Under the pieces are notes generated by a model. That model ran no database searches. It worked only from the letters and a program-made list of their open reading frames with translations, and was not told the origin of the DNA. Both the position numbers and the translations under genes were made by a program. A DNA stretch of 64,000 nt. Origin: Thermocrinis sp. (GTDB lineage Bacteria; Aquificota; Aquificia; Aquificales; Aquificaceae). Below are positions 1-64,000 of the stretch, piece after piece; position 1 is the stretch's first letter; every line of letters starts with the position of its first letter. The stretch is from positions 124,001-188,000 of the forward strand of contig JAJHRQ010000001.1 in NCBI GenBank assembly GCA_020833645.1, in the 5' to 3' direction.

Positions 1-1
1 T

Positions 2-106
2 GGCTATTCTTTTAACCAGAACTCAGAAAGTTTGGGTAGGAAGGGTATAGTTAAGCTTGGCTCTCTACTAGAAAAAATAAAATCCTTCTTTAAGGAGGTG
101 TTGTGA
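2..106 (+). CDS. ftsA: FtsA C-terminus (partial, truncated at window start)
   Basis: Frame 2 reads ...GYSFNQNSESLGRKGIVKLGSLLEKIKSFFKEVL* directly before ftsZ; amphipathic C-terminal helix as in FtsA; synteny. Confidence 0.6.
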   Translation, partial: GYSFNQNSESLGRKGIVKLGSLLEKIKSFFKEVL

Positions 107-1173
107 TGGAAATAGTGAATCCAACAAGGATAAAGGTCTTTGGGATAGGAGGCGGTGGGTCCAATGCGGTAAATAGAATGTACTTGGATGGTATTGAGGG
201 GGTGGAGCTTTTTGCAATCAATACGGATATACAACATCTTGCTTCCCTCTCTGTACCCAACAAAATACAGATAGGAGAGAAGGTTACTCGGGGTTTGGGT
301 GCAGGAGCAAAACCTGAGGTAGGAGAGCAAGCAGCTTTGGAGGATATTGACAAGATAAAAGAGGTGCTAAGAAACACGGACATGCTATTTTTGGCGGTGG
401 GCTTGGGTGGTGGAACTGGAACGGGCGCCGCGCCAGTGATTGCGGAGACAGCTAAGGAAATGGGTATTCTTACAGTGGCAGTAGTTACAAAGCCCTTTAA
501 CTTTGAGGGACAAAGACGCATGCAAGTCGCCCTAGAGGGTCTAGAAAAGCTGAAGGAGGTAGTGGACACATACATAGTCATAAATAACCAAAAATTGGTG
601 GAGATAGCGGAAAAGAACTTTAGCATAAAGGATGCCTTTAAAATGGTTGATGATGTGCTTTCTAAGGCAGTTAGAGGTATAACCAGCATAGTGGTAACAC
701 CAGCTCTGATAAATGTGGATTTTGCAGATGTGCGCACTGTGATGGAGAGGGGAGGGCTAGCCCTTATAGGTATGGGTGAAGGAAGAAAAGATAATGCCAT
801 AGAACAGGCTATTGCCAGCCCACTTTTGGAAGGAAACACAGTCGCAGGAGCAAGAAGACTGCTGGTAACCCTCTGGGTAAGCGAGGACGTGCCTTTCAAA
901 GATGTAGAGGAGACTATAAGCAGAATAAGAGAGTCTGCTCATGATGATGCACTGATCATATTTGGTGCTGTATTAGAAAAGGATAAAGAAGACTTTATGC
1001 GCGTAGCAGTCGTGGCTACGGACTTTGAAAACGCAGTCCAGCAGACGCAATTCCGCGTTGTCAAGAAGGAACAAAAGCCCCTCCAAAAGGTAGTTCCTGA
1101 GTCTACGGTGGAACCCGTCCAACCTGATATAGAGGAGTTACCTGCTTATCTCCGTAGAAAAAAGAGAATCTAA
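106..1173 (+). CDS. ftsZ: Cell division protein FtsZ
   Basis: GGGGSNAVNRM, GLGGGTGTGAAPVIA tubulin signature, FtsZ C-terminal tail LPAYLRRKKRI; preceded by AAGGAGG. Confidence 0.97.
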   Translation: MEIVNPTRIKVFGIGGGGSNAVNRMYLDGIEGVELFAINTDIQHLASLSVPNKIQIGEKVTRGLGAGAKPEVGEQAALEDIDKIKEVLRNTDMLFLAVGLGGGTGTGAAPVIAETAKEMGILTVAVVTKPFNFEGQRRMQVALEGLEKLKEVVDTYIVINNQKLVEIAEKNFSIKDAFKMVDDVLSKAVRGITSIVVTPALINVDFADVRTVMERGGLALIGMGEGRKDNAIEQAIASPLLEGNTVAGARRLLVTLWVSEDVPFKDVEETISRIRESAHDDALIIFGAVLEKDKEDFMRVAVVATDFENAVQQTQFRVVKKEQKPLQKVVPESTVEPVQPDIEELPAYLRRKKRI

Positions 1174-2021
1174 GATAGCATGGTTTTTAAAAGGATCAAT
1201 GTTATATGATGAATGAGCAAAATCAAACCCAAGGTGTAGTATAGCTTGATATGTTTGTCTATCCATCGCAGTATGATTTGAAAAAGTAAGAATGCAAACA
1301 GAACAGCAAAAACTACATTCATCACTTGCAAAAGGTAAGATTCTCTCTTTTTTTCCTCAGGAACAAAGAGTTTTGATACGGTTAATTCGTAAGTCTTAAA
1401 CTTGGTAAGATAGTATTTATCGTCCTTTTTAACAACCAAAGAACCGTCCTTTAAAATCAGTTTATCACCTTTAAACTGAGCCTGTCCTGCGCTTACCGAA
1501 AAGTCATCAATTTTGAGAAAAACACCCTTTAAAAGGTCCCCTTCTCTCTTCTCAATTCTTATAGTTATTGCGCCAAAGGTGTAAAAGCTCTTCTCAGGTA
1601 TTGTTCTCACAACCTCCGTGTAATACTTATAAACAAAAAGCTTTCTCATGTAAGACACGTCCTCTTGCCTTATAAAGTAGCCTACAAGCAAAACAGAAAA
1701 TAGCAAAGGAGAAGACATCAAAAAAAGCTTGAAAAATAAAACCTTTGGGTCTATACCAAAGGAAGCCAAAACGCCCAATTTTTTAGACTCTTTTAGTTCA
1801 AAAATTAGCCAACTGGAGGAAACGAAAAAGGAGGATGGTGAGAAGTAGCTAACAAAATACAAAAACCAAAGACCCAAAAAGGTGAAGGATTCTATGAAGG
1901 GAGTTTTAAAAAGAACTTGGTCTATTTGAACAAGCTGAACGAATAAAAAGAGAAAAGACAAAATTATGCTTATTAAAAGGGATAACTTTACTACCTTCCA
2001 GCTTAGAAAGCTGTACAGCAT
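1170..2021 (-). CDS. LptF/LptG (YjgP/YjgQ) family permease
   Basis: Multi-TM protein, SSFFVSSSWLIFELKESKKLGVLASFGIDP motif typical of LptF/G. Confidence 0.7.
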   Translation of the reverse strand: MLYSFLSWKVVKLSLLISIILSFLFLFVQLVQIDQVLFKTPFIESFTFLGLWFLYFVSYFSPSSFFVSSSWLIFELKESKKLGVLASFGIDPKVLFFKLFLMSSPLLFSVLLVGYFIRQEDVSYMRKLFVYKYYTEVVRTIPEKSFYTFGAITIRIEKREGDLLKGVFLKIDDFSVSAGQAQFKGDKLILKDGSLVVKKDDKYYLTKFKTYELTVSKLFVPEEKKRESYLLQVMNVVFAVLFAFLLFQIILRWIDKHIKLYYTLGLILLIHHITLILLKTMLS

Positions 2022-3658
2022 CAGGGCTCTAATTTTTTCTTTAGTCTCTCTTTTTGCCCCGGCTCACTCCTTTTGCCCTCTTCCAAAAGTTGCCAGGCTT
2101 TCCTGTAAGCGTCCAGTGCCTGATCTTTTTTGTTTAACTTCATCAGAACATCCCCTATGTGTTCCCATATTACAGGGTCTTCCTTTTCCTTTTCTAGGGC
2201 TTTTAGCAAAAGCTCGTATGCCCTTCGGTATTGTCCTTTGTAGTAAAGTACCCATGCGTAGCTGTCAATGTATGCAGGATTTTCTGGGTCCTTGCTAAGT
2301 GCCTTTAGTATGAGCTCTTCTGCCTCTGATAGCCTTGCATCCTCATACCACAAAAGGAGGGAGTATCCAAGATGGTTATAGAGCTTAGGGTCGTCGGGGT
2401 TTAGCTTTATTGCTTCCCTTAGGCTCCTTTCCGCATCTATGATCTTTCCCAACTTGTCCAAGATGATAGCTTTTAAGAAGTATCCTCTGTAATCCCTTGG
2501 GTTTAGCTCTATTGCCTTATCCACAAAGTGCAAGGCTTCTGCGTTCTTCTCCTGCTCGCTTAGAAGGTTCGCCATAAGCAGATTAAGGTCTGGATTGTTT
2601 GGTTCTAACTCCAAAGCCTTCTTAACCAAAGCCTCAGCCTTTTTGTAGTCCTTCTGGTCCATATAAGCCACTGCGAGCCTTTCCATGATTTTGGGGTTGT
2701 TAGGGTGCTGTTCCAATAGCTTTTCATAAACCTTTAAGGCTTGGTCTGTCTTTTTGTTGGCTTCAAGGGATACGCCGTAAGCAAAGGCTACGTCTAAGTT
2801 ATCGGGCTCTTGAGAGTAAAGCTCCCTTGCCAATTCCTCCGCTTCGTTAAAGTCTGAAGTCTTTATTAGCAGATAAATGTATCTTAGCTTGTAGCCCTTC
2901 TCTGGGTAGTAGTCAATGAGCTTTTTATAAACATCCTTAGCATCCTGAAAGCGTCCGGTTATTGTGTAAAGGTTTGCGAGCCTTTCAAGGGCAGTGCGGT
3001 TGGTGGGTTCCTCCTTCAGCACACTCAAATAAAGACTTTCAGCCTTTGAAAACTCCTTTTCACCTTCGTAGATGCTTCCCAAGGTAGTAAAGCCTGCCTC
3101 AAAAGTTTTTTTTATTTGCAGGGACTTGTTTAAATACTCTATGGCCTTTTCCTTTTTACCCTCAGTCAGATAAATCCGAGCTAACATATAGTAGGGCAAG
3201 GGGTTATCAACCGCCAAATTTGCCAACCTTTCCAACACTTCTTTTGCATCCTGTAGGCGGTTTCTCCTTATGTATTCGTCTGCCAAGAAAATCATAATCT
3301 CCTTAGAGTTTGGGTTCGCTCTGTAGCCCTCCTCCAAAGCTTCCAATGCTTTTTGACGGTCTCCTTTGAGAACATAGATGCTGTGAAGCGCCAAGTAGGG
3401 CTCTTTATCTTGAGGATATTCCCTTTTAAACTTTTCCGCATAAACAAGGGCTTCTTGGAATCGTTTCCGTACCGCCAAAAGCCTTATGGTATCCACATAC
3501 AGGGTGGGAGTAGGAGCCTTCTGCAGTGCCCTAAGGCAGAAGTTGAGTGCCTCTTGGGGCTTATTCTCTTGCAGATACCTGCAGAAGACATAATCCCTGT
3601 ATGGATTGTAGGCAAAGGCAAAGTATAGAAAAAAAGAGAGAAAAAACAAAAGCTTCAT
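2021..3658 (-). CDS. TPR repeat protein with signal peptide
   Basis: Repeated TPR motifs (e.g. EPTNRTALERLANLYTITGRFQDAKDVYKKL). Confidence 0.85.
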   Translation of the reverse strand: MKLLFFLSFFLYFAFAYNPYRDYVFCRYLQENKPQEALNFCLRALQKAPTPTLYVDTIRLLAVRKRFQEALVYAEKFKREYPQDKEPYLALHSIYVLKGDRQKALEALEEGYRANPNSKEIMIFLADEYIRRNRLQDAKEVLERLANLAVDNPLPYYMLARIYLTEGKKEKAIEYLNKSLQIKKTFEAGFTTLGSIYEGEKEFSKAESLYLSVLKEEPTNRTALERLANLYTITGRFQDAKDVYKKLIDYYPEKGYKLRYIYLLIKTSDFNEAEELARELYSQEPDNLDVAFAYGVSLEANKKTDQALKVYEKLLEQHPNNPKIMERLAVAYMDQKDYKKAEALVKKALELEPNNPDLNLLMANLLSEQEKNAEALHFVDKAIELNPRDYRGYFLKAIILDKLGKIIDAERSLREAIKLNPDDPKLYNHLGYSLLLWYEDARLSEAEELILKALSKDPENPAYIDSYAWVLYYKGQYRRAYELLLKALEKEKEDPVIWEHIGDVLMKLNKKDQALDAYRKAWQLLEEGKRSEPGQKERLKKKLEP

Positions 3659-4536
3659 AAGGGCATACCTTTATGGATCAGCACAGGAACTTCCACTCTC
3701 CTAAGAACCTGAGAAGATGTGCTACCAAGTAGCACACGCTTGAGACCCGAAAGTCCTCTACTGCCCATCACCACAAGGTCGTAATCGCCCTCCTTTACAA
3801 ACTCCACTATGCCATCGACGGTATTGCTGTGCTTTTTTACCACAAGCTCTGCCTTCCATCCCTTTTCCTTAGCCATTTCCAAAAGGGAATTGAGATAGTT
3901 AATTTTCTCTTCTTCTATCTTTTTGACTAGCCCCTTCGTTAGGGCATCCACCATGGGTAGCTCTATGGTTTCTTCCACATGCAAGAGGGTTAGCTTTCCA
4001 TCCTCTTCTGGTGGAATTAAGTTGAGGAAAAATTCAAAGGCAGATTGGGCATGCTTTGAAAGGTCGTGGGCGAGGCATACATTTTTAAAGCTCTCTGGGG
4101 CTTTACCCTTCAAGACCAAAAGGGGCTTGTGGCAATACCTTGCCACCCTCTCGGAGGTGGAACCTATCAAAATCCTCTCCACCAAACCCTTGCTGTGGCT
4201 TCCCAAGATTATAAGGTCTGCTATATCTTCCTTTGCCAGTATAACCTCCGACGGTTCTCCCACATCTACCACCACCTCCACGGACAGTTCTGCTAAGAAA
4301 TCCCTCAGGGCTTCAAGGCGCCTTTTGGCGGATTCAATGCTTTGGGCTTCTAACTCTGCCAATTTGGAAAGGTCAATGGGACTAATTCCGAAGCTCTCAG
4401 GGTATGGAAGGTAGATAAGGGGAGATACCGCGTGCAGCAGGATCACGCTGGCGTTGTGCTTAAGGGCTAGGGATTTGGCTAGTTTCAAGAGAGGGTTCGT
4501 TATGTCGGTAAAATCCACGGGAACTAAAAATTTCAT
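3655..4536 (-). CDS. Universal stress protein (tandem UspA domains)
   Basis: Start MKFLVPVDFTDI; two copies of the VVMGSRGLSGLKRVLLGSTS-type motif. Confidence 0.9.
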   Translation of the reverse strand: MKFLVPVDFTDITNPLLKLAKSLALKHNASVILLHAVSPLIYLPYPESFGISPIDLSKLAELEAQSIESAKRRLEALRDFLAELSVEVVVDVGEPSEVILAKEDIADLIILGSHSKGLVERILIGSTSERVARYCHKPLLVLKGKAPESFKNVCLAHDLSKHAQSAFEFFLNLIPPEEDGKLTLLHVEETIELPMVDALTKGLVKKIEEEKINYLNSLLEMAKEKGWKAELVVKKHSNTVDGIVEFVKEGDYDLVVMGSRGLSGLKRVLLGSTSSQVLRRVEVPVLIHKGMPL

Positions 4537-4538
4537 TT

Positions 4539-5324
4539 TCACACTCCCAGTTTTAATTTTACCACCTCCCATAGATAAGGAAAGAGGTTTGGAGTGCCCG
4601 CCACAACGTCAGTACCGTTGTTTAAACCCTTTGTAAGCTCCGCTATACCTCCCGCTTCCTTCACGATAACCATTCCCGCAACCACATCCCAAGGGTTCAA
4701 CTCAAACTCAATAAGCCCGTCAAAAACTCCCTCCGCCAGAAAGCACAGATCCACAGCCGCTGCGCCCGGTCTTCTCATAGACCCTACCTTTTCAAAAACC
4801 TCCTTAAAGACCTCCCAGTAAAGGTTTAAGTTCCTTTTTGCCCTTGAGGGAAAACCATAAGAGACAGACATCCTCCGCATTTCTTCCCTCGTACTCACCT
4901 GGATCCTTTTGCCATCTTTGTAGGCACCAAGTCCCTCTCCCGCGTAATAGAGACTGTTAAAGTAAGGGAGATAGACCGCACCCACGGCGGGTTTTCCTTC
5001 CAACACCAAACCCACCGACACACCAAAGATGGGAAACCCACACAAAAAGTTCTTTGTGCCATCCAGGGGATCTATATACCAGACCGCCTCTCCAAAGGTA
5101 GATCCGCCGTTTTCCTCTCCTACCACCGAGTGGCTGGGGAAGTGCTTTAGGATATAATCTCTTATTCTCTCTTCTGCTTTCTTGTCTGCCTCGCTTACCA
5201 CATCCTTTTCGCCCTTGAAATAAACCTGGTTAGATAAAAGTTTGCGGAAGTACTCCTTTATCACTAGACCGCCAATCAAGGAAGCTTCCTTTGCCACCTG
5301 AAGAAAGTTCTCTAAATTCATCAA
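4539..5324 (-). CDS. suhB: Inositol monophosphatase family protein
   Basis: VGEENGGS, WYIDPLDGTKNF, WDVVAGMVIVKEAGG IMPase motifs. Confidence 0.9.
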   Translation of the reverse strand: MMNLENFLQVAKEASLIGGLVIKEYFRKLLSNQVYFKGEKDVVSEADKKAEERIRDYILKHFPSHSVVGEENGGSTFGEAVWYIDPLDGTKNFLCGFPIFGVSVGLVLEGKPAVGAVYLPYFNSLYYAGEGLGAYKDGKRIQVSTREEMRRMSVSYGFPSRAKRNLNLYWEVFKEVFEKVGSMRRPGAAAVDLCFLAEGVFDGLIEFELNPWDVVAGMVIVKEAGGIAELTKGLNNGTDVVAGTPNLFPYLWEVVKLKLGV

Positions 5325-5342
5325 GGTAAAATATTATCACAC

Positions 5343-6584
5343 ATGAAAAAAGTCTTGGTTTGGGGCTTAGGAGTAAGCGGAAGGTCTGCCATTGAACTTT
5401 TAAAGAGTAAAGGTATTGAAGTTTATTGGGGTGATGATAAAGACAAGGTGGACTTTAGGGAGTTTTTGGAGGTTGTGGATACAGTTGTTCTCTCACCGGG
5501 TATTCCCCCAAGCCATCCCCTTTGGACGGAAGCACAAAAAAAGGAGATAGAAGTTATCGGAGAGTTAGAGCTGGCATGGAGGTTCTTTGAGGGGAGGGCA
5601 ATTGCCATCACGGGCACTGATGGGAAATCCACAACTACCAGGCTAACCTACCTTATGCTGAGCTCCTATTTTGACAATGTGGAGGAGGGTGGAAACATTG
5701 GCGTCCCCTTTTCGGATATAGTCCTAAAAAACCCAAAGAGCTTGGCGGTATTGGAGGTTTCTTCCTTTCAGGGTAAAACCTTAAACACCTTCCGCCCTGT
5801 GGGAGGAGCCTTTTTGAACTTCTCTCCAGACCACTTAGATTGGCACCACACCCTAGAAGACTATCTACATAGTAAATACAACATCTTTGCAAGGCAAACG
5901 GAAGAGGATTTTGTAGTGTTAAACGAGTTCCAAAAGGAAGTAGCAAAAACACCCACAAGGGCGCAAAGGATTTTTATAGGGCAGAGGGATGCCTTCATCA
6001 AGGATGGCAAAGCTTACCTTTTTGGGGAACCGCTCTTTGAGTTGGAAAAACTCAAGCTCTTTGGTCTTCATAACGCATACAATCTTCTGTTTGCCTCCGC
6101 CATAGCAAAGAGGATGGGGGTACCTACCGAGAACATCCGGGAGGTTGCCTACACTTTCAAAGGACTTCCTCACCGTTTAGAGTATGTGGGAGAGATAAGG
6201 GGCGTGAAGGTTTATAACGACTCTAAGGCTACTACACCTCATGCCCTTCAGTCTGCTTTGGAAAGCATGCCCGATGGCAAGGTTATTCTCATCGCAGGAG
6301 GCAAGGATAAGGGATTTAACTTTGAGGAACTCCTACCGCTAGTTAAGAAAAAAACAAAGGCTTGCCTTTTGATAGGGGAGGCAAAGGAGAAAATGGCAAA
6401 GGCTTGGAATGAGGCTTACCTCTGCAACGGACTTGAGGATGCGGTAGAGAAGGCCTTTGAGTTGGCAAAGGAAGGAGACATTATCCTCTTTTCGCCCGCC
6501 TGTGCATCCTTTGATATGTTTAAGGATTACAAAGAGAGGGGAGAAGTCTTTAAAAGGCTCGTATTGAGCTATGTTGAGAAGTAG
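5343..6584 (+). CDS. murD: UDP-N-acetylmuramoylalanine--D-glutamate ligase
   Basis: AITGTDGKSTTT, NIGVPF, YNDSKATTPHA, FSPACASFDMFKDYKERG. Confidence 0.96.
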   Translation: MKKVLVWGLGVSGRSAIELLKSKGIEVYWGDDKDKVDFREFLEVVDTVVLSPGIPPSHPLWTEAQKKEIEVIGELELAWRFFEGRAIAITGTDGKSTTTRLTYLMLSSYFDNVEEGGNIGVPFSDIVLKNPKSLAVLEVSSFQGKTLNTFRPVGGAFLNFSPDHLDWHHTLEDYLHSKYNIFARQTEEDFVVLNEFQKEVAKTPTRAQRIFIGQRDAFIKDGKAYLFGEPLFELEKLKLFGLHNAYNLLFASAIAKRMGVPTENIREVAYTFKGLPHRLEYVGEIRGVKVYNDSKATTPHALQSALESMPDGKVILIAGGKDKGFNFEELLPLVKKKTKACLLIGEAKEKMAKAWNEAYLCNGLEDAVEKAFELAKEGDIILFSPACASFDMFKDYKERGEVFKRLVLSYVEK

Positions 6585-6611
6585 TTCACCTAAGCTTCCA
6601 CTTTGATATGG

Positions 6612-6617
6612 TATAAT
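6612..6617 (+). promoter_or_regulatory. Putative -10 box (TATAAT) upstream of rplM
   Basis: TATAAT about 35 nt upstream of the rplM start; no convincing -35 seen. Confidence 0.35.
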
Positions 6618-6651
6618 AAATACCTTAAAATCACTTTGGAGAGGTAAAAGG

Positions 6652-7086
6652 ATGAAGACTTACAGGGTAAGACCTGAGGATGTGGTCAGAAAATGGTGGC
6701 TGATAGATGCAGAAGGTAAAATTCTTGGAAGGCTTGCCAGCGAGGTGGCAAAGCTTTTGAGGGGCAAGCACAAGGTCTATTATCAGCCAGATGTTGATTG
6801 TGGAGATTTTGTGGTGATAATAAACGCAGAGAAAATAAGGGTTACTGGCAAAAAGCTGGAAAATAAGATCTACTATTCCCACACCAACTATCCGGGCGGA
6901 CTCAAAGAGAGGAGCCTACGGTGGATGTTGGAACACAAGCCAGAGGAAGTGATAAGACTTGCGGTTAAGCGTATGCTTCCTAAAAACAAATTGGGGCACA
7001 GAATGCTAAAAAGGCTTAAGATAGTGGTAGGACCTAACCATCCCTATCAAGCCCAAAAACCACAGCCCTTGGAGGTTAAAGCATGA
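6652..7086 (+). CDS. rplM: 50S ribosomal protein L13
   Basis: [28 protein letters not shown]; followed by rpsI. Confidence 0.97.
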
Positions 7087-7523
7087 TAAAGCAGTTAAGG
7101 GACTTCAAGATAGGCCCTGACAATGCCTTCTATGGTACCGGCAAGAGAAAGGAGAGCATAGCCCGGGTTTGGTTGGTCAAAGATACAAACAAACAAATAG
7201 TTAAGGCAAAAGACAGTGGCAAAGAGTTTGACCTGAGGGAGTATCTTCAGAGGGAGACCCTTTATAGAAAGGTAATGTTCCCTCTAAAGCTAACTGGTTT
7301 GGAGGATAAGTTTGGTATATATGCCACCGTTGAGGGTGGAGGTATATCTGGGCAAGCGGAAGCCATAATGTATGGAATCGCCAAAGCCCTTCTGAAATAT
7401 AACCCAGAGCTCAGACAAACGCTGAAGAAGGCGGGTCTGTTGACACGGGACGCAAGGGAGAAGGAGCGCAAGAAGTATGGCTTGATGAAGGCAAGGAAAG
7501 GCTACAGGTGGAGCAAGAGATAA
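7083..7523 (+). CDS. rpsI: 30S ribosomal protein S9
   Basis: [17 protein letters not shown]-terminal [17 protein letters not shown]. Confidence 0.97.
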
Positions 7524-8530
7524 TAAAAGTTGCCATATACGGAGCTACCGGATACACCGGTGTAGAGCTTTTAAGACTACTTCAAAACCACCCCAAGGTA
7601 AAGGTTACTGCCCTAATCTCCCAGTCCCACGCTGGTAAAAGGTTAAGTGAGGTCTTTCCTTTCTTTTACGGAGAACTTGGAAACTTAACGTTCACAGAGG
7701 AACCAGAAAAGGACTATGAATTAGCCTTTCTGTGCTTGCCCCACGAAGGTTCATTAGAACTGGTGCCAAGACTTTTGGAAGAGGGTAAAAAGGTGATAGA
7801 CCTCTCCGGCGCCTACAGGTTAAAGGATCCCTCCCTTTATCCTCACTATTATTCCTTTGAGCACAAACATCCAGAACTTTTGGAAAAGGCAGTCTATGGC
7901 CTGTCAGAGATATACAGAGAAAAGATAAAAGGCGCAAACTTGATCGCCAACCCAGGGTGTTATCCTACCTCCGTGCTTTTGGCAATTTATCCACTTCTAA
8001 AGGAAGGTATAAAGATAGAAAAAATTGTCATCACCTCCCTTTCGGGTGTGTCTGGTGCAGGAAGAAAACCCGTACAGCATTTTCACTTTCCTGAAATGTT
8101 TGGAGACTTTTTTGCTTACTCTTTGGAAAAACACAGGCATATACCAGAGATGGAGGGGGTTATCAAAGACCTTTACGGAATGGATGTACCGTTGAGGTTT
8201 TCACCGATAGTTGTGCCTACCTCAAGGGGAATGCTTTCAAGTATAAGCGTATTCTGCGAGAAGCTAAATCCAAGAGAACTTTATATGGAAACCTACAGAG
8301 AGGAACCCTTTGTGAAAGTTGTCTCTAAGCCACCCCACACGAAGTGGGTGGTTGGTACCAATCTTTGTTTTGTTTACCCCCTATGGGACCACCGAGTTGG
8401 TTGTTTGCAGGTGGTATCTATTATTGATAACTTAGGCAAAGGTGCCTCCTCTCAGGCAATCCAGAACTTTAACTTAATGATGGGCTTTGAAGAGACGATG
8501 GGCTTGAACCTTAGTCCAAACTTTCCTTGA
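7508..8530 (+). CDS. argC: N-acetyl-gamma-glutamyl-phosphate reductase
   Basis: IYGATGYTGVELLRLL, NPGCYPTSVLLA; GTG start overlapping rpsI. Confidence 0.95.
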   Translation: MEQEIIKVAIYGATGYTGVELLRLLQNHPKVKVTALISQSHAGKRLSEVFPFFYGELGNLTFTEEPEKDYELAFLCLPHEGSLELVPRLLEEGKKVIDLSGAYRLKDPSLYPHYYSFEHKHPELLEKAVYGLSEIYREKIKGANLIANPGCYPTSVLLAIYPLLKEGIKIEKIVITSLSGVSGAGRKPVQHFHFPEMFGDFFAYSLEKHRHIPEMEGVIKDLYGMDVPLRFSPIVVPTSRGMLSSISVFCEKLNPRELYMETYREEPFVKVVSKPPHTKWVVGTNLCFVYPLWDHRVGCLQVVSIIDNLGKGASSQAIQNFNLMMGFEETMGLNLSPNFP

Positions 8531-9079
8531 TTAGCGTGTAAGATTAGCTTTGATAATCTCAAAGAGAGTAAGAAGGGCGTTTTTGACGCTTTCTTTGTCT
8601 ATAGCGGAGACTGGAATAACGGGTATACCCTCCTCCTCATCTATATCAAGGGCTATTCGGATATCCTCAGGGCTCCAGGCATTGGGTAGGTCCTGTTTGT
8701 TCGCACCAACCACAATGGGAACGGGAAACCTTGATTGAAAGAAGTTTATGATCTTTCTTGCCTCATGGAAGGTTGTTGGGTCTGTGCTATCCACCAGCAC
8801 GATAACTCCCAAAGCCCCCTCACCTAAGATTTCCCACATGAAATCAAAACGAAACTGTCCGGGGGTACCAAAAAGGTACAGTTCGTGCTCATCATCTATG
8901 CGAATCTTTCCAAAGTCCATTGCAACGGTTGTATAATCTTTAACCTGCTTTTCGCTTGAACGCCATATTCTTTTCTCAGTTTTAACAGTTTTAATCTCAC
9001 TAACTGTGTTTATAAACTGAGTTTTCCCTGCTGCGAAAGGTCCAGCTATAACAACTTTGATCTTCTTTATTTGCTTCAT
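8531..9079 (-). CDS. Ras-like small GTPase (MglA/CvnD type)
   Basis: P-loop GPFAAGKTQF, G3 region LFGTPGQFRF, NKQD motif, VSAID. Confidence 0.85.
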   Translation of the reverse strand: MKQIKKIKVVIAGPFAAGKTQFINTVSEIKTVKTEKRIWRSSEKQVKDYTTVAMDFGKIRIDDEHELYLFGTPGQFRFDFMWEILGEGALGVIVLVDSTDPTTFHEARKIINFFQSRFPVPIVVGANKQDLPNAWSPEDIRIALDIDEEEGIPVIPVSAIDKESVKNALLTLFEIIKANLTR

Positions 9080-9771
9080 AGCGACTTTATCCTTTCTATT
9101 ATTTTTGCAAGAAGTTCGAGGGTTATAGGTACTTGTTTTTGTTTAACTTCCTTCTTCTTACGTCTTATCAAACCCAGAGCTAGAAAGGCATACAGTGCCC
9201 TATCTACAAGTAAGCTGTCCTGATTGACCATTTGCCTTATCTGCAGGACTGTCCTTTCGCCATCAATTAGGGAAAGAATATGCTCTTCCATCTGGTTCAG
9301 TTTTGCTTTCTGCAATACTTCTTCCTTACCGGGAACCCTCTCAAAAAGTAGCATTTCGTCCGATATTTTCCTTTCAACCTCCTCTGGAGTTAAATTACGC
9401 GATGCAAGAACTATAAGCTGTTCTATTGGATACACCACTGGATATTCCCTTCCGTATTTTATGAACCCCGGCATAAAGGAAAAAATGCCTTCCTTCATAT
9501 TCAGTCGTGAAATTAGGAAGCGCTCTATTGTTTTTGGTAAGCTCTCCGCGTTCATGCGCAATTTGCTGAGTAAAAGGTCAAAATCCTTATCTGTGTAAAC
9601 TCTATAAACCTTATCTATGGGTCTTGCAAAAACAATCTCTCCATCCTTTACATAATAGGCACAGGTTAGGTCTTTCCACTCTACGAAAAGAATTCCGCTC
9701 TTCCGATCTCTTCCAATTACCTGGAAAATGTCCACAAAGTTAAAATTTCTTAGGTCCCCCGTCAGAGCCAT
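9076..9771 (-). CDS. DUF4388 (PatA-like) domain protein
   Basis: LTGDLRNFNFVDIFQVIGRDRKSGILFVEWKD N-terminus typical of DUF4388; operonic with GTPase. Confidence 0.75.
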   Translation of the reverse strand: MALTGDLRNFNFVDIFQVIGRDRKSGILFVEWKDLTCAYYVKDGEIVFARPIDKVYRVYTDKDFDLLLSKLRMNAESLPKTIERFLISRLNMKEGIFSFMPGFIKYGREYPVVYPIEQLIVLASRNLTPEEVERKISDEMLLFERVPGKEEVLQKAKLNQMEEHILSLIDGERTVLQIRQMVNQDSLLVDRALYAFLALGLIRRKKKEVKQKQVPITLELLAKIIERIKSL

Positions 9772-9777
9772 GACACT

Positions 9778-10131
9778 TCAAAAGAATTCCTTAAGTTTCT
9801 CTTGAGCCTTCTTGATCTCCATAAGAAGGAGACCCAGCTTTGCGTTGTTGTCTGCGAGGACCACCATCACCGCATCAGTTCCAACGCCGGTCAGTATAAC
9901 ATATCCGTCGCTACCTTTTATGGTTATCTGCTCTAAGGTCCCCTTGGCCAGCTCCTCAGCTACCCTTTCGCCCAGGGACAAAATGGCAGCGCTCATAGCC
10001 GCTATTCTGTCTTCTTCCATACCAGGCTTAAGCACGGAGGATATAGGCAAGCCATCTGCAGATACTAAAGATGCCCCCTCAAGCCCTGTGTTTTTAATCA
10101 ATTCCTGAAGGATCTGTGAATACCTATCCAT
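9778..10131 (-). CDS. Roadblock/LC7 domain protein
   Basis: GLEGASLVSADGLPISSVL ... AAMSAAILSLGERVAEEL ... Roadblock fold pattern. Confidence 0.85.
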   Translation of the reverse strand: MDRYSQILQELIKNTGLEGASLVSADGLPISSVLKPGMEEDRIAAMSAAILSLGERVAEELAKGTLEQITIKGSDGYVILTGVGTDAVMVVLADNNAKLGLLLMEIKKAQEKLKEFF

Positions 10132-10160
10132 ATTTCCCTCCTTACCTTATTTATAAAATC

Positions 10161-11000
10161 TTATTTGTAAAATAGTGTATCATAAATTAGCCCGGTTAGT
10201 ATAGAAAATATAAACCATCCTGCAGAGTATGCAAAAACCACCTTTCTGGGAAGAAAGGAGAAAAGGGCAAAGATGGTGGGCAGACAAACACCACTACTAC
10301 CAAGCATAAAGGCTATCGCCTGACCGGTGGTAAAACCCACATCCAACATTGCCTTTCCTAAAACCACATCCTCACCGGAGCACACATATATAGGCACTGC
10401 CACTAAAGAGATCAGAGGATAAGCCAAGGGCGTTTTGGAAAGGCTGGCAGTGAGCCACGTAGGAGTAAAGGTTTTTATCAGAGATGCTATCGCAATGCCA
10501 ATGAGTAGATACTTTACCACTGGCAACTGTTCTCTTAAGCCCTCCAAAAAGGCGGACCTTTTGGAAGAGCTATCTCTTATTTTCATCTGAAGGGTAGGCG
10601 GTTTTTTAAAGAAGTATTCAACCGCAAAGGCTACCAACAACGCGTAAGCCAAAGAAAACACAAGTCTATAGATGAATACATCCAACCCAAATAGTCCATA
10701 GGTCAATAGCAGAATCACAGGGGACAAGGTAGGTGCAGTTATCAAGAAGGCAAGAACGGGACCATAGCCTTTAGAGTGGCTGTTGATAAAGTTAGCAAAG
10801 GGTAGCATGGAGCAGGAACACATAGGTGAAACTGCACCCAAAAGGGCTGTAAATATAGGTGCGGAACGCCTTTTGGAAAGGAACTTTAGGAAAAAGGAAG
10901 GTTTAACCATTGCCTTTAGGAAGGCGCTAACAAACATGGCCAGCACAAAGAAGGGAACTATTTCCACAAGATAGGAATAAAAGTTCTTAAAAAATTCCAT
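10161..11000 (-). CDS. Permease (DUF318/YraQ/ArsP-like)
   Basis: GAVSPMCSCSMLPFA and ITAPTLSPVILLLTYGLFG motifs; multi-TM. Confidence 0.75.
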   Translation of the reverse strand: MEFFKNFYSYLVEIVPFFVLAMFVSAFLKAMVKPSFFLKFLSKRRSAPIFTALLGAVSPMCSCSMLPFANFINSHSKGYGPVLAFLITAPTLSPVILLLTYGLFGLDVFIYRLVFSLAYALLVAFAVEYFFKKPPTLQMKIRDSSSKRSAFLEGLREQLPVVKYLLIGIAIASLIKTFTPTWLTASLSKTPLAYPLISLVAVPIYVCSGEDVVLGKAMLDVGFTTGQAIAFMLGSSGVCLPTIFALFSFLPRKVVFAYSAGWFIFSILTGLIYDTLFYK

Positions 11001-11016
11001 AGTCCTAAATATTAAT

Positions 11017-13029
11017 TTACCGCCTCAGGGAGTTTATGACCACGCTCAAGGAAGAAAGAGCCATAAGCAATCCCGCAAACTCCGGTTTTATAAACAGGTG
11101 AGGATAAAAAACTCCGTCTGCAATAGGTATAGCCAAGATATTGTAGCCAAAAGCCCACAGGAGGTTTTGCTTTACTCTTCTCCTTACCCATTGGGAGAGC
11201 TCAAAAAACTCCTTAAGTCCAACCAAGCCTGAGTTTAGGATCACATTGGTGGAAAACTTTGCCACATCAGTGCCAGAACCCATGGCAAAGGATAGGTCCG
11301 CCTTTGCGAGCACGGGTGCATCGTTTGTCCCGTCTCCAACCATTGCAACCCTATAACCCTTAGCCTGCAACTCCTCCGAAATTTCCAGCTTTCCCTGTGG
11401 GTCCCTTTTGGCAAACTATTTTTCAATGTTTAATTGCTCTGCCACTCTCTTTACCCTCTCCTCATCGTCCCCGCTTACCAAAATAACCTCAATTCCCATC
11501 CTTTTGAAGTATTCCAGCACCTCTTTGGCAGATTCTTTTATGGATTCCTCAAAGTAAAACTCTGCCAAGACTTTGCCGTCCTGTACCAACACCGTTTGAC
11601 CGTTTTTGCCCTTTCCCAACATATAGCCCTCGCAAAAGACGCCCACGCCCACCTCTCCCCTACAGTCTTTTAGTGAAAGCTGTTTTGCCCCAAGGCTTTG
11701 GCAGTATTCCCTTATGGCAACAGAGTATGGATGGTTAGACTTTAAAAAAAGGCTGTAGGCAAGGTCCAAGTAATCTCCGTAGGAACGCACCTCTTTTACT
11801 TTGGGCTTTCCTTCCGTTAATGTGCCCGTTTTATCCATAAGCAGAATATCAACCTTCTTTTCAAAGGCTTCCGGATTTTTAATGAGCACACCCCTTTGGT
11901 AAGCCCTTGTCAACCCTACCATTATAGCTAAGGGCACCGCTATGCCAAAGGCACAGGGACAGGATATTACCATAACAGCCAGAGAGAAGGTAATAGCCCT
12001 TTGGATGTCTCCCGTCTTGAAAAACCAAAGCAGGAAAACCAAAAAAGACAGGGCTATAACAAACTGCACAAAGTAGTGGGATACTCTGTCTGCAAGGCGT
12101 TGAACCTTTGGCTTTTTAACAAGGGCGGATTCCACCAACTTTATAAGCAAAGACACATAGCTTTTGGAAAAGGACTTTTCCACCTTGGCTACTCCGTATC
12201 CGTTCAACACTACGCTTCCCGAAAGCAAAAGGTCCCCTTCCTTCTTAAGAACGGGCAAGCTTTCCCCTGTAAGCATGGACTCATCTACCACCACCTTTCC
12301 CTCCACAAGCCTGCAATCTAAAGGAACCATATCTCCAGTCCTAAGCACGATTTTGTCTCCTATGAAAACTTCATACGCTTCCTTTTCCTCCTCTTTGCCT
12401 TCCTTTAGGATTTTTACTCTTAAACTCTGAAGACCGAACATCCTGCGGAGACTCTCGGTTGCCTTTCTCTTTGCCCTCTCTTCCAAAAATTTACCCGTTC
12501 TAACAAAGGTGATGAGAAAGAGGGAAGTTTCAAAAAGAGGTTCCTGGGGTTCCTCAGGAATGAGCTTAAACAGTGCCAGGTAGCTGTAAAGCAGGGCAGA
12601 GGTGCTACCCAAAGCTACAAGAAGGTCCATATTCCCGGTGCGTGCTTTAAGGGAATAATAGGCTGACCTGTAGAATTTAAAACCACCCACTAACTGCCCA
12701 AGGGTTGCCAAAAGGGCTTGCAAATAAACACTCCAAGGGTTATGCCAAAACATAGAAAGCATAACAACTGCACCAGACAGCCAGCAAAAGGCTAGTATGT
12801 AAGTTTCATACTGTTTAACATCATCCTTTTCCACTGTGTAGCCCAAAGACTCTATGGCTTCCTTTATATTTTCCGAACTCAAAAGTTCCTCGTTAAACTC
12901 TACCCATACCCTTCCCAGCTCAAAGGACACCTTTACATCAGAAACTCCGTGAAGTTTTTTAAGGGTTAATTCTATTGCCCTGGCGCAGTTGGCGCAGGTC
13001 ATACCAGATACTTTTAAGCTGACTTTCAT
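11017..13029 (-). pseudogene. copA: Heavy-metal (copper-type) P1B ATPase interrupted by an in-frame TAG
   Basis: GMTCANCA metal-binding domain, SCPCAFGIA, DKTGTLTEG in 11416..13029; GDGTNDAPVLAKADL in 11017..11370. The two ORFs share a frame: IEK-TAG-FAKRDPQGKLEISEELQAKGYRVAMVGDG. Confidence 0.85.
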
Positions 13030-13097
13030 AGGTTTGTATTCTAAGCGTGAACTTGTGTTAATTCAATCCTTTAAATGTAATGATAAAATAAAGAAAA

Positions 13098-13796
13098 ATG
13101 CTCAGCAAAGAAGAAAAGGATAAAGAAGCAATCCTTAAGTATCTCCCACTGGTAAAGTCTATAGCCTACAGAATATACAAACATCTGCCCGACGCGGTAG
13201 ATTTAAACGACCTTATAGGTTATGGCATACTGGCGGTGGTGGAAGCCCTGCCAAAATTGGATGAAAGCAAAAATCCGGAGGCCTACCTCAGACTACGTAT
13301 CAAAGGCGCTACGTATGATTATCTTCGAAGCCTTGACTTTGGCAGTAAGTCTCTAAGAAAAAGAGAGAAGGAAATAAAAGCAAAGCTTGAGGAACTTACA
13401 AATCAGTTGGGAAGGGAACCCACCGACGAAGAACTCATCAAAGCCCTCGGCTACAAACCGGATGAATTTTACTCGGACCTTCAGAAAATCTCCGCTTCCT
13501 ATCTTCTTTCCTTGGATGACCTTTTTAAAGAAGGAAGAAGCTACGAAGAGGTTTTTTCTTCCCCGGTGGAAGAGAACCCGGAAGAGAGAGCAATAAAACA
13601 AAACCTGAGAGGGAAAATCCTCAAAGCCATAGAGGATTTAGACCACAGGGAAAAGTTGGTTCTACAGCTCATCTTTTATGAAGAGATCCCAGCCAAAGAA
13701 GTAGCAAAGCTACTTAAAGTTTCCACCGCAAGGGTCTCACAGATAAAGGAAAGCGTCCTGAGTAAGTTAAGAGAAAAACTAAAGGATATGGTATAA
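13098..13796 (+). CDS. RNA polymerase sigma factor of FliA/WhiG (sigma-28) type
   Basis: DLNDLIGYGILAVVEALPK, YLRLRIKGATYDYLRSLD, C-terminal LSTARVSQIKES-like HTH. Confidence 0.88.
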   Translation: MLSKEEKDKEAILKYLPLVKSIAYRIYKHLPDAVDLNDLIGYGILAVVEALPKLDESKNPEAYLRLRIKGATYDYLRSLDFGSKSLRKREKEIKAKLEELTNQLGREPTDEELIKALGYKPDEFYSDLQKISASYLLSLDDLFKEGRSYEEVFSSPVEENPEERAIKQNLRGKILKAIEDLDHREKLVLQLIFYEEIPAKEVAKLLKVSTARVSQIKESVLSKLREKLKDMV

Positions 13797-13806
13797 TAGT
13801 AGCACT

Positions 13807-14010
13807 ATGGCTAAGGTGAAGATGAAATCAAACAGGTCTGCAAAGAAGAGGTTTAAGATAACTCGCACTGGAAAAATAAAGAGGTGGAAGTCGGGCGGAG
13901 CCCACTACAACACTAAAAAGTCTAAAAAGAGAAAGAGGGCTTTGAGAAAGCCAGACCTTGTCCACCCAAGCTGGGAAGACAAGGTGAGGGGAATGCTAAA
14001 GGAGTTTTAA
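13807..14010 (+). CDS. rpmI: 50S ribosomal protein L35
   Basis: KMKSNRSAKKRFKITRTGKIKR; 67 aa basic protein. Confidence 0.93.
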   Translation: MAKVKMKSNRSAKKRFKITRTGKIKRWKSGGAHYNTKKSKKRKRALRKPDLVHPSWEDKVRGMLKEF

Positions 14011-14013
14011 CCT

Positions 14014-14134
14014 TTAGCCAGACAGTTCCCTCCAAAGTCCTTTAGCCCACTCCTCATACCTCTTTGCGGTTTTCCCTCTTTAGTTGATTAGCTACGGAGA
14101 TACCACCATAGCTACCGCCCACCATAACCACTTG
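14014..14134 (-). pseudogene. Flavoprotein (FccB/SQR-like) remnant
   Basis: QVVMVGGSYGGISVANQLKREN (Rossmann N-terminus) runs almost directly into RYEEWAKGLWRELSG*, which resembles the FccB C-terminus TYEWAKALYRDMFT in this window; frames disagree. Confidence 0.45.
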
Positions 14135-14277
14135 CGACTTAGCCCTTTCTACTAACAGTAAATGACTTGTTTCACGTATTTACTCACCTCCATAACAACA
14201 CATTTATCCACAAGTTCCTTTGCCTTTGCAATACTGCCGTAGGTTTCCCTTAACTCCCTTTTGTAATTGTCAAAGAA

Positions 14278-14865
14278 CTAACTGAACTGATCCACTCCCA
14301 AAATACCAATGGCGTAGAATTTGCCCCCTTCCTCTTGTATAACCACTGATGCCAGAGGAACTTCCGGCGGTCCATCAACAACCTTTCCCCCTTCCCTTGG
14401 GTCATAAACTCCCAAGTGGGCACAGCATTGTATTATACCGGATTTTTTTGTAGTCTCGGAGGGTTTGTCCGGAGGATAGTAGTTTATGGAGTACTGCTTT
14501 GTGGGATAGCTCCATTGGTGGGCACAGATGGCGGAGTATGCCACTATGCTCTTTTTGCTTCCTACTCCACCTTGCCATTTGTAGGTTTTGCCATCCTTTA
14601 GCTTAACATCCACCGGTTTTACCTCTTCCCCGAGGTCTATCAAATAGCAAGGCGCGCTTGCGTGGGGGTAAAAGAATATGTAAGCATTGTGAGGTTTAAG
14701 ATCCTCCTCCCTTAGGGGAGAACCGTCTTCCTTTACAAGCAAGGCTTTTTTGTATGCTTTGAACATTCCCTCCTGTGCAGAAAGCAAATTGGAAAACACA
14801 AAAGGGTCTATCATAGATGCTACAGCAACCGTACTACAGGCTTTTAAGAAATCTCTTCTGTCCAT
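14278..14865 (-). CDS. Rieske [2Fe-2S] protein with Tat-like signal; possibly prematurely terminated
   Basis: MDRRDFLKACSTVAVASM; Rieske motif CAH ... CCAH. In-frame sequence continues to 14152 after the TAG at 14278-14280. Confidence 0.8.
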   Translation of the reverse strand: MDRRDFLKACSTVAVASMIDPFVFSNLLSAQEGMFKAYKKALLVKEDGSPLREEDLKPHNAYIFFYPHASAPCYLIDLGEEVKPVDVKLKDGKTYKWQGGVGSKKSIVAYSAICAHQWSYPTKQYSINYYPPDKPSETTKKSGIIQCCAHLGVYDPREGGKVVDGPPEVPLASVVIQEEGGKFYAIGILGVDQFS

Positions 14866-14914
14866 ATCTCAAACCTCCAAACATGAAAACGCCCCCAGAG
14901 GGGACCTTACCACA

Positions 14915-16232
14915 TTATGTAAACATGTCTCTGTATAAAGCCTTTGCCCACTCGTAGGTAGCGTTCGCCAGCGCCTTTAAACGTTCGTTGATAACCCTCA
15001 CCCTAGGCTCAATCTTTCCGTCCTTTAGCTCGTATGTAACGCTTATGACTATTGCTTCCTGAGGGTCGCCGTTTACCATAGAGTAGCATGTGTTGTCGGG
15101 AAGGGTGGGCTTGTATTCTTTGCCCTTGATCCTTGAAGCTATGACCTTGGCTACTATCTTACCCTGAGAATTTGCCATGTGTCCGCTCTTGGGATAAGGA
15201 ACGCCACTGATGACGTCTCCCACCAAGAATACATGCGGGTCCGCCTTTGCTTGGAAGGTAAGAGGGTCCTTGGTCTACCCATCCCGTGGGCTTGCCCTCC
15301 TTGTCCTTGGCTATCAGGTCTGCCATCCATACTAAATCACCCGCTTGATGGGGTGGAACCAGGTTAGCATCTGTAAACTTAAAGTCTCCTGCAGTCGTCT
15401 TGATGATTTTCTTTACGGGGTCCACCTCTTTTATGACTGCGTTTGGCACATACTCTATTATGCCAAGGTAGAGTTGCTCATAAGCTGCCCTGAAGCCCGG
15501 ACCTTTGGGTGCTATGTCTCCTTTGGGGTCAAGAATAATCACCCTTCCTTTTACCTTGTTCTTTTTAAAGACATAGGCGATCATCGCTGCCCTCTCGTAG
15601 GGTGCGGGCGGGCATCTGTATGCACCGGGAGGAACTGTAATTACAAAGTCGCCCTCTTCAAACTCCCAGACCTTTCTCTTTAGTGCGAGATTCTCGGAAC
15701 CCGGGATGAAGGCAAGTGGGTAATGCACCCTTGCGTACTCAGCCATCTGCTTGTCATCCTTGAACCAAGCGGAGTAGTTGTATCTTATACCCGGTGCCAA
15801 CACTAAGTAGTTGTATTCAATGTATCCTTTATTGGTATAAACTCTCTTCTTGTCCCTTTCTATTCCCAATACAGTTGCATTGATGAACTTGTAGCCATAC
15901 TTGGCGGCGGGTTGATAGTAATCGTGGGATAGGAAATCAAGGGAAACCAAGTCTGCAAGCCACAGATTGGATATGGGACAAGAGAGGAAGTTAGGTCTTT
16001 TTTCAATGAGGACCACTTCAATGTTGGGGTCTTCTTTTTTAAGGTATTTGGCTGCTGTTAAACCTGCCCATCCTCCACCGCACACCACCACCCTGTTTCC
16101 TTTGGGTGGCGGAAGCATGGCTCCCATTTTACCCACCTTTTCGGCAGCGGCAAAGGAAGGCTTTGAAGGCAGTGCAGATACAAGGGCACCCACACCCGCA
16201 AGCTTAAAAAGGTCCCTCCTGCTTACACTCAT
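14915..16232 (-). pseudogene. fccB: Flavocytochrome c sulfide dehydrogenase flavoprotein subunit, frameshifted
   Basis: Tat-like signal MSVSRRDLFKLAG, RVVVCGGGWAGLTAAKYLKK; second half VGDVISGVPYPKSGHMANSQGKIVAKVIASRI lies in another frame. Removing one C at 15268-15269 restores DQDPLTFQAKADPHVFLVGDVISG. Confidence 0.85.
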
Positions 16233-16355
16233 ATTACCACCTCCTTGTTGATTGTTTTTTCTTAGTTTAGCTTTGAATTTTCAACCTTGCAATAATAAAT
16301 GGTTAAAAAGCTATTAAGCTTTGTTATATAAGCCCTTTGAAATATTTGAATATTT

Positions 16356-16622
16356 TTATTTGCTACCACAAACGTAACAAACACCCTCCTGGGTTCTTGC
16401 CCAGTGGCGGGTGCCAGCCTTTATCTCCAGGCGGTCTCCCTCCTTCAGTTCAAAGATGCCCTCCTCCGTGCCGATCACAATAGAACCCTTATAAACCACC
16501 CTTATTTCATCCTCTGGGTGTGTGTGCCAGTCATAGAAAGTTCCCGGTGGGTCGCACCAAGTGTAGAGATTTTTATAGCCTTCCCTTCTTAGCTCCTCCA
16601 TTATGGCTTTTGGGTCTAGCAT
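16356..16622 (-). CDS. Small cupin-domain protein
   Basis: GTFYDWHTHPEDEIRVVYKGSIVIGTEEGIFELKEGDRLEIKAGTRHWA. Confidence 0.85.
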   Translation of the reverse strand: MLDPKAIMEELRREGYKNLYTWCDPPGTFYDWHTHPEDEIRVVYKGSIVIGTEEGIFELKEGDRLEIKAGTRHWARTQEGVCYVCGSK

Positions 16623-16639
16623 AGTTTAAATTTTAACCA

Positions 16640-16849
16640 ATGAGGGGTAAGGATTTTTTAGCCCTTACTGTAGGCTTCAACATTTTGGGTGGCGTTTTGG
16701 CGGGTCTGCTGGTGGGTTATGCCTTTGACATCTGGCTGATGGAGGGTCTTTTTGGGAAAAAAACTTTTCCCTTTGGACTCTTTTTCTTTTTCCTTGTTGG
16801 TGTGATCGCTGGCTTTAGAAACGCCTTTAGAGACTTAAAAAGATTATGA
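16640..16849 (+). CDS. AtpZ/AtpI-like membrane protein
   Basis: Two-TM 69 aa protein, GGVLAGLLVGYAFD ... GVIAGFRNAFRDLKRL. Confidence 0.6.
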   Translation: MRGKDFLALTVGFNILGGVLAGLLVGYAFDIWLMEGLFGKKTFPFGLFFFFLVGVIAGFRNAFRDLKRL

Positions 16850-16893
16850 ATAGACTTTGTATATTTTTTAAGAAAGATTATAATTTATTTGCT

Positions 16894-17898
16894 ATGGACA
16901 AGTGGGAAAAATTTTTAATAGAGCTTTCAGATAGAGTTATTAAAGGCGAAAAGCTGGGTAGAGAGGAGGCCCTTGCCATTTTACAAACGCCAGATGAATA
17001 CATAGCCCTTCTGGTGTATCTTGCCCAAAAGGTCAAAAATCACTTTCATGACCCTAACAAGGTGGAGCTCTGCTCAATAATAAACGCCAAAAGTGGGGCC
17101 TGCTCAGAGGACTGTAAATTCTGCGCCCAGTCTAAGTTTTATAAAACTCCCATAAATGTTTATCCTTTGGTGCCAAAAGAAGAGATTGTGGAGGGTGCCT
17201 ACAGGGCAGTGGAGTTTGGGGCAAACAGATACTGCATAGTTTTGAGCGGAAGGTCTGCCACACCGGAAGAGGTGGAAAGGATCAAAGAAAGCGTGGAGGA
17301 AATAAAAAAAGTAGAAGGCTTGCCCATCAATGTGTGCGTGTCTGCGGGCACACTGAATGAGGAGGCCCTCCTAAAGCTAAAATCAGCGGGTGTCAAAAGG
17401 GTCAATCATAACTTGGAGGCTTCCAAGAATTTCTTCCCAAAGATAGTCAGCACTCACACTTGGGAGGAAAGATATGAGACTATAAAGAGGATAAAAAAGG
17501 TTGGACTTTCCACCTGTTGTGGGGGTATCTTTGGGATGGGTGAGTCCGATGAGGACCGGGTAGATTTAGCCCTAACTTACAGTGAGCTGGAGGTGGATTC
17601 CATACCCTTGAACTTTTTGATGCCCATCGAGGGAACGCCCTTAGAGAAGGCACCGGGTGTGGAGCCATTGGAAGCCCTCCGTATAATTGCCATGTTTAGA
17701 TTTACAAACCCAAGGGCAGAGCTAAGACTCTGCGGTGGGAGGGAACAAACCCTCAGAGACTTTTACGGCATGGCAATGCTAATGACCAACGCCATGATGG
17801 TAGGAGGTTATCTAACAAGGGCAGGAAGGGACATAAAGAAGGATTATCAGCTCATAAAGGACCTAAAGCTTGAAAGGCTTGAAAAGGTTTTGGAATGA
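16894..17898 (+). CDS. bioB: Biotin synthase
   Basis: Radical SAM CSEDCKFCAQS, NHNLEASKNFFP, LCGGREQTLRD; the internal Met at 16894 is a better start than 16846. Confidence 0.95.
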   Translation: MDKWEKFLIELSDRVIKGEKLGREEALAILQTPDEYIALLVYLAQKVKNHFHDPNKVELCSIINAKSGACSEDCKFCAQSKFYKTPINVYPLVPKEEIVEGAYRAVEFGANRYCIVLSGRSATPEEVERIKESVEEIKKVEGLPINVCVSAGTLNEEALLKLKSAGVKRVNHNLEASKNFFPKIVSTHTWEERYETIKRIKKVGLSTCCGGIFGMGESDEDRVDLALTYSELEVDSIPLNFLMPIEGTPLEKAPGVEPLEALRIIAMFRFTNPRAELRLCGGREQTLRDFYGMAMLMTNAMMVGGYLTRAGRDIKKDYQLIKDLKLERLEKVLE

Positions 17899-18533
17899 TC
17901 GAGGTTTGTAATGGCTATGAGAACATGCAAAAAGATTATGAAAACTTCCTGCGGGTTGAAGAGGGTAGAGGGCCTTTTTTTAGGATTTACCTTTGGAAGA
18001 AACCTGTAATCAGCTTGGGATTTCACCAAGAACCAAGGGATTTTCCTGTGGATGTAGTGAAGAGACCTACCGGTGGTGGCGCCCTTTTGCATGGATGGGA
18101 CATCTCCTTCTCAATGGTGGACGTAAAGGAAATGTGGGGCAAAAGCCCAAAGAAGATCTATCTCAGGCTTATGGAACTTTTAAAGGAGAGCCTTGAGCGT
18201 TTAGGTCTTTCCCTTGAGCTTTCCAACTACGGAGGCTCTTACAGGGAATACTTTTGCCTATTCCAGCCTACCTTTGGGGAGATAACATACAAGGGAAAAA
18301 AGTTGGTAGCCTGCGCTATGAGGATGGGAAAAGGGGGTTTTTTGCTCCACGGGAGCCTTTTCTGGACTCTGGACTATCTCAGGGCTGAGCAAATAATGGG
18401 TATCCCAAGTGAAAGGCTCAGGGATAGGATGGTCACCTTTGAGGAGCTATCAGTATCTTGGGAGGAACTCCTGAAGGCTGTTGAGGATTTTTTCACAAGG
18501 GTTATGCTCTGCAAAGCGAGTTATAGCCTTTGA
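17895..18533 (+). CDS. Lipoate--protein ligase A family protein
   Basis: RPTGGGALLHGWDISFSMV, KLVACAMRMGKGGFLLHGSL. Confidence 0.85.
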   Translation: MIEVCNGYENMQKDYENFLRVEEGRGPFFRIYLWKKPVISLGFHQEPRDFPVDVVKRPTGGGALLHGWDISFSMVDVKEMWGKSPKKIYLRLMELLKESLERLGLSLELSNYGGSYREYFCLFQPTFGEITYKGKKLVACAMRMGKGGFLLHGSLFWTLDYLRAEQIMGIPSERLRDRMVTFEELSVSWEELLKAVEDFFTRVMLCKASYSL

Positions 18534-19508
18534 AAATTCCTCTCTGTTGGAAAGGATCTTTTCCAAAAGCTTTAGAACAGTGTTAAGCTCAGCTTCCTCT
18601 TGCCTTATAACCAATCCACCTCCAAGCTCTTCTATCTCCTTGGCGTTGTAATACTGATGATCTCTGATTGCATGAGGGAAAGGGACAAACAGGGCAGGAA
18701 CTCCGTAGAGGGAGAGCTCAGCTATGGTGCTGGCACCCGCCCTGCACAAGGCTAGATCGCAAGCCCTGTATATCAAGCCCATGTTTTCGGTAAAAGGTAG
18801 GACTAAGACGGGCATGTCTTTGTAGGCATCTTTGAACCTTTCGTAATCCCTCTCTCCTGTTATATGCACACCTTGAAAACCCGTCCTTTTAAATATCTCA
18901 TAGGCTAAGTTGTTTAGAAAGACTGCACCCTGACTGCCACCCATCACCAAGAGGGTTGGCTTGTCAGAAAGGTTTAACAACGCCCTTGCCTGTTCTTTGG
19001 AGAGCTTTAGCCCGTCTATTAAAGCCTTCCTCACTGGCAAGCCCGTTTTTACAACCTTTTCCTTTGGGAAAAACTTTTTGGAGTATTCAAAGGATACAAA
19101 CACCCTTTTGGCAAACCTGCTGAGGAGTTGATTGGTAGTGCTTGGGATAGAGTTCTGCTCGTGAAGAAAGAGGGGAGTTCCTCTTAGCACAGAGGCAAGA
19201 CCAAGGGGAAGGCTCGCATAGCCACCAAAGATAATGCTAACATCCTTCCTTTCAAGCCTTGGTACAAGAGACAAAGAAGAGGAAAAAATACTATAAAGGG
19301 ACCTTAACTTTTCTACAGGGGACCTTCCAAAAAAAGGATAGACCTTTAAAAATTTTCCCTCCACCGGCAGTAAATGGCTAAGCTTTCTTTCTATACCCCT
19401 CTCCGCACCTATGAACTTACAGGGAATTTCCCTCTCCAAAAGGCACTCTATTAGAGCCAACGCTGGAAAAAAGTGCCCTCCTGTGCCACCGCCTGCAACG
19501 TAAAGCAT
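18450..19508 (-). CDS. murG: UDP-GlcNAc transferase MurG
   Basis: AGGGTGGHFFPALALIE, GGYASLPLGLA, MGGSQGAVFLN, LCRAGASTIAELSLYGVPALFVPFP. Confidence 0.96.
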   Translation of the reverse strand: MLYVAGGGTGGHFFPALALIECLLEREIPCKFIGAERGIERKLSHLLPVEGKFLKVYPFFGRSPVEKLRSLYSIFSSSLSLVPRLERKDVSIIFGGYASLPLGLASVLRGTPLFLHEQNSIPSTTNQLLSRFAKRVFVSFEYSKKFFPKEKVVKTGLPVRKALIDGLKLSKEQARALLNLSDKPTLLVMGGSQGAVFLNNLAYEIFKRTGFQGVHITGERDYERFKDAYKDMPVLVLPFTENMGLIYRACDLALCRAGASTIAELSLYGVPALFVPFPHAIRDHQYYNAKEIEELGGGLVIRQEEAELNTVLKLLEKILSNREEFSKAITRFAEHNPCEKILNSLQEFLPRY

Positions 19509-19509
19509 T

Positions 19510-20220
19510 TCAAAAAGAATACCACACCAAGCCTAAGTATTCCCTTAGGGCCTTGTAGCTGTCTGCAAAGACGCCCATTTTTGGTAAAAGACTGTAAAGA
19601 TTATACTTCATATCCCTCTTAAAATCGGTAGGGTATGGAACCACCTCCAAGCCAGCCCTTTGAAAGGCAAGCACAGCCCTTCTCATATGGTAAGCTGAAG
19701 TTACCAATACTACCCTTCTACATCCCAGCCTTTCGCAGAGCTTTTTTACCTCTTGGGCGTTCTCTTCTGTGTCTTTGCTATTCACTTCCGTGTGGATTTT
19801 ACCTTTATCCACACCTAAGGTTAAGAGGAGTCCCTTCATGGTCTCCGCCTCGGGCAAGGCACCAATGGAGGCACCTCCCGAAAGTATGATGGGAAGGTCT
19901 GTCTGTTTGTGAAGCACAAAGCCCGTAAGCAGTCTCTTTGTGGAGTCTTCTTTGAGGATGCCCGTGTTGTAGGCACCACCACCTAATATTACTATGGCGT
20001 CTCCCTCCGGTTTGGAGGGCACAGGGTATGCCTCCTCCAAAGGTTTATAAAGCACATCCTTTATGGGCTCTATTGAAAGTAGATAGACGAAAAGGGCAAA
20101 GGAAAAGGCAATAAGTTTTGCGAGCTTTCTCTTGGTTAAAATACCAAGGAGCACAAAAGCTATTACCAAAAGCCCGGGTGGAAGGATAAAGTAAGCAATC
20201 AGCTTTTTCAAAAAGAACAT
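19510..20220 (-). CDS. DUF218 (YdcF/ElyC-like) protein
   Basis: IVILGGGAYNTG, ILSGGASIGALPEAETM, VLVTSAYHMRRAVLAFQRAG. Confidence 0.88.
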   Translation of the reverse strand: MFFLKKLIAYFILPPGLLVIAFVLLGILTKRKLAKLIAFSFALFVYLLSIEPIKDVLYKPLEEAYPVPSKPEGDAIVILGGGAYNTGILKEDSTKRLLTGFVLHKQTDLPIILSGGASIGALPEAETMKGLLLTLGVDKGKIHTEVNSKDTEENAQEVKKLCERLGCRRVVLVTSAYHMRRAVLAFQRAGLEVVPYPTDFKRDMKYNLYSLLPKMGVFADSYKALREYLGLVWYSF

Positions 20221-20615
20221 CAGGGTCTTCTTCTGGTGGCAATGAGCACTTCTTCCACCTGCTTAGCCTTTGCTATGTCCATCAGAGAAACCACAAACTT
20301 GTGGGCGGTATCCTCGTCTGCTTCTATTATCAGTCTTTTTGGCTTTTTTTCTTCAAACACTCCTGCCAACTCTTCTAAAGTAGCCCCTTTACCTTCGTAA
20401 AGATATTCTCCATTTTTCAGAACTTGAACCCTAAGCACTTGCGTGATCTGTCCCTTTTCGCCTTCTTTGGCAAAGGGAAGTTTAACCGCCAACAGGGTTA
20501 TAGGAGACTGAAAGGCAAGCACCGCCAAAAAGAGGAAGACCGCCAAAAGGGTATCCACCAACGGAACCACATCTATGTATGCCCTCTCATCAAAGCTTAG
20601 CCTACGCCTCCTCAC
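20220..20615 (-). CDS. ExbD/TolR family protein
   Basis: N-terminal TM with YIDVVPLVDTLLAVFLFL; partner of the upstream ExbB. Confidence 0.85.
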   Translation of the reverse strand: MRRRRLSFDERAYIDVVPLVDTLLAVFLFLAVLAFQSPITLLAVKLPFAKEGEKGQITQVLRVQVLKNGEYLYEGKGATLEELAGVFEEKKPKRLIIEADEDTAHKFVVSLMDIAKAKQVEEVLIATRRRP

Positions 20616-21229
20616 GGTAATAACCTCACAAACTCCAACAGTTCCTCCTCCAAGCGGTTCAGAAGGTTACTTCCCCATATTCTAAAGACCCAATAGAAGA
20701 AGAGGGCTGGAATGGCAACTGCTAAACCCGTCGCCGCAGCCACCAAGGCTTCACCGATGCCCGACGCAAGAAGGTTCAGGGCAGTTTCAGACTGGTTTAT
20801 GGAAAAGGCGTTGAAGACCTTTATGAGCCCCGTAATAGTTCCAAAAAGACCAATCAAAGGAGAAAGACTAGCAATCGTTGAAAGAAGGGCTAAGTTCTTT
20901 TCCACCTTTGGCACCAAAAGGTCAATCTCTGTTCTCAGAGCTTCTGTTAGCCCGTTCTTGGGAACCTTTCCACTTTTGAAGTCCTCCAAAACCCGCAAAA
21001 GGGCTTTGCTTCCCAGGGATGTGTCTAAGGAAAGCAGTTTGATTGCACCTTCAAGGTCTCCGTTCCTCAGCAAACTTTTTGCCTCTTTTAGATTCTTTGA
21101 AAGAAAGTTTGAGGAGCGTAGGTTTATTAACCTTTCTATGGCTACAGCCCAGGAAACCACAGAAAGGAAAAGCAAAGGATATATAGCCAATCCGCCCGTC
21201 TTTAAAAGGGCAAATACTCCCTCCATCAT
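20612..21229 (-). CDS. ExbB/TolQ/MotA family protein
   Basis: LSTIASLSPLIGLFGTITGLIKVF ... GIGEALVAAATGLAVAIPALFFYW. Confidence 0.92.
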   Translation of the reverse strand: MMEGVFALLKTGGLAIYPLLFLSVVSWAVAIERLINLRSSNFLSKNLKEAKSLLRNGDLEGAIKLLSLDTSLGSKALLRVLEDFKSGKVPKNGLTEALRTEIDLLVPKVEKNLALLSTIASLSPLIGLFGTITGLIKVFNAFSINQSETALNLLASGIGEALVAAATGLAVAIPALFFYWVFRIWGSNLLNRLEEELLEFVRLLP

Positions 21230-23766
21230 CGCACCTCACATTTTGGAAGTTCTCTTCTCAACCTTTCAATTTTAACCCTTTCCTCCCGAGAAAGGCTATT
21301 AGCATCAACCCTTTCAAGAAAACAGCTGGCATCCCTTCTCAAACGTAGCTCTAAAAAGATTCGGACACCTTCCAATATGGCTGAGTTGTATACTTGGGCA
21401 CCTTTGTTGTTTAGGGATATATCCACAAGGTACTCGAGGGCTTCCCTTGGCTTTCCTTCCGCTTTTAAGAGTTTTGCCATTTCCAACTTGGCTTTGGCGG
21501 AGAGGTTAATATCTTGACTTTTTGTGAGGGCAGTCAAGATGTTTCTGTCCTTGGTATTCTCGTATATTTTCCATAAAGTGTTATCAAAGGAGGGACTTCT
21601 GTAGCCAAGGCTGATCAACTGGTTGGCGATGGCTCGGGCTTTGTCCCACCTTTTAATGTTTGCATAAATCTGCATTGCCCTCTCCTTATCTGACAGGTCT
21701 CCACCTTCCAATAGCTCTGCCATGCTTTGTTGATCTCCAACCTCTTCATATAGCTTTACAAGCTCCCTCCTCGCAATGGCAGATTCTTCGCTGTTTCCTT
21801 CTTTATACACCTTATAAAGTAGCACCGCCTTGTTTCTTCTATCCTCTTCAATAGACGCCAATTTTAGTAATGCTTTGTATTTTAAGGGTGAGTTTCCTTC
21901 AAAAAGCTCTATCAGGAGTTTTTCAGCTTCCCTCTTTTCTCCTCTCTTTATGAGCAGGTCTGCCAACTGATACTTTAGCTCCGGGGCATAGGGAGAGTTA
22001 GGTTCCTTTTGAAGATAGCTCTTTATAAGCATTTCTCTATTGCTTGGGGGCAATTCCCTCTCTTCCATTCCCAAGAGGGCAAGGGTTGCCTGACTTGCCA
22101 ATGGGTCCTCCGGAAAGTTCTTTAATATCTCCCAATAAACTTCCTTTGCGGAATCCACTTTCCCCAGGTTATACAAGGCATCTCCAGTTTTCATGAGCGC
22201 CCGTACACCAAAAGGACTATCCTTTGGAACTTTTTTAAAGTAATCTATAGACCTCTCATACTCACCTTCCATAAAATAGCTCAGCCCCAAAAGGTATAGT
22301 TCTTCGGCAGAACTTTCTGTAAGGAAGCTCCTTGCCAAGGAGGGTTTGCCCAAAAAGAGGGCAGACTTTGCCTTTAAAAGCCTTGCCTTTGGATGGTCTA
22401 TCCTTTTAAGAACTTTTAAAGCATCCTCGTATTTTTTAAGGTTATAGTAGCACAGTGCCCTGTGGTAGGGGTCCTCAAAGTAGCTTAGGGCTGAAAGCCA
22501 ATCCCCTTTTCTAAAAAAGCTCCAACCCAAGTATTCCTTATAGAGCTCCGGATAACGCTCCTTTACAGCCTTCAGTGGTTCCTCCATGGGCAAATTAGCC
22601 CAATAAGCACTTTCCAAAAGCCAGAGGTAATCTTCTCTATCCTTTTCCCTTTTGCCCTTCAAAAGGCTATAGGCGGTCTTGTAGTCGCCCATTCTAATGG
22701 CAGAATAGACTGCGTATTTTATGCTTTTAGCTTCAAGAAAGTTGGAAAGGGCAAGCTGATAGTCCCCTCTGTTGTATGCTATAATTCCCGCAAGCTCCAA
22801 AAAGCTGGGGTCCTTGGTTATGCTATATGTGATCCTCGCCAAAAGCACATCCCTTTGGGCTATTTGAGAGTAAAGGGAATTGGCGTATTCTCTGTTTATA
22901 GTCTCAAGGAGACTGGCATACTGATAAGCCCTATTGGTTTCCTTCTTCTGCAGGGCTATAAGCCCAAGGTAGTATAAGGCAACATCTCTGTAGGGTTTTG
23001 TGGGTTTTGAGTATTCAAGGAATACTCTTTCTGCCTCATCCAGCTTTCCTGTCTGAAAGAAAACAATAGCCCTTCTCAGAGTGGTGCTGTCTTTGTATTC
23101 TTCTCTAACCTTCCCTTTAACGAAGTCCAAAACATAATTGCAATAGTTTTTAAACACAACCTCCTGACAGTTGGGCTCCCTGTAGGTTTTTTTCTCCTTA
23201 ATCTCGTAAACAACACTCCACAGGGGGTTTTCGTTTTTAGGAACACTGCCCTTCAGCCCAAAGTTCAGGGCGTAATAGAGCTCGCAGGCAGAATCTCTGT
23301 ATCTATGGGGAATCCTACAGGAATTTTCAAAAAATTTGAGGGCTTCTGACCTTTGCCCTTTCTCAAGCTTCATAAGACCGAGCACATACTCCGCCATAGG
23401 TCTGTAGGGGGAGGACATTGTTAAAATTGAGCCAAGCTCCCTTTCTGCACTAAGAAAATCACCCTTGAGGTAGTAATCAACCCCAACTTTGTATGCGATG
23501 GCATCCTTGGGTTTTCCACAACTTAAACCATCTCCTTCCACCTTGGCGACCGGTATAAACTCCATCTCCTTTGGAGGTTCTAAAAGCCGTGGGGACAGAT
23601 CCATGGGCTCAGACCCTTTCAATGGAAGGTTCTGAGGGGGGCTCAGTTTGGGCTTTTCCTCCACCTCTTTGGCTACTATCTCCACCCGAAGGTCAAACTC
23701 CTTCTTTATCTGCGAGAAAGCTATTAGCAACAAAGATAGACTAAAGAGCGTGATGAGCCTGAACAT
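21226..23766 (-). CDS. Large TPR protein encoded with ExbB/ExbD
   Basis: Many TPR-like repeats; signal/TM N-terminus. Confidence 0.75.
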   Translation of the reverse strand: MFRLITLFSLSLLLIAFSQIKKEFDLRVEIVAKEVEEKPKLSPPQNLPLKGSEPMDLSPRLLEPPKEMEFIPVAKVEGDGLSCGKPKDAIAYKVGVDYYLKGDFLSAERELGSILTMSSPYRPMAEYVLGLMKLEKGQRSEALKFFENSCRIPHRYRDSACELYYALNFGLKGSVPKNENPLWSVVYEIKEKKTYREPNCQEVVFKNYCNYVLDFVKGKVREEYKDSTTLRRAIVFFQTGKLDEAERVFLEYSKPTKPYRDVALYYLGLIALQKKETNRAYQYASLLETINREYANSLYSQIAQRDVLLARITYSITKDPSFLELAGIIAYNRGDYQLALSNFLEAKSIKYAVYSAIRMGDYKTAYSLLKGKREKDREDYLWLLESAYWANLPMEEPLKAVKERYPELYKEYLGWSFFRKGDWLSALSYFEDPYHRALCYYNLKKYEDALKVLKRIDHPKARLLKAKSALFLGKPSLARSFLTESSAEELYLLGLSYFMEGEYERSIDYFKKVPKDSPFGVRALMKTGDALYNLGKVDSAKEVYWEILKNFPEDPLASQATLALLGMEERELPPSNREMLIKSYLQKEPNSPYAPELKYQLADLLIKRGEKREAEKLLIELFEGNSPLKYKALLKLASIEEDRRNKAVLLYKVYKEGNSEESAIARRELVKLYEEVGDQQSMAELLEGGDLSDKERAMQIYANIKRWDKARAIANQLISLGYRSPSFDNTLWKIYENTKDRNILTALTKSQDINLSAKAKLEMAKLLKAEGKPREALEYLVDISLNNKGAQVYNSAILEGVRIFLELRLRRDASCFLERVDANSLSREERVKIERLRRELPKCEVR

Positions 23767-24376
23767 ACCACTCTCCCAGGTGACAAGTTATGTTTAACTT
23801 TACTATAACATTTCTTTTTTCTTCCATACGCACCAAGCTATAACTGGCGTTATCACAGCCAAAAACCCAAAACTTTGAAAGGTCTATGTTCAAAAGTGCA
23901 CAGAGCATAGCCCTTATTGGAACTGTGTGGGAAACTATAGCCACCGTTTGTCCCCAGTGTTTTTCTCTTATAAACTCCAAAAAGTCCTTTACCCTTTTGA
24001 AAACATCCTCCAAAGATTCACCCCCTTCAAACTTTACCCGGTGCGGTTCCTCAAGCCACATTCTGAAATCCTCCGGAAATCTTTCCTTTACCTCCTCCAC
24101 AAGCATACCAGACCAAACCCCATGGTCTATCTCTATGATCCTTTTGTCCTCTATAATCTCTAACCCTTGCCTTTTGGCGATCTCTTGGGCAGTTTGATAG
24201 GTTCTCTTCAGGGGGGAAGAGTATATAACATCTATCTTTTCCTTCTCCAGAGCCCTACCCAAGAGCTCTGCCTGTTTTAGTCCGCGCTCAGAAAGCCCAG
24301 TGTCTAAAAGCCCCTGATACCTACCTATTGGGTTCCACTCGCTCTCTGCGTGCCGAATTATAAATAGCTTTACCAC
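23741..24376 (-). CDS. pspA: Histidine-phosphatase-type phosphoserine phosphatase (PspA-like)
   Basis: FIIRHAESEWNPIGRYQGLLDTGLSERG, EIDHGVWSGM, CDNASYS ... LNITCHLGEWYVQAHHAL; strongly resembles my recollection of H. thermophilus PspA. Confidence 0.8.
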   Translation of the reverse strand: MVKLFIIRHAESEWNPIGRYQGLLDTGLSERGLKQAELLGRALEKEKIDVIYSSPLKRTYQTAQEIAKRQGLEIIEDKRIIEIDHGVWSGMLVEEVKERFPEDFRMWLEEPHRVKFEGGESLEDVFKRVKDFLEFIREKHWGQTVAIVSHTVPIRAMLCALLNIDLSKFWVFGCDNASYSLVRMEEKRNVIVKLNITCHLGEWYVQAHHAL

Positions 24377-25491
24377 AACCCGCCCTCTGTTAGCACCTCA
24401 GAGTAAGCCTTCACACCCTCACCCAGACCATCAAACAAGCCAAGCCTCTTTAACACCACCTCCAACATTCCCACCAGCATGAGCCCATCCTTTGGGTCCA
24501 CGCCCATATGGGATATCCTGAATATTTTACCCTTTAGCCCATCCTGCCCGCCGGCAACCCTCACTCCATACTTCAAAAGGAGCCTTCTTATGTCCTCTGC
24601 CATTGGGGAAAAAACTGAAGAAACTGAAATGGAGGGCTTTTCTGCAAAGGGCTTTAGTCCAAGCACCTCCACCGCCCTAAGTGTAGCCTTCGAGATCAGC
24701 CTGTGCCTGTTTTCTACCCTCTCCATACCCTCCTCCAAGAGCATGCTGAGGCTTTCCTTTAGGGCTAAGATCAGACTTATGGCGGGCGTCCAGGCGGTCT
24801 GTCCTTCCATCTGCTTTTTTAGCTCCTTCTTTACGCTAAAGTAAAAGGCACGGTCCTTTAGCCTTCTTTCTGCCCTTTGAGAAAACCAAAGCACAGAAAG
24901 TCCCGGAGGCAAAAGAAGGGCTTTTTGGGAGCCACCAACTAAAACATCAATGCCCCATTGGGAGGGCACGATCCTATACACACCCAAGGCGGTTATGGCG
25001 TCTGCTACCAGTAAAACCTCCCGATCCCTGCACAGTTCACCGATCTCCTTTGTGGGATGGTAGGCACCAGTGGAGGTCTCTGAAATTTGCAAAAGGACAC
25101 CCCTACAATCTGTATGCTTGTCCAGAAGCTTTTTCACTTCCTCCGGGTCGGCGGATTTACCCCATTCAACCTTATACTCTATAGGCTCCAAGCCCCAGTG
25201 TTTTGCCAGATGTAGCCATCTTTCCCCAAACTTTCCACCGTTTATTACCAGAACCTTTTCCCCCTGCTCAAAGAAGTTCAGGATGGCAGACTCCATGGCA
25301 CCGGTGCCCGAGCTGGCAAAGAACACAAAGTTTTCGGAGTCTTCCTCCAACAGCCTCTTAAAGAGCTCTCTGACCTCCAGAAAGCTCCTTTTGAACTCCT
25401 CCGTTCTGTGATGGATGATCTGCTCCCCTAAAACCTTCCTTACCCTCTCGGGAATTTCCACAGGACCGGGTGTAAAAAGCCTCTCCTTCAT
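24370..25491 (-). CDS. Class V aminotransferase (phosphoserine/serine-pyruvate type)
   Basis: LFTPGPVEIPERV, SSGTGAMESAI, VGGSQKALLLPPGLS (PLP lysine); overlaps pspA. Confidence 0.85.
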   Translation of the reverse strand: MKERLFTPGPVEIPERVRKVLGEQIIHHRTEEFKRSFLEVRELFKRLLEEDSENFVFFASSGTGAMESAILNFFEQGEKVLVINGGKFGERWLHLAKHWGLEPIEYKVEWGKSADPEEVKKLLDKHTDCRGVLLQISETSTGAYHPTKEIGELCRDREVLLVADAITALGVYRIVPSQWGIDVLVGGSQKALLLPPGLSVLWFSQRAERRLKDRAFYFSVKKELKKQMEGQTAWTPAISLILALKESLSMLLEEGMERVENRHRLISKATLRAVEVLGLKPFAEKPSISVSSVFSPMAEDIRRLLLKYGVRVAGGQDGLKGKIFRISHMGVDPKDGLMLVGMLEVVLKRLGLFDGLGEGVKAYSEVLTEGGLW

Positions 25492-26594
25492 CTTTCCCTT
25501 TCTCCTCTTATGAACTCCTCCACCATCTTCTTTGCTTGCCAGTCAGGATATTGGATGGGTGGATGCTTCATGGTGTAGGCACTTATGGAATACAAAGGAC
25601 CGCCTATGCCCCTATCCCTCGCCAACTTACAGCACCTTATGGCATCTATCATAGAACCCGCACTGTTTGGCGAGTCCTCCACATCAAGCTTCAGCTCCAA
25701 GGATATGGGCACATCACCAAAAATCCTTCCCTCCAACCTTATGTAAGCGATCTTTCTATCCTTTAACCAGGGTACCCAGTCGGAAGGTCCTATGTGTATG
25801 TTTTGGTCTCCTATATCGTAAGGAAGTAAAGACTCTACTGCCTGAGTTTTTGAAACCTTCTTGGTTTTTAGCCTGCTCCTTTCTAGCATGTTCAAAAAGT
25901 CTGTGTTTCCACCAAAGTTTAGCTGGTATGTGCGGTCTATCTTTACGCCCCTGTCCAAAAATAACTGCACCAAGGTTCTGTGTACTATGGTTGCACCCAC
26001 CTGGGACTTTATATCATCTCCCACCACTGGTATGCCTTCACTTTCAAACTTCTTTGCCCACTCTGGGTCAGAGACTATAAAGGTAGGCATACCGTTTATA
26101 AAAGAGACGCCCGCCTTCAGGCACGCGGTAGCGTAAAACCTCGCAGCCTCCTCTGAGCCTACAGGCAGATAATTTATAAGTATTTCTGCACCGGTATCCT
26201 TTAGCACTTTAACCACATCCTCCAGTTCGTCTTCTTTTTCATCTGCAAGCACAAAGGTCCTGTCGGGTGGGTAATTCTTCATATGCTCCGCAAAGCCATC
26301 CAAGACCTTTCCCATGCGCACCTTTACACCAGTCTTTGGCACGTTTGGTTCAAAAATTGTTGTACAGTTTGGTGGAGAAAAAATTGCCTCTGAGAGGTCT
26401 TTGCCTACCTTTCTTGCGTCTATGTCCCACGCAGCCACCACTTCAATATCCCAAGGTTTGTACCCTCCTACGTCCTCAAACATTAAACCACTGACCCCCT
26501 GACCTTGATTTCTTTGGTAGTAATAGATACCCTGAATCAAAGCACTTGCGCAGTTGCCCACACCCACTATTGCCACTTTGATTTTTTTACCCAT
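25488..26594 (-). CDS. ino1: myo-inositol-1-phosphate synthase
   Basis: VGVGNCASALIQGI, GDDIKSQVGATIVHR, LNFGGNTDFLNM. Confidence 0.93.
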   Translation of the reverse strand: MGKKIKVAIVGVGNCASALIQGIYYYQRNQGQGVSGLMFEDVGGYKPWDIEVVAAWDIDARKVGKDLSEAIFSPPNCTTIFEPNVPKTGVKVRMGKVLDGFAEHMKNYPPDRTFVLADEKEDELEDVVKVLKDTGAEILINYLPVGSEEAARFYATACLKAGVSFINGMPTFIVSDPEWAKKFESEGIPVVGDDIKSQVGATIVHRTLVQLFLDRGVKIDRTYQLNFGGNTDFLNMLERSRLKTKKVSKTQAVESLLPYDIGDQNIHIGPSDWVPWLKDRKIAYIRLEGRIFGDVPISLELKLDVEDSPNSAGSMIDAIRCCKLARDRGIGGPLYSISAYTMKHPPIQYPDWQAKKMVEEFIRGERER

Positions 26595-26635
26595 TCCAAA
26601 CCTCCAAGAAGCTTAAATAACTATTATACGAAGAC

Positions 26636-26803
26636 CTAACCCTTTGGTGCCCTATAAAATAAGCCTAACGCCCTCGCAGCTATGAGGGACGCGATCCCAA
26701 AGGACCAAAAGAATATATCCATTCCAGAAAGCTTTCCCTCAAATAGATGTAGCATAAACTCCCTTATAACAAAGGCTATTAGGACTTCTAATAGTATATC
26801 CAC
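26636..26803 (-). CDS. Small hydrophobic membrane protein, 55 aa (not in ORF track)
   Basis: GTG start; VDILLEVLIAFVIREFMLHLFEGKLSGMDIFFWSFGIASLIAARALGLFYRAPKG*; 9 nt after the upstream small membrane CDS. Confidence 0.55.
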   Translation of the reverse strand: MDILLEVLIAFVIREFMLHLFEGKLSGMDIFFWSFGIASLIAARALGLFYRAPKG

Positions 26804-26812
26804 CCTAACCCT

Positions 26813-27073
26813 TTAGTGTTCAAAGAAGCCTATAAGAGCCCTTAAAAGCCCAAGAACTATAATCCAGGAGAGCAAGTCGGTAATCCAGGAGAGCACGTCG
26901 GTAACCAGCTCTTCAAAACCCAATCTGACCGTAGCTTCCGTGACGGTAAGACCAAGCTCCGAAACCGTCCTGAATATACCTACGAAGAGCCCAATTATGA
27001 GAGTTATTATGGTTATGTTAAAGGCCAGTCTAACAAACTGCTTGTATAGTTTAGATATGGTGTCCTGGAACAT
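26813..27073 (-). CDS. Small membrane protein with tandem heptapeptide TDVLSWI/TDLLSWI
   Basis: 86 aa, two hydrophobic segments; paired with 26636..26803. Confidence 0.6.
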   Translation of the reverse strand: MFQDTISKLYKQFVRLAFNITIITLIIGLFVGIFRTVSELGLTVTEATVRLGFEELVTDVLSWITDLLSWIIVLGLLRALIGFFEH

Positions 27074-27187
27074 TTCCTACTTTTATTTTAATGTTTTAAT
27101 GTAGAAAATACATTGGGTGAGAAATTACCCTTCCAGCCTTTCTGAACTCCTCCCACAAGGGTATATTTTCCTTATCTTATTTTTTAT

Positions 27188-28718
27188 GCTGGTTAGGCTG
27201 AGCATAGACAAATTCCTTCTCATAGAAGGGCAGGAGCTGTTCTTTGACAGAGGTCTCAATGTGATCACGGGCGAGACGGGAACAGGAAAGTCCATGACCT
27301 TTTCTGCCCTTTCGTTTTTGATGGGGGAGCAGGGGGACTACGAGGAAGGCACCGCGGTGGAGGCGGAGATAGTCTTAGAGGATGAGGAGTTTATCCTAAG
27401 AAGAGAGATAAACAGAGGAAGGAGTAGGTTTTACCTCAATGGGCTCAGTAGTACCCAAAAGGTGGTCAAGGAAATCCTCTCAAGGGCTTTACTTTTTCAA
27501 AAGCAGGATGACAGGCTAAGAATTTTGAGAAGGGACTTCCAGAGGGATGTCTTCGATAAAAGCACGGGAGCCATTGAGCTGAGAAGGGAGTTTGAAAAAA
27601 TCTACCAACAATTAAAGGAGGTAGAAAAGGAGTTGGAACAACTTGCCCATCTGGAGAGGGAAAAGGACCTCCGGCTTAGAATACTCAAAGAGGAGCTAAG
27701 GGATATTGAAAAGGTGGGATGGTCGGAAGAGGAGTACGAGAGGGCTTTGGAGGTGCTAAAAAAGTACGCAGAGGGGGAGAGGATCAACAGGCTATCCCTT
27801 GAGGGGGTTGCACTGCTGGACGAAGTGTTAATACCCGGTTTGAAGAACTTGGCAAAGCTCTTGGAGGGCTTGGGGTTGAGCCAAGAAAAGGAAAGCCTCA
27901 CGCAAATTCAGGAGGAATTTCTTGAACTCAGAAAAAGGCTCTCCAACCTTTATGAAAGCTGGGACCTTGAGGAGATAGACCGGCTCAATCAGAAGGTCTT
28001 TGCGGTGCAGAGCTTGGAAAGAAGATACAAAAAGAGCTACAAAGAAGTTTTAGAGTTTGCCAAAGAGCTCAAAGAGGAGATAAAAAGGTTAGAAAGTATA
28101 GAGCTGAACCTTGAGGAGCTTCAAAGCAAGAGAGAAATACTAAGGGCTAAGCTCAGAGAGGTGGGGCAAAGGCTCAGTGCCAAGAGAAGGGAACAAAAGC
28201 CTGCCTTTGTAAGCATGGTAATGGATAGCTTGAAGGAGCTTGGTTTGGAAAAAGGGGTCTTTGATGTGCTCTTTGAAGAGAGGGAGGGACCCTTTGGCTT
28301 TGAGGATGTAAGGTTCTTGTTTTCCTCCTCCGGGGGAACACCCAAGGATTTGGCAGAGGTGGCCTCCGGTGGAGAAATCTCCCGTTTAGCCCTGAGCTTA
28401 TTTTTGCTCTCTCCGGCAGCCCAGACTTACCTTTTGGACGAGATAGACGTGGGCATAAGCGGAGAGACGTCCCTCAAGATGGCAAAGTTTTTGAAAAAAC
28501 TCTCATCAAAAATGCAGATCATAGCCATAACCCATTCGCCCGCCCTTGCTTCCGCAGGAGACAAACACTTTAGAACCTACCGGGAGGGCAACCAGGTATT
28601 AATAAAAGAGCTTGAAGGAGAAGAGCGCCTGCAAGAGGTGGCAAGGCTCATGGGCATAATAAACGACCAAACCCTTAAAGGTGCAATGGAGCTTATGAAG
28701 GAGGTGTGTGGTGTTTGA
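27188..28718 (+). CDS. recN: DNA repair protein RecN
   Basis: MLVRLSIDKFLLIEGQELFFDRGLNVITGETGTGKS, coiled coil, EVASGGEISRLALSL, LDEIDVGISG. Confidence 0.92.
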
Positions 28719-29385
28719 GGATGTCCTTCTGGCAAAGGAAAAAGTTGGAAGCTTTGTCCGTAGAAGGCTGGAGGAGTTTGAAAACTTGGGAAGGTTTGGA
28801 GAGACCTACTTTAACTTTAAGCCCTTTTTGGATGCGGAGTACAAGGCAGACCTATTCTCGGAACTTTGCTTTTGCCTGCTAACCGCCAACTCCTCTGCAA
28901 GCCTTGGCATAAAGGCACAGATGCAAATAGGAACGGAAGGGCTTAAAAGCTTGAGCTTGGAGGAGCTAACAGAAATGCTCTCTTCCCTTGGTCATAGGTT
29001 TGCCCGCCAAAGGGCAGAAAGGATCGTAAAGGCAAGGGAAAACTTTCACAGAACCTTAGAGCTTTTAAAGAATGGCTCAAACCCGCAAGAACTCAGAGAC
29101 CTTTTAAGTGATGCTCGCTCCAAATACAAAGTGGAGGGCTTTGGGTTAAAGGAAGCGTCCCATTTTTTACGAAACATCGGCTACAAGGATGTGGCAATAA
29201 TAGACAGACACATATTCAGGTTTTTGAAAGAGAAAAAGCTCATTCCAGACTACAAAACCGTAACGAGGAAAATATACCTTCAATCAGAGAAGGTCCTCAA
29301 GGAAGTGGCACAAGGGCTTGGCATGAGTTTGGCAGAACTTGACCTTTACGTGTTTTATCTAAAGACGGGAAAGGTGTTAAAGTAG
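28708..29385 (+). CDS. 8-oxoguanine DNA glycosylase/AP lyase (Ogg2-like HhH-GPD)
   Basis: CFCLLTANSSASLGIKAQ, GFGLKEASHFLRNIGYKDVAIIDRHIFRFL. Confidence 0.82.
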   Translation: MVFEDVLLAKEKVGSFVRRRLEEFENLGRFGETYFNFKPFLDAEYKADLFSELCFCLLTANSSASLGIKAQMQIGTEGLKSLSLEELTEMLSSLGHRFARQRAERIVKARENFHRTLELLKNGSNPQELRDLLSDARSKYKVEGFGLKEASHFLRNIGYKDVAIIDRHIFRFLKEKKLIPDYKTVTRKIYLQSEKVLKEVAQGLGMSLAELDLYVFYLKTGKVLK

Positions 29386-30174
29386 GGCGAGCCTTTCTAC
29401 GGGGATTTTTTTGAGGTTTTCAATTCCATAGGGGTCTTCTACCCTTGGGATGCTAAGTTCTTGGGTGGGTTCTTCAGAGCAGTTTATAACCCTCTTTGTT
29501 TTTATGAAGGTATTCTTTTCTAACATCTGTGCCTCTTGGAGGGCTAAGGGCTCCTGCCTTGCCACCGCAAAGAGCAATCCCTTTTCCCTTAAAGTTTCTG
29601 CCAAGAACTTTACTTTTTGGAGCCTTTCTTTGAGAAGTTGGGGTAGGTTTCTCTTCCTGTTCATAAACCGGTCTATCTCCTCCTGCCGTTGGCTGAGCTG
29701 GACCAAAAACTCAAGCCACTCTTGAACCAGGTTTAGAGAGTCAAAGAACCTGAGCACCTGTCCAGTGGGCGCAAAGTCCAAAACCACATACTCATACTGG
29801 GGCAAAAGCTCAGAAAGCTTATCAAAGACCGCAGTTTCCAAAGAGGTGGGAGAAGAAGAGATCAAGGACGCAAACCTTTTTGCACCCTCCAAGACGGAGG
29901 GAGAAAGGACATCCTCCAAGCCCTTTAAAACTCTATCCACATAGCTCCGGGCTAAGCTTTGGGCATCAAATTCCACCGCATAAAGATTTGGGAGAACCTG
30001 AGTAATACTGCTTCCTACCGATGTTTTGAGTATGCCGGAAAGGGAATGTGCTGGGTCCAAGGAAGCCAAAAGGGTTTTGCCCTTCTCAGAAAGCCACAGG
30101 GCTAAGGCACAGGCTAAGGTGCTTTTGCCAACGCCACCCTTCCCTCCAAACATATAAACCTTTTTTAACAGCAC
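29377..30174 (-). CDS. ArsA/GET3-family ATPase
   Basis: VYMFGGKGGVGKSTLACALAL deviant Walker A; SLDPAHSLSG; VVLDFAPTGQVLRFFDSL. Confidence 0.88.
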   Translation of the reverse strand: MLLKKVYMFGGKGGVGKSTLACALALWLSEKGKTLLASLDPAHSLSGILKTSVGSSITQVLPNLYAVEFDAQSLARSYVDRVLKGLEDVLSPSVLEGAKRFASLISSSPTSLETAVFDKLSELLPQYEYVVLDFAPTGQVLRFFDSLNLVQEWLEFLVQLSQRQEEIDRFMNRKRNLPQLLKERLQKVKFLAETLREKGLLFAVARQEPLALQEAQMLEKNTFIKTKRVINCSEEPTQELSIPRVEDPYGIENLKKIPVERLALL

Positions 30175-30419
30175 GGTAGAAAGTCAAGCTTGGAGTGGTC
30201 TATGCCCAAGGTTTTGTGCCAAAGGTGAAATTCAGACAAAAGCTCCGGATAAAGGTCCAAAAGGTATATACCTAACGGATTGTCAAGACCGAACCATTCT
30301 AAGAACATAGAAAAGAGGAGGGCAGACCTCAGGTCTCTGAAGTCCGTCTCCACGGGTTTTTTAAAGTGAAGCTGGACAAACTCCGAAAAGAGTTTTCTTA
30401 CTTTATGCTCAAGATCCAC
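30165..30419 (-). CDS. Small ArsA-associated protein ending in CC (cory-CC-star-like)
   Basis: Likely GTG start at 30419 (VDLEHKVRKLFSEFVQ...) overlapping the cytochrome stop; C-terminus DFLPCC*; overlaps the ArsA start. Confidence 0.6.
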   Translation of the reverse strand: MDLEHKVRKLFSEFVQLHFKKPVETDFRDLRSALLFSMFLEWFGLDNPLGIYLLDLYPELLSEFHLWHKTLGIDHSKLDFLPCC

Positions 30420-30694
30420 TGGGCGAGTTGCTTGGCTTCTGCGTCGGTCACATTTTGAGGAGGCATGGGTATAGAACCCCAAACGCCAGCACCACCTTTC
30501 TTGATCTTGTTAGCCAAGTAATCCACCGCGTCAGGCTTGCCCGCATACTTCTTGGCTATGTCCGCATAGGAAGGTCCCACCTTCTTGGCGTTCGTAGCGT
30601 GGCATGCCATACAGCCCTTTTGTTGGGCGAGCTGTTGGTTGGCAAAGGATACGCTTACAAGACCTACCGCCAGTAGCATAAGCACCTTCTTCAT
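30398..30694 (-). CDS. Cytochrome c-552
   Basis: Signal peptide MKKVLMLLAVGLVSVSFA; CMACH; GVWGSIPMPPQNVTDAEAKQLAQWILSIK. Confidence 0.95.
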   Translation of the reverse strand: MKKVLMLLAVGLVSVSFANQQLAQQKGCMACHATNAKKVGPSYADIAKKYAGKPDAVDYLANKIKKGGAGVWGSIPMPPQNVTDAEAKQLAQWILSIK

Positions 30695-30759
30695 GACAAC
30701 ACCTCCTAAAAAAGGTTATTCTGTATATTATAATTTAGGAAAACCCACATGAAAAAAAC

Positions 30760-31536
30760 ATGAAAAATATCATGAAAATTGGCGTCTTTGACTCAGGCGT
30801 GGGTGGGCTAACCGTTTTAAAAGCCCTCAGGGAAGAGTTGCCTTCCGTAGATTTTTTTTACCTGGGGGATACCGCCCGGGTGCCCTACGGTGGCAAGTCC
30901 AAGGAGACCATCCAAAGATACAGCCTTGAGTGTGCAGAGTTTCTTCTGTCCTTTGGCATAGAGCTATTGGTGGTTGCCTGCAACACCGCCAGTGCTTACG
31001 CCCTTGAACTTCTAAGAGAGAGCTTAACCATACCCGTGGTTGGGGTAGTCCAGCCCGGCGTTGAACAAGCCCTGAAGGTCTCAAAGACCAAAAGAATAGG
31101 TGTAATAGGCACGAGGGGCACAGTGCAAAGTGCGGTATATCAAAACCTTTTAAAGGAACAGGGCGCACAGCCCATAGCCAAAGCTTGCCCCCTCTTTGTT
31201 CCCTTAGTGGAGGAGGGTATAATCAACGGCAAGATAGCCCAAAGCGTGGTGGAGTATTACTTGGAAGAGCTGAAGGGTAAGGTGGATACCCTCATACTTG
31301 CTTGCACCCACTATCCCCTATTAAAAGAGACCATAAGGGAGTACATGGGAGATGTGGAGATTGTGGATTCTGCCCAAGCGGTTGCCCAAGAAGTCAAAAA
31401 GTTGGCAAAGAACGAAGGGAATGGGACCCTGAGGCTCTTTTTTACCGATAACTCACCCAACCTAAGCCATCTTATAAAGCTGATCCTCGGAGAGGAGCAA
31501 AGCTACGAGACTATACCTGTCCTTTGTAAGCTCTGA
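30760..31536 (+). CDS. murI: Glutamate racemase
   Basis: IGVFDSGVGGLTVLKAL, VVACNTASAYALE, ILACTHYPLLK. The true start may be the Met at 30772. Confidence 0.95.
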   Translation: MKNIMKIGVFDSGVGGLTVLKALREELPSVDFFYLGDTARVPYGGKSKETIQRYSLECAEFLLSFGIELLVVACNTASAYALELLRESLTIPVVGVVQPGVEQALKVSKTKRIGVIGTRGTVQSAVYQNLLKEQGAQPIAKACPLFVPLVEEGIINGKIAQSVVEYYLEELKGKVDTLILACTHYPLLKETIREYMGDVEIVDSAQAVAQEVKKLAKNEGNGTLRLFFTDNSPNLSHLIKLILGEEQSYETIPVLCKL

Positions 31537-31538
31537 AC

Positions 31539-31973
31539 ATGCGCGCCTTAGTGCAAAGGGTAAAGGCTTCTTGGGTGGTGGTGGATGGTAAAGAGGTGGG
31601 GAGGATAGAAAAGGGACTGAACATACTCCTTGGGGTCAGGGTGGGAGACACGGAGGAAAAGGTGGATAAGCTGGTGGAAAAGGTGGTACATCTTAGAATA
31701 TTTGAGGACGAAAGGGGTAAGTTTCAGTATTCCCTCTTGGATGTGAAGGGCTCCGCCCTTGTGGTTTCCCAATTTACCCTTTATGCCAACACTCAAAAGG
31801 GCAGAAGACCCAGCTTTGAGGAGGCAGAAAGGCCAGAGAGGGCAAAAGAACTCTATGAACTCTTTGTCAAAAAGCTTTCCCAGTATGTGCCCGTGCAGAC
31901 GGGCATCTTTGGTGCCCATATGGAGGTTTTCATAATAAACGACGGACCCGTAACCATCCTCTTGGAGGTTTAA
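31539..31973 (+). CDS. dtd: D-aminoacyl-tRNA deacylase
   Basis: MRALVQRVKASWVVVDGK, VSQFTLYANTQKGRRPSF, GPVTILLEV. Confidence 0.95.
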   Translation: MRALVQRVKASWVVVDGKEVGRIEKGLNILLGVRVGDTEEKVDKLVEKVVHLRIFEDERGKFQYSLLDVKGSALVVSQFTLYANTQKGRRPSFEEAERPERAKELYELFVKKLSQYVPVQTGIFGAHMEVFIINDGPVTILLEV

Positions 31974-33835
31974 AGCTCAATCTCCAAGAGCATACCAAAG
32001 GGCACTGCCAGACCGCTCAGATATAGTGCTCCCGGTCTAAGAAGAGACAACAAGTTCAAAAGCCCCCACTCCCTCTCTCCAAAGAACACGGACACCGCGT
32101 CTAAGTCGTTCTTGGAAACCAAACGGAATGTGGCTTGTGTATTCATCTGAGAAAGTATGTATTTATTCAAGTTTGCGGGTCTTTGGGTTATGGCTATAAG
32201 ACCAACGCCAAACTTTCTACCCTCCAAGGCTATCCTCTTTGTCATCTGAAGGGCTATGTTTTCCCTTCCCGTAGGCAGGTCAATGGCACCCCTCTCCGGT
32301 GCAAAGTTGTGGGCTTCCTCAAGGACTATTATCCGCTTCCCACCATCCTTCATTGAAGAGAGGAATATCTCCTTCATGATAAGCCCCAATATGTTCAGGC
32401 GGGACTCTGGGTCTGCCAGATCGCTCAAATCACATATAACCAGTGGCCTTTTAGAATTCACCACCTCCTTTGCCCTTTCCCATATTAACCTTTGATTTCT
32501 CACTACATCCTCTCCAAAGTCCCTTGAAAGGAGCTCCAAAAGGTCTTCCGCCTGCTCTTTAATGTCCGCGGGTGCATCAAGGAGAATATCCTCCAAGCTC
32601 CTTTCACTGTAGGCGATCTTTTCCAAATCTGGCTTTAGGGACCTCCTTATTTTTCCAAAGAAAGCCTGCTCTTGGGAGGACCTTTCTCCCACTTCAAAGC
32701 CATACTTTTTGAACAACTCCTTTATGTCCTCCACACCTACGGGAAAGAGGGTATAGGGAAACTTCACATAATCTATGAATTCTTCGTTTTCTTTCAGCTT
32801 TTTGAAATACTCTCCAAAAAGGTCTATGACAAAAACTTGGGCGTAGCCTTTGTCCTTTATGTCCTTTAAAAGCCGAATTACAAAGGTGGTCTTCCCAGAA
32901 CCTGTGGTGCCAAGCACCGCCATATGCATGGTGGCAATCTTTGTAAGGTCCAAGTAGGCGGGTATGCCCACGCCAAAAAGCTTGCCCGCAAGGACCTTAA
33001 CCTCCATCGGATAGCCGGACATGTTGGTACCCATAAGTTCCTTCAATTCCTCCTCTTCTTCCATCCTCACAAACTGGGTGCCCACCTCCAAAGTCTTCAA
33101 GGGAACTCCAAAGAGGCTCTCCTTTTCCTTTTCCCTGTGCTTTATGTATTCGCAAACTACATGAACCTTCCCCACCTTTATCCTTCCACCCTCCTCCGCT
33201 ATGCTGTTTATGAGGGCAACTACCCAGTCCTTTTGAAGGCTACTTAGCTTTAGGCTAAGGCTATCAGGACCCAAGGTGCTAACGTTTCTGAGCTTACAGA
33301 CCAAAAAGCCCTTGTCTGTGTTTACCTTCAAGAAGCTCTCCTCAGGTAGGTCTTCCAAAAGCAAAACCTCCAACTCGGTGGAAGAGTGTGCCCTCAGAGC
33401 AACCGCCACTGTGTTTTTGTCCAGCTTAACAGACGATCCCTTTAAAAGCTCCCAAAGGGCCAAAAGCTCCTTTATCTTCTCTTCCTCTTCAACCAGCACC
33501 ATCGCTTCCAAGTTGCCTTCCACAGTGCCCGAGTAAGTGAGGTTTGCAGACCCCACATAGGCTTTTTTTTCATCCAATATCAAAAACTTGGCATGCAATC
33601 GTGGGTTTATGTACACTTCTCCACCAAAGTCCCTTATGGCTTTGAAAACCCTGTAGTCTGTGATTTCAAGGTCCCTTCTTTCTCCAGCCCTCAGGATAAC
33701 CTCCAACTTTACCTGAGGTTTGAGGGCTTTTATAAGTTCCTCCAAGACCTCCCCTTTGATCCACGGAGACGCAACCCTGAGGGAATTTTGAACTTGGGAG
33801 ATCTCCCTTATAAGTTTGTCAATGAGTGCGTCCAC
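31970..33835 (-). CDS. PLD-like nuclease fused to HerA-type ATPase
   Basis: HKD motif HAKFLILDEKKAYVGSANLT at N-terminus; HerA P-loop AVLGTTGSGKTTFVIRLL and RIIVLEEAHNFAP, ITQRPANLNKYILSQMNTQATFRL at C-terminus. Confidence 0.88.
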   Translation of the reverse strand: MDALIDKLIREISQVQNSLRVASPWIKGEVLEELIKALKPQVKLEVILRAGERRDLEITDYRVFKAIRDFGGEVYINPRLHAKFLILDEKKAYVGSANLTYSGTVEGNLEAMVLVEEEEKIKELLALWELLKGSSVKLDKNTVAVALRAHSSTELEVLLLEDLPEESFLKVNTDKGFLVCKLRNVSTLGPDSLSLKLSSLQKDWVVALINSIAEEGGRIKVGKVHVVCEYIKHREKEKESLFGVPLKTLEVGTQFVRMEEEEELKELMGTNMSGYPMEVKVLAGKLFGVGIPAYLDLTKIATMHMAVLGTTGSGKTTFVIRLLKDIKDKGYAQVFVIDLFGEYFKKLKENEEFIDYVKFPYTLFPVGVEDIKELFKKYGFEVGERSSQEQAFFGKIRRSLKPDLEKIAYSERSLEDILLDAPADIKEQAEDLLELLSRDFGEDVVRNQRLIWERAKEVVNSKRPLVICDLSDLADPESRLNILGLIMKEIFLSSMKDGGKRIIVLEEAHNFAPERGAIDLPTGRENIALQMTKRIALEGRKFGVGLIAITQRPANLNKYILSQMNTQATFRLVSKNDLDAVSVFFGEREWGLLNLLSLLRPGALYLSGLAVPFGMLLEIEL

Positions 33836-33967
33836 AGGAATATTTTATTCTTCATGGAACTCTTGCTCTATGTTCTATTTCTTGTCCTTTTAACCCTTTT
33901 TATTTTTGGCTTTCTTCATTGGTATGGCAAGTTTATGAGTGGAGGCTGAAGGCTCAGAACCAAGTTT

Positions 33968-34094
33968 TTAAGCCCACCCCTTCCGCTCTTCACACCGTGG
34001 GGAGATGCCACACCCTTCATGTTCTTTTCCCTCAGCACAAGGCTTACACCCTAGGGCTTAACACTAAAAGGCTAAAAACAATTAGCTTTTTCAT
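33968..34094 (-). pseudogene. Small Cys-rich lipoprotein, frameshifted
   Basis: AAGGAGG RBS; MKKLIVFSLLVLS then, in another frame, ALGC (lipobox) KPCAEGKEHEGCGISPRCEERKGWA*. Confidence 0.4.
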
Positions 34095-34187
34095 GGCGAA
34101 AACCTCCTTTTAAGGTTGATTTTTTAATCTTAGCCCCGAGGGAATGTTAATTCAAGCCTTTTATTTAAAGTCCGGCGCCCTCAGGTC

Positions 34188-34217
34188 TTTAAATAATGCC
34201 CCAACTTTGCTTATAAT
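34188..34217 (+). promoter_or_regulatory. Putative promoter of tRNA-Ser/carA
   Basis: TTTAAA (34188-34193) and TATAAT (34212-34217), 18-nt spacer. Confidence 0.5.
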
Positions 34218-34229
34218 TAATATTAGTTA

Positions 34230-34324
<95 letters not shown>

Positions 34325-34330
34325 AAAACT

Positions 34331-35446
34331 ATGAAAAGAGCCATCTTAGCCCTTGAAGACGGAACCTACTTTGTGGGTTATTCCTTCGGTGCAGAGGGGG
34401 AGACCTTAGGAGAGGTGGTCTTTAACACCTCCATGACCGGATATCAGGAAATCCTCACGGACCCCTCCTACAAAGGGCAGATCGTAGTCTTAACCTACAC
34501 CCAAATAGGAAACTACGGGGTAAATGATAAAGATGTGGAGTCCGATAGGGTTCAGGTCAATGGACTTGTAATAAAGGAGCTTTCTCCCATATACAGCAAC
34601 TGGAGGGCAAAGAAGTCTTTGGATGAGTATTTGAAAGAAAACCAAGTTTTAGGTATATGGGGAATAGACACGAGGGCTCTGGTCAAAAGAATAAGGGAAA
34701 AGGGTGCCATAAAGGGCATCATATCTACCGTAGATTTGGACCCAAAGAGTTTGGTTCAGAAGGCAAAGAGCTACGCAGACATTTCGGAGCTAGACCTGGT
34801 CCAAGAGGTTGCCACCAAAGAGATATACTACTGGAATGAAGGAGACTGGGACCTAAGGAAGGGATACATACTTAAGGAAAACCAAAAGCCCCTCATCGCG
34901 GTGGTGGATTTTGGTGTCAAAAAGAACATACTCAGAAGGCTCACCCAAGAAGGAGCAAGGGTGGTGGTGATACCACCGGAGAACGCCCAGAAGACCATAG
35001 AGCAAATTAAACCTTCCGCCATCTTTCTCTCCAACGGACCGGGAGACCCCCGAAGGGTGGTGGAGGGCATAAGGCTGGTGCGCGCATACATGGAAAAACT
35101 GCCCATCATGGGCATATGTCTCGGGCATCAGATCATAGGCTTAGCCCTCGGTGGAAGGACCTACAAGCTGAAGTTTGGACATCATGGAGGGAACCATCCG
35201 GTAAAGGACCTGCGCACCGGGAGAATTCACATAACCGCCCAAAACCACAACTTTGCGGTGGATCCTGAGAGCCTCAAAGATGTAGAGATAACCCACATAA
35301 ACCTTTTGGACCAAACCTTGGAAGGCTTTAGGCACAAGCATCTGCCCATATACTGCGTCCAGTTTCATCCGGAGGCATCTCCGGGACCACACGACGCCTT
35401 TGACGTGTTCAAAGAGTTTATAAACCTTGCATGCCAAACACAGTAA
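34331..35446 (+). CDS. carA: Carbamoyl-phosphate synthase small subunit
   Basis: FNTSMTGYQEILTDPSYKGQIV, SNGPGDPR, GICLGHQIIGLALGG, FHPEASPGPHD. Confidence 0.97.
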   Translation: MKRAILALEDGTYFVGYSFGAEGETLGEVVFNTSMTGYQEILTDPSYKGQIVVLTYTQIGNYGVNDKDVESDRVQVNGLVIKELSPIYSNWRAKKSLDEYLKENQVLGIWGIDTRALVKRIREKGAIKGIISTVDLDPKSLVQKAKSYADISELDLVQEVATKEIYYWNEGDWDLRKGYILKENQKPLIAVVDFGVKKNILRRLTQEGARVVVIPPENAQKTIEQIKPSAIFLSNGPGDPRRVVEGIRLVRAYMEKLPIMGICLGHQIIGLALGGRTYKLKFGHHGGNHPVKDLRTGRIHITAQNHNFAVDPESLKDVEITHINLLDQTLEGFRHKHLPIYCVQFHPEASPGPHDAFDVFKEFINLACQTQ

Positions 35447-37137
35447 AGAACGCCAAAATCTACCTGATAGCGTTTTTTGTCTTCTTGGGCTTCTTGGTGG
35501 TGATCATAAGGTATGCCTACATCCAGCTCTTTGGAAGGACTGCATACATAGAGAGGGTTGTGGAGAAGTTTCCAAAGGCGGTGGTGGAAAGGGTGCCCGT
35601 CTACAGGGGAGCCATAAAGGATAGAAAGGGAGTGGAACTTGCCATAAGCATGCCCACCTTCTCCATCTTTGCCTTTCCAAAGTACGTCCAGAACAAGGAA
35701 GATTTAGCGAGGAGGCTCTCTGCGGTCTTAGACCAAAAGGAGGAGGAAATACTAAAAAGGTTAAACACAGACCGCAAGTTTGTATGGCTGGCAAGGAACA
35801 TAGACAAGGAGTACATAAACTATGTGAGGGGCGTTATAAGGGACACGCAGAATCAAAATGCAGTGGGCGTCCAAGAAGATTACAAAAGGGTTTATCCACA
35901 TGGTTATTTGGCGAGCAACCTTATAGGCTTTGTGGGTGCGGATGGAAGAGGTCTTGAAGGCGTTGAGTATATGTTTGACCATAAGCTCTACTCAAAGGAG
36001 GCTAAAAAGGTCTTTTTGTATTCACCAAAGGGTGGAAGGCTTGTGCTCAACTTGGAGGAGGAAGAGAGGGACTACAAAACCCAAGACCTCCAGCTAACCA
36101 TAGACTTTGGCGTTCAGGTAATCCTGGAAGACATAAAGGAAAAAATAGTAAAGGACTGGAGCCCACGGAGGGTCGCCATAATCGTTATAGATCTACAAAC
36201 TGGAGACATTCTCGGCTTGGCAAACTATCCCCACTACGACCCCAATCACTACCAAAAGGCAAGACCGGAAAACAGGAGGAACTACGCAGTAACGGACACC
36301 TTTGAACCGGGTTCGGTGATGAAACCCTTTTTTATAGGGCAGGCGTTAGAAAAGGGATACATAGGCTTTAACTACAGTGTGGATACAGAGGGAGGAAGGG
36401 CAGAGTTCTTTGGAAGAACCATAAGGGATGTGTATCCCTACAGAGTTCTTTCCTTGGACCAGGTGCTCATAAAGTCTTCCAACGTGGGAACCGCCAAAAT
36501 AGCCCGGTTCCTATCAAAGAAGGATGTAGAGGAACTGTTTGAAAAAATACACTTTAAATCCACCTTTGGGGTGCTACCCGGGGAGGCAAAGCCAAAGCTT
36601 CCAAATCTTAACTATCCTGCAAACATAATCTACGCCAGCATAGGACAGGGCTTGAGTGTGAACCTTTTGAACCTCTGCGTAGCCTTTGGCGGGCTTGCCA
36701 CCAACCAAATAATCCAGCCCCGCATAGTCTATGAACCAAACCAACCACCCAAGGTGCTAAGGGATAAGCTCTTTTCTGATAAGGTCTTAGATTGGCTACA
36801 TAAAAACCTCATAAGGGTGGTGGAAGAGGGAACCGCAACCCAAGCCAGGTCCAAATACTTTACCATAGCGGGCAAAACGGGCACCGCCCAGAAGTTTGAC
36901 TTTAAAACGGGCAAATACTCCATGGAAAAGGTGGTTGCCTACTTTGTGGGGTACTTTCCTGCCACCAACCCCAAATACGTGGCGGGCATAATGGTGGATG
37001 AGCCAAAGGGTAGAGCCTCTGGTGGCACCGCCGCAGCATCATACTTTAAAGAACTCGTAGAAAGAGTAGCCTTTTATGAAAGGCTAGAACCCGACAAGAC
37101 TAACAAGGCTATCTCGGAGGGAAGGCTCAAGAATTAG
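35431..37137 (+). CDS. ftsI: Penicillin-binding protein (FtsI/PBP2-type transpeptidase)
   Basis: FEPGSVMKPFF, KSSNVGTAKIA (SxN), AGKTGTAQKF (KTG). Confidence 0.92.
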   Translation: MPNTVKNAKIYLIAFFVFLGFLVVIIRYAYIQLFGRTAYIERVVEKFPKAVVERVPVYRGAIKDRKGVELAISMPTFSIFAFPKYVQNKEDLARRLSAVLDQKEEEILKRLNTDRKFVWLARNIDKEYINYVRGVIRDTQNQNAVGVQEDYKRVYPHGYLASNLIGFVGADGRGLEGVEYMFDHKLYSKEAKKVFLYSPKGGRLVLNLEEEERDYKTQDLQLTIDFGVQVILEDIKEKIVKDWSPRRVAIIVIDLQTGDILGLANYPHYDPNHYQKARPENRRNYAVTDTFEPGSVMKPFFIGQALEKGYIGFNYSVDTEGGRAEFFGRTIRDVYPYRVLSLDQVLIKSSNVGTAKIARFLSKKDVEELFEKIHFKSTFGVLPGEAKPKLPNLNYPANIIYASIGQGLSVNLLNLCVAFGGLATNQIIQPRIVYEPNQPPKVLRDKLFSDKVLDWLHKNLIRVVEEGTATQARSKYFTIAGKTGTAQKFDFKTGKYSMEKVVAYFVGYFPATNPKYVAGIMVDEPKGRASGGTAAASYFKELVERVAFYERLEPDKTNKAISEGRLKN

Positions 37138-37737
37138 TCCATTCACCCTTGGCACTTGGAGGGGTTTTATCCCCGTCAGCTCCTCCACTATGATCGGGTT
37201 AGTCCTTTCTGAGACATCCTTCCCCTCAAAACCGTTCATAACTATTCCCAAGATGTTAAGCCCCATGCTTTTAGCGTAAAAGTAGCTAAGGTAGGTGTGG
37301 TTTAGGGTGCCAAGCCCAGCCCGGGCTACCAGCAAGATGGGAAGCCCCCAGTCTAAGGCTAAGTGGGCGTAGTTGTAATCCCTCTTTATGGGCACCGCAA
37401 CGCCACCCGCCCCTTCCACCACCAAAAACTCATACCTTTCCAAAAGCCTAAGGTAATGCTCCTTTAAATCCGCAAGGGAAAAATCCTTCTTCTCCTCCAA
37501 GATGCCCGCATAGGGAGAAAGGGGCAGAGAGTATCTAACCGGCACCGCCTCCTCCAAATCCTGCCCTGTAAGACTGCAGAGCAAAGCCCCATCTTGTGGC
37601 ACATCCTTCACGTCGGTCTCTATGGGCTTTAGGTAGCCTACCTTTACTCCCCTCTCTTTTAGGGCATAAACCAAGTTGTAGGCAATAAAGGTCTTTCCTA
37701 CGCCCGTGTCTGTGGCAGCGATTAAAACAGACCTCAT
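37084..37737 (-). CDS. bioD: Dethiobiotin synthetase
   Basis: IAATDTGVGKTFIAYNL, YLKPIETDV, VVEGAGGVAVPI. Confidence 0.95.
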   Translation of the reverse strand: MRSVLIAATDTGVGKTFIAYNLVYALKERGVKVGYLKPIETDVKDVPQDGALLCSLTGQDLEEAVPVRYSLPLSPYAGILEEKKDFSLADLKEHYLRLLERYEFLVVEGAGGVAVPIKRDYNYAHLALDWGLPILLVARAGLGTLNHTYLSYFYAKSMGLNILGIVMNGFEGKDVSERTNPIIVEELTGIKPLQVPRVNGLILEPSLRDSLVSLVGF

Positions 37738-38696
37738 TGCATAAGGTAATACAGCATCAAGGGAGCATCCACACCAAAGCCCGCACCAAGGCAGTTTTCA
37801 AGGAGCCTTCTGAGAAGGCCCTTTGATTCCTCCACATAAAAGACCCTTGCCTTTTCTACCTTAGAGAGCTCCTTTGCCTTCTCTATTGCATCTTGGAGCC
37901 CACCCAAGCCATCCACCAGCTTAAGCTTTTGGGCATCCTCTCCCGTAAACACCCTGCCGTCCGCTATCTCCCTGAGTTTGTTTGGGTCTACCTCCTTTCT
38001 GTGCTTTAGTATAGCGTTCAAAAACTGCTCGTATGCCTTGTCTATGAGCTCCTGAAGGTATCTTTTTTCCTCTTCTGTGAGCTCCCTCGTGGGAGAGAGG
38101 GTATCCTTGAACTTTCCGGTCTTTATGGAGGTGGTTTTTATGCCAAGCTTTTCCAAGAGCTCTTTTAGGTTTGTATGCTGGATGATAACCCCTATGCTAC
38201 CGGTTATAGTCCCAGGGTTTGCGTATATGTAGTCCCCCGCCATAGCCAGGTAAAAGCACCCAGATGCACAAACATTACCCATAGACACCACCACCGGCTT
38301 TTTGGACTCCTTGAACCGCTCCAGAGCCCTGTATATCTCCTGAGACGCCCCCACCGAGCCTCCTGGACTTTCCGCCCTAATCACCAAAGCCCGCACGCTT
38401 TTATCCTCTTTTAGTCTTTCTATCTTCCTAACGATGGGCTCCGAATTTACCAAAACTCCCTCTATTTTCAAAACCGCCACCCGGTCTCCCACCGGGAGCC
38501 TTGCCAACAAACTTCCCAAAAACCCAAGCACAAAGAGTAATATAACAAAAACAAAAAACCGCCTTAGCCACTTCATGGCTTTAATTATATCAACCCACCC
38601 CAAACAGAGCCCACTGCAAAATTGCAAAAAAGTGCGTGAGGATGTCAACTTTTTAGGTTCATGATCGTATAAATGACAATAAAGGAGGCTAACCAT
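37734..38696 (-). CDS. sppA: Signal peptide peptidase SppA
   Basis: ESPGGSVGASQEIYRAL, GNVCASGCFYLAMAGDYIYANPGTITGSIGV; the true start is probably an internal Met (MKWLRRF). Confidence 0.92.
   Translation of the reverse strand: MVSLLYCHLYDHEPKKLTSSRTFLQFCSGLCLGWVDIIKAMKWLRRFFVFVILLFVLGFLGSLLARLPVGDRVAVLKIEGVLVNSEPIVRKIERLKEDKSVRALVIRAESPGGSVGASQEIYRALERFKESKKPVVVSMGNVCASGCFYLAMAGDYIYANPGTITGSIGVIIQHTNLKELLEKLGIKTTSIKTGKFKDTLSPTRELTEEEKRYLQELIDKAYEQFLNAILKHRKEVDPNKLREIADGRVFTGEDAQKLKLVDGLGGLQDAIEKAKELSKVEKARVFYVEESKGLLRRLLENCLGAGFGVDAPLMLYYLMQ
38629..38637. repeat. Target-site duplication, left copy (AAAGTGCGT)
   Basis: Identical 9-mer at 39156-39164, immediately outside both TIRs. Confidence 0.75.
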
Positions 38697-39155
38697 CTAT
38701 AGACGGTTTCATACTTAGCATTCCAAGGAAACCTCATTCCTCTTCCCAAAAGTCTCATGTTCCCATTCCATTGGAAGCTTTTTGACTGCACTCACATACC
38801 AAGGTCCCTTGTCAGTGGTGCATCCCTTTGCCTTTGTGTTGTAAAGAACCAACTTAGCTGTCCAAGAGTCCCTTCTTCTTGAAAGATGCACAAACACAGG
38901 CAAACCTTATAGACCCAAATAGCAATCGTATATATTGCCTGAAGAGCTTTCCCTAATAACCCTTGTGAAGTAGGAACTCCCTTACTGTTCTTGGGGAAAG
39001 TCCCTTAAAGTAGAGGAGCACAGCTTCTGCTTTTAGGCTTACGGGAAACCTATGTCGCTTAAAAGCTTTGGTTAGTATTTCTTCTATTACTTGTATCGCC
39101 TTCATATCTCTAAGTGTATCAGCCCAGTCTATTAATGCCAAAAGTTGACATCTTC
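38638..39155 (-). mobile_element. Internally deleted/decayed IS element (IS6-like DDE transposase remnant)
   Basis: TIR GA(G/A)GATGTCAACTTTT at both ends in inverted orientation; ORF fragments ...KRHRFPVSLKAEAVLLYFKGLSPRTVREFLLHKGY* and ...RRRDSWTAKLVLYNTKAKGCTTDKGPWYVSAVKKLPMEWEHETFG.... Confidence 0.75.
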
Positions 39156-39164
39156 AAAGTGCGT
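39156..39164. repeat. Target-site duplication, right copy (AAAGTGCGT)
   Basis: Matches 38629-38637. Confidence 0.75.
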
Positions 39165-39234
39165 AAGCATCAAAAACCCACAAAAACACGACTTCCAAAC
39201 ACCCAACTGCAAGTTTGCATCTAAAAAAAACCTC

Positions 39235-39263
39235 TTGACAAATTTTTTCCCTTATGCTATCAT
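39235..39263 (+). promoter_or_regulatory. Sigma70-type promoter of the porin gene
   Basis: TTGACA (39235-39240), 17-nt spacer, TATCAT (39258-39263). Confidence 0.75.
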
Positions 39264-39301
39264 TAAAACCATCCAAAAAAACTTTAAAGGAGGGTATCAA
39301 C

Positions 39302-40540
39302 ATGAGGAAGAGCCTTTTAGCCATGGCAGCACTGATGGGTGTTGCTACTTTGCCAGCCCACGCCTGGAGGGTGAACATTGACAAGGATACCTACGCAGAC
39401 ATCCTCTTCGGCGCCCAAATAACGGGAACAGTCCAGGGCAAGAGGACAAACGCAGACAAAGAAGAAACAAACTTTGCTGCGAAGTTGGTCAGCATAGGTG
39501 CAAGCGGGCAAGTGAATAAGCTGGTGTATTTTGGCATCTTAGCAGAAGCAGCAAAAAAACCTGGTCTTAGGGAATCATTCGTTGTTAGGGACGCTTTTGT
39601 AGGACTGAAGTTTGCGGATGAGTTTAGGGTCCAAGCGGGTGCAATGAGGATTCCCTTCTCCAGAATAACCCTAACCTCCTCCTACAACCTCCTCATCCCA
39701 ACCCAAGATGATAGGGGTATATATGGTGTGGGACTGTCTATAGACCCAATAGACGGACTAAGTGTTCGTGGTGATGCGGGTGAAAGAAACAGGGACGCAG
39801 GAATAGTCGTTTGGGGTATTGTGGCAGATGGAATTCTAAAGTACTACTTAGGCGTCACTGACGGTAGGTATGATAGGAGAGGAGGCTTCTTTGGTGCCAA
39901 CACCAAAGACAACCTCGCCTACACCATAAGGCTTCAAATTACCCCCACCATACTTGGCTTTAAGCCAGAAACGGGATACAGCCTTGCGGACACCTACCTT
40001 GGCAAGCAGAATGTTCATAACGTCGGCATAGGTTATAGGGTAGTGAAGGCAGAAACTACTGGTCTTCCGAGGAACTACTCAAAGACCGCCAAACTGTTTA
40101 CCGTGGATGTGATTTACGAACAAAAGTTTGGAGAACTAGTTCCTAACTTCCAAGTGGGATACATACAGGCAAAGGATGTGGCATATAGCTATAACCCTAC
40201 TACTCGTGTTGTATCCTATGGCAAAGCAACCCAAATTTATGCCCAAGGACAACTTCTGTATGACCAAGTGGTGGGCTTTGGAAAGCCAGCCTTGGCAATA
40301 AGGTGGGAGCAAAACAAGAATAAAGATAGGTTCAGCTTCGACACTAACACTGGAAGAACTTCTCCAATAGCAGGCGAACCCAAGAACACAAGGGTTGGCG
40401 TGTTTGTTAACTACTACATCAAGGGTCAGGATGCAAAGATATCCCTTGGTGTAGACACTGTAAACAGGAACAGAGACTCAAAGGGTGCAAACGGAAAGAA
40501 CTTCACCGACTTCACCCTCTACCTCCAAACCAGGTTCTAA
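39302..40540 (+). CDS. Outer-membrane porin-like beta-barrel protein
   Basis: Signal peptide MRKSLLAMAALMGVATLPAHA; alternating beta strands; C-terminal FTLYLQTRF ending in F. Confidence 0.8.
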   Translation: MRKSLLAMAALMGVATLPAHAWRVNIDKDTYADILFGAQITGTVQGKRTNADKEETNFAAKLVSIGASGQVNKLVYFGILAEAAKKPGLRESFVVRDAFVGLKFADEFRVQAGAMRIPFSRITLTSSYNLLIPTQDDRGIYGVGLSIDPIDGLSVRGDAGERNRDAGIVVWGIVADGILKYYLGVTDGRYDRRGGFFGANTKDNLAYTIRLQITPTILGFKPETGYSLADTYLGKQNVHNVGIGYRVVKAETTGLPRNYSKTAKLFTVDVIYEQKFGELVPNFQVGYIQAKDVAYSYNPTTRVVSYGKATQIYAQGQLLYDQVVGFGKPALAIRWEQNKNKDRFSFDTNTGRTSPIAGEPKNTRVGVFVNYYIKGQDAKISLGVDTVNRNRDSKGANGKNFTDFTLYLQTRF

Positions 40541-40558
40541 GTGTTAGAGACTTCACCG

Positions 40559-40585
40559 CCCCGCCCTCTGGCGGGGCTTTTTATT
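40559..40585 (+). terminator. Rho-independent terminator
   Basis: CCCCGCC-CTCT-GGCGGGG hairpin followed by CTTTTTATTTTT. Confidence 0.85.
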
Positions 40586-40591
40586 TTTGGC

Positions 40592-40993
40592 ATGAGAAGG
40601 GCTTTTACCCTCATAGAGCTTTTGGTGGTTATTGTGATTTTGGGTATTCTTACCGCCATTGTGGTCCCAAGGATCACGGGCAGGGTTGATCAGGCAAAGG
40701 TGGAGGCAACAAAGGTTCAGATGAAGGCTATAAAGGATGCCTTGGAGCAATACAAGCTTGACAATGGCTTTTATCCTACCACCGAGCAGGGTCTAAAAGC
40801 CTTGGTGGAAAAGCCAAACACTCCGCCGGTGCCAACCAGGTGGAGGCAGTATTTGGACAAAGTGCCAAAGGATGCGTGGGATCAGGATTTTATTTATGTT
40901 TCTCCGGGGGTAAACAGACCCTTTGAGCTGAGGTCTGCGGGTCCAGACAGAAAAGAAGGCACAGAAGATGACTTAGATGTTTGGAACTTGTAG
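40592..40993 (+). CDS. gspG: Type II secretion major pseudopilin GspG
   Basis: MRRAFTLIELLVVIVILGILTAIVVPRI; C-terminal calcium-site-like GPDRKEGTEDDLDVW. Confidence 0.93.
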   Translation: MRRAFTLIELLVVIVILGILTAIVVPRITGRVDQAKVEATKVQMKAIKDALEQYKLDNGFYPTTEQGLKALVEKPNTPPVPTRWRQYLDKVPKDAWDQDFIYVSPGVNRPFELRSAGPDRKEGTEDDLDVWNL

Positions 40994-41258
40994 AGGCTTT
41001 ACCCTCATAGAAGTTATAATTGCCCTTTCTGTTTTGGTGATCACCTTTAGCGTTCTCTTTGAGCTTTTGCTTTCTGCACGCAAGGATTACGAGCTTGCCA
41101 GAAGCCTTTACCAAGATATGAGCTTTCTGAACAACAAAATTTTGGAAAATAAGCTGGAGGGTGTGCGGGTTAGGGAGAGGGAGTTAAGGGACTATCCGGG
41201 CATAAAAGAGGTGGAGCTCTCTTACGGCTCTGCGGTGATATACCTTTTTAAAAAATGA
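40977..41258 (+). CDS. Type IV/II pseudopilin (GspI-like)
   Basis: CRGFTLIEVIIALSVLVITFSVLFELLLSA prepilin N-terminus. Confidence 0.8.
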   Translation: MFGTCRGFTLIEVIIALSVLVITFSVLFELLLSARKDYELARSLYQDMSFLNNKILENKLEGVRVRERELRDYPGIKEVELSYGSAVIYLFKK

Positions 41259-41737
41259 AAAGGGCGTTTACCCTTCTTGAGTTAATCATAGTCATAACCT
41301 TGCTTGGGCTTGTCTTTGGGCTTTTTTCTTATGTTTTTAAATCCAGCGTGGAATCTTCTGTGTTTCTTGCGGGGGATAGCCAAAGGCTAAAGGAGGAAGC
41401 CCTTTTGGTCTGGAACATTCAAAGAAAGGTCGTCTCCGCAAAGGACGCCTACATGGAAAGGGATAAGCTATTCTTACACACCTACGCCGGGGATTACCAC
41501 CAGGGCTTGGTAAAATGTGCCTTTATTTACAAGGATGGTGTGCTTTACTATTACGAGTTTCCCTATCCTTACGGGGATATAAAGTTCTACGAGGATGACA
41601 GGCTTATAAAGTTGGGAAAGTTTGAGGAGCTTTCCTTCTCTGCAGTGAAGGGTGGTAAGACTGAAGAGACCTATAAGGGACTGCCAGACCTTTATCGTAT
41701 AACCATAGAGGGCAGGGAATATCTTATAAAGCCATGA
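41255..41737 (+). CDS. Type II pseudopilin (GspJ-like)
   Basis: MKRAFTLLELIIVITLLGLVFGLFSYVF. Confidence 0.78.
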   Translation: MKRAFTLLELIIVITLLGLVFGLFSYVFKSSVESSVFLAGDSQRLKEEALLVWNIQRKVVSAKDAYMERDKLFLHTYAGDYHQGLVKCAFIYKDGVLYYYEFPYPYGDIKFYEDDRLIKLGKFEELSFSAVKGGKTEETYKGLPDLYRITIEGREYLIKP

Positions 41738-42927
41738 GTAGGGTAAAGCTATACAGGGGCATAGACCAGTTTGGGAATATCAGAAGTGGCAAGATTGAGG
41801 TGCCGGAGGGAATGTCTGCTTACGAGCTTTTGATTTCTCAGGGCATAAAGCCCCTAAAGATAGAGGATGTCTCCGAAAGCCTTTGGAGTAGGGAACTCTT
41901 TAAAAGAAAGCCCTCCCAAGAGGACGTTGCCTTTTTGCTAACGCAGATCTCTATGCTACTCTCTTCTGGGCTAAACTTACCAAAAGCCTTAGAAACTGCC
42001 ATCCAGCAGGCGGAGGATAAAAGAATCCAGCAGGCTCTACTTTCTGTAAAGGACGCAATAGAGAAGGGGGAGCCCTTGCATACTGCCTTTGGCAAAGCGG
42101 ACGTATTCCCGGAGTTCTTTTTGGAGATGCTAAAGACCGCAGAAAGGGGCGAAAACTTAGAAAAGGTCTTTGAAATTGCGGGGGAATTTCTCAGCAGGAT
42201 GGCACAGGTGAGGGCAAAGGTTCTATCTTCTCTGACTTACCCTGCCTTTGTGATCTTCTTTAGCCTTCTTTCGGTGTTTGCGGTGGTTAAGTTTGTGATC
42301 CCAAAAGTTGCTGGCGTGCTGGCTGGTTTGGGAAAGGATTTGCCCTTGATAACAAAAATTCTTCTCTTTTTCTCCAAGCTGATGGGTTATTTCCTTTACC
42401 TTTTCCCTCTGCTTATCCTGCTTTTTGTCTTTAAAGGAAGGCTCATAAGCAGGGAAAAAATAGACAAGTATTACCTTAAACTTCCCATCTTCGGCAAAGT
42501 TTCCTTTTACTTTCAGCTTTCAAGGTTTGCGGGCAGTTTGCGGATGTCCCTGCTTTCTGGCATCCCCCTCGTTAGGGCTGTGTCTTTGGCAATAGATACT
42601 ATAACCAATCATTACATAAAAAACAGGCTAACGGAGGTGCCCAAGGAGGTTGCCAAAGGCAAAAGCTTGGCGGAGGTTCTCAAGGCTACCGGCGTCTTTC
42701 CTTCCCTATTTGTGGGTCTTTTGGCAACTGGTGAAAGGAGCGGAGAGTTAGAGAAGGCTCTAGAACTTTTAGAAAAGCTCTACGACCAGCAAGCTATGAG
42801 AAAGATAGACCTCTGGATAAGGTTGGCGGAGCCCATTGCCATGCTGATAATAGGCATCTTGGTTGCCTTTGTGGTCCTGAGCGTGGTGCTACCTATTACA
42901 GAAATCTCCAGCGGAGTTAGAAGGTAG
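41734..42927 (+). CDS. gspF: Type II secretion/type IV pilus inner-membrane protein GspF/PilC
   Basis: LTQISMLLSSGLNLPKALETA, GERSGELEKALELLEKLYDQQ. Confidence 0.92.
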   Translation: MSRVKLYRGIDQFGNIRSGKIEVPEGMSAYELLISQGIKPLKIEDVSESLWSRELFKRKPSQEDVAFLLTQISMLLSSGLNLPKALETAIQQAEDKRIQQALLSVKDAIEKGEPLHTAFGKADVFPEFFLEMLKTAERGENLEKVFEIAGEFLSRMAQVRAKVLSSLTYPAFVIFFSLLSVFAVVKFVIPKVAGVLAGLGKDLPLITKILLFFSKLMGYFLYLFPLLILLFVFKGRLISREKIDKYYLKLPIFGKVSFYFQLSRFAGSLRMSLLSGIPLVRAVSLAIDTITNHYIKNRLTEVPKEVAKGKSLAEVLKATGVFPSLFVGLLATGERSGELEKALELLEKLYDQQAMRKIDLWIRLAEPIAMLIIGILVAFVVLSVVLPITEISSGVRR

Positions 42928-42963
42928 TATAAACACCTTCGCAGTTTTTTAAAATAAATTCCT

Positions 42964-43836
42964 ATGACCATTGGTGAATTCCTAAAGGAAAACAAGCTGT
43001 CTGTGGGAGATAACTTTAAGTTCTTATTGGAAAGGCTTGGCATCTACCAAGAGGAATTTGTAAAAAGGGTAGAGTCCGCGGTGGGTGAAACCGCCAAAAT
43101 GTCCAAGTCCAAGGCAAACACCGTAGACCCAGAGGACATGGTCAACAGCTACGGGGCAGACACAGTTAGGCTCTACATACTCTTTGCAGGACCTGTGGAA
43201 AAGGACTTTGAATGGACAGAAGAGGGTCTTCAGGGTGCCCACAGATTTCTAAAGAGGCTCTGGAGCTTTTTCCACGAAAACCTTGAAAGGCTAAGGGATC
43301 TTCAATACACAAGGGAGGAACTCTCAAAGGTAGAAGGTAAGGCAAAGGATGTACGAAAGAGAGCCCACCAAACCCTAAAAAAGTATTTGCAGGACATGGA
43401 AGAGCTCTCCTTCAACACCGCCATTGCGGGCATAATGGAGCTTTTGAATGCCCTTCAGGATTTTAAACCGGAAACCCAAGCAGACTACAAGGTCCTGAAG
43501 GAAGCCCTTGAGCTAATTCTTTTTATGCTTTATCCAATTACGCCCCACATTTGCGAAGAACTCTGGAACGAGCTGGGTAATCAAAGGCTCATGGTCTTTT
43601 ACACCTTCCCACAGCCAGACCCAGAGGCACTAAAAGAGGAGGAGGTGGAGATAGCGGTGCAGGTCAACGGAAAGCTAAAGGCAGTTATCAAGGTTCCCAT
43701 AGATGCCCAAGAGGACACTGTAAAGTCCATAGCCTTAGCCCAAGAAAAAGTTGCAAAAGCGTTGGAAAACAAAAAACTTCAAAAGGTCATATATGTAAAA
43801 AATAAGCTTATAAACCTGGTGGTTATAGATGAATGA
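42964..43836 (+). CDS. leuS: Leucyl-tRNA synthetase beta subunit (split LeuRS)
   Basis: KMSKSKANTVDPEDMVNSYGADTVRLYILFAGP, anticodon-binding and C-terminal domains; no catalytic HIGH-containing half upstream. Confidence 0.93.
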   Translation: MTIGEFLKENKLSVGDNFKFLLERLGIYQEEFVKRVESAVGETAKMSKSKANTVDPEDMVNSYGADTVRLYILFAGPVEKDFEWTEEGLQGAHRFLKRLWSFFHENLERLRDLQYTREELSKVEGKAKDVRKRAHQTLKKYLQDMEELSFNTAIAGIMELLNALQDFKPETQADYKVLKEALELILFMLYPITPHICEELWNELGNQRLMVFYTFPQPDPEALKEEEVEIAVQVNGKLKAVIKVPIDAQEDTVKSIALAQEKVAKALENKKLQKVIYVKNKLINLVVIDE

Positions 43837-43999
43837 ACTTTTGGCTTGGCTTTTGTTCTTTGGAAAGCTCTTTCTGGTTATGCTTTTGGTGGGTTTGCCC
43901 TTGCTGTTGATCATAATATTCCTGGCGAACGCCCTCTATAAATTGCTTTCGCCCAAGCTTGAAGAGTGGGAGAGGAAAAGGGATCAATCCAAGAAGTAG
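43829..43999 (+). CDS. Small single-TM protein, 56 aa (not in ORF track)
   Basis: MNELLAWLLFFGKLFLVMLLVGLPLLLIIIFLANALYKLLSPKLEEWERKRDQSKK*, overlapping the leuS-beta stop. Confidence 0.5.
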   Translation: MNELLAWLLFFGKLFLVMLLVGLPLLLIIIFLANALYKLLSPKLEEWERKRDQSKK

Positions 44000-44086
44000 C
44001 CTATGATGAAAATCATACCTTTTAAACTTGACAACAGTGCAATGTATACTAACTTTATGATAACTTAGCGTTGTAGGAGGTAAGGA

Positions 44087-44794
44087 ATGAAGGTAGTCCC
44101 AGGACCCGCCGGTTATATACCTACACCAGCCGTCTTTGAGGGTGTGGAATTGCCACCCCCGGGAAAAGCCCTTCTCTACGGAGAGATAGTAGATGAAGAG
44201 ATAGCAATGAGAGAGGCGGCAAAAGCCCTGCTTACCCGTAGGAATCCTACCATATTCCCTGGTCCTCTCGTCCTGTGGGGATGGAACGCCAGTGCCATGG
44301 AAAAGGCAAAGGCAGTGCTGGAGCTTGCCATGGAAATACCCAACTGCCGGATCATACCCATGCCCGACTACAGACCCAAGTATCCCAAAATAGACCCAGA
44401 GGCGGAGATAAACCCAAACCATCCTAACCTGACCATCCTTCACAACAAGATAGAAGTTTGTATATTTGTGGGTGTCCATTGCCATTATGCCAATCTATCT
44501 TTGAGAATAATCAGGGCAGGGACCAACTGCTTTACCATAGCCTTGTGTGCGGAGATGGGACACGAAGATGCTATGGTATCCCTCAGGGATGTGCATGCGG
44601 AGGAGATAAGAAGATTTAAAGATGTTGTTGTGCAAGTCAGAGAGGAGCTCGGTATAAAGTGGGAACCAAAGCTTCCACCAGAGAATCCGTCTCTGCCCAA
44701 AGAAAATTGGGAGGCCCTTTCGGTGTTGGATTACGGAGAGTATTCATACTTACTTATTCCCAGAAAGGGTGAGTATGTCCCTGAAAGCGAATAA
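44087..44794 (+). CDS. forD: 2-oxoacid:ferredoxin oxidoreductase delta-like subunit (ForD-like; CODH beta-like)
   Basis: First gene of the OFOR operon; gene order D-A-B-G-E as in Hydrogenobacter for. Confidence 0.6.
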   Translation: MKVVPGPAGYIPTPAVFEGVELPPPGKALLYGEIVDEEIAMREAAKALLTRRNPTIFPGPLVLWGWNASAMEKAKAVLELAMEIPNCRIIPMPDYRPKYPKIDPEAEINPNHPNLTILHNKIEVCIFVGVHCHYANLSLRIIRAGTNCFTIALCAEMGHEDAMVSLRDVHAEEIRRFKDVVVQVREELGIKWEPKLPPENPSLPKENWEALSVLDYGEYSYLLIPRKGEYVPESE

Positions 44795-44811
44795 AAAATG
44801 GAGGTAATGCC

Positions 44812-45981
44812 ATGCCAGAGCAAAGGGTTGTAGATGCAGATTACCTTTTGTTAGAGGCTCCGAGGGAGCGCAAGTTTATCACAGGCGCCCAAGCTATGGC
44901 GGAAGCGGTAAAGCGCGCCAACGTGGATATAGCCATAGCCTATCCAATTACTCCCCAGTCTGAGGTTATGCACCTGGTGGGAGACCTGTGGGCTCAGGGC
45001 TACCTCAAGGACTACTACAGGGCTGAGGAAGAGTACGGCGCCATGTCCGCTATAGCTGGTGCGGTCAGAGGCGGTGTAAGGGCCTTTACCGCCACTTCTG
45101 GACCTGGACTTCTGAGGGGTTTTGAAGCTATAGCTTCTTGGCCTGGGCACAGAATACCGGCGGTCTTGGGAGTTCTCACAAGAGTCGTCAACGCACCCCT
45201 TTCCATACAGCCCGATAATATAGAGATTGCTTACCTTCTTAATTGTGGTATGATTGTCCTTCACGCAGAGAACCAGCAGGATGTTTTTGACTTTACCTTG
45301 GCGGGCTTTGTGATCTCTGAAAAAGTGGATGTTTATATTCCCGTGGCAGTATGCACAGAGGGCTTTTTCGTTACCCACGCAAAGGGTTATGTGAACATGA
45401 CCCCTGAGGATATGAAATTACCTCCAAGGGATCCCTACAAGGCACCCGTTCCCCCCACCGACTGTGAAATACCGCCCGCAAGAATTCAAAGGGACGCACC
45501 CGTGCAAAAGTCCAACTTCATGAGCTACCTAATTCACGCAGTATGGCAACAGGAAGTTTGGGCTTCTAACAGAAGGGCTATGAAGTACATCTACAAGTAC
45601 CTGGGTGGTCCCATAGAGGTGGTCAATCCCGATGCGGAAGTGTTCATAGTGGCTTCCGGTTGTGCAGCGGCGCAGGGCAGAGAGGCGGTGCGCTATGCCC
45701 AGATGGAAGGCCTCAATGTAGGTCTGGTAAAGGTAAAATCCATAAGACCCTTCCCAGAGAAGGAAATAAGGGAAGTGCTCAAAAAGGCAAAGGCGGTCAT
45801 AGTGCCCGAGCACAACATCATAGGATGGCTTGCCAGAGAAATAAAGGCAACCATTCCGGACAACGACAAGGTAATAGGTGGTCCAAGGGTCTACGGTGGT
45901 ATGACCCTACCAGTGGAGCTTATAATGGAAAAGATATACGACGTATTTGGCATAAAGAAAGAAAGGAAGGTTGTAGTGTAA
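44812..45981 (+). CDS. forA: 2-oxoacid:ferredoxin oxidoreductase alpha subunit
   Basis: AIAYPITPQSEVMHLVGD, FTATSGPGLLRGFEAI; C-terminal transketolase-like domain. Confidence 0.88.
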   Translation: MPEQRVVDADYLLLEAPRERKFITGAQAMAEAVKRANVDIAIAYPITPQSEVMHLVGDLWAQGYLKDYYRAEEEYGAMSAIAGAVRGGVRAFTATSGPGLLRGFEAIASWPGHRIPAVLGVLTRVVNAPLSIQPDNIEIAYLLNCGMIVLHAENQQDVFDFTLAGFVISEKVDVYIPVAVCTEGFFVTHAKGYVNMTPEDMKLPPRDPYKAPVPPTDCEIPPARIQRDAPVQKSNFMSYLIHAVWQQEVWASNRRAMKYIYKYLGGPIEVVNPDAEVFIVASGCAAAQGREAVRYAQMEGLNVGLVKVKSIRPFPEKEIREVLKKAKAVIVPEHNIIGWLAREIKATIPDNDKVIGGPRVYGGMTLPVELIMEKIYDVFGIKKERKVVV

Positions 45982-46005
45982 AAAACTTAAAAAGGAGGTG
46001 TTACC

Positions 46006-46872
46006 ATGGGCTTGGAGTATGTAAGAATATCACCAGGCTTTGAGAGATACATGCCCAAGGACTATGTAGACCTAGTCAATTATGGGCCGTTTGGCAGGCA
46101 AGTAGACGTCCAACAGCTGGGACAGTTCAAGGAGCTGGTGGAAGAGCACCCAATGTGTGCGGGTTGCTTTATGGCATACTTCATCAGGATCTTCTACGCA
46201 GCCCTCCCCAATCCAGAGGATACCATAGTCATCGGCACCGCAGGCTGTGCAAGGCTGGCACTATCTCAGGCGGCAGTTCCCTTCGTCTACGGAAACTACG
46301 GAGACACCAACGCGGTGGCATCCGGTCTAAAGAGGGCACTAACTATTAGGTTCCCCGACAAGGTGAAGGATGTGGTGGTTATCGCAGGAGACGGTGGTCT
46401 CATAGACATAGGCTTTGGAATGACTATGCACTCTTGGTTCAGGAGAGAAAAATTCACCACCATAATGGTGGATAACGAGGTTTACGGAAACACCGGTGGG
46501 CAAGAGAGCGGAATGTCTCCAAAGGGTGTTCAGCTAAAGATGGCCCCCAAAGGAAAGCAGTTTGACAAGATCAACGCGGTGGAGCTGGCAAAGGTCGCCG
46601 GTTGCGTCTATGTGGCAAAGCTTGCCCCCACCAATCCTAAGAGGATCGCAAGGACCATAAGGAGGGCTATCCTCGCCGCAAGGCACTTTGGACCCACCTT
46701 TATACACGCTTACACCTCCTGCAACATTGAGTACTCCATACCCACCGATAAGGTCCTTGAGGACGCACGCAAGAGGGAAAAGCAAGACTTTGCCTTTTAC
46801 GAGTGGATGACCGACGAAGTAAGGGAATACTTTGAAGAAATAGAGAAGCAGTCTCAGGAGGTCAAAGTATGA
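46006..46872 (+). CDS. forB: 2-oxoacid:ferredoxin oxidoreductase beta subunit (TPP-binding)
   Basis: PMCAGCFMAYF, VVIAGDGGLIDIGFGMTMHSWFRREKFTTIMVDNEVYGNTGGQ. Confidence 0.9.
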   Translation: MGLEYVRISPGFERYMPKDYVDLVNYGPFGRQVDVQQLGQFKELVEEHPMCAGCFMAYFIRIFYAALPNPEDTIVIGTAGCARLALSQAAVPFVYGNYGDTNAVASGLKRALTIRFPDKVKDVVVIAGDGGLIDIGFGMTMHSWFRREKFTTIMVDNEVYGNTGGQESGMSPKGVQLKMAPKGKQFDKINAVELAKVAGCVYVAKLAPTNPKRIARTIRRAILAARHFGPTFIHAYTSCNIEYSIPTDKVLEDARKREKQDFAFYEWMTDEVREYFEEIEKQSQEVKV

Positions 46873-47552
46873 AGCGTTATAACATCAGAATAGCGGGCGT
46901 TGGTGGGCAGGGGGTGGTCACCTCCGCCCACATCCTTGGAAATGCCATGTCCGCCGCGGGCAAGTATGCCACACTGGTTCCCTTCTTTGGCTCCGAAAAG
47001 AGAATGGCACCCGTGGAAGCCTATGTGCGCGTGTCCGACCAGCCCATCTACGAAGTGGGTGAGGTGGTCTATCCCAACGTGATCATGATCTACCACCCTC
47101 AGGTTATCACCCACGGCAAATCCTACACCATGCCCTTTTACTCGGGGCTGAAGGAAGGTGGCATGGTAATAATAAACACCGATGCGGATATAATCCCACC
47201 CGAAGATTGGCAAGTTCTCAGGGAGCTAAACACAAGGGTTTACATGTTCCCCGCTACTAAGCTTGCCTTAGAAGTAGCTGGTACTGAACTTGCCACCAAT
47301 ATGGCAATGGTAGGACTTTTCTTTGGCATAACCAGGCTTGTGGGCTTTGAACACATAGAGCAGGCGGTAAGGGAAAGGTTCTTAGGTAATACCTTCGTGG
47401 CATCCGGAGGAACTACCGCCTTGGACAGTGCCATAGAAAAGAAATTCAAAAAGAAGATGGAACTCCTTGAAAAGAACATGCAGGTTATCAGAGAAGCCTT
47501 CAAAATCGCAGAAGAGCGCGGTTGGGTAGAAGAAGAAGCATACACACCATAA
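46869..47552 (+). CDS. forG: 2-oxoacid:ferredoxin oxidoreductase gamma subunit
   Basis: IRIAGVGGQGVVTSAHILGNAMSAAGKYAT. Confidence 0.9.
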   Translation: MKRYNIRIAGVGGQGVVTSAHILGNAMSAAGKYATLVPFFGSEKRMAPVEAYVRVSDQPIYEVGEVVYPNVIMIYHPQVITHGKSYTMPFYSGLKEGGMVIINTDADIIPPEDWQVLRELNTRVYMFPATKLALEVAGTELATNMAMVGLFFGITRLVGFEHIEQAVRERFLGNTFVASGGTTALDSAIEKKFKKKMELLEKNMQVIREAFKIAEERGWVEEEAYTP

Positions 47553-47570
47553 ACAGGAGGTTTTTGGAGC

Positions 47571-47795
47571 ATGTATTACGTGGCAGAGGTGAATGAATCA
47601 GAGTGCGCCAAATACAACTGCAAGCAGTGTGTACTGTTCTGTCCAGAACCTAACACTTTGATGTATCACAGTACCAAACATACCGCTTGGGTCAATTACT
47701 CAAGGTGCAAAGGCTGTGCCATATGCGTCTATGTCTGTTCGGACCTTTTGAAGAGAAACTGCATCCAAATGGTTATGATGACTGCAGGAGATTGA
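47571..47795 (+). CDS. forE: Ferredoxin-like small subunit (ForE-like, two 4Fe-4S motifs)
   Basis: CAKYNCKQCVLFCP ... CKGCAICVYVC. Confidence 0.7.
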   Translation: MYYVAEVNESECAKYNCKQCVLFCPEPNTLMYHSTKHTAWVNYSRCKGCAICVYVCSDLLKRNCIQMVMMTAGD

Positions 47796-47798
47796 GCC

Positions 47799-48080
47799 AT
47801 GGAAGGTGGTATGAAGGAAAAGTTGGAAAGGCTGGCGGAAGAGGTTCAAAAAAATATGGCAAACCCGGATGTGGATATAGATGTTTGCTTTGATGAGGCT
47901 TGCGGAGTTCCCTACCTGACCGTAAGGTATGTGGTGGAGGGACACAGCGTCCATGAAAAGCGCATAGACATAGACAAAGAATACTGGGAGAAGGATCTGA
48001 AGGATTTGGCTAACTTTGTAGCCTTTCAAATAGAACAGTTTATGGAGGAGATAGATTCGGTGGAATACGGAGGAGAGTAG
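47799..48080 (+). CDS. Hypothetical small acidic protein within the OFOR-DAB operon
   Basis: 93 aa ORF, 3-nt gap from the ferredoxin-like gene and 2-nt gap to the CobW gene. Confidence 0.65.
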   Translation: MEGGMKEKLERLAEEVQKNMANPDVDIDVCFDEACGVPYLTVRYVVEGHSVHEKRIDIDKEYWEKDLKDLANFVAFQIEQFMEEIDSVEYGGE

Positions 48081-48082
48081 TC

Positions 48083-48973
48083 TTGATCCCGGCTTTCATA
48101 ATTACGGGCTATCTTGGAAGCGGGAAGACTACTCTTCTCCTAAACGCTGCTAGGGAACATTTTTCTGAGAAAAGGGTGGCGGTTATCGTCAATGAGCTCG
48201 GAGAGGTGGGCGTTGACGGGAAGGTTCTGAAAAACGCATATTCTGAGGTTTTGGAGCTTCCAGAAGGCTGTATATGTTGCACCATACACGCAGAATTTGA
48301 AAAAGCCATCAGGGAACTGAGGGAAAAGTACGAACCTGAACTGCTCATGGTGGAAACTTCCGGTTCCGCCGAGCCCTTTCCTGTTATGATAAGCCTTCAG
48401 AACTTAGGATGCATAATAGAAGGAGTAATATGCCTTATAGACGCCAAGAACTTTCACCTTTACAGTCAAGAGGATACCGCCAAACACCAGATAGGCAGTT
48501 CCAACGTGCTGGTTTTGAACAAAACAGACCTTGTGGATGAAAGCACGCTTAAACAGGTAGAGGATAGTGTGGTGGACATATGGAACAGGTATTTGCTTAG
48601 GAACCTCTTTACCAACGAGCCAGTTTTTAGGAGCTTTAAATTATACAAAACTTCTTTTGGAAAACTTCCCGCAGAAGTGTTTAGCGGTGTCTTTGCTCTG
48701 CAAGAAAAACTTTACCATCTTAACGGCGAAACGCACAGCCATAATCACGCACAGCAAGTGGTTTATCTTGACGAACCCATTGATTATAATGAACTTCTTG
48801 ATATAATCAATAAACTACCACCGGACGTTATTAGGCTGAAGGGTATATTGAAGTTAAAGGACTTCCCTGAAGCGTTAGTTGTTAATTACTCTTTTGGCAA
48901 TTTGGATACAGGCTATACATTGCCCCATTACGAAGGGAAGTCCTTCCTTGTCCTGATACGATCCCTTAGTTAG
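48083..48973 (+). CDS. CobW/G3E-family GTPase metallochaperone
   Basis: GYLGSGKTTLLLNA, VNELGEVGVDG, GCICCT (CxCC), LNKTDLVDE, HSHNHAQQ His-rich stretch. Confidence 0.9.
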   Translation: MIPAFIITGYLGSGKTTLLLNAAREHFSEKRVAVIVNELGEVGVDGKVLKNAYSEVLELPEGCICCTIHAEFEKAIRELREKYEPELLMVETSGSAEPFPVMISLQNLGCIIEGVICLIDAKNFHLYSQEDTAKHQIGSSNVLVLNKTDLVDESTLKQVEDSVVDIWNRYLLRNLFTNEPVFRSFKLYKTSFGKLPAEVFSGVFALQEKLYHLNGETHSHNHAQQVVYLDEPIDYNELLDIINKLPPDVIRLKGILKLKDFPEALVVNYSFGNLDTGYTLPHYEGKSFLVLIRSLS

Positions 48974-48996
48974 AAACTCCCACAAGGAGGGTCGGC

Positions 48997-51279
48997 ATGG
49001 TTTTTGAAGCAATCGTCGTTATTATACCTTTGCTTTCCATAATAACTTCTCTGTTTTTGGAAAAGAGGCTTTATTCAAAAGCGAGCACCATTTTTACAGG
49101 CATTGCCTTCCTTCTGAGCCTGTATGTGCTTTTATTTACCAACAAAGAAACTGCTTTTACCTTTCTTAGGTTTGATGGGCTTGGCACTCTTCTTGCTTCC
49201 TACATACTCCTTGTGAGCCTTGTGATCCATAAGTACTCGGAAAACTACATGAAGGACGAGCAAGGGTTGAAGAGATACTTCATCCTGCTTGACTTGATGA
49301 CTTGGAATTTATTAACCCTTGTGCTTTCAAACCACCTGCTCGTTCTTTTTGCCTCCTGGCATTTGATGGGAGTAATTCTTTACTTTCTGCTTACCTTTAA
49401 CAACAGAAGGGAGCAAGCAGTAAGGTCGGGAAGGCTCGCACTCTTTACCCACAGGCTAGCGGACTTTCCCCTTCTAATAGCAGTCCTTTTACTCTACAAA
49501 CAGCATGGCACCTTTGAGATAAGCAAGTTAGCCCAAGCGATCACCACAGGGTCTTCAGATACCCTATGGATACCAACACTCTTGATAATACTGAGCGGTA
49601 TATTAAAGTCCGCACAGATACCCTTTCACGTTTGGTTGGTTTACAGCATGGAAGGTCCCACCCCTGTATCCGCCCTTATGCATGCGGGCATAGTAAACGC
49701 GGGTGCTATTATAGTAAGCAAGTTTTCCTTCTTGTTTGCTTACGACTTGTATGGGCTTAGCCTTTCCTTCTTAGTAGGCATAATAACTGCTGTGTTGGGC
49801 TCCACCCTTATGCTGATGCAGAACGATGTAAAGAAGGCGTTGGGATACTCCACCGTAGGACAGATGGGTTATATGATGATGGAAGTGGGCGTGGGTGCCT
49901 TTGCCCTTGCCATCTACCACATGATGGCTCACGGCGTATTCAAGGCTACCCTGTTTCTCTCCTCGGGTGGTGTTATACACGAAGCAAGAAAAGACCCCAA
50001 CATCCCAAGGGACGAGGTTTACGACGCATTGATAAAAAAGGAGGAACCTTACAAAGATATGCCCACAGTGTTTTATGTAGCCATTACCTTGTTGGTGCCA
50101 CTTTTGTTAGTTTTGATTACCCACTATATCTTTGAACCCGATTTATTTAAATATCAAGCCCCATTAATACTCCTGTTCTTTGGTTGGATCACGTCCGCCC
50201 AGGTACTTCTGAACCTTTTCAAGGTGGGCAGGGAAAAACCTCTGCTTACTACCTTCTTAGGTGTAGTTTCCCTGTTTGTTATTCTGAGCGTATATGTCCT
50301 TATGTCCCATCTCCTTAAAGGCTTTGTCTTTCCTTACGAGGGTCTGCAGGAAAAGATATACAAAAGGGCATTCTCTAACCCTGTCCTTCTCGCACTCGGT
50401 ATAGCCATAAGCTTAATTTTGGTGGTGGTGGGATGGATACTTATATACTTTGCCAACAGGGAGGAACCTTTGAAGGTTCACCTGAGCCTTTACGCCCATC
50501 TTTCTAGGGAGCTTTACTTCCCAGACCTTTACAAGCTTATAGGAGATGGCTTTATGAAGTTGGCACGCCTTTTATCCTTTACTTCTCTTTCTGCGGTGTC
50601 TGTTTATGGAATTTTCTACGCAGGAGAAACCCAGAAGAATTTCCCCCTGGACGCACTCATACTTGCATTGTTTATTCCCCTGTTTCCCATAAGTCTGATA
50701 ACCTCTTACCTCATAAGAAGGTTTTGGATATACTCTTATCCGCTCATTGCCCTTTTGGGTGCGATAAGCCTTGCGTTCATAAAAATACTAGACTACGAGT
50801 TCCTTTACTACCTCGCAAGCTTTACGCTACTCTTCCACTCGCTAAGGGCTGTGGTAAGCCAGAGCTTTAAGGAAAGTATTTCAGAGCTGTACCCTGCGCT
50901 CCTTAGCCTGATTTGGCTATCCAAGGAAGAAACCCACTTTGTTTTACTCCTACTACCTTCTGCCCTTCTCTATCTTCTTGGCATTTACACTAAAAGGACG
51001 CTACATACAGATAGCTTTTATTACGCCGGTGGGTTTATAGAAGAGATGCCCATCTACTCCCTTTTGTTAGTGATCGCCTCTTTGCAGGCATGCCTTATAC
51101 CCCTTATGCCGAGCTTCTATCCATTCTTTGATGCACTTTTGAAAGCCAACGTCCTACAAGCAACTCTGCTAATAACAGGATGGTTTATGCTTGGTGTAGC
51201 CATGGCACTTACTACATGGAGACCATTGCACGGCTTGCCAAGGGAGGACATAAATTATACAGACCTTTTGAGGAGGTGA
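48997..51279 (+). CDS. dabB: DabB: NuoL/MrpA-like proton-conducting subunit of the DIC pump
   Basis: Multi-TM NuoL-like, HVWLVYSMEGPTPVSALMHAGIVNAGAIIVSKF, KKALGYSTVGQMGYMMMEVG; directly upstream of a DUF2309 gene. Confidence 0.88.
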   Translation: MVFEAIVVIIPLLSIITSLFLEKRLYSKASTIFTGIAFLLSLYVLLFTNKETAFTFLRFDGLGTLLASYILLVSLVIHKYSENYMKDEQGLKRYFILLDLMTWNLLTLVLSNHLLVLFASWHLMGVILYFLLTFNNRREQAVRSGRLALFTHRLADFPLLIAVLLLYKQHGTFEISKLAQAITTGSSDTLWIPTLLIILSGILKSAQIPFHVWLVYSMEGPTPVSALMHAGIVNAGAIIVSKFSFLFAYDLYGLSLSFLVGIITAVLGSTLMLMQNDVKKALGYSTVGQMGYMMMEVGVGAFALAIYHMMAHGVFKATLFLSSGGVIHEARKDPNIPRDEVYDALIKKEEPYKDMPTVFYVAITLLVPLLLVLITHYIFEPDLFKYQAPLILLFFGWITSAQVLLNLFKVGREKPLLTTFLGVVSLFVILSVYVLMSHLLKGFVFPYEGLQEKIYKRAFSNPVLLALGIAISLILVVVGWILIYFANREEPLKVHLSLYAHLSRELYFPDLYKLIGDGFMKLARLLSFTSLSAVSVYGIFYAGETQKNFPLDALILALFIPLFPISLITSYLIRRFWIYSYPLIALLGAISLAFIKILDYEFLYYLASFTLLFHSLRAVVSQSFKESISELYPALLSLIWLSKEETHFVLLLLPSALLYLLGIYTKRTLHTDSFYYAGGFIEEMPIYSLLLVIASLQACLIPLMPSFYPFFDALLKANVLQATLLITGWFMLGVAMALTTWRPLHGLPREDINYTDLLRR

Positions 51280-51283
51280 GCCC

Positions 51284-54280
51284 ATGGAAAAGGGAAGAAA
51301 GCTGTACATAAGGTCTCTTGTAAATATATCCGCTGAGCCGATAGCATACTTTTGGCCTATGAGAACTTTCATAACCCGGAATCCACTAAGGGAGTTTGAA
51401 AATAAACCCTTTAAGGACGCCCTAAAGGACGGAGAGCTTCTGTTTGGAGGCAAGGGTTATCTCAAAAGGGAAGACTACAGAGAACTTTATTCTAAGGGCT
51501 ACATGAAGGAACGGTTTCTAAGGGAAGGCATAAGAAGGTTCCTTTCCTTTGTGGAACCTAAGGCGCCACTTCCCTACGAAGAACTGCTTTTTACCCTTTT
51601 GGTGGAGGACATAAAGGAGCCCGCTTTAAACGACCTATACAGAGGAGATATAGACGAGGAAACAATGAACGCCCTTTTAGAACACTTTACAGAGGACCCA
51701 GCCCAAGTGTGCAGGGAGCTTTTGCTATCCATAGGCCTAAAGCACACTATACAGGACATTATAAAACTACTAACCGGTAAGGACCTCTCCCAAACCATAG
51801 ATGAGCTTACCATAAAGACAGCCTTTGACTTTTTGGACGAAGGACAATCCACCATAGACATGCCCGGCAGGAGTGCGGGCTTTTACAAGGCTTGGAGAGA
51901 GCTCGCAAAGAGGAACCTAAGGTTCTTCTTATGGGCAGGGAAGGGTTTAAAGGAAATGGTGGAAGCCTTTGATGAACCTGAACCTGCCATAGAGTATGTG
52001 CTAACTTCTTTTGAACTCCCCCAAGCCCTTTGGGAGGGATACATAACCCTTGAACTGGCACGTCTAAAGGGTATAGTGGGTTTTATAAAGTGGCGTTCTC
52101 ACAATAAGTTTTACTACTGGCAAAAGGTCCATCCTGTTGATGTTGTGGATTACACCGCCATAAGACTTTTGATAGCCAAGGCGGTAATAGAGGCCAACAA
52201 GAAGGACCTTCCCTTTGAACCCACCTACAGGGCGTTGGAGGAGTTTTTAAGCAAAGATTACGCCAAAGCCTACCTCAAGTACGAGCTTGCCACAAAGAGA
52301 TGCCCACCTCAGCTCTGGGACCGTATAAGGGATTATCTAAAGAAGCCCCACGAAAAAGTAGAAGAATACACAGAAGCAAAGGCGGAAATACTAACGCTTA
52401 GCTATTATCAGTTTCTGGCAAACTGGACAAAAAAGGCAGGCATAGACATAAACAGCATCAGCCCAGAGCATGTCCTTGAACTGGTAAAGGTTTATGAAAA
52501 GTTCAAAGAGGAAGAAGGATACATATGCCTCAGGGCCCTTGAGGACACACACATAGAGAACCTGATAGAGTCCATAAGGTTATCCCAAGAGACGCAAGAA
52601 AAGCCCCTTGCTCAGGCCCTGTTCTGTATAGACGTGCGTTCTGAGCGTTTTAGGAGGAACCTTGAGAGCATAGGAAGATATCAAACTTACGGTATAGCAG
52701 GCTTTTTTGGTGTTCCCTTTGCCTTAGTAAACCTTCAAAAAGGGCACGAAGAGTTTCTGTGTCCTGCGATAGTAATTCCAAGAAATGTGGTTTTTGAAAT
52801 GCCCTACAAAAAGGGTGGAGTAGAAAAGGAAAAAGTCATACACCAGATTCTCCACGGTGTAAAAGACCACATATTGGCACCCTTTGTGGCGGTGGAGATG
52901 GTAGGGTTTGCCTTTGGTTTTGACTTCTTGGGAAAGACCTTCCTACCGGAGAAGTATCTAAAGCTAAAAGAGTTCGCTTTCAAAGACCACACAAAAACAT
53001 CCCTAATGGTAAACAAACTCTCCGAGGAAGAAATAGAACAGATAACAAGAACTTACTACTTTAACGTTATAAGGTCAGTATTACAAGAACATCTTGGAAT
53101 GGAAGATGTTGACGACAAGGTTGTAAGTCGTGTGTATGAAGCCTGTATAAACGGTGAGGACACGATTGATGAAAACCTGAAAAAGGCAGTTGAAATTCTG
53201 AAAAACAAATACAAAGTGGACCACGGTTATGTGGAACTTTTCAAAGAAAGACTTAAAAGCGTAGGCTTTACAAAGGAAGAACAGGCGTTTCTAATATCCA
53301 CAGCCCTAAAAAGCATTGGTTTAACCAAAGACTTTGCCCCAATAGTTTTTGTGCTCGGACATGAGAGCAGGTCTGAAAACAACCCCTACGAGTCCGCCTT
53401 AGATTGCGGTGCCTGCGGTGGTGCTTCAGGTATCTATAACGCAAGGGCATTTTGTATTATGGCTAACGACCCTGAGGTAAGGCAGATAATAGCCCAAAAG
53501 CACGGATTGGAGATACCATCAAGCACTGTATTCGTCCCCGGCATACATAATACCACTACCGATGAAATACTCCTTTACGACCTTGAGTTTCTGCCTGCAA
53601 ACTATCTTCCGTTACTTGAAAACATAAAGAAAGACTTTGAAAGGGCCAGGGAGCTCACCCTTATAGAAAGAGGGCAGTCCTTGGATGCAAAGAAGCCGGA
53701 GGAGGTTTACAGGAAAGCCTACGACTGGTCTGAAGTTAGACCCGAGTGGGGTCTTTCTGGCAACTACGCCTTCATCATAGGCAGGAGAAGCCTCACCAGC
53801 TCCGCCAACTTGATGGGTAGAGTATTCTTGCACTCTTACGACTATCGCGTAGATAAAAAAGGTTTCTTGCTGGAAAACATACTCGCAGGTCCAGCGGTTG
53901 TAGGTCAATGGATAAACTCCGAATACTATTTTTCAACAGTGGACAACGAGGTTTACGGTAGCGGAAGCAAGGTCTATCACAACGTAGTGGGAAGAATAGG
54001 AGTAATGACTGGTAATTACAGCGACCTAAGAACAGGTTTGCCCGCCCAAACGGTGCTAAAGGAGGGCAAGCCCTTCCACATACCCATAAGGTACACGCTT
54101 GTTATAGAGGCGCCCTTTGAGTTGGCAAAAAGAGCCATCAACAAAATAAGGAAAATAAGGGAACTTATGCAAAACGAGTGGATAAACGTGATCATCCTTG
54201 ACCCAGAAAGCGGAGTATTTTATAGATACTTAGAAGGCAATTGGATTGAATATCTTAAAAAAGAGGAGGTAAAGGTATGA
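51284..54280 (+). CDS. dabA: DabA: DUF2309 (UPF0753) beta-carbonic-anhydrase-like subunit
   Basis: FCIDVRSERFRRNLE (Cys/Asp) and LGHESRSENNPYESALDCGACGGASG (His/Cys) metal-site motifs; 998 aa. Confidence 0.92.
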   Translation: MEKGRKLYIRSLVNISAEPIAYFWPMRTFITRNPLREFENKPFKDALKDGELLFGGKGYLKREDYRELYSKGYMKERFLREGIRRFLSFVEPKAPLPYEELLFTLLVEDIKEPALNDLYRGDIDEETMNALLEHFTEDPAQVCRELLLSIGLKHTIQDIIKLLTGKDLSQTIDELTIKTAFDFLDEGQSTIDMPGRSAGFYKAWRELAKRNLRFFLWAGKGLKEMVEAFDEPEPAIEYVLTSFELPQALWEGYITLELARLKGIVGFIKWRSHNKFYYWQKVHPVDVVDYTAIRLLIAKAVIEANKKDLPFEPTYRALEEFLSKDYAKAYLKYELATKRCPPQLWDRIRDYLKKPHEKVEEYTEAKAEILTLSYYQFLANWTKKAGIDINSISPEHVLELVKVYEKFKEEEGYICLRALEDTHIENLIESIRLSQETQEKPLAQALFCIDVRSERFRRNLESIGRYQTYGIAGFFGVPFALVNLQKGHEEFLCPAIVIPRNVVFEMPYKKGGVEKEKVIHQILHGVKDHILAPFVAVEMVGFAFGFDFLGKTFLPEKYLKLKEFAFKDHTKTSLMVNKLSEEEIEQITRTYYFNVIRSVLQEHLGMEDVDDKVVSRVYEACINGEDTIDENLKKAVEILKNKYKVDHGYVELFKERLKSVGFTKEEQAFLISTALKSIGLTKDFAPIVFVLGHESRSENNPYESALDCGACGGASGIYNARAFCIMANDPEVRQIIAQKHGLEIPSSTVFVPGIHNTTTDEILLYDLEFLPANYLPLLENIKKDFERARELTLIERGQSLDAKKPEEVYRKAYDWSEVRPEWGLSGNYAFIIGRRSLTSSANLMGRVFLHSYDYRVDKKGFLLENILAGPAVVGQWINSEYYFSTVDNEVYGSGSKVYHNVVGRIGVMTGNYSDLRTGLPAQTVLKEGKPFHIPIRYTLVIEAPFELAKRAINKIRKIRELMQNEWINVIILDPESGVFYRYLEGNWIEYLKKEEVKV

Positions 54281-54630
54281 AGAGTGTAAAGCTTCACGAG
54301 ATGAAAAAAGTAGAGATAGTTGTCAGAGGAGAAGATTTAGACTTTGTGATTGACCTGCTTGAGAGGGCAGGCGTCAGTGGCTACACTATAATACACAACC
54401 TTTCCGGAAAGGGTAGCCACGGTTTCCACGAAGGACACCTCCTATTCAACGAAGAGGATACCCTTGTAATGGTTATTTCGGTAATGCCAGAAAACCTTGT
54501 TGAAGCGGTGCTTGAGGGCATAACTCCTTTTCTAAACAAGCACTCTGGAGTCGTGTTTGTAAGCAGTGTTATGGTGAGCAGGGTAGAAAAGTTCGGTAGT
54601 ATACCAACAAGTGCGGGTGGAGGCAGTTGA
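54277..54630 (+). CDS. PII-like (GlnB-fold) regulatory protein
   Basis: KKVEIVVRGEDLDFVIDLLERAGVSGYTIIHNLSGKGSHG..., short divergent T-loop; overlaps the dabA stop. Confidence 0.8.
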   Translation: MKSVKLHEMKKVEIVVRGEDLDFVIDLLERAGVSGYTIIHNLSGKGSHGFHEGHLLFNEEDTLVMVISVMPENLVEAVLEGITPFLNKHSGVVFVSSVMVSRVEKFGSIPTSAGGGS

Positions 54631-54704
54631 ACTGACCTTTAGGGCTTACTAGGAAGTGCATAATTGCAAGGGAGTGAGTTTTTTTAGCTTAAAATACTGC
54701 AATA

Positions 54705-55874
54705 ATGTGGCTTTTTGCTCTCATAATCTTTAGTTTTAGCTTCGGGATAGACCTGAAAACTGCCATAGAAAGCGCCTTGGAATACTCTCCCTCAATAAAA
54801 GCCCTAAAGGAGGAACAAAAAGGTTTTGAAGGGAAAGCTTTAACCTACAGGAGTTTCCTTAACCCTTCGGTGAGCGTTAGCTTTGGAAATTTTGGAACCT
54901 CAAAGGAGGGTTTTAACAAAAATCCTCTTTACGGAATTTCTTACTCCCAACCTATTCTTCTTTATCCCTTGGGTAGGCTTTCAAGGGAAGCGACGGAAAA
55001 GGAAAAAGAAGCCTTTGGCTTACAGATAGAAAGGGAGAAAAACCAGCTAAAAGCAGAGGTTTATAGAAGCTTTTATGACGCCCTTTACAAAAAAGAGCTT
55101 TTGAGAATAGCTCAGGAGAACTTAAAACTTTCTGAAGAGCTCTACAACTTCGTAAAAAGGCTCTATGAGCTTGGAGAAACCACCAAGTTGGAGCTATTCA
55201 GGGCAGAGAGAGAGCTCCAGACTGCCAAAACGGAGCTTGAGCTGGCAAGGGTAGATTACCAAAACGCACTGAGGAGCCTTTCCTCTTTTGTGGGAAGGGA
55301 GGTGCAGGAGGTGGAAGGAAGAATTGAGGAGCTAAAAGACTTAGAACCCTTAAACCCGGAGAACACGCCTCAAGTGAGATATTACCAGCTTGCCATAGAC
55401 AGCGTAAGAAAGAACATAGAACTGGAAAAACTCTACGCGAAACCACAGGTTAGCATAGAACTAGTCGGCGAAAAGGTGGCAGACAGAGAGTATGGCTACA
55501 GGCTTCTTGTGAGCACCACTCTTCCATTTTTTTACAAAAGGGAGGGAGAAATAATACAACTTTTGGCACAGGCAAATTCCCTGAAATACCAAAGGGAAAA
55601 GGAACTTATAAACACAAGGAGTCAGTATGAGGCGATCAGAGAGAGATACAACACCCTAAAGAGGGAGTTTGAAAAGACCGAGAGGGAACTCCTACCAAGA
55701 GCACAGGAGGAGCTAAGCCTTGCAATAAAAAGCTACAATCTTGGCACCATAACACTCTTGGAACTATCCGACACAAAGAGGCGGTATTTAGAACTTCTAA
55801 AATACAGGGCGGAGCTTTTGATGAAGGCTCACGAAGAATTTTCCAAATACCTTTCCTTGGGAGGAAAACTATGA
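54705..55874 (+). CDS. TolC-family outer membrane efflux protein
   Basis: Two OEP-like repeats, FNKNPLYGISYSQPI, YNLGTITLLELSDTKRRYLE. Confidence 0.85.
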   Translation: MWLFALIIFSFSFGIDLKTAIESALEYSPSIKALKEEQKGFEGKALTYRSFLNPSVSVSFGNFGTSKEGFNKNPLYGISYSQPILLYPLGRLSREATEKEKEAFGLQIEREKNQLKAEVYRSFYDALYKKELLRIAQENLKLSEELYNFVKRLYELGETTKLELFRAERELQTAKTELELARVDYQNALRSLSSFVGREVQEVEGRIEELKDLEPLNPENTPQVRYYQLAIDSVRKNIELEKLYAKPQVSIELVGEKVADREYGYRLLVSTTLPFFYKREGEIIQLLAQANSLKYQREKELINTRSQYEAIRERYNTLKREFEKTERELLPRAQEELSLAIKSYNLGTITLLELSDTKRRYLELLKYRAELLMKAHEEFSKYLSLGGKL

Positions 55875-56896
55875 GAATTATTTTGCTTTTATTCCTTCCC
55901 TTCTTGGTGTTTTCCCAAAGCATAAAGGTTGATGAAAAGACTCAGCAAAAGCTTGGTATAAAGCTCTACACAGTAAAGCAGGAGGAAGTAAAAGAGAAGC
56001 TAACCCTTCCCGCCACCGTAAGCGAATACGCAGGGCTCGTGGCGGAGGTCTATTCTCCGGTCAGCGGAGTTATAAAAAAACTCTACGTGAAGGAAGGAGA
56101 CAGAGTTAAGAAGGGCTCTCCCTTGGCACTTATATACTCTCCACAGGTTGCAGACCTTTTGACTCAAATAAGGAACGCAGAAGTTAGACTAAAGACTGCA
56201 GAAGAGACGCTTAAGAGGGAAGAGATGCTATACAAGGAGGAGGTAATTCCTTACGCCCGATACTTTTCCGCAAAGGTGGAATACGAAAAGGCTAAGGGAG
56301 AGTATAGGGCACTTCTTTTGAGCCTACGCTCCTTCGGAGAAGTTGTTGGAGATTCTGTTTTGATTAGGTCTCCCATAAACGGCTATGTGGTAGAACAAAA
56401 GGTGTTTCTGGGAAGTGGCGTGGATGTCTCAAAGGAGATGTTTAAAATTCACGGACATGAAAAGCTCTGGGTCTATGCCTATGCACTTCCTGAAGATGCT
56501 ACGAAAGTAAAAAAAGGAACAAAAGGCTATGTGCTGTGGCAGAATGTAAGAGTTCCCGGCTACGTGGATTACATATCCCATGAGGTGGATAAAAACACAA
56601 AAAGAGTTCCCATAAGGCTCTTGGTGGATAACAGACAGGATCTTCTAAGACCCGGGCTTATGGCAACGGTGGAGTTGGAGCTGGGAAAGGTTTCTGGCTT
56701 TTGGCTACCTGCGGAGGCGGTTTCCAACGTAAAGGGAAAGGATGTGGTCTTTGTAAAGACTCCCGAGGGTTTTTCAGTAGTGGAGGTGAAGGTGTTAAGG
56801 AGGGAAAAGGATAAAGTTCTTGTGGAAGGCTTAAAGACAGGAGAGCAAGTGGCAGTTAGCGGTGTAATATTCCTAAAGGCTCAGGTGGAAAAATGA
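55871..56896 (+). CDS. RND periplasmic adaptor (CusB/CzcB-like)
   Basis: SPVSGVIKKLYVKEGDRVKKGSPLALIYSP lipoyl-like domain. Confidence 0.9.
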   Translation: MRIILLLFLPFLVFSQSIKVDEKTQQKLGIKLYTVKQEEVKEKLTLPATVSEYAGLVAEVYSPVSGVIKKLYVKEGDRVKKGSPLALIYSPQVADLLTQIRNAEVRLKTAEETLKREEMLYKEEVIPYARYFSAKVEYEKAKGEYRALLLSLRSFGEVVGDSVLIRSPINGYVVEQKVFLGSGVDVSKEMFKIHGHEKLWVYAYALPEDATKVKKGTKGYVLWQNVRVPGYVDYISHEVDKNTKRVPIRLLVDNRQDLLRPGLMATVELELGKVSGFWLPAEAVSNVKGKDVVFVKTPEGFSVVEVKVLRREKDKVLVEGLKTGEQVAVSGVIFLKAQVEK

Positions 56897-59800
56897 CGAA
56901 GATTTTGAAGTTTAGGCTTTTGGTGCTTTTCTCTTTGATGTTGATGGTCGGAGTGGGAATATGGAGCTTTTTGAAGCTTCCAATAGACACCTTCCCAGAC
57001 CCTACACCCGTTCAGGTGGTGATCTATACAGAAACTCCTGGACTTTCTGCGGAGGAAACTGAAGTTTTGGTTACAAAGCCCATAGAGTCGGTGATGTCGG
57101 GGCTGGAAGGTGTGGAACTTGTGAGGTCTGTAAGCTTGCCCGGACTTTCTTATGTTACGGTCTTTTTTAAGGAAGGTACGGATGTTTATTTTGCCAGAAA
57201 TTTAGTGTCTCAAAAACTCCAAGAAGCCCAAGCCCAAATACCTCCCGGCTATATCCCGAGGATGGGTCCAAACACATCAGGACTTGGAAACGTGCTCTTT
57301 TATGCCTTGGTGGACGAAAGCGGAAACCACTCCCTGGAAGACCTAAAAACCCTCCAGATGTGGAAGGTAAAGCCACTGATAAAGTCGGTGGATGGCGTTG
57401 AGGAGATATCCCAATGGGGACCTGAAAGGGCTTACCTGATAAAGCTTGACCCAACCGCCATGAGCCTCTACGGAATAACCTTCCAAGACGTGATAAAGTC
57501 CTTAGAAGAGTATAACCAGATAGCGGGTGGGGGCTTTTTGATGTCTCCGCAGGGGGACTTGGTGGTGAGAGGTCTTGGAAGGATAAAGAGCTTGGAAGAA
57601 CTCAAAAACGTACCTATAAAGAAGGCGGAGGGAGTTTCTGTACTCTTGGGGCAGATAGCCCAAATAGAACCGGGGGAGCTTCCTAACAGAAGGGGTGCCT
57701 TTACTCTAAACCGCAAAGAAGTTCAAGGGAACATCGTATTAAAGAGGATCAACACCAACACCATGGAACTTGTTTCTGTGTTAAAAGAGAAAATAAAGGA
57801 AGCTCAGAAAATTCTTCCAGAGGGTGTGAAGATAGAAATCCTATACGACCAGTCTTACCTTACGGAGCGTGCCCTTTCTACCGTTGAAAGAGCCCTGCTG
57901 GAGGGTATAGTGCTCGTATCCATTGCCATAATGCTCTACCTTTGGAACATAAGAACCGCCCTTTTGGTGGTTCTCTCTATTCCTTTTACCATGCTCTTGA
58001 CCTTTATCCTAATGAAGCAAACTGGACTTTCGGGAAATCTCATGTCCTTAGGTGGTTTAGCCATAGGCATTGGACTCTTTGCGGACGCCACGGTAGTTGT
58101 GGTGGAAAACATCTACAAACATCTCTCTGAAGCAAAAACACACAACAAGCTTTCGGTGATAGCAGACGCGGTGAGTGAGGTTATAAAGCCCGTAAGCTTT
58201 GCCATAGCTGTGATAATTGTGGTCTTTCTGCCCATCTTTACCTTTGAATCGGTGGAAGGGAAATACTACAAGCCTCTTGCCCTCACCATCATATTCGCCC
58301 TCTTATCCTCCTTGGTGGTTGCCTTGTTCTTTATGCCCATGCTCTCATACTACTTCTTGAAGGGTGGAAAAGAAGAGACCTATATATTTGCCAAGCTAAG
58401 GGAGAAGTATTTGGCTCTGTTGGAAAAAGCCCTTAAGATAAGACCAATTCTTATAGTCCTTGCAGTGGTTTCCTTTGTCTTTTCACTCTTTTTGCTTTCC
58501 AGGGTGGGAACGGAATTTGCCCCGGAGCTTGAGGAGGGTGCAGTTTTGGTAAAGTCCTTTTTGGACCCGAACGTATCCTTGGAAGAGGCAAAGAGGGTTG
58601 CCAAGCTCGTAGAAGAAACCGCCTTGCAGTATCCCGAAGTGGTCAGAACCTTTTCCAACATAGGAAGGGCGGAGGTGGGAGAGCCTGAGGATGTTAGCTA
58701 CATAGAAACTTTTGTTATTCTAAAGCCTGCTTCCGAATGGAAGACTTTTAAAAGCAGAGAGGAGTTTGTAAACATACTCAGGGAAAAGCTAAAAGACGTG
58801 CCCGGCGTGGAGTTTAGCTTCACTCAGCCTATACAGATGAGGATAGACGAGCTAATCTCGGGCGTAAAAGCAACGGTTGCCATAAAGATCTTTGGGGATG
58901 ACCTACAAAAGATAAACGAGCTTGCCCAACAGGTGGAAGAAATCGTCAAGAGCGTAAAAGGTGCTGTGGATGTGGAAACAGAAGCCCAATCGGGAAAGGC
59001 ACAACTAAGGATAATCCCAAAGATGGAGGAGCTAAAGCGGTATGACCTCACCACTGCGGAACTTATGGAGTTGGTTGCCTATGCCCTCGGTGGAAAGGAG
59101 GTGGGCTACCTCCAAAAGGACCAGATCCTTTTCCCTATAGTAGTTAGCCTAAGGGACAAAGACTTAGAGACCTTGAAAAACCTCCCACTCCTTTTAAAGG
59201 ATGGTAGCTTGATAAGTCTTTCTCAGGTGGCAGACCTTGAAGTTGCCGAAGGCTTTCAAAAGGTAAGAAGAGAAAACGGTATAAGGTTTGCCCTTGTGCA
59301 GTGCGACGTCTCCGGAAGGGACTTGGGTAGCTTTGTGAAAGAGCTAAAAGAAAAACTCTCCGAAGAAGTTAAGCTTCCACCCGGCTACTTCATAACCTTT
59401 GGGGGTCAGTTTGAAAACCAGGAGAGGGCTATGAAAAGATTAGCGGTGGTAGTTCCCATCGCAATAGCCTTAATATTCTTACTCCTTTACATAAACTATA
59501 ACTCGGTAAGGGATGCCCTGATAGTTATGCTAAATGTTCCCTTTGCCACAATAGGCGGAGTGTTTGCCCTGTACTTTTCCGGCTACAACCTCTCGGTGCC
59601 CTCCGCCATAGGCTTTATAGCAGTCTTTGGCATAGCTACCCTAAACGGTGTGGTGCTTGTCTCTTACATAAAGAGCCTTTTAGAGGATGGCTTACCCATC
59701 AGGACCGCGGTGGTTCAAGGTGCCAGTAGAAGGTTGAGACCAATCCTGATAACTGCCACCGCCACATCCCTCGGATTGGTGCCCATGCTTCTGTCAAAGG

Positions 59801-59943
59801 GCATAGGCTCGGAGGTTCAAAAGCCCTTAGCCTTGGTGGTTATAGGTGGGATTTTTACTTCCACTTTGCTTACACTGCTCATTCTGCCCTCCGTCTATGA
59901 AAAGTTTGGTGTTAAAATGGGAAAAAATGAAGATAGGCGTTAA
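56893..59943 (+). CDS. Heavy-metal efflux RND transporter (CusA/CzcA family)
   Basis: LPIDTFPDPTPVQVVIYTETPGLSAEETE, GLAIGIGLFADATVVVVENIYKHL; 1016 aa. Confidence 0.93.
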   Translation: MTKILKFRLLVLFSLMLMVGVGIWSFLKLPIDTFPDPTPVQVVIYTETPGLSAEETEVLVTKPIESVMSGLEGVELVRSVSLPGLSYVTVFFKEGTDVYFARNLVSQKLQEAQAQIPPGYIPRMGPNTSGLGNVLFYALVDESGNHSLEDLKTLQMWKVKPLIKSVDGVEEISQWGPERAYLIKLDPTAMSLYGITFQDVIKSLEEYNQIAGGGFLMSPQGDLVVRGLGRIKSLEELKNVPIKKAEGVSVLLGQIAQIEPGELPNRRGAFTLNRKEVQGNIVLKRINTNTMELVSVLKEKIKEAQKILPEGVKIEILYDQSYLTERALSTVERALLEGIVLVSIAIMLYLWNIRTALLVVLSIPFTMLLTFILMKQTGLSGNLMSLGGLAIGIGLFADATVVVVENIYKHLSEAKTHNKLSVIADAVSEVIKPVSFAIAVIIVVFLPIFTFESVEGKYYKPLALTIIFALLSSLVVALFFMPMLSYYFLKGGKEETYIFAKLREKYLALLEKALKIRPILIVLAVVSFVFSLFLLSRVGTEFAPELEEGAVLVKSFLDPNVSLEEAKRVAKLVEETALQYPEVVRTFSNIGRAEVGEPEDVSYIETFVILKPASEWKTFKSREEFVNILREKLKDVPGVEFSFTQPIQMRIDELISGVKATVAIKIFGDDLQKINELAQQVEEIVKSVKGAVDVETEAQSGKAQLRIIPKMEELKRYDLTTAELMELVAYALGGKEVGYLQKDQILFPIVVSLRDKDLETLKNLPLLLKDGSLISLSQVADLEVAEGFQKVRRENGIRFALVQCDVSGRDLGSFVKELKEKLSEEVKLPPGYFITFGGQFENQERAMKRLAVVVPIAIALIFLLLYINYNSVRDALIVMLNVPFATIGGVFALYFSGYNLSVPSAIGFIAVFGIATLNGVVLVSYIKSLLEDGLPIRTAVVQGASRRLRPILITATATSLGLVPMLLSKGIGSEVQKPLALVVIGGIFTSTLLTLLILPSVYEKFGVKMGKNEDRR

Positions 59944-61708
59944 CTTCAACCCTGCACCCTTTCTCGTTTGGTTCAAGGACTACGACAGGGATAAGTTTAT
60001 TAAGGATCTTATAGCTGGGCTCACTGTAGCGGCGGTTTTGGTGCCCCAGGGTATGGCTCACGCCTTGCTGGCGGGCATGCCACCCATCTACGGGCTCTAC
60101 GCATCCTTTTTGCCGGTGGCTGTGGCTGCCCTCTTTGGCAGTTCAAGGTTTTTGGCAACGGGTCCAGTGGCGATGACCGCCCTTCTTGCTGCCTCTGCGG
60201 TGCAAGGGCTTGCAGAACCGGGCTCCCAAAGATGGATAGAGCTGATGGCGGTCTTAGCCCTCATGGTGGGCTTCATAAGGCTTTTTGTAGGACTCTTTAA
60301 GTTAGGCTTTGTGGTAGAGCTTATATCCACCAGTGTAATAACGGGTTTTATAAGTGCGGGTGCCTTGGTTATAGCCCTATCTCAAGTGGGGCACTTCTTG
60401 GGTTTTAAAGTGGTTCAAACTACCCATATATATGACATGGTCGTGGATATAATCCAAAAGATAGAACAAACTAACCCATACACACTGGCAATAGGGGTCT
60501 TAGCCTATGCCATTATTTGGTTCTCAAGAAAGGTCCATCCCCTTGTGCCGGGGGCATTGCTGGCGGTTATAATAACCTCCCTTCTATCTTACTACTTTCA
60601 GCTTAAAAACTTTGGCGTTTCCATCGTGGGAGATGTGCCTCAGGGTATACCAGGTCTACACTTTCCATCAGTAGGTTTTGAAACTTTGGCATCCCTTTGG
60701 GGTGGTGCCTTGGTGGTGGCTGCCTTTGGCTTGGTGGAGGCGGTGTCTATAGCTAAACGTTTAGCCCTTCAGGCGGGGGACAAATGGGACGCAAACCAAG
60801 AACTAATAGGTCAGGGGCTCGCTAACATCGTGGCAGGAATATTTAAAGGCTTTCCGGTGGGAGGCTCCTTTTCAAGGTCCGCCCTGAACTTTCAGCTGGG
60901 TGCCAAAAGTCCCATGGCAAGCGTAATAACCGCCTCGGTTATCGGTCTTACCCTTTTATTTTTAGCTCCCGCTTTTTATTACCTTCCAAAGGCGACCCTG
61001 TCTGCGGTAGTGCTCTCTGCGGTCATAAGCCTCATAAGACCTCAGGAGATTTTTAAGCTTTATAAAATCAATAGGATGGATGGTATCATTGCAGGCATAA
61101 CCTTTGCCAGCATTTTCTTTATGGACCTGTGGGTTGCCCTTACCCTTGGTACTGTAATATCCCTTGGCTCTTTTGTCTATAAAACCATGTATCCACGTAT
61201 TGTGGTGCTAACAAGAAATCCCCAGTCTCAGACCTTTGTAAACGCAGAAAGGGAAAAATTGCCCGAATGTCCTCAGATACTATACGTAAGACCCAACATG
61301 TCTATATACTATGCCAACGCAGAGTATGTTTATGAATACATTCTCCAAAAGGCACAGGAAAGACAAAAGGACAGACCATTAAAGTATGTGCTAATAGATT
61401 TTGAGGCGGTCAATTACATTGATGCCACCGGTGGTCAGACCCTTATGAGGCTCTTTGATGAACTAAAAAGGATGGGCTTAGAGCCAGCCCTTGCAAACAT
61501 TGGCTGTGATATTTTCCCCATACTGGACAGGTTTGGCTTTGACAAAAAGGTTAGAGAGGACCTTGTCTTTGACTCAAAGGGTCAGTCCATAACCGAACTG
61601 TTTAAGAGGATAGACCATGAGTACTGCGCCAAGGGCTGTCCCTATGCAGTCTTTAAGGAGTGCTACAATGTTAAGCCCGCCGATTTCAAACCGGTAATGA
61701 ACTTGTAA
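59927..61708 (+). CDS. SulP-family anion transporter with STAS domain
   Basis: [63 protein letters not shown]; Met start at 59927 overlapping the RND stop. Confidence 0.92.
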
Positions 61709-61714
61709 TATAAT
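61709..61714 (+). promoter_or_regulatory. Putative -10 box (TATAAT) upstream of rplS
   Basis: TATAAT about 30 nt upstream of the rplS start; -35 not clear. Confidence 0.35.
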
Positions 61715-61745
61715 ATTAAGTCCTTTAAAAAGCGGAGGTAAAGCC

Positions 61746-62120
61746 ATGGGTGGTTTGTTGCAAGAGGTTCAAAAAGTTTACACCCCCCAAAGGGAATTTC
61801 CCGAACTGAAGGTGGGGAACACAGTTAGGGTTTATTACAAGATAGTGGAAGGTGAAAAGGAAAGAGTTCAGCCTTTTGAGGGTGTGGTTATAAGAATAAG
61901 GGGCTCAGGGCTGGATAAGACCTTCACAGTCCGCAAGGAGTCCTACGGAGTGGGCATAGAGAGAACATTTCCCTATTACAGCCCTAACATTGAAAAGATA
62001 GAGCTCGTGAAGTATGGAAGGGTGCGTAGGGCAAGGCTCTACTTCCTGAGAAAATACAAGGGTAAAGAAGCCCTAAGCAAGATAAGGGAGATCAAACCCT
62101 GGGAACTCAAGAAAAAGTAA
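61746..62120 (+). CDS. rplS: 50S ribosomal protein L19
   Basis: [47 protein letters not shown]. Confidence 0.97.
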
Positions 62121-62731
62121 TGCTTGACTTTGAAAGGTCCCTCTGGGAGAAGGGGCTTGTGGTGGCAGGTGTAGATGAGACAGGGCGGGGACCCTTGGCG
62201 GGTCCCGTGGTTGCCTGTGCGGTGATCCTCCCACCCTTCACAGAACCCTTTTTAAAGGGCGACTCTAAAAAGCTCTCCCAAAAAGAGAGAGAGGAAGCCT
62301 ACGAACATATTAAAAAAATAGCCATAGCCATAGGCACCGCGGTGGTGGATAGCACGGTAATAGACAGGCTAAACATCCTAAACGCCACCAAGTTAGCGAT
62401 GGAGAGGGCTTTGGAGGATCTAAAAACGAAGTTTGATGTGGTGATCTCAGATTATGTGAAATTGGAAAAGTTTAACTGCATTCCCTTGGTTAAAGGAGAT
62501 GAAAGGAGTTTGAGCTGTGCTTGTGCTTCTGTGGTGGCAAAGGTGCTAAGAGACAGAATTATGGAACACTACCATAGACATTTTCCAGGCTTTAACTTTC
62601 ATAAAAACAAGGGCTATCCTACCCCGGACCACCTGAGAGCCTTGAGGGAATTAAAACCTACCCCAATACACAGAAAAAGCTTTTCACCTTTAAGACAGCT
62701 GGAGCTATATGCATATTCCCGTTCTGCTTGA
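62120..62731 (+). CDS. rnhB: Ribonuclease HII
   Basis: [37 protein letters not shown]. Confidence 0.95.
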
Positions 62732-63569
62732 GGAAGCGGTAGACCTACTTCTGGGAAACGGAGGAAAGCTTTTCGTAGATTGTACAGTAGGACTTGGGGG
62801 ACACACAAGGAGAATTTTAGAAAAGAACCCGCAAGCCTTTGTTATAGGCATAGACAGAGATCCCTTTGCATTAGAAAAAGCGGAGGAAAACCTGAGAGAG
62901 TTTGAGGGAAGGTTCAGCCTATACAAGGCAAACTATTCGGACCTTGACTTGGTTTTAAAGGAGGAGGGCATAGAGGCGGTAGATGGCTTTCTCTTTGACC
63001 TTGGCGTGTCTATGCTACAGCTAAAGAGCCCGCGAGGTTTTTCCTTTCAGAGGGATGAGCCCTTGGACATGAGAATGGACCCAGAAGAGAAGCTAACCGC
63101 CTTTGATGTAGTCAATAAATACTCGGAGAAGGATTTGGAAAGAATACTTAGGGAATACGGAGAGGAGAGAAAGGCAAAGGCAATAGCAAAGGCGATAGTT
63201 TTGCAAAGGAGCAAAAAGCCCATAGAAACCACCGGCGAGCTTGTGGATGTGGTGCTATCTGTAGTGAAAAGAAGTGGAAGAATCCATCCAGCCACAAAGG
63301 TCTTTCAGGCAATAAGGATAGAAGTAAATAAAGAGTTGGAGCATTTAAAGATTGCCCTCTGGAAGGTTCCCCGTTATCTCAAAAAGGGCGGAAGACTGGT
63401 GGTAATATCCTTCCACTCCTTGGAGGACAGGATCGTTAAAAATTTCTTCAAAGAGCATGCCTCTCAATTTAAAATTCTCATCAAAAAGCCGATTACTCCG
63501 AGGAGGGAAGAGGTGATGAGAAACCCAGCCAGCAGGAGTGCCAAACTTAGGGCGGGAGAAAAACTATGA
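62709..63569 (+). CDS. rsmH: 16S rRNA (cytosine-1402-N4)-methyltransferase
   Basis: [70 protein letters not shown]. Confidence 0.97.
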
Positions 63570-63805
63570 GGTATATAGTTCTGTCTGTCCTTCTCATAGC
63601 CTTTAACCTTATCTACTCAGCCTACGCCATAAAGTTCTCAAGAGAGTACGTGCAAAAAACCATGGAACTAAAGAAAGAATCCGAAAGAAACCTGCTTTTG
63701 AAGGTAAGGTATGCCAATCTGATCAACTACACAAAGGCAAAGAAGTGGAGCGTTGAAAGGGGCTTTGTCCCCGTAGATTGGAAAAAAGTGGGCTTTGTGG
63801 ATTAA
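63566..63805 (+). CDS. FtsL-like small bitopic protein
   Basis: N-terminal TM plus coiled coil, directly downstream of rsmH. Confidence 0.5.
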
Positions 63806-63825
63806 ATACTGTTTTAGAACAGCCT

Positions 63826-64000
63826 CTATAGGACCTTAGGCGGTATGAGGTGCTTTATGGCTTGGTAGATAAGCAGGGTTGCCCTTGATTTGTTGAGGGT
63901 GTAAAAGTGAAGCCCGGGGACCCCATTGGCTATTAGGTCTTCGCACTGCCTTATAGCAAACTCTACGCCCCTTTTTGTAGTTTCCTCCGGGTCCTCCGCA
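63826..64000 (-). CDS. metF: Methylenetetrahydrofolate reductase C-terminus (partial)
   Basis: Reverse strand reads [57 protein letters not shown]. Confidence 0.85.

Follow-up and report, generated by a model that had tools for sequence, protein, structure and literature searches.

A phospholipase D-type nuclease domain joined to a HerA-type ATPase in Thermocrinis: a candidate one-protein DNA pump-nuclease with chromosomal and defence-associated branches in the Aquificota

The window (the whole 64,000-nucleotide stretch of Thermocrinis DNA analysed) carries on its minus strand, at positions 31970..33835, an intact open reading frame of 621 residues with a GTG start and without internal stop, whose predicted product consists of a phospholipase D (PLD)-like nuclease domain placed ahead of a whole HerA (PLD-HerA hereafter). 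The D-Tyr-tRNA deacylase gene dtd (31539..31973, plus strand; PF02580, E 6.8e-56) is convergent with it, the two genes overlapping by 4 bases at their ends, and a tRNA-Ser (GGA) gene (34230..34323, plus strand) lies upstream and is divergent.

The PLD-like domain (33464..33814, minus strand; residues 8-124) is recognized by the PLDc_2 family of Pfam (PF13091, E 9.7e-16), the PLDc active-site motif is matched at residues 79-101 (E 6e-6), and there is a further match to NgoFVII-type PLD (E 4.3e-8). Its single HKD motif, HAKFLILD (33572..33595, minus strand; residues 81-88), contains the sole HxK and the only HxK(x)4D occurrence of the protein, with H81, K83 and D88 invariant in the family, and is followed by a GSANLT stretch (33536..33553, minus strand; residues 95-100) in which S96, N98 and T100 are invariant. 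The combined pattern HxK(x)4D(x)6G[ST]xN did not occur once in 20,000 shuffles of the window protein, and each of the 67 real members of the family (67/67) has one HKD motif. The family PLD profile matches the nucleases NucT (6ehi, over residues 8-141) and Nuc (1byr, over residues 14-129), so that the domain aligns with single-HKD nucleases over most of its length; phospholipases match the same profile mostly near that motif.

The PLD domain is followed by a putative HAS-barrel (33116..33394, minus strand; approximately residues 148-240), which the window protein itself does not reach in the Pfam search for PF09378, and which was placed there through alignment with an Aquifex homolog (L056, E 9.6e-11 over residues 148-238); another homolog (L075) matches the same family at E 3.6e-5. 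The HerA ATPase region (31976..32986, minus strand; residues 284-620) is delimited by the DUF87/HerA family (PF01935, residues 284-490, E 3e-21) and by HerA models reaching residue 620. It includes a Walker A motif GTTGSGKT (32888..32911, minus strand; residues 309-316), a Walker B motif IIVLEE (32315..32332, minus strand; residues 502-507) with E506 and E507 invariant, and the HerA-specific motifs EGRKFG and QRP. An N-terminal single-HKD PLD domain joined to a HerA ATPase, as first proposed, is thus confirmed by the Pfam domains, the motifs and the intact reading frame, with one adjustment: the ATPase, initially called HerA/FtsK-like, is of the HerA type and not of the FtsK type. The family alignments show little or no variation at H81, K83, D88, S96, N98, E110 and the Walker residues, and each real member retains the catalytic residues of both parts. 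The window protein stays below the cut-offs of the canonical HerA model NF040819 (84.5 bits for a cut-off of 970) and of the anti-phage HerA models NF042943 (87 of 800 bits) and NF042944 (62 of 850). Structure prediction, based on a shallow alignment, gave a mean pLDDT of 53.7, with most of the ATPase core at approximately 60-91 and residues 1-276 below 50 and thus unreliable, as relatives of the PLD and HAS parts were nearly absent from the alignment.

HerA paired with a nuclease is an already known kind of system, of which the fused PLD form is a variant. In the HerA-NurA end-resection complex, a HerA ring ATPase with a HAS-barrel is likewise coupled to a nuclease, but NurA is a separate chain, whereas the PLD domain sits in the same chain as its motor, and the ATPase clade of PLD-HerA is separate from the canonical HerA of the phylum. 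The HerA-DUF4297 and HerA-SIR2 defence systems also combine HerA with an effector (DUF4297 being stacked on the HAS face), and the PADLOC models that match PLD-HerA best are HerAs of defence systems; they differ in that the effector of PLD-HerA, a PLD nuclease, belongs to the same chain, and in that subfamily A, to which the window gene belongs (see below), lies outside defence islands. In published structures of the HerA-NurA and HerA-DUF4297 complexes, the nuclease is stacked on the HAS face, with NurA atop the ring and DUF4297 on the HAS domains (PMC9960219, PMC11291478). On the PLD side, DrmC of DISARM, the NgoFVII/BfiI-type endonucleases and CglI/NgoAVII are PLD-superfamily proteins of restriction or defence. 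DrmC is weakly matched by the window protein (35 bits, below the NCBIfam cut-off of 133), and the Pfam search of this protein found no B3 DNA-recognition domain. In CglI, the PLD nuclease acts with an ATPase in trans (PMC5737866); the ATPase of CglI/NgoAVII is a superfamily 2 helicase, while that of PLD-HerA is a HerA. Finally, NucT and Nuc are solved nucleases that resemble most of the PLD domain, but they are stand-alone proteins without a motor. No description of the PLD-HerA fusion was found in the literature searched, which did not include the 2004 FtsK-HerA superfamily survey by Iyer and colleagues.

The fusion is old and almost restricted to the Aquificota. Among genomes at least 95% complete, and with families assigned by us as probable Aquificaceae (f1), Hydrogenothermaceae (f2) and Desulfurobacteriaceae (f5), PLD-HerA is present in 28 of 34 Aquificaceae (a few carrying subfamily B only), in 14 of 25 Hydrogenothermaceae, with fragments additionally in G078, and in 9 of 14 Desulfurobacteriaceae, one of these nine copies (G133) being broken. 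Outside the phylum, only 2 of the 255 genomes searched have it, G230 and the distantly related G164, corresponding to frequencies of 1/25 and 1/4 in their respective phyla; the copy of G230 is surrounded by transposase-like genes (read by eye), which suggests transfer. In viral contigs the family profile finds HerA relatives only and the PLD profile gives one short match (L179), in the phages searched there is no PLD-HerA and a single weak match to a terminase, and among the plasmids searched both parts are carried by Aquifex ece1 only, as a broken copy (L038, 11190-13116) whose annotation splits it into two genes and whose match contains an in-frame TAG. Genome G001 is Aquifex aeolicus, as this broken copy recurs on its second contig at coordinates identical to those in ece1. 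Two cases were set aside: an apparent absence in G038, where the contig terminates inside the 3' end of the gene, and a supposed member in G004 (L136), which is a different HerA without HKD motif. One metagenome bin (G054) has the gene in two forms, on contigs C23 and C76, with 95% and 96% identity to that of the window, and may be a strain mixture.

How did such a distribution arise? In a tree of the ATPase part, all sampled PLD-HerA form a single clade (100/99) that is separate from the canonical HerA of Hydrogenothermaceae and Desulfurobacteriaceae, from other Aquificota HerAs and from the HerAs of viral contigs; a single origin of the fusion, from a source other than the local canonical HerA, is therefore most likely. 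The whole-protein tree separates subfamily A (45 sequences; 100/99), including the window gene, from subfamily B. Subfamily A descent tracks the host families, with a Hydrogenothermaceae clade (16 sequences; 100/99) and an Aquificaceae clade (29 sequences; 93/91), the latter including one Hydrogenothermaceae sequence (G064) that was probably acquired by transfer. Subfamily B comprises the Desulfurobacteriaceae sequences, several Aquificaceae sequences and that of G230, and both subfamilies are present together in G018 and G023.

The two subfamilies also lie in different surroundings. Neighbours of subfamily A, for which dtd was identified by Pfam and coaE, obgE, rpmB, rpe and a comEA-like gene were read from sequence, are of a housekeeping type: the gene has dtd as its convergent neighbour in genera g1, g7 and g9, lies mostly 3' of coaE in g7, precedes rpe in two genomes of g4, and in the Hydrogenothermaceae genera g17 and g18 is followed by obgE, NurA and the comEA-like gene, with rpmB ahead of it in g18. 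Subfamily B, in turn, is accessory. It is found in type III-A CRISPR operons, directly 3' of csm5 in L075 (7819-9759) and one gene past csm5 in L076 (7055-9076), where PADLOC confirms Csm3, Csm4 and Csm5 for L076 and the L075 csm genes fall into the same clusters as their L076 counterparts; it adjoins type III restriction-modification genes in L065 and L067 (the proteins being confirmed by PADLOC), is preceded by a toxin-antitoxin-like pair in L066 (by eye), and has probably been transferred to another phylum (L172). The proposal of an anti-mobile-element role thus fits the loci of subfamily B, but not the housekeeping surroundings of the window's own subfamily A.

The subfamily A gene is under purifying selection, as dN/dS among four close Thermocrinis genomes is 0.08-0.13 for the whole gene and 0.14-0.18 for the PLD part, in the range of neighbouring genes. 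It can nevertheless be lost, and is not essential, as 6 of 34 near-complete Aquificaceae genomes do without it. In G048, coaE lies next to dtd, and the last codons of the intervening DNA encode MLVEIEL followed by a stop, which is the C-terminus of PLD-HerA, so that the remnant between the two genes reads as a deletion scar; in G044 there is no PLD-HerA at that locus and no match elsewhere in the genome. Conservation is thus wide yet incomplete, with one clean deletion, and not the strict conservation in all Aquificales that the preliminary description had said would speak for housekeeping repair.

The relationship with NurA and canonical HerA differs between families. Canonical HerA (approximately 510-550 residues) occurs in 38 of 39 near-complete Hydrogenothermaceae and Desulfurobacteriaceae genomes and in no Aquificaceae genome; in Aquificaceae, PLD-HerA is the only HerA found, save for a few unrelated accessory HerAs (e.g., L136, L137). 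In Hydrogenothermaceae, canonical HerA and NurA coexist with PLD-HerA, which is thus not their only end-resection machine. Pfam NurA has matches in 109 of 136 Aquificota genomes, among them each of the six other Thermocrinis (6/6). As for the window's own genome, a search for NurA, suggested at the outset, found none, either by family search or with the G053 protein as query, but contig C47 (66,772 bases) ends within hemG, near the site of NurA in G053, and its match to the G053 region reaches the last base. The absence is best explained as an assembly gap, because the contig stops beside the expected place, and a biological loss of NurA was rejected; the idea that the PLD domain replaces NurA is accordingly not borne out. 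Two genomes, G044 and G060 (L093, L177), have NurA and no HerA found in either, which indicates that NurA is independent of PLD-HerA. Other Aquificota HerAs of approximately 600-660 residues (L194-L201, L137, L138) were observed, several beside NurA-like proteins of 548-607 residues, and these are possibly further two-gene systems.

We read PLD-HerA, with a probability of about 0.5, as a one-protein DNA pump-nuclease, subfamily A being a settled, dispensable element of chromosomal DNA maintenance and subfamily B the same machine in defence loci. The HerA part would form a six-membered ring threading double-stranded DNA, and the PLD domains, being fused ahead of the HAS-barrel, would lie on that side of the ring, the docking face of NurA and DUF4297 in other HerA complexes. 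Single-HKD enzymes such as Nuc and BfiI work as dimers. Nuc, NucT and BfiI are listed as nucleases, and two HKD domains combine into one active site (PMC8004604); since single-HKD nucleases of the NucT and Nuc kind pair in this way, dimeric nuclease sites on a hexameric ring, as first suggested, are a fair prediction by analogy. Paired PLD domains could thus build composite active sites that cut DNA as it exits the pore. Subfamily A would degrade or trim broken or aberrant chromosomal DNA, a useful but dispensable role, and its sister subfamily B would use the same machine in defence loci. A maintenance role for subfamily A is suggested by its positional stability, its descent with host families and purifying selection. 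We more tentatively propose that one fused family does two jobs within one phylum, as a chromosomal maintenance motor passed on vertically (the sole HerA of Aquificaceae) and as a defence effector associated with type III-A CRISPR and with restriction.

Subfamily A could also be anti-phage or anti-plasmid, a stand-alone HerA-nuclease immune protein that became fixed in the chromosome. We regard this as possible, with the odds somewhat against it, because its sister subfamily resides in CRISPR III-A and type III restriction-modification loci, its nearest PADLOC models are defence HerAs, and its presence is patchy within genera; the broken copy on plasmid ece1, the probable transfer to another phylum (L172) and the coexistence with canonical HerA-NurA in Hydrogenothermaceae point in the same direction. 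However, descent that follows host families, housekeeping neighbours kept across genera and ordinary purifying selection fit this poorly, and agree better with maintenance.

The lack of canonical HerA in Aquificaceae, most of which yet retain a diverged NurA, raises another question: has PLD-HerA taken the place of canonical HerA as partner of NurA, giving a two-nuclease machine? The gene order rpmB, PLD-HerA, obgE, NurA in Hydrogenothermaceae, of which the obgE-NurA pair is kept in several Aquificaceae, would be consistent with such a partnership, but we consider it unlikely, as G044 and G060 retain NurA without any HerA found, obgE stands between PLD-HerA and NurA, and the PLD domains would fill the face on which NurA docks. 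More improbable still is a DNA-transfer motor, serving donation or uptake, whose PLD domain would nick the DNA being moved. The same-superfamily ATPase TdtA serves DNA donation in Thermus (PMC5365140), and Hydrogenothermaceae have a comEA-like gene downstream of PLD-HerA, but no transfer genes were recognized beside PLD-HerA in the subfamily A loci examined.

HerA motors and nucleases usually come together as separate proteins, whether for repair or for defence, and a natural fusion locks both together, so that the coupling of motor and nuclease can be studied within one heat-stable chain. The presence of a chromosomal branch and a defence-locus branch in the same phylum further offers a direct test of the interconversion of repair and immunity machines.

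Two minor observations concern the surroundings of the gene. The stretch from PLD-HerA to carA varies among Thermocrinis, with extra genes in G053, others in G052 (L039, L041) and only the tRNA-Ser gene in the window. A fast-evolving porin-like gene at 39254-40540 of the window (plus strand) has a dN/dS of 0.46-0.52 and 68-82% identity to its Thermocrinis relatives, compared with mostly 93-98% for neighbouring genes.
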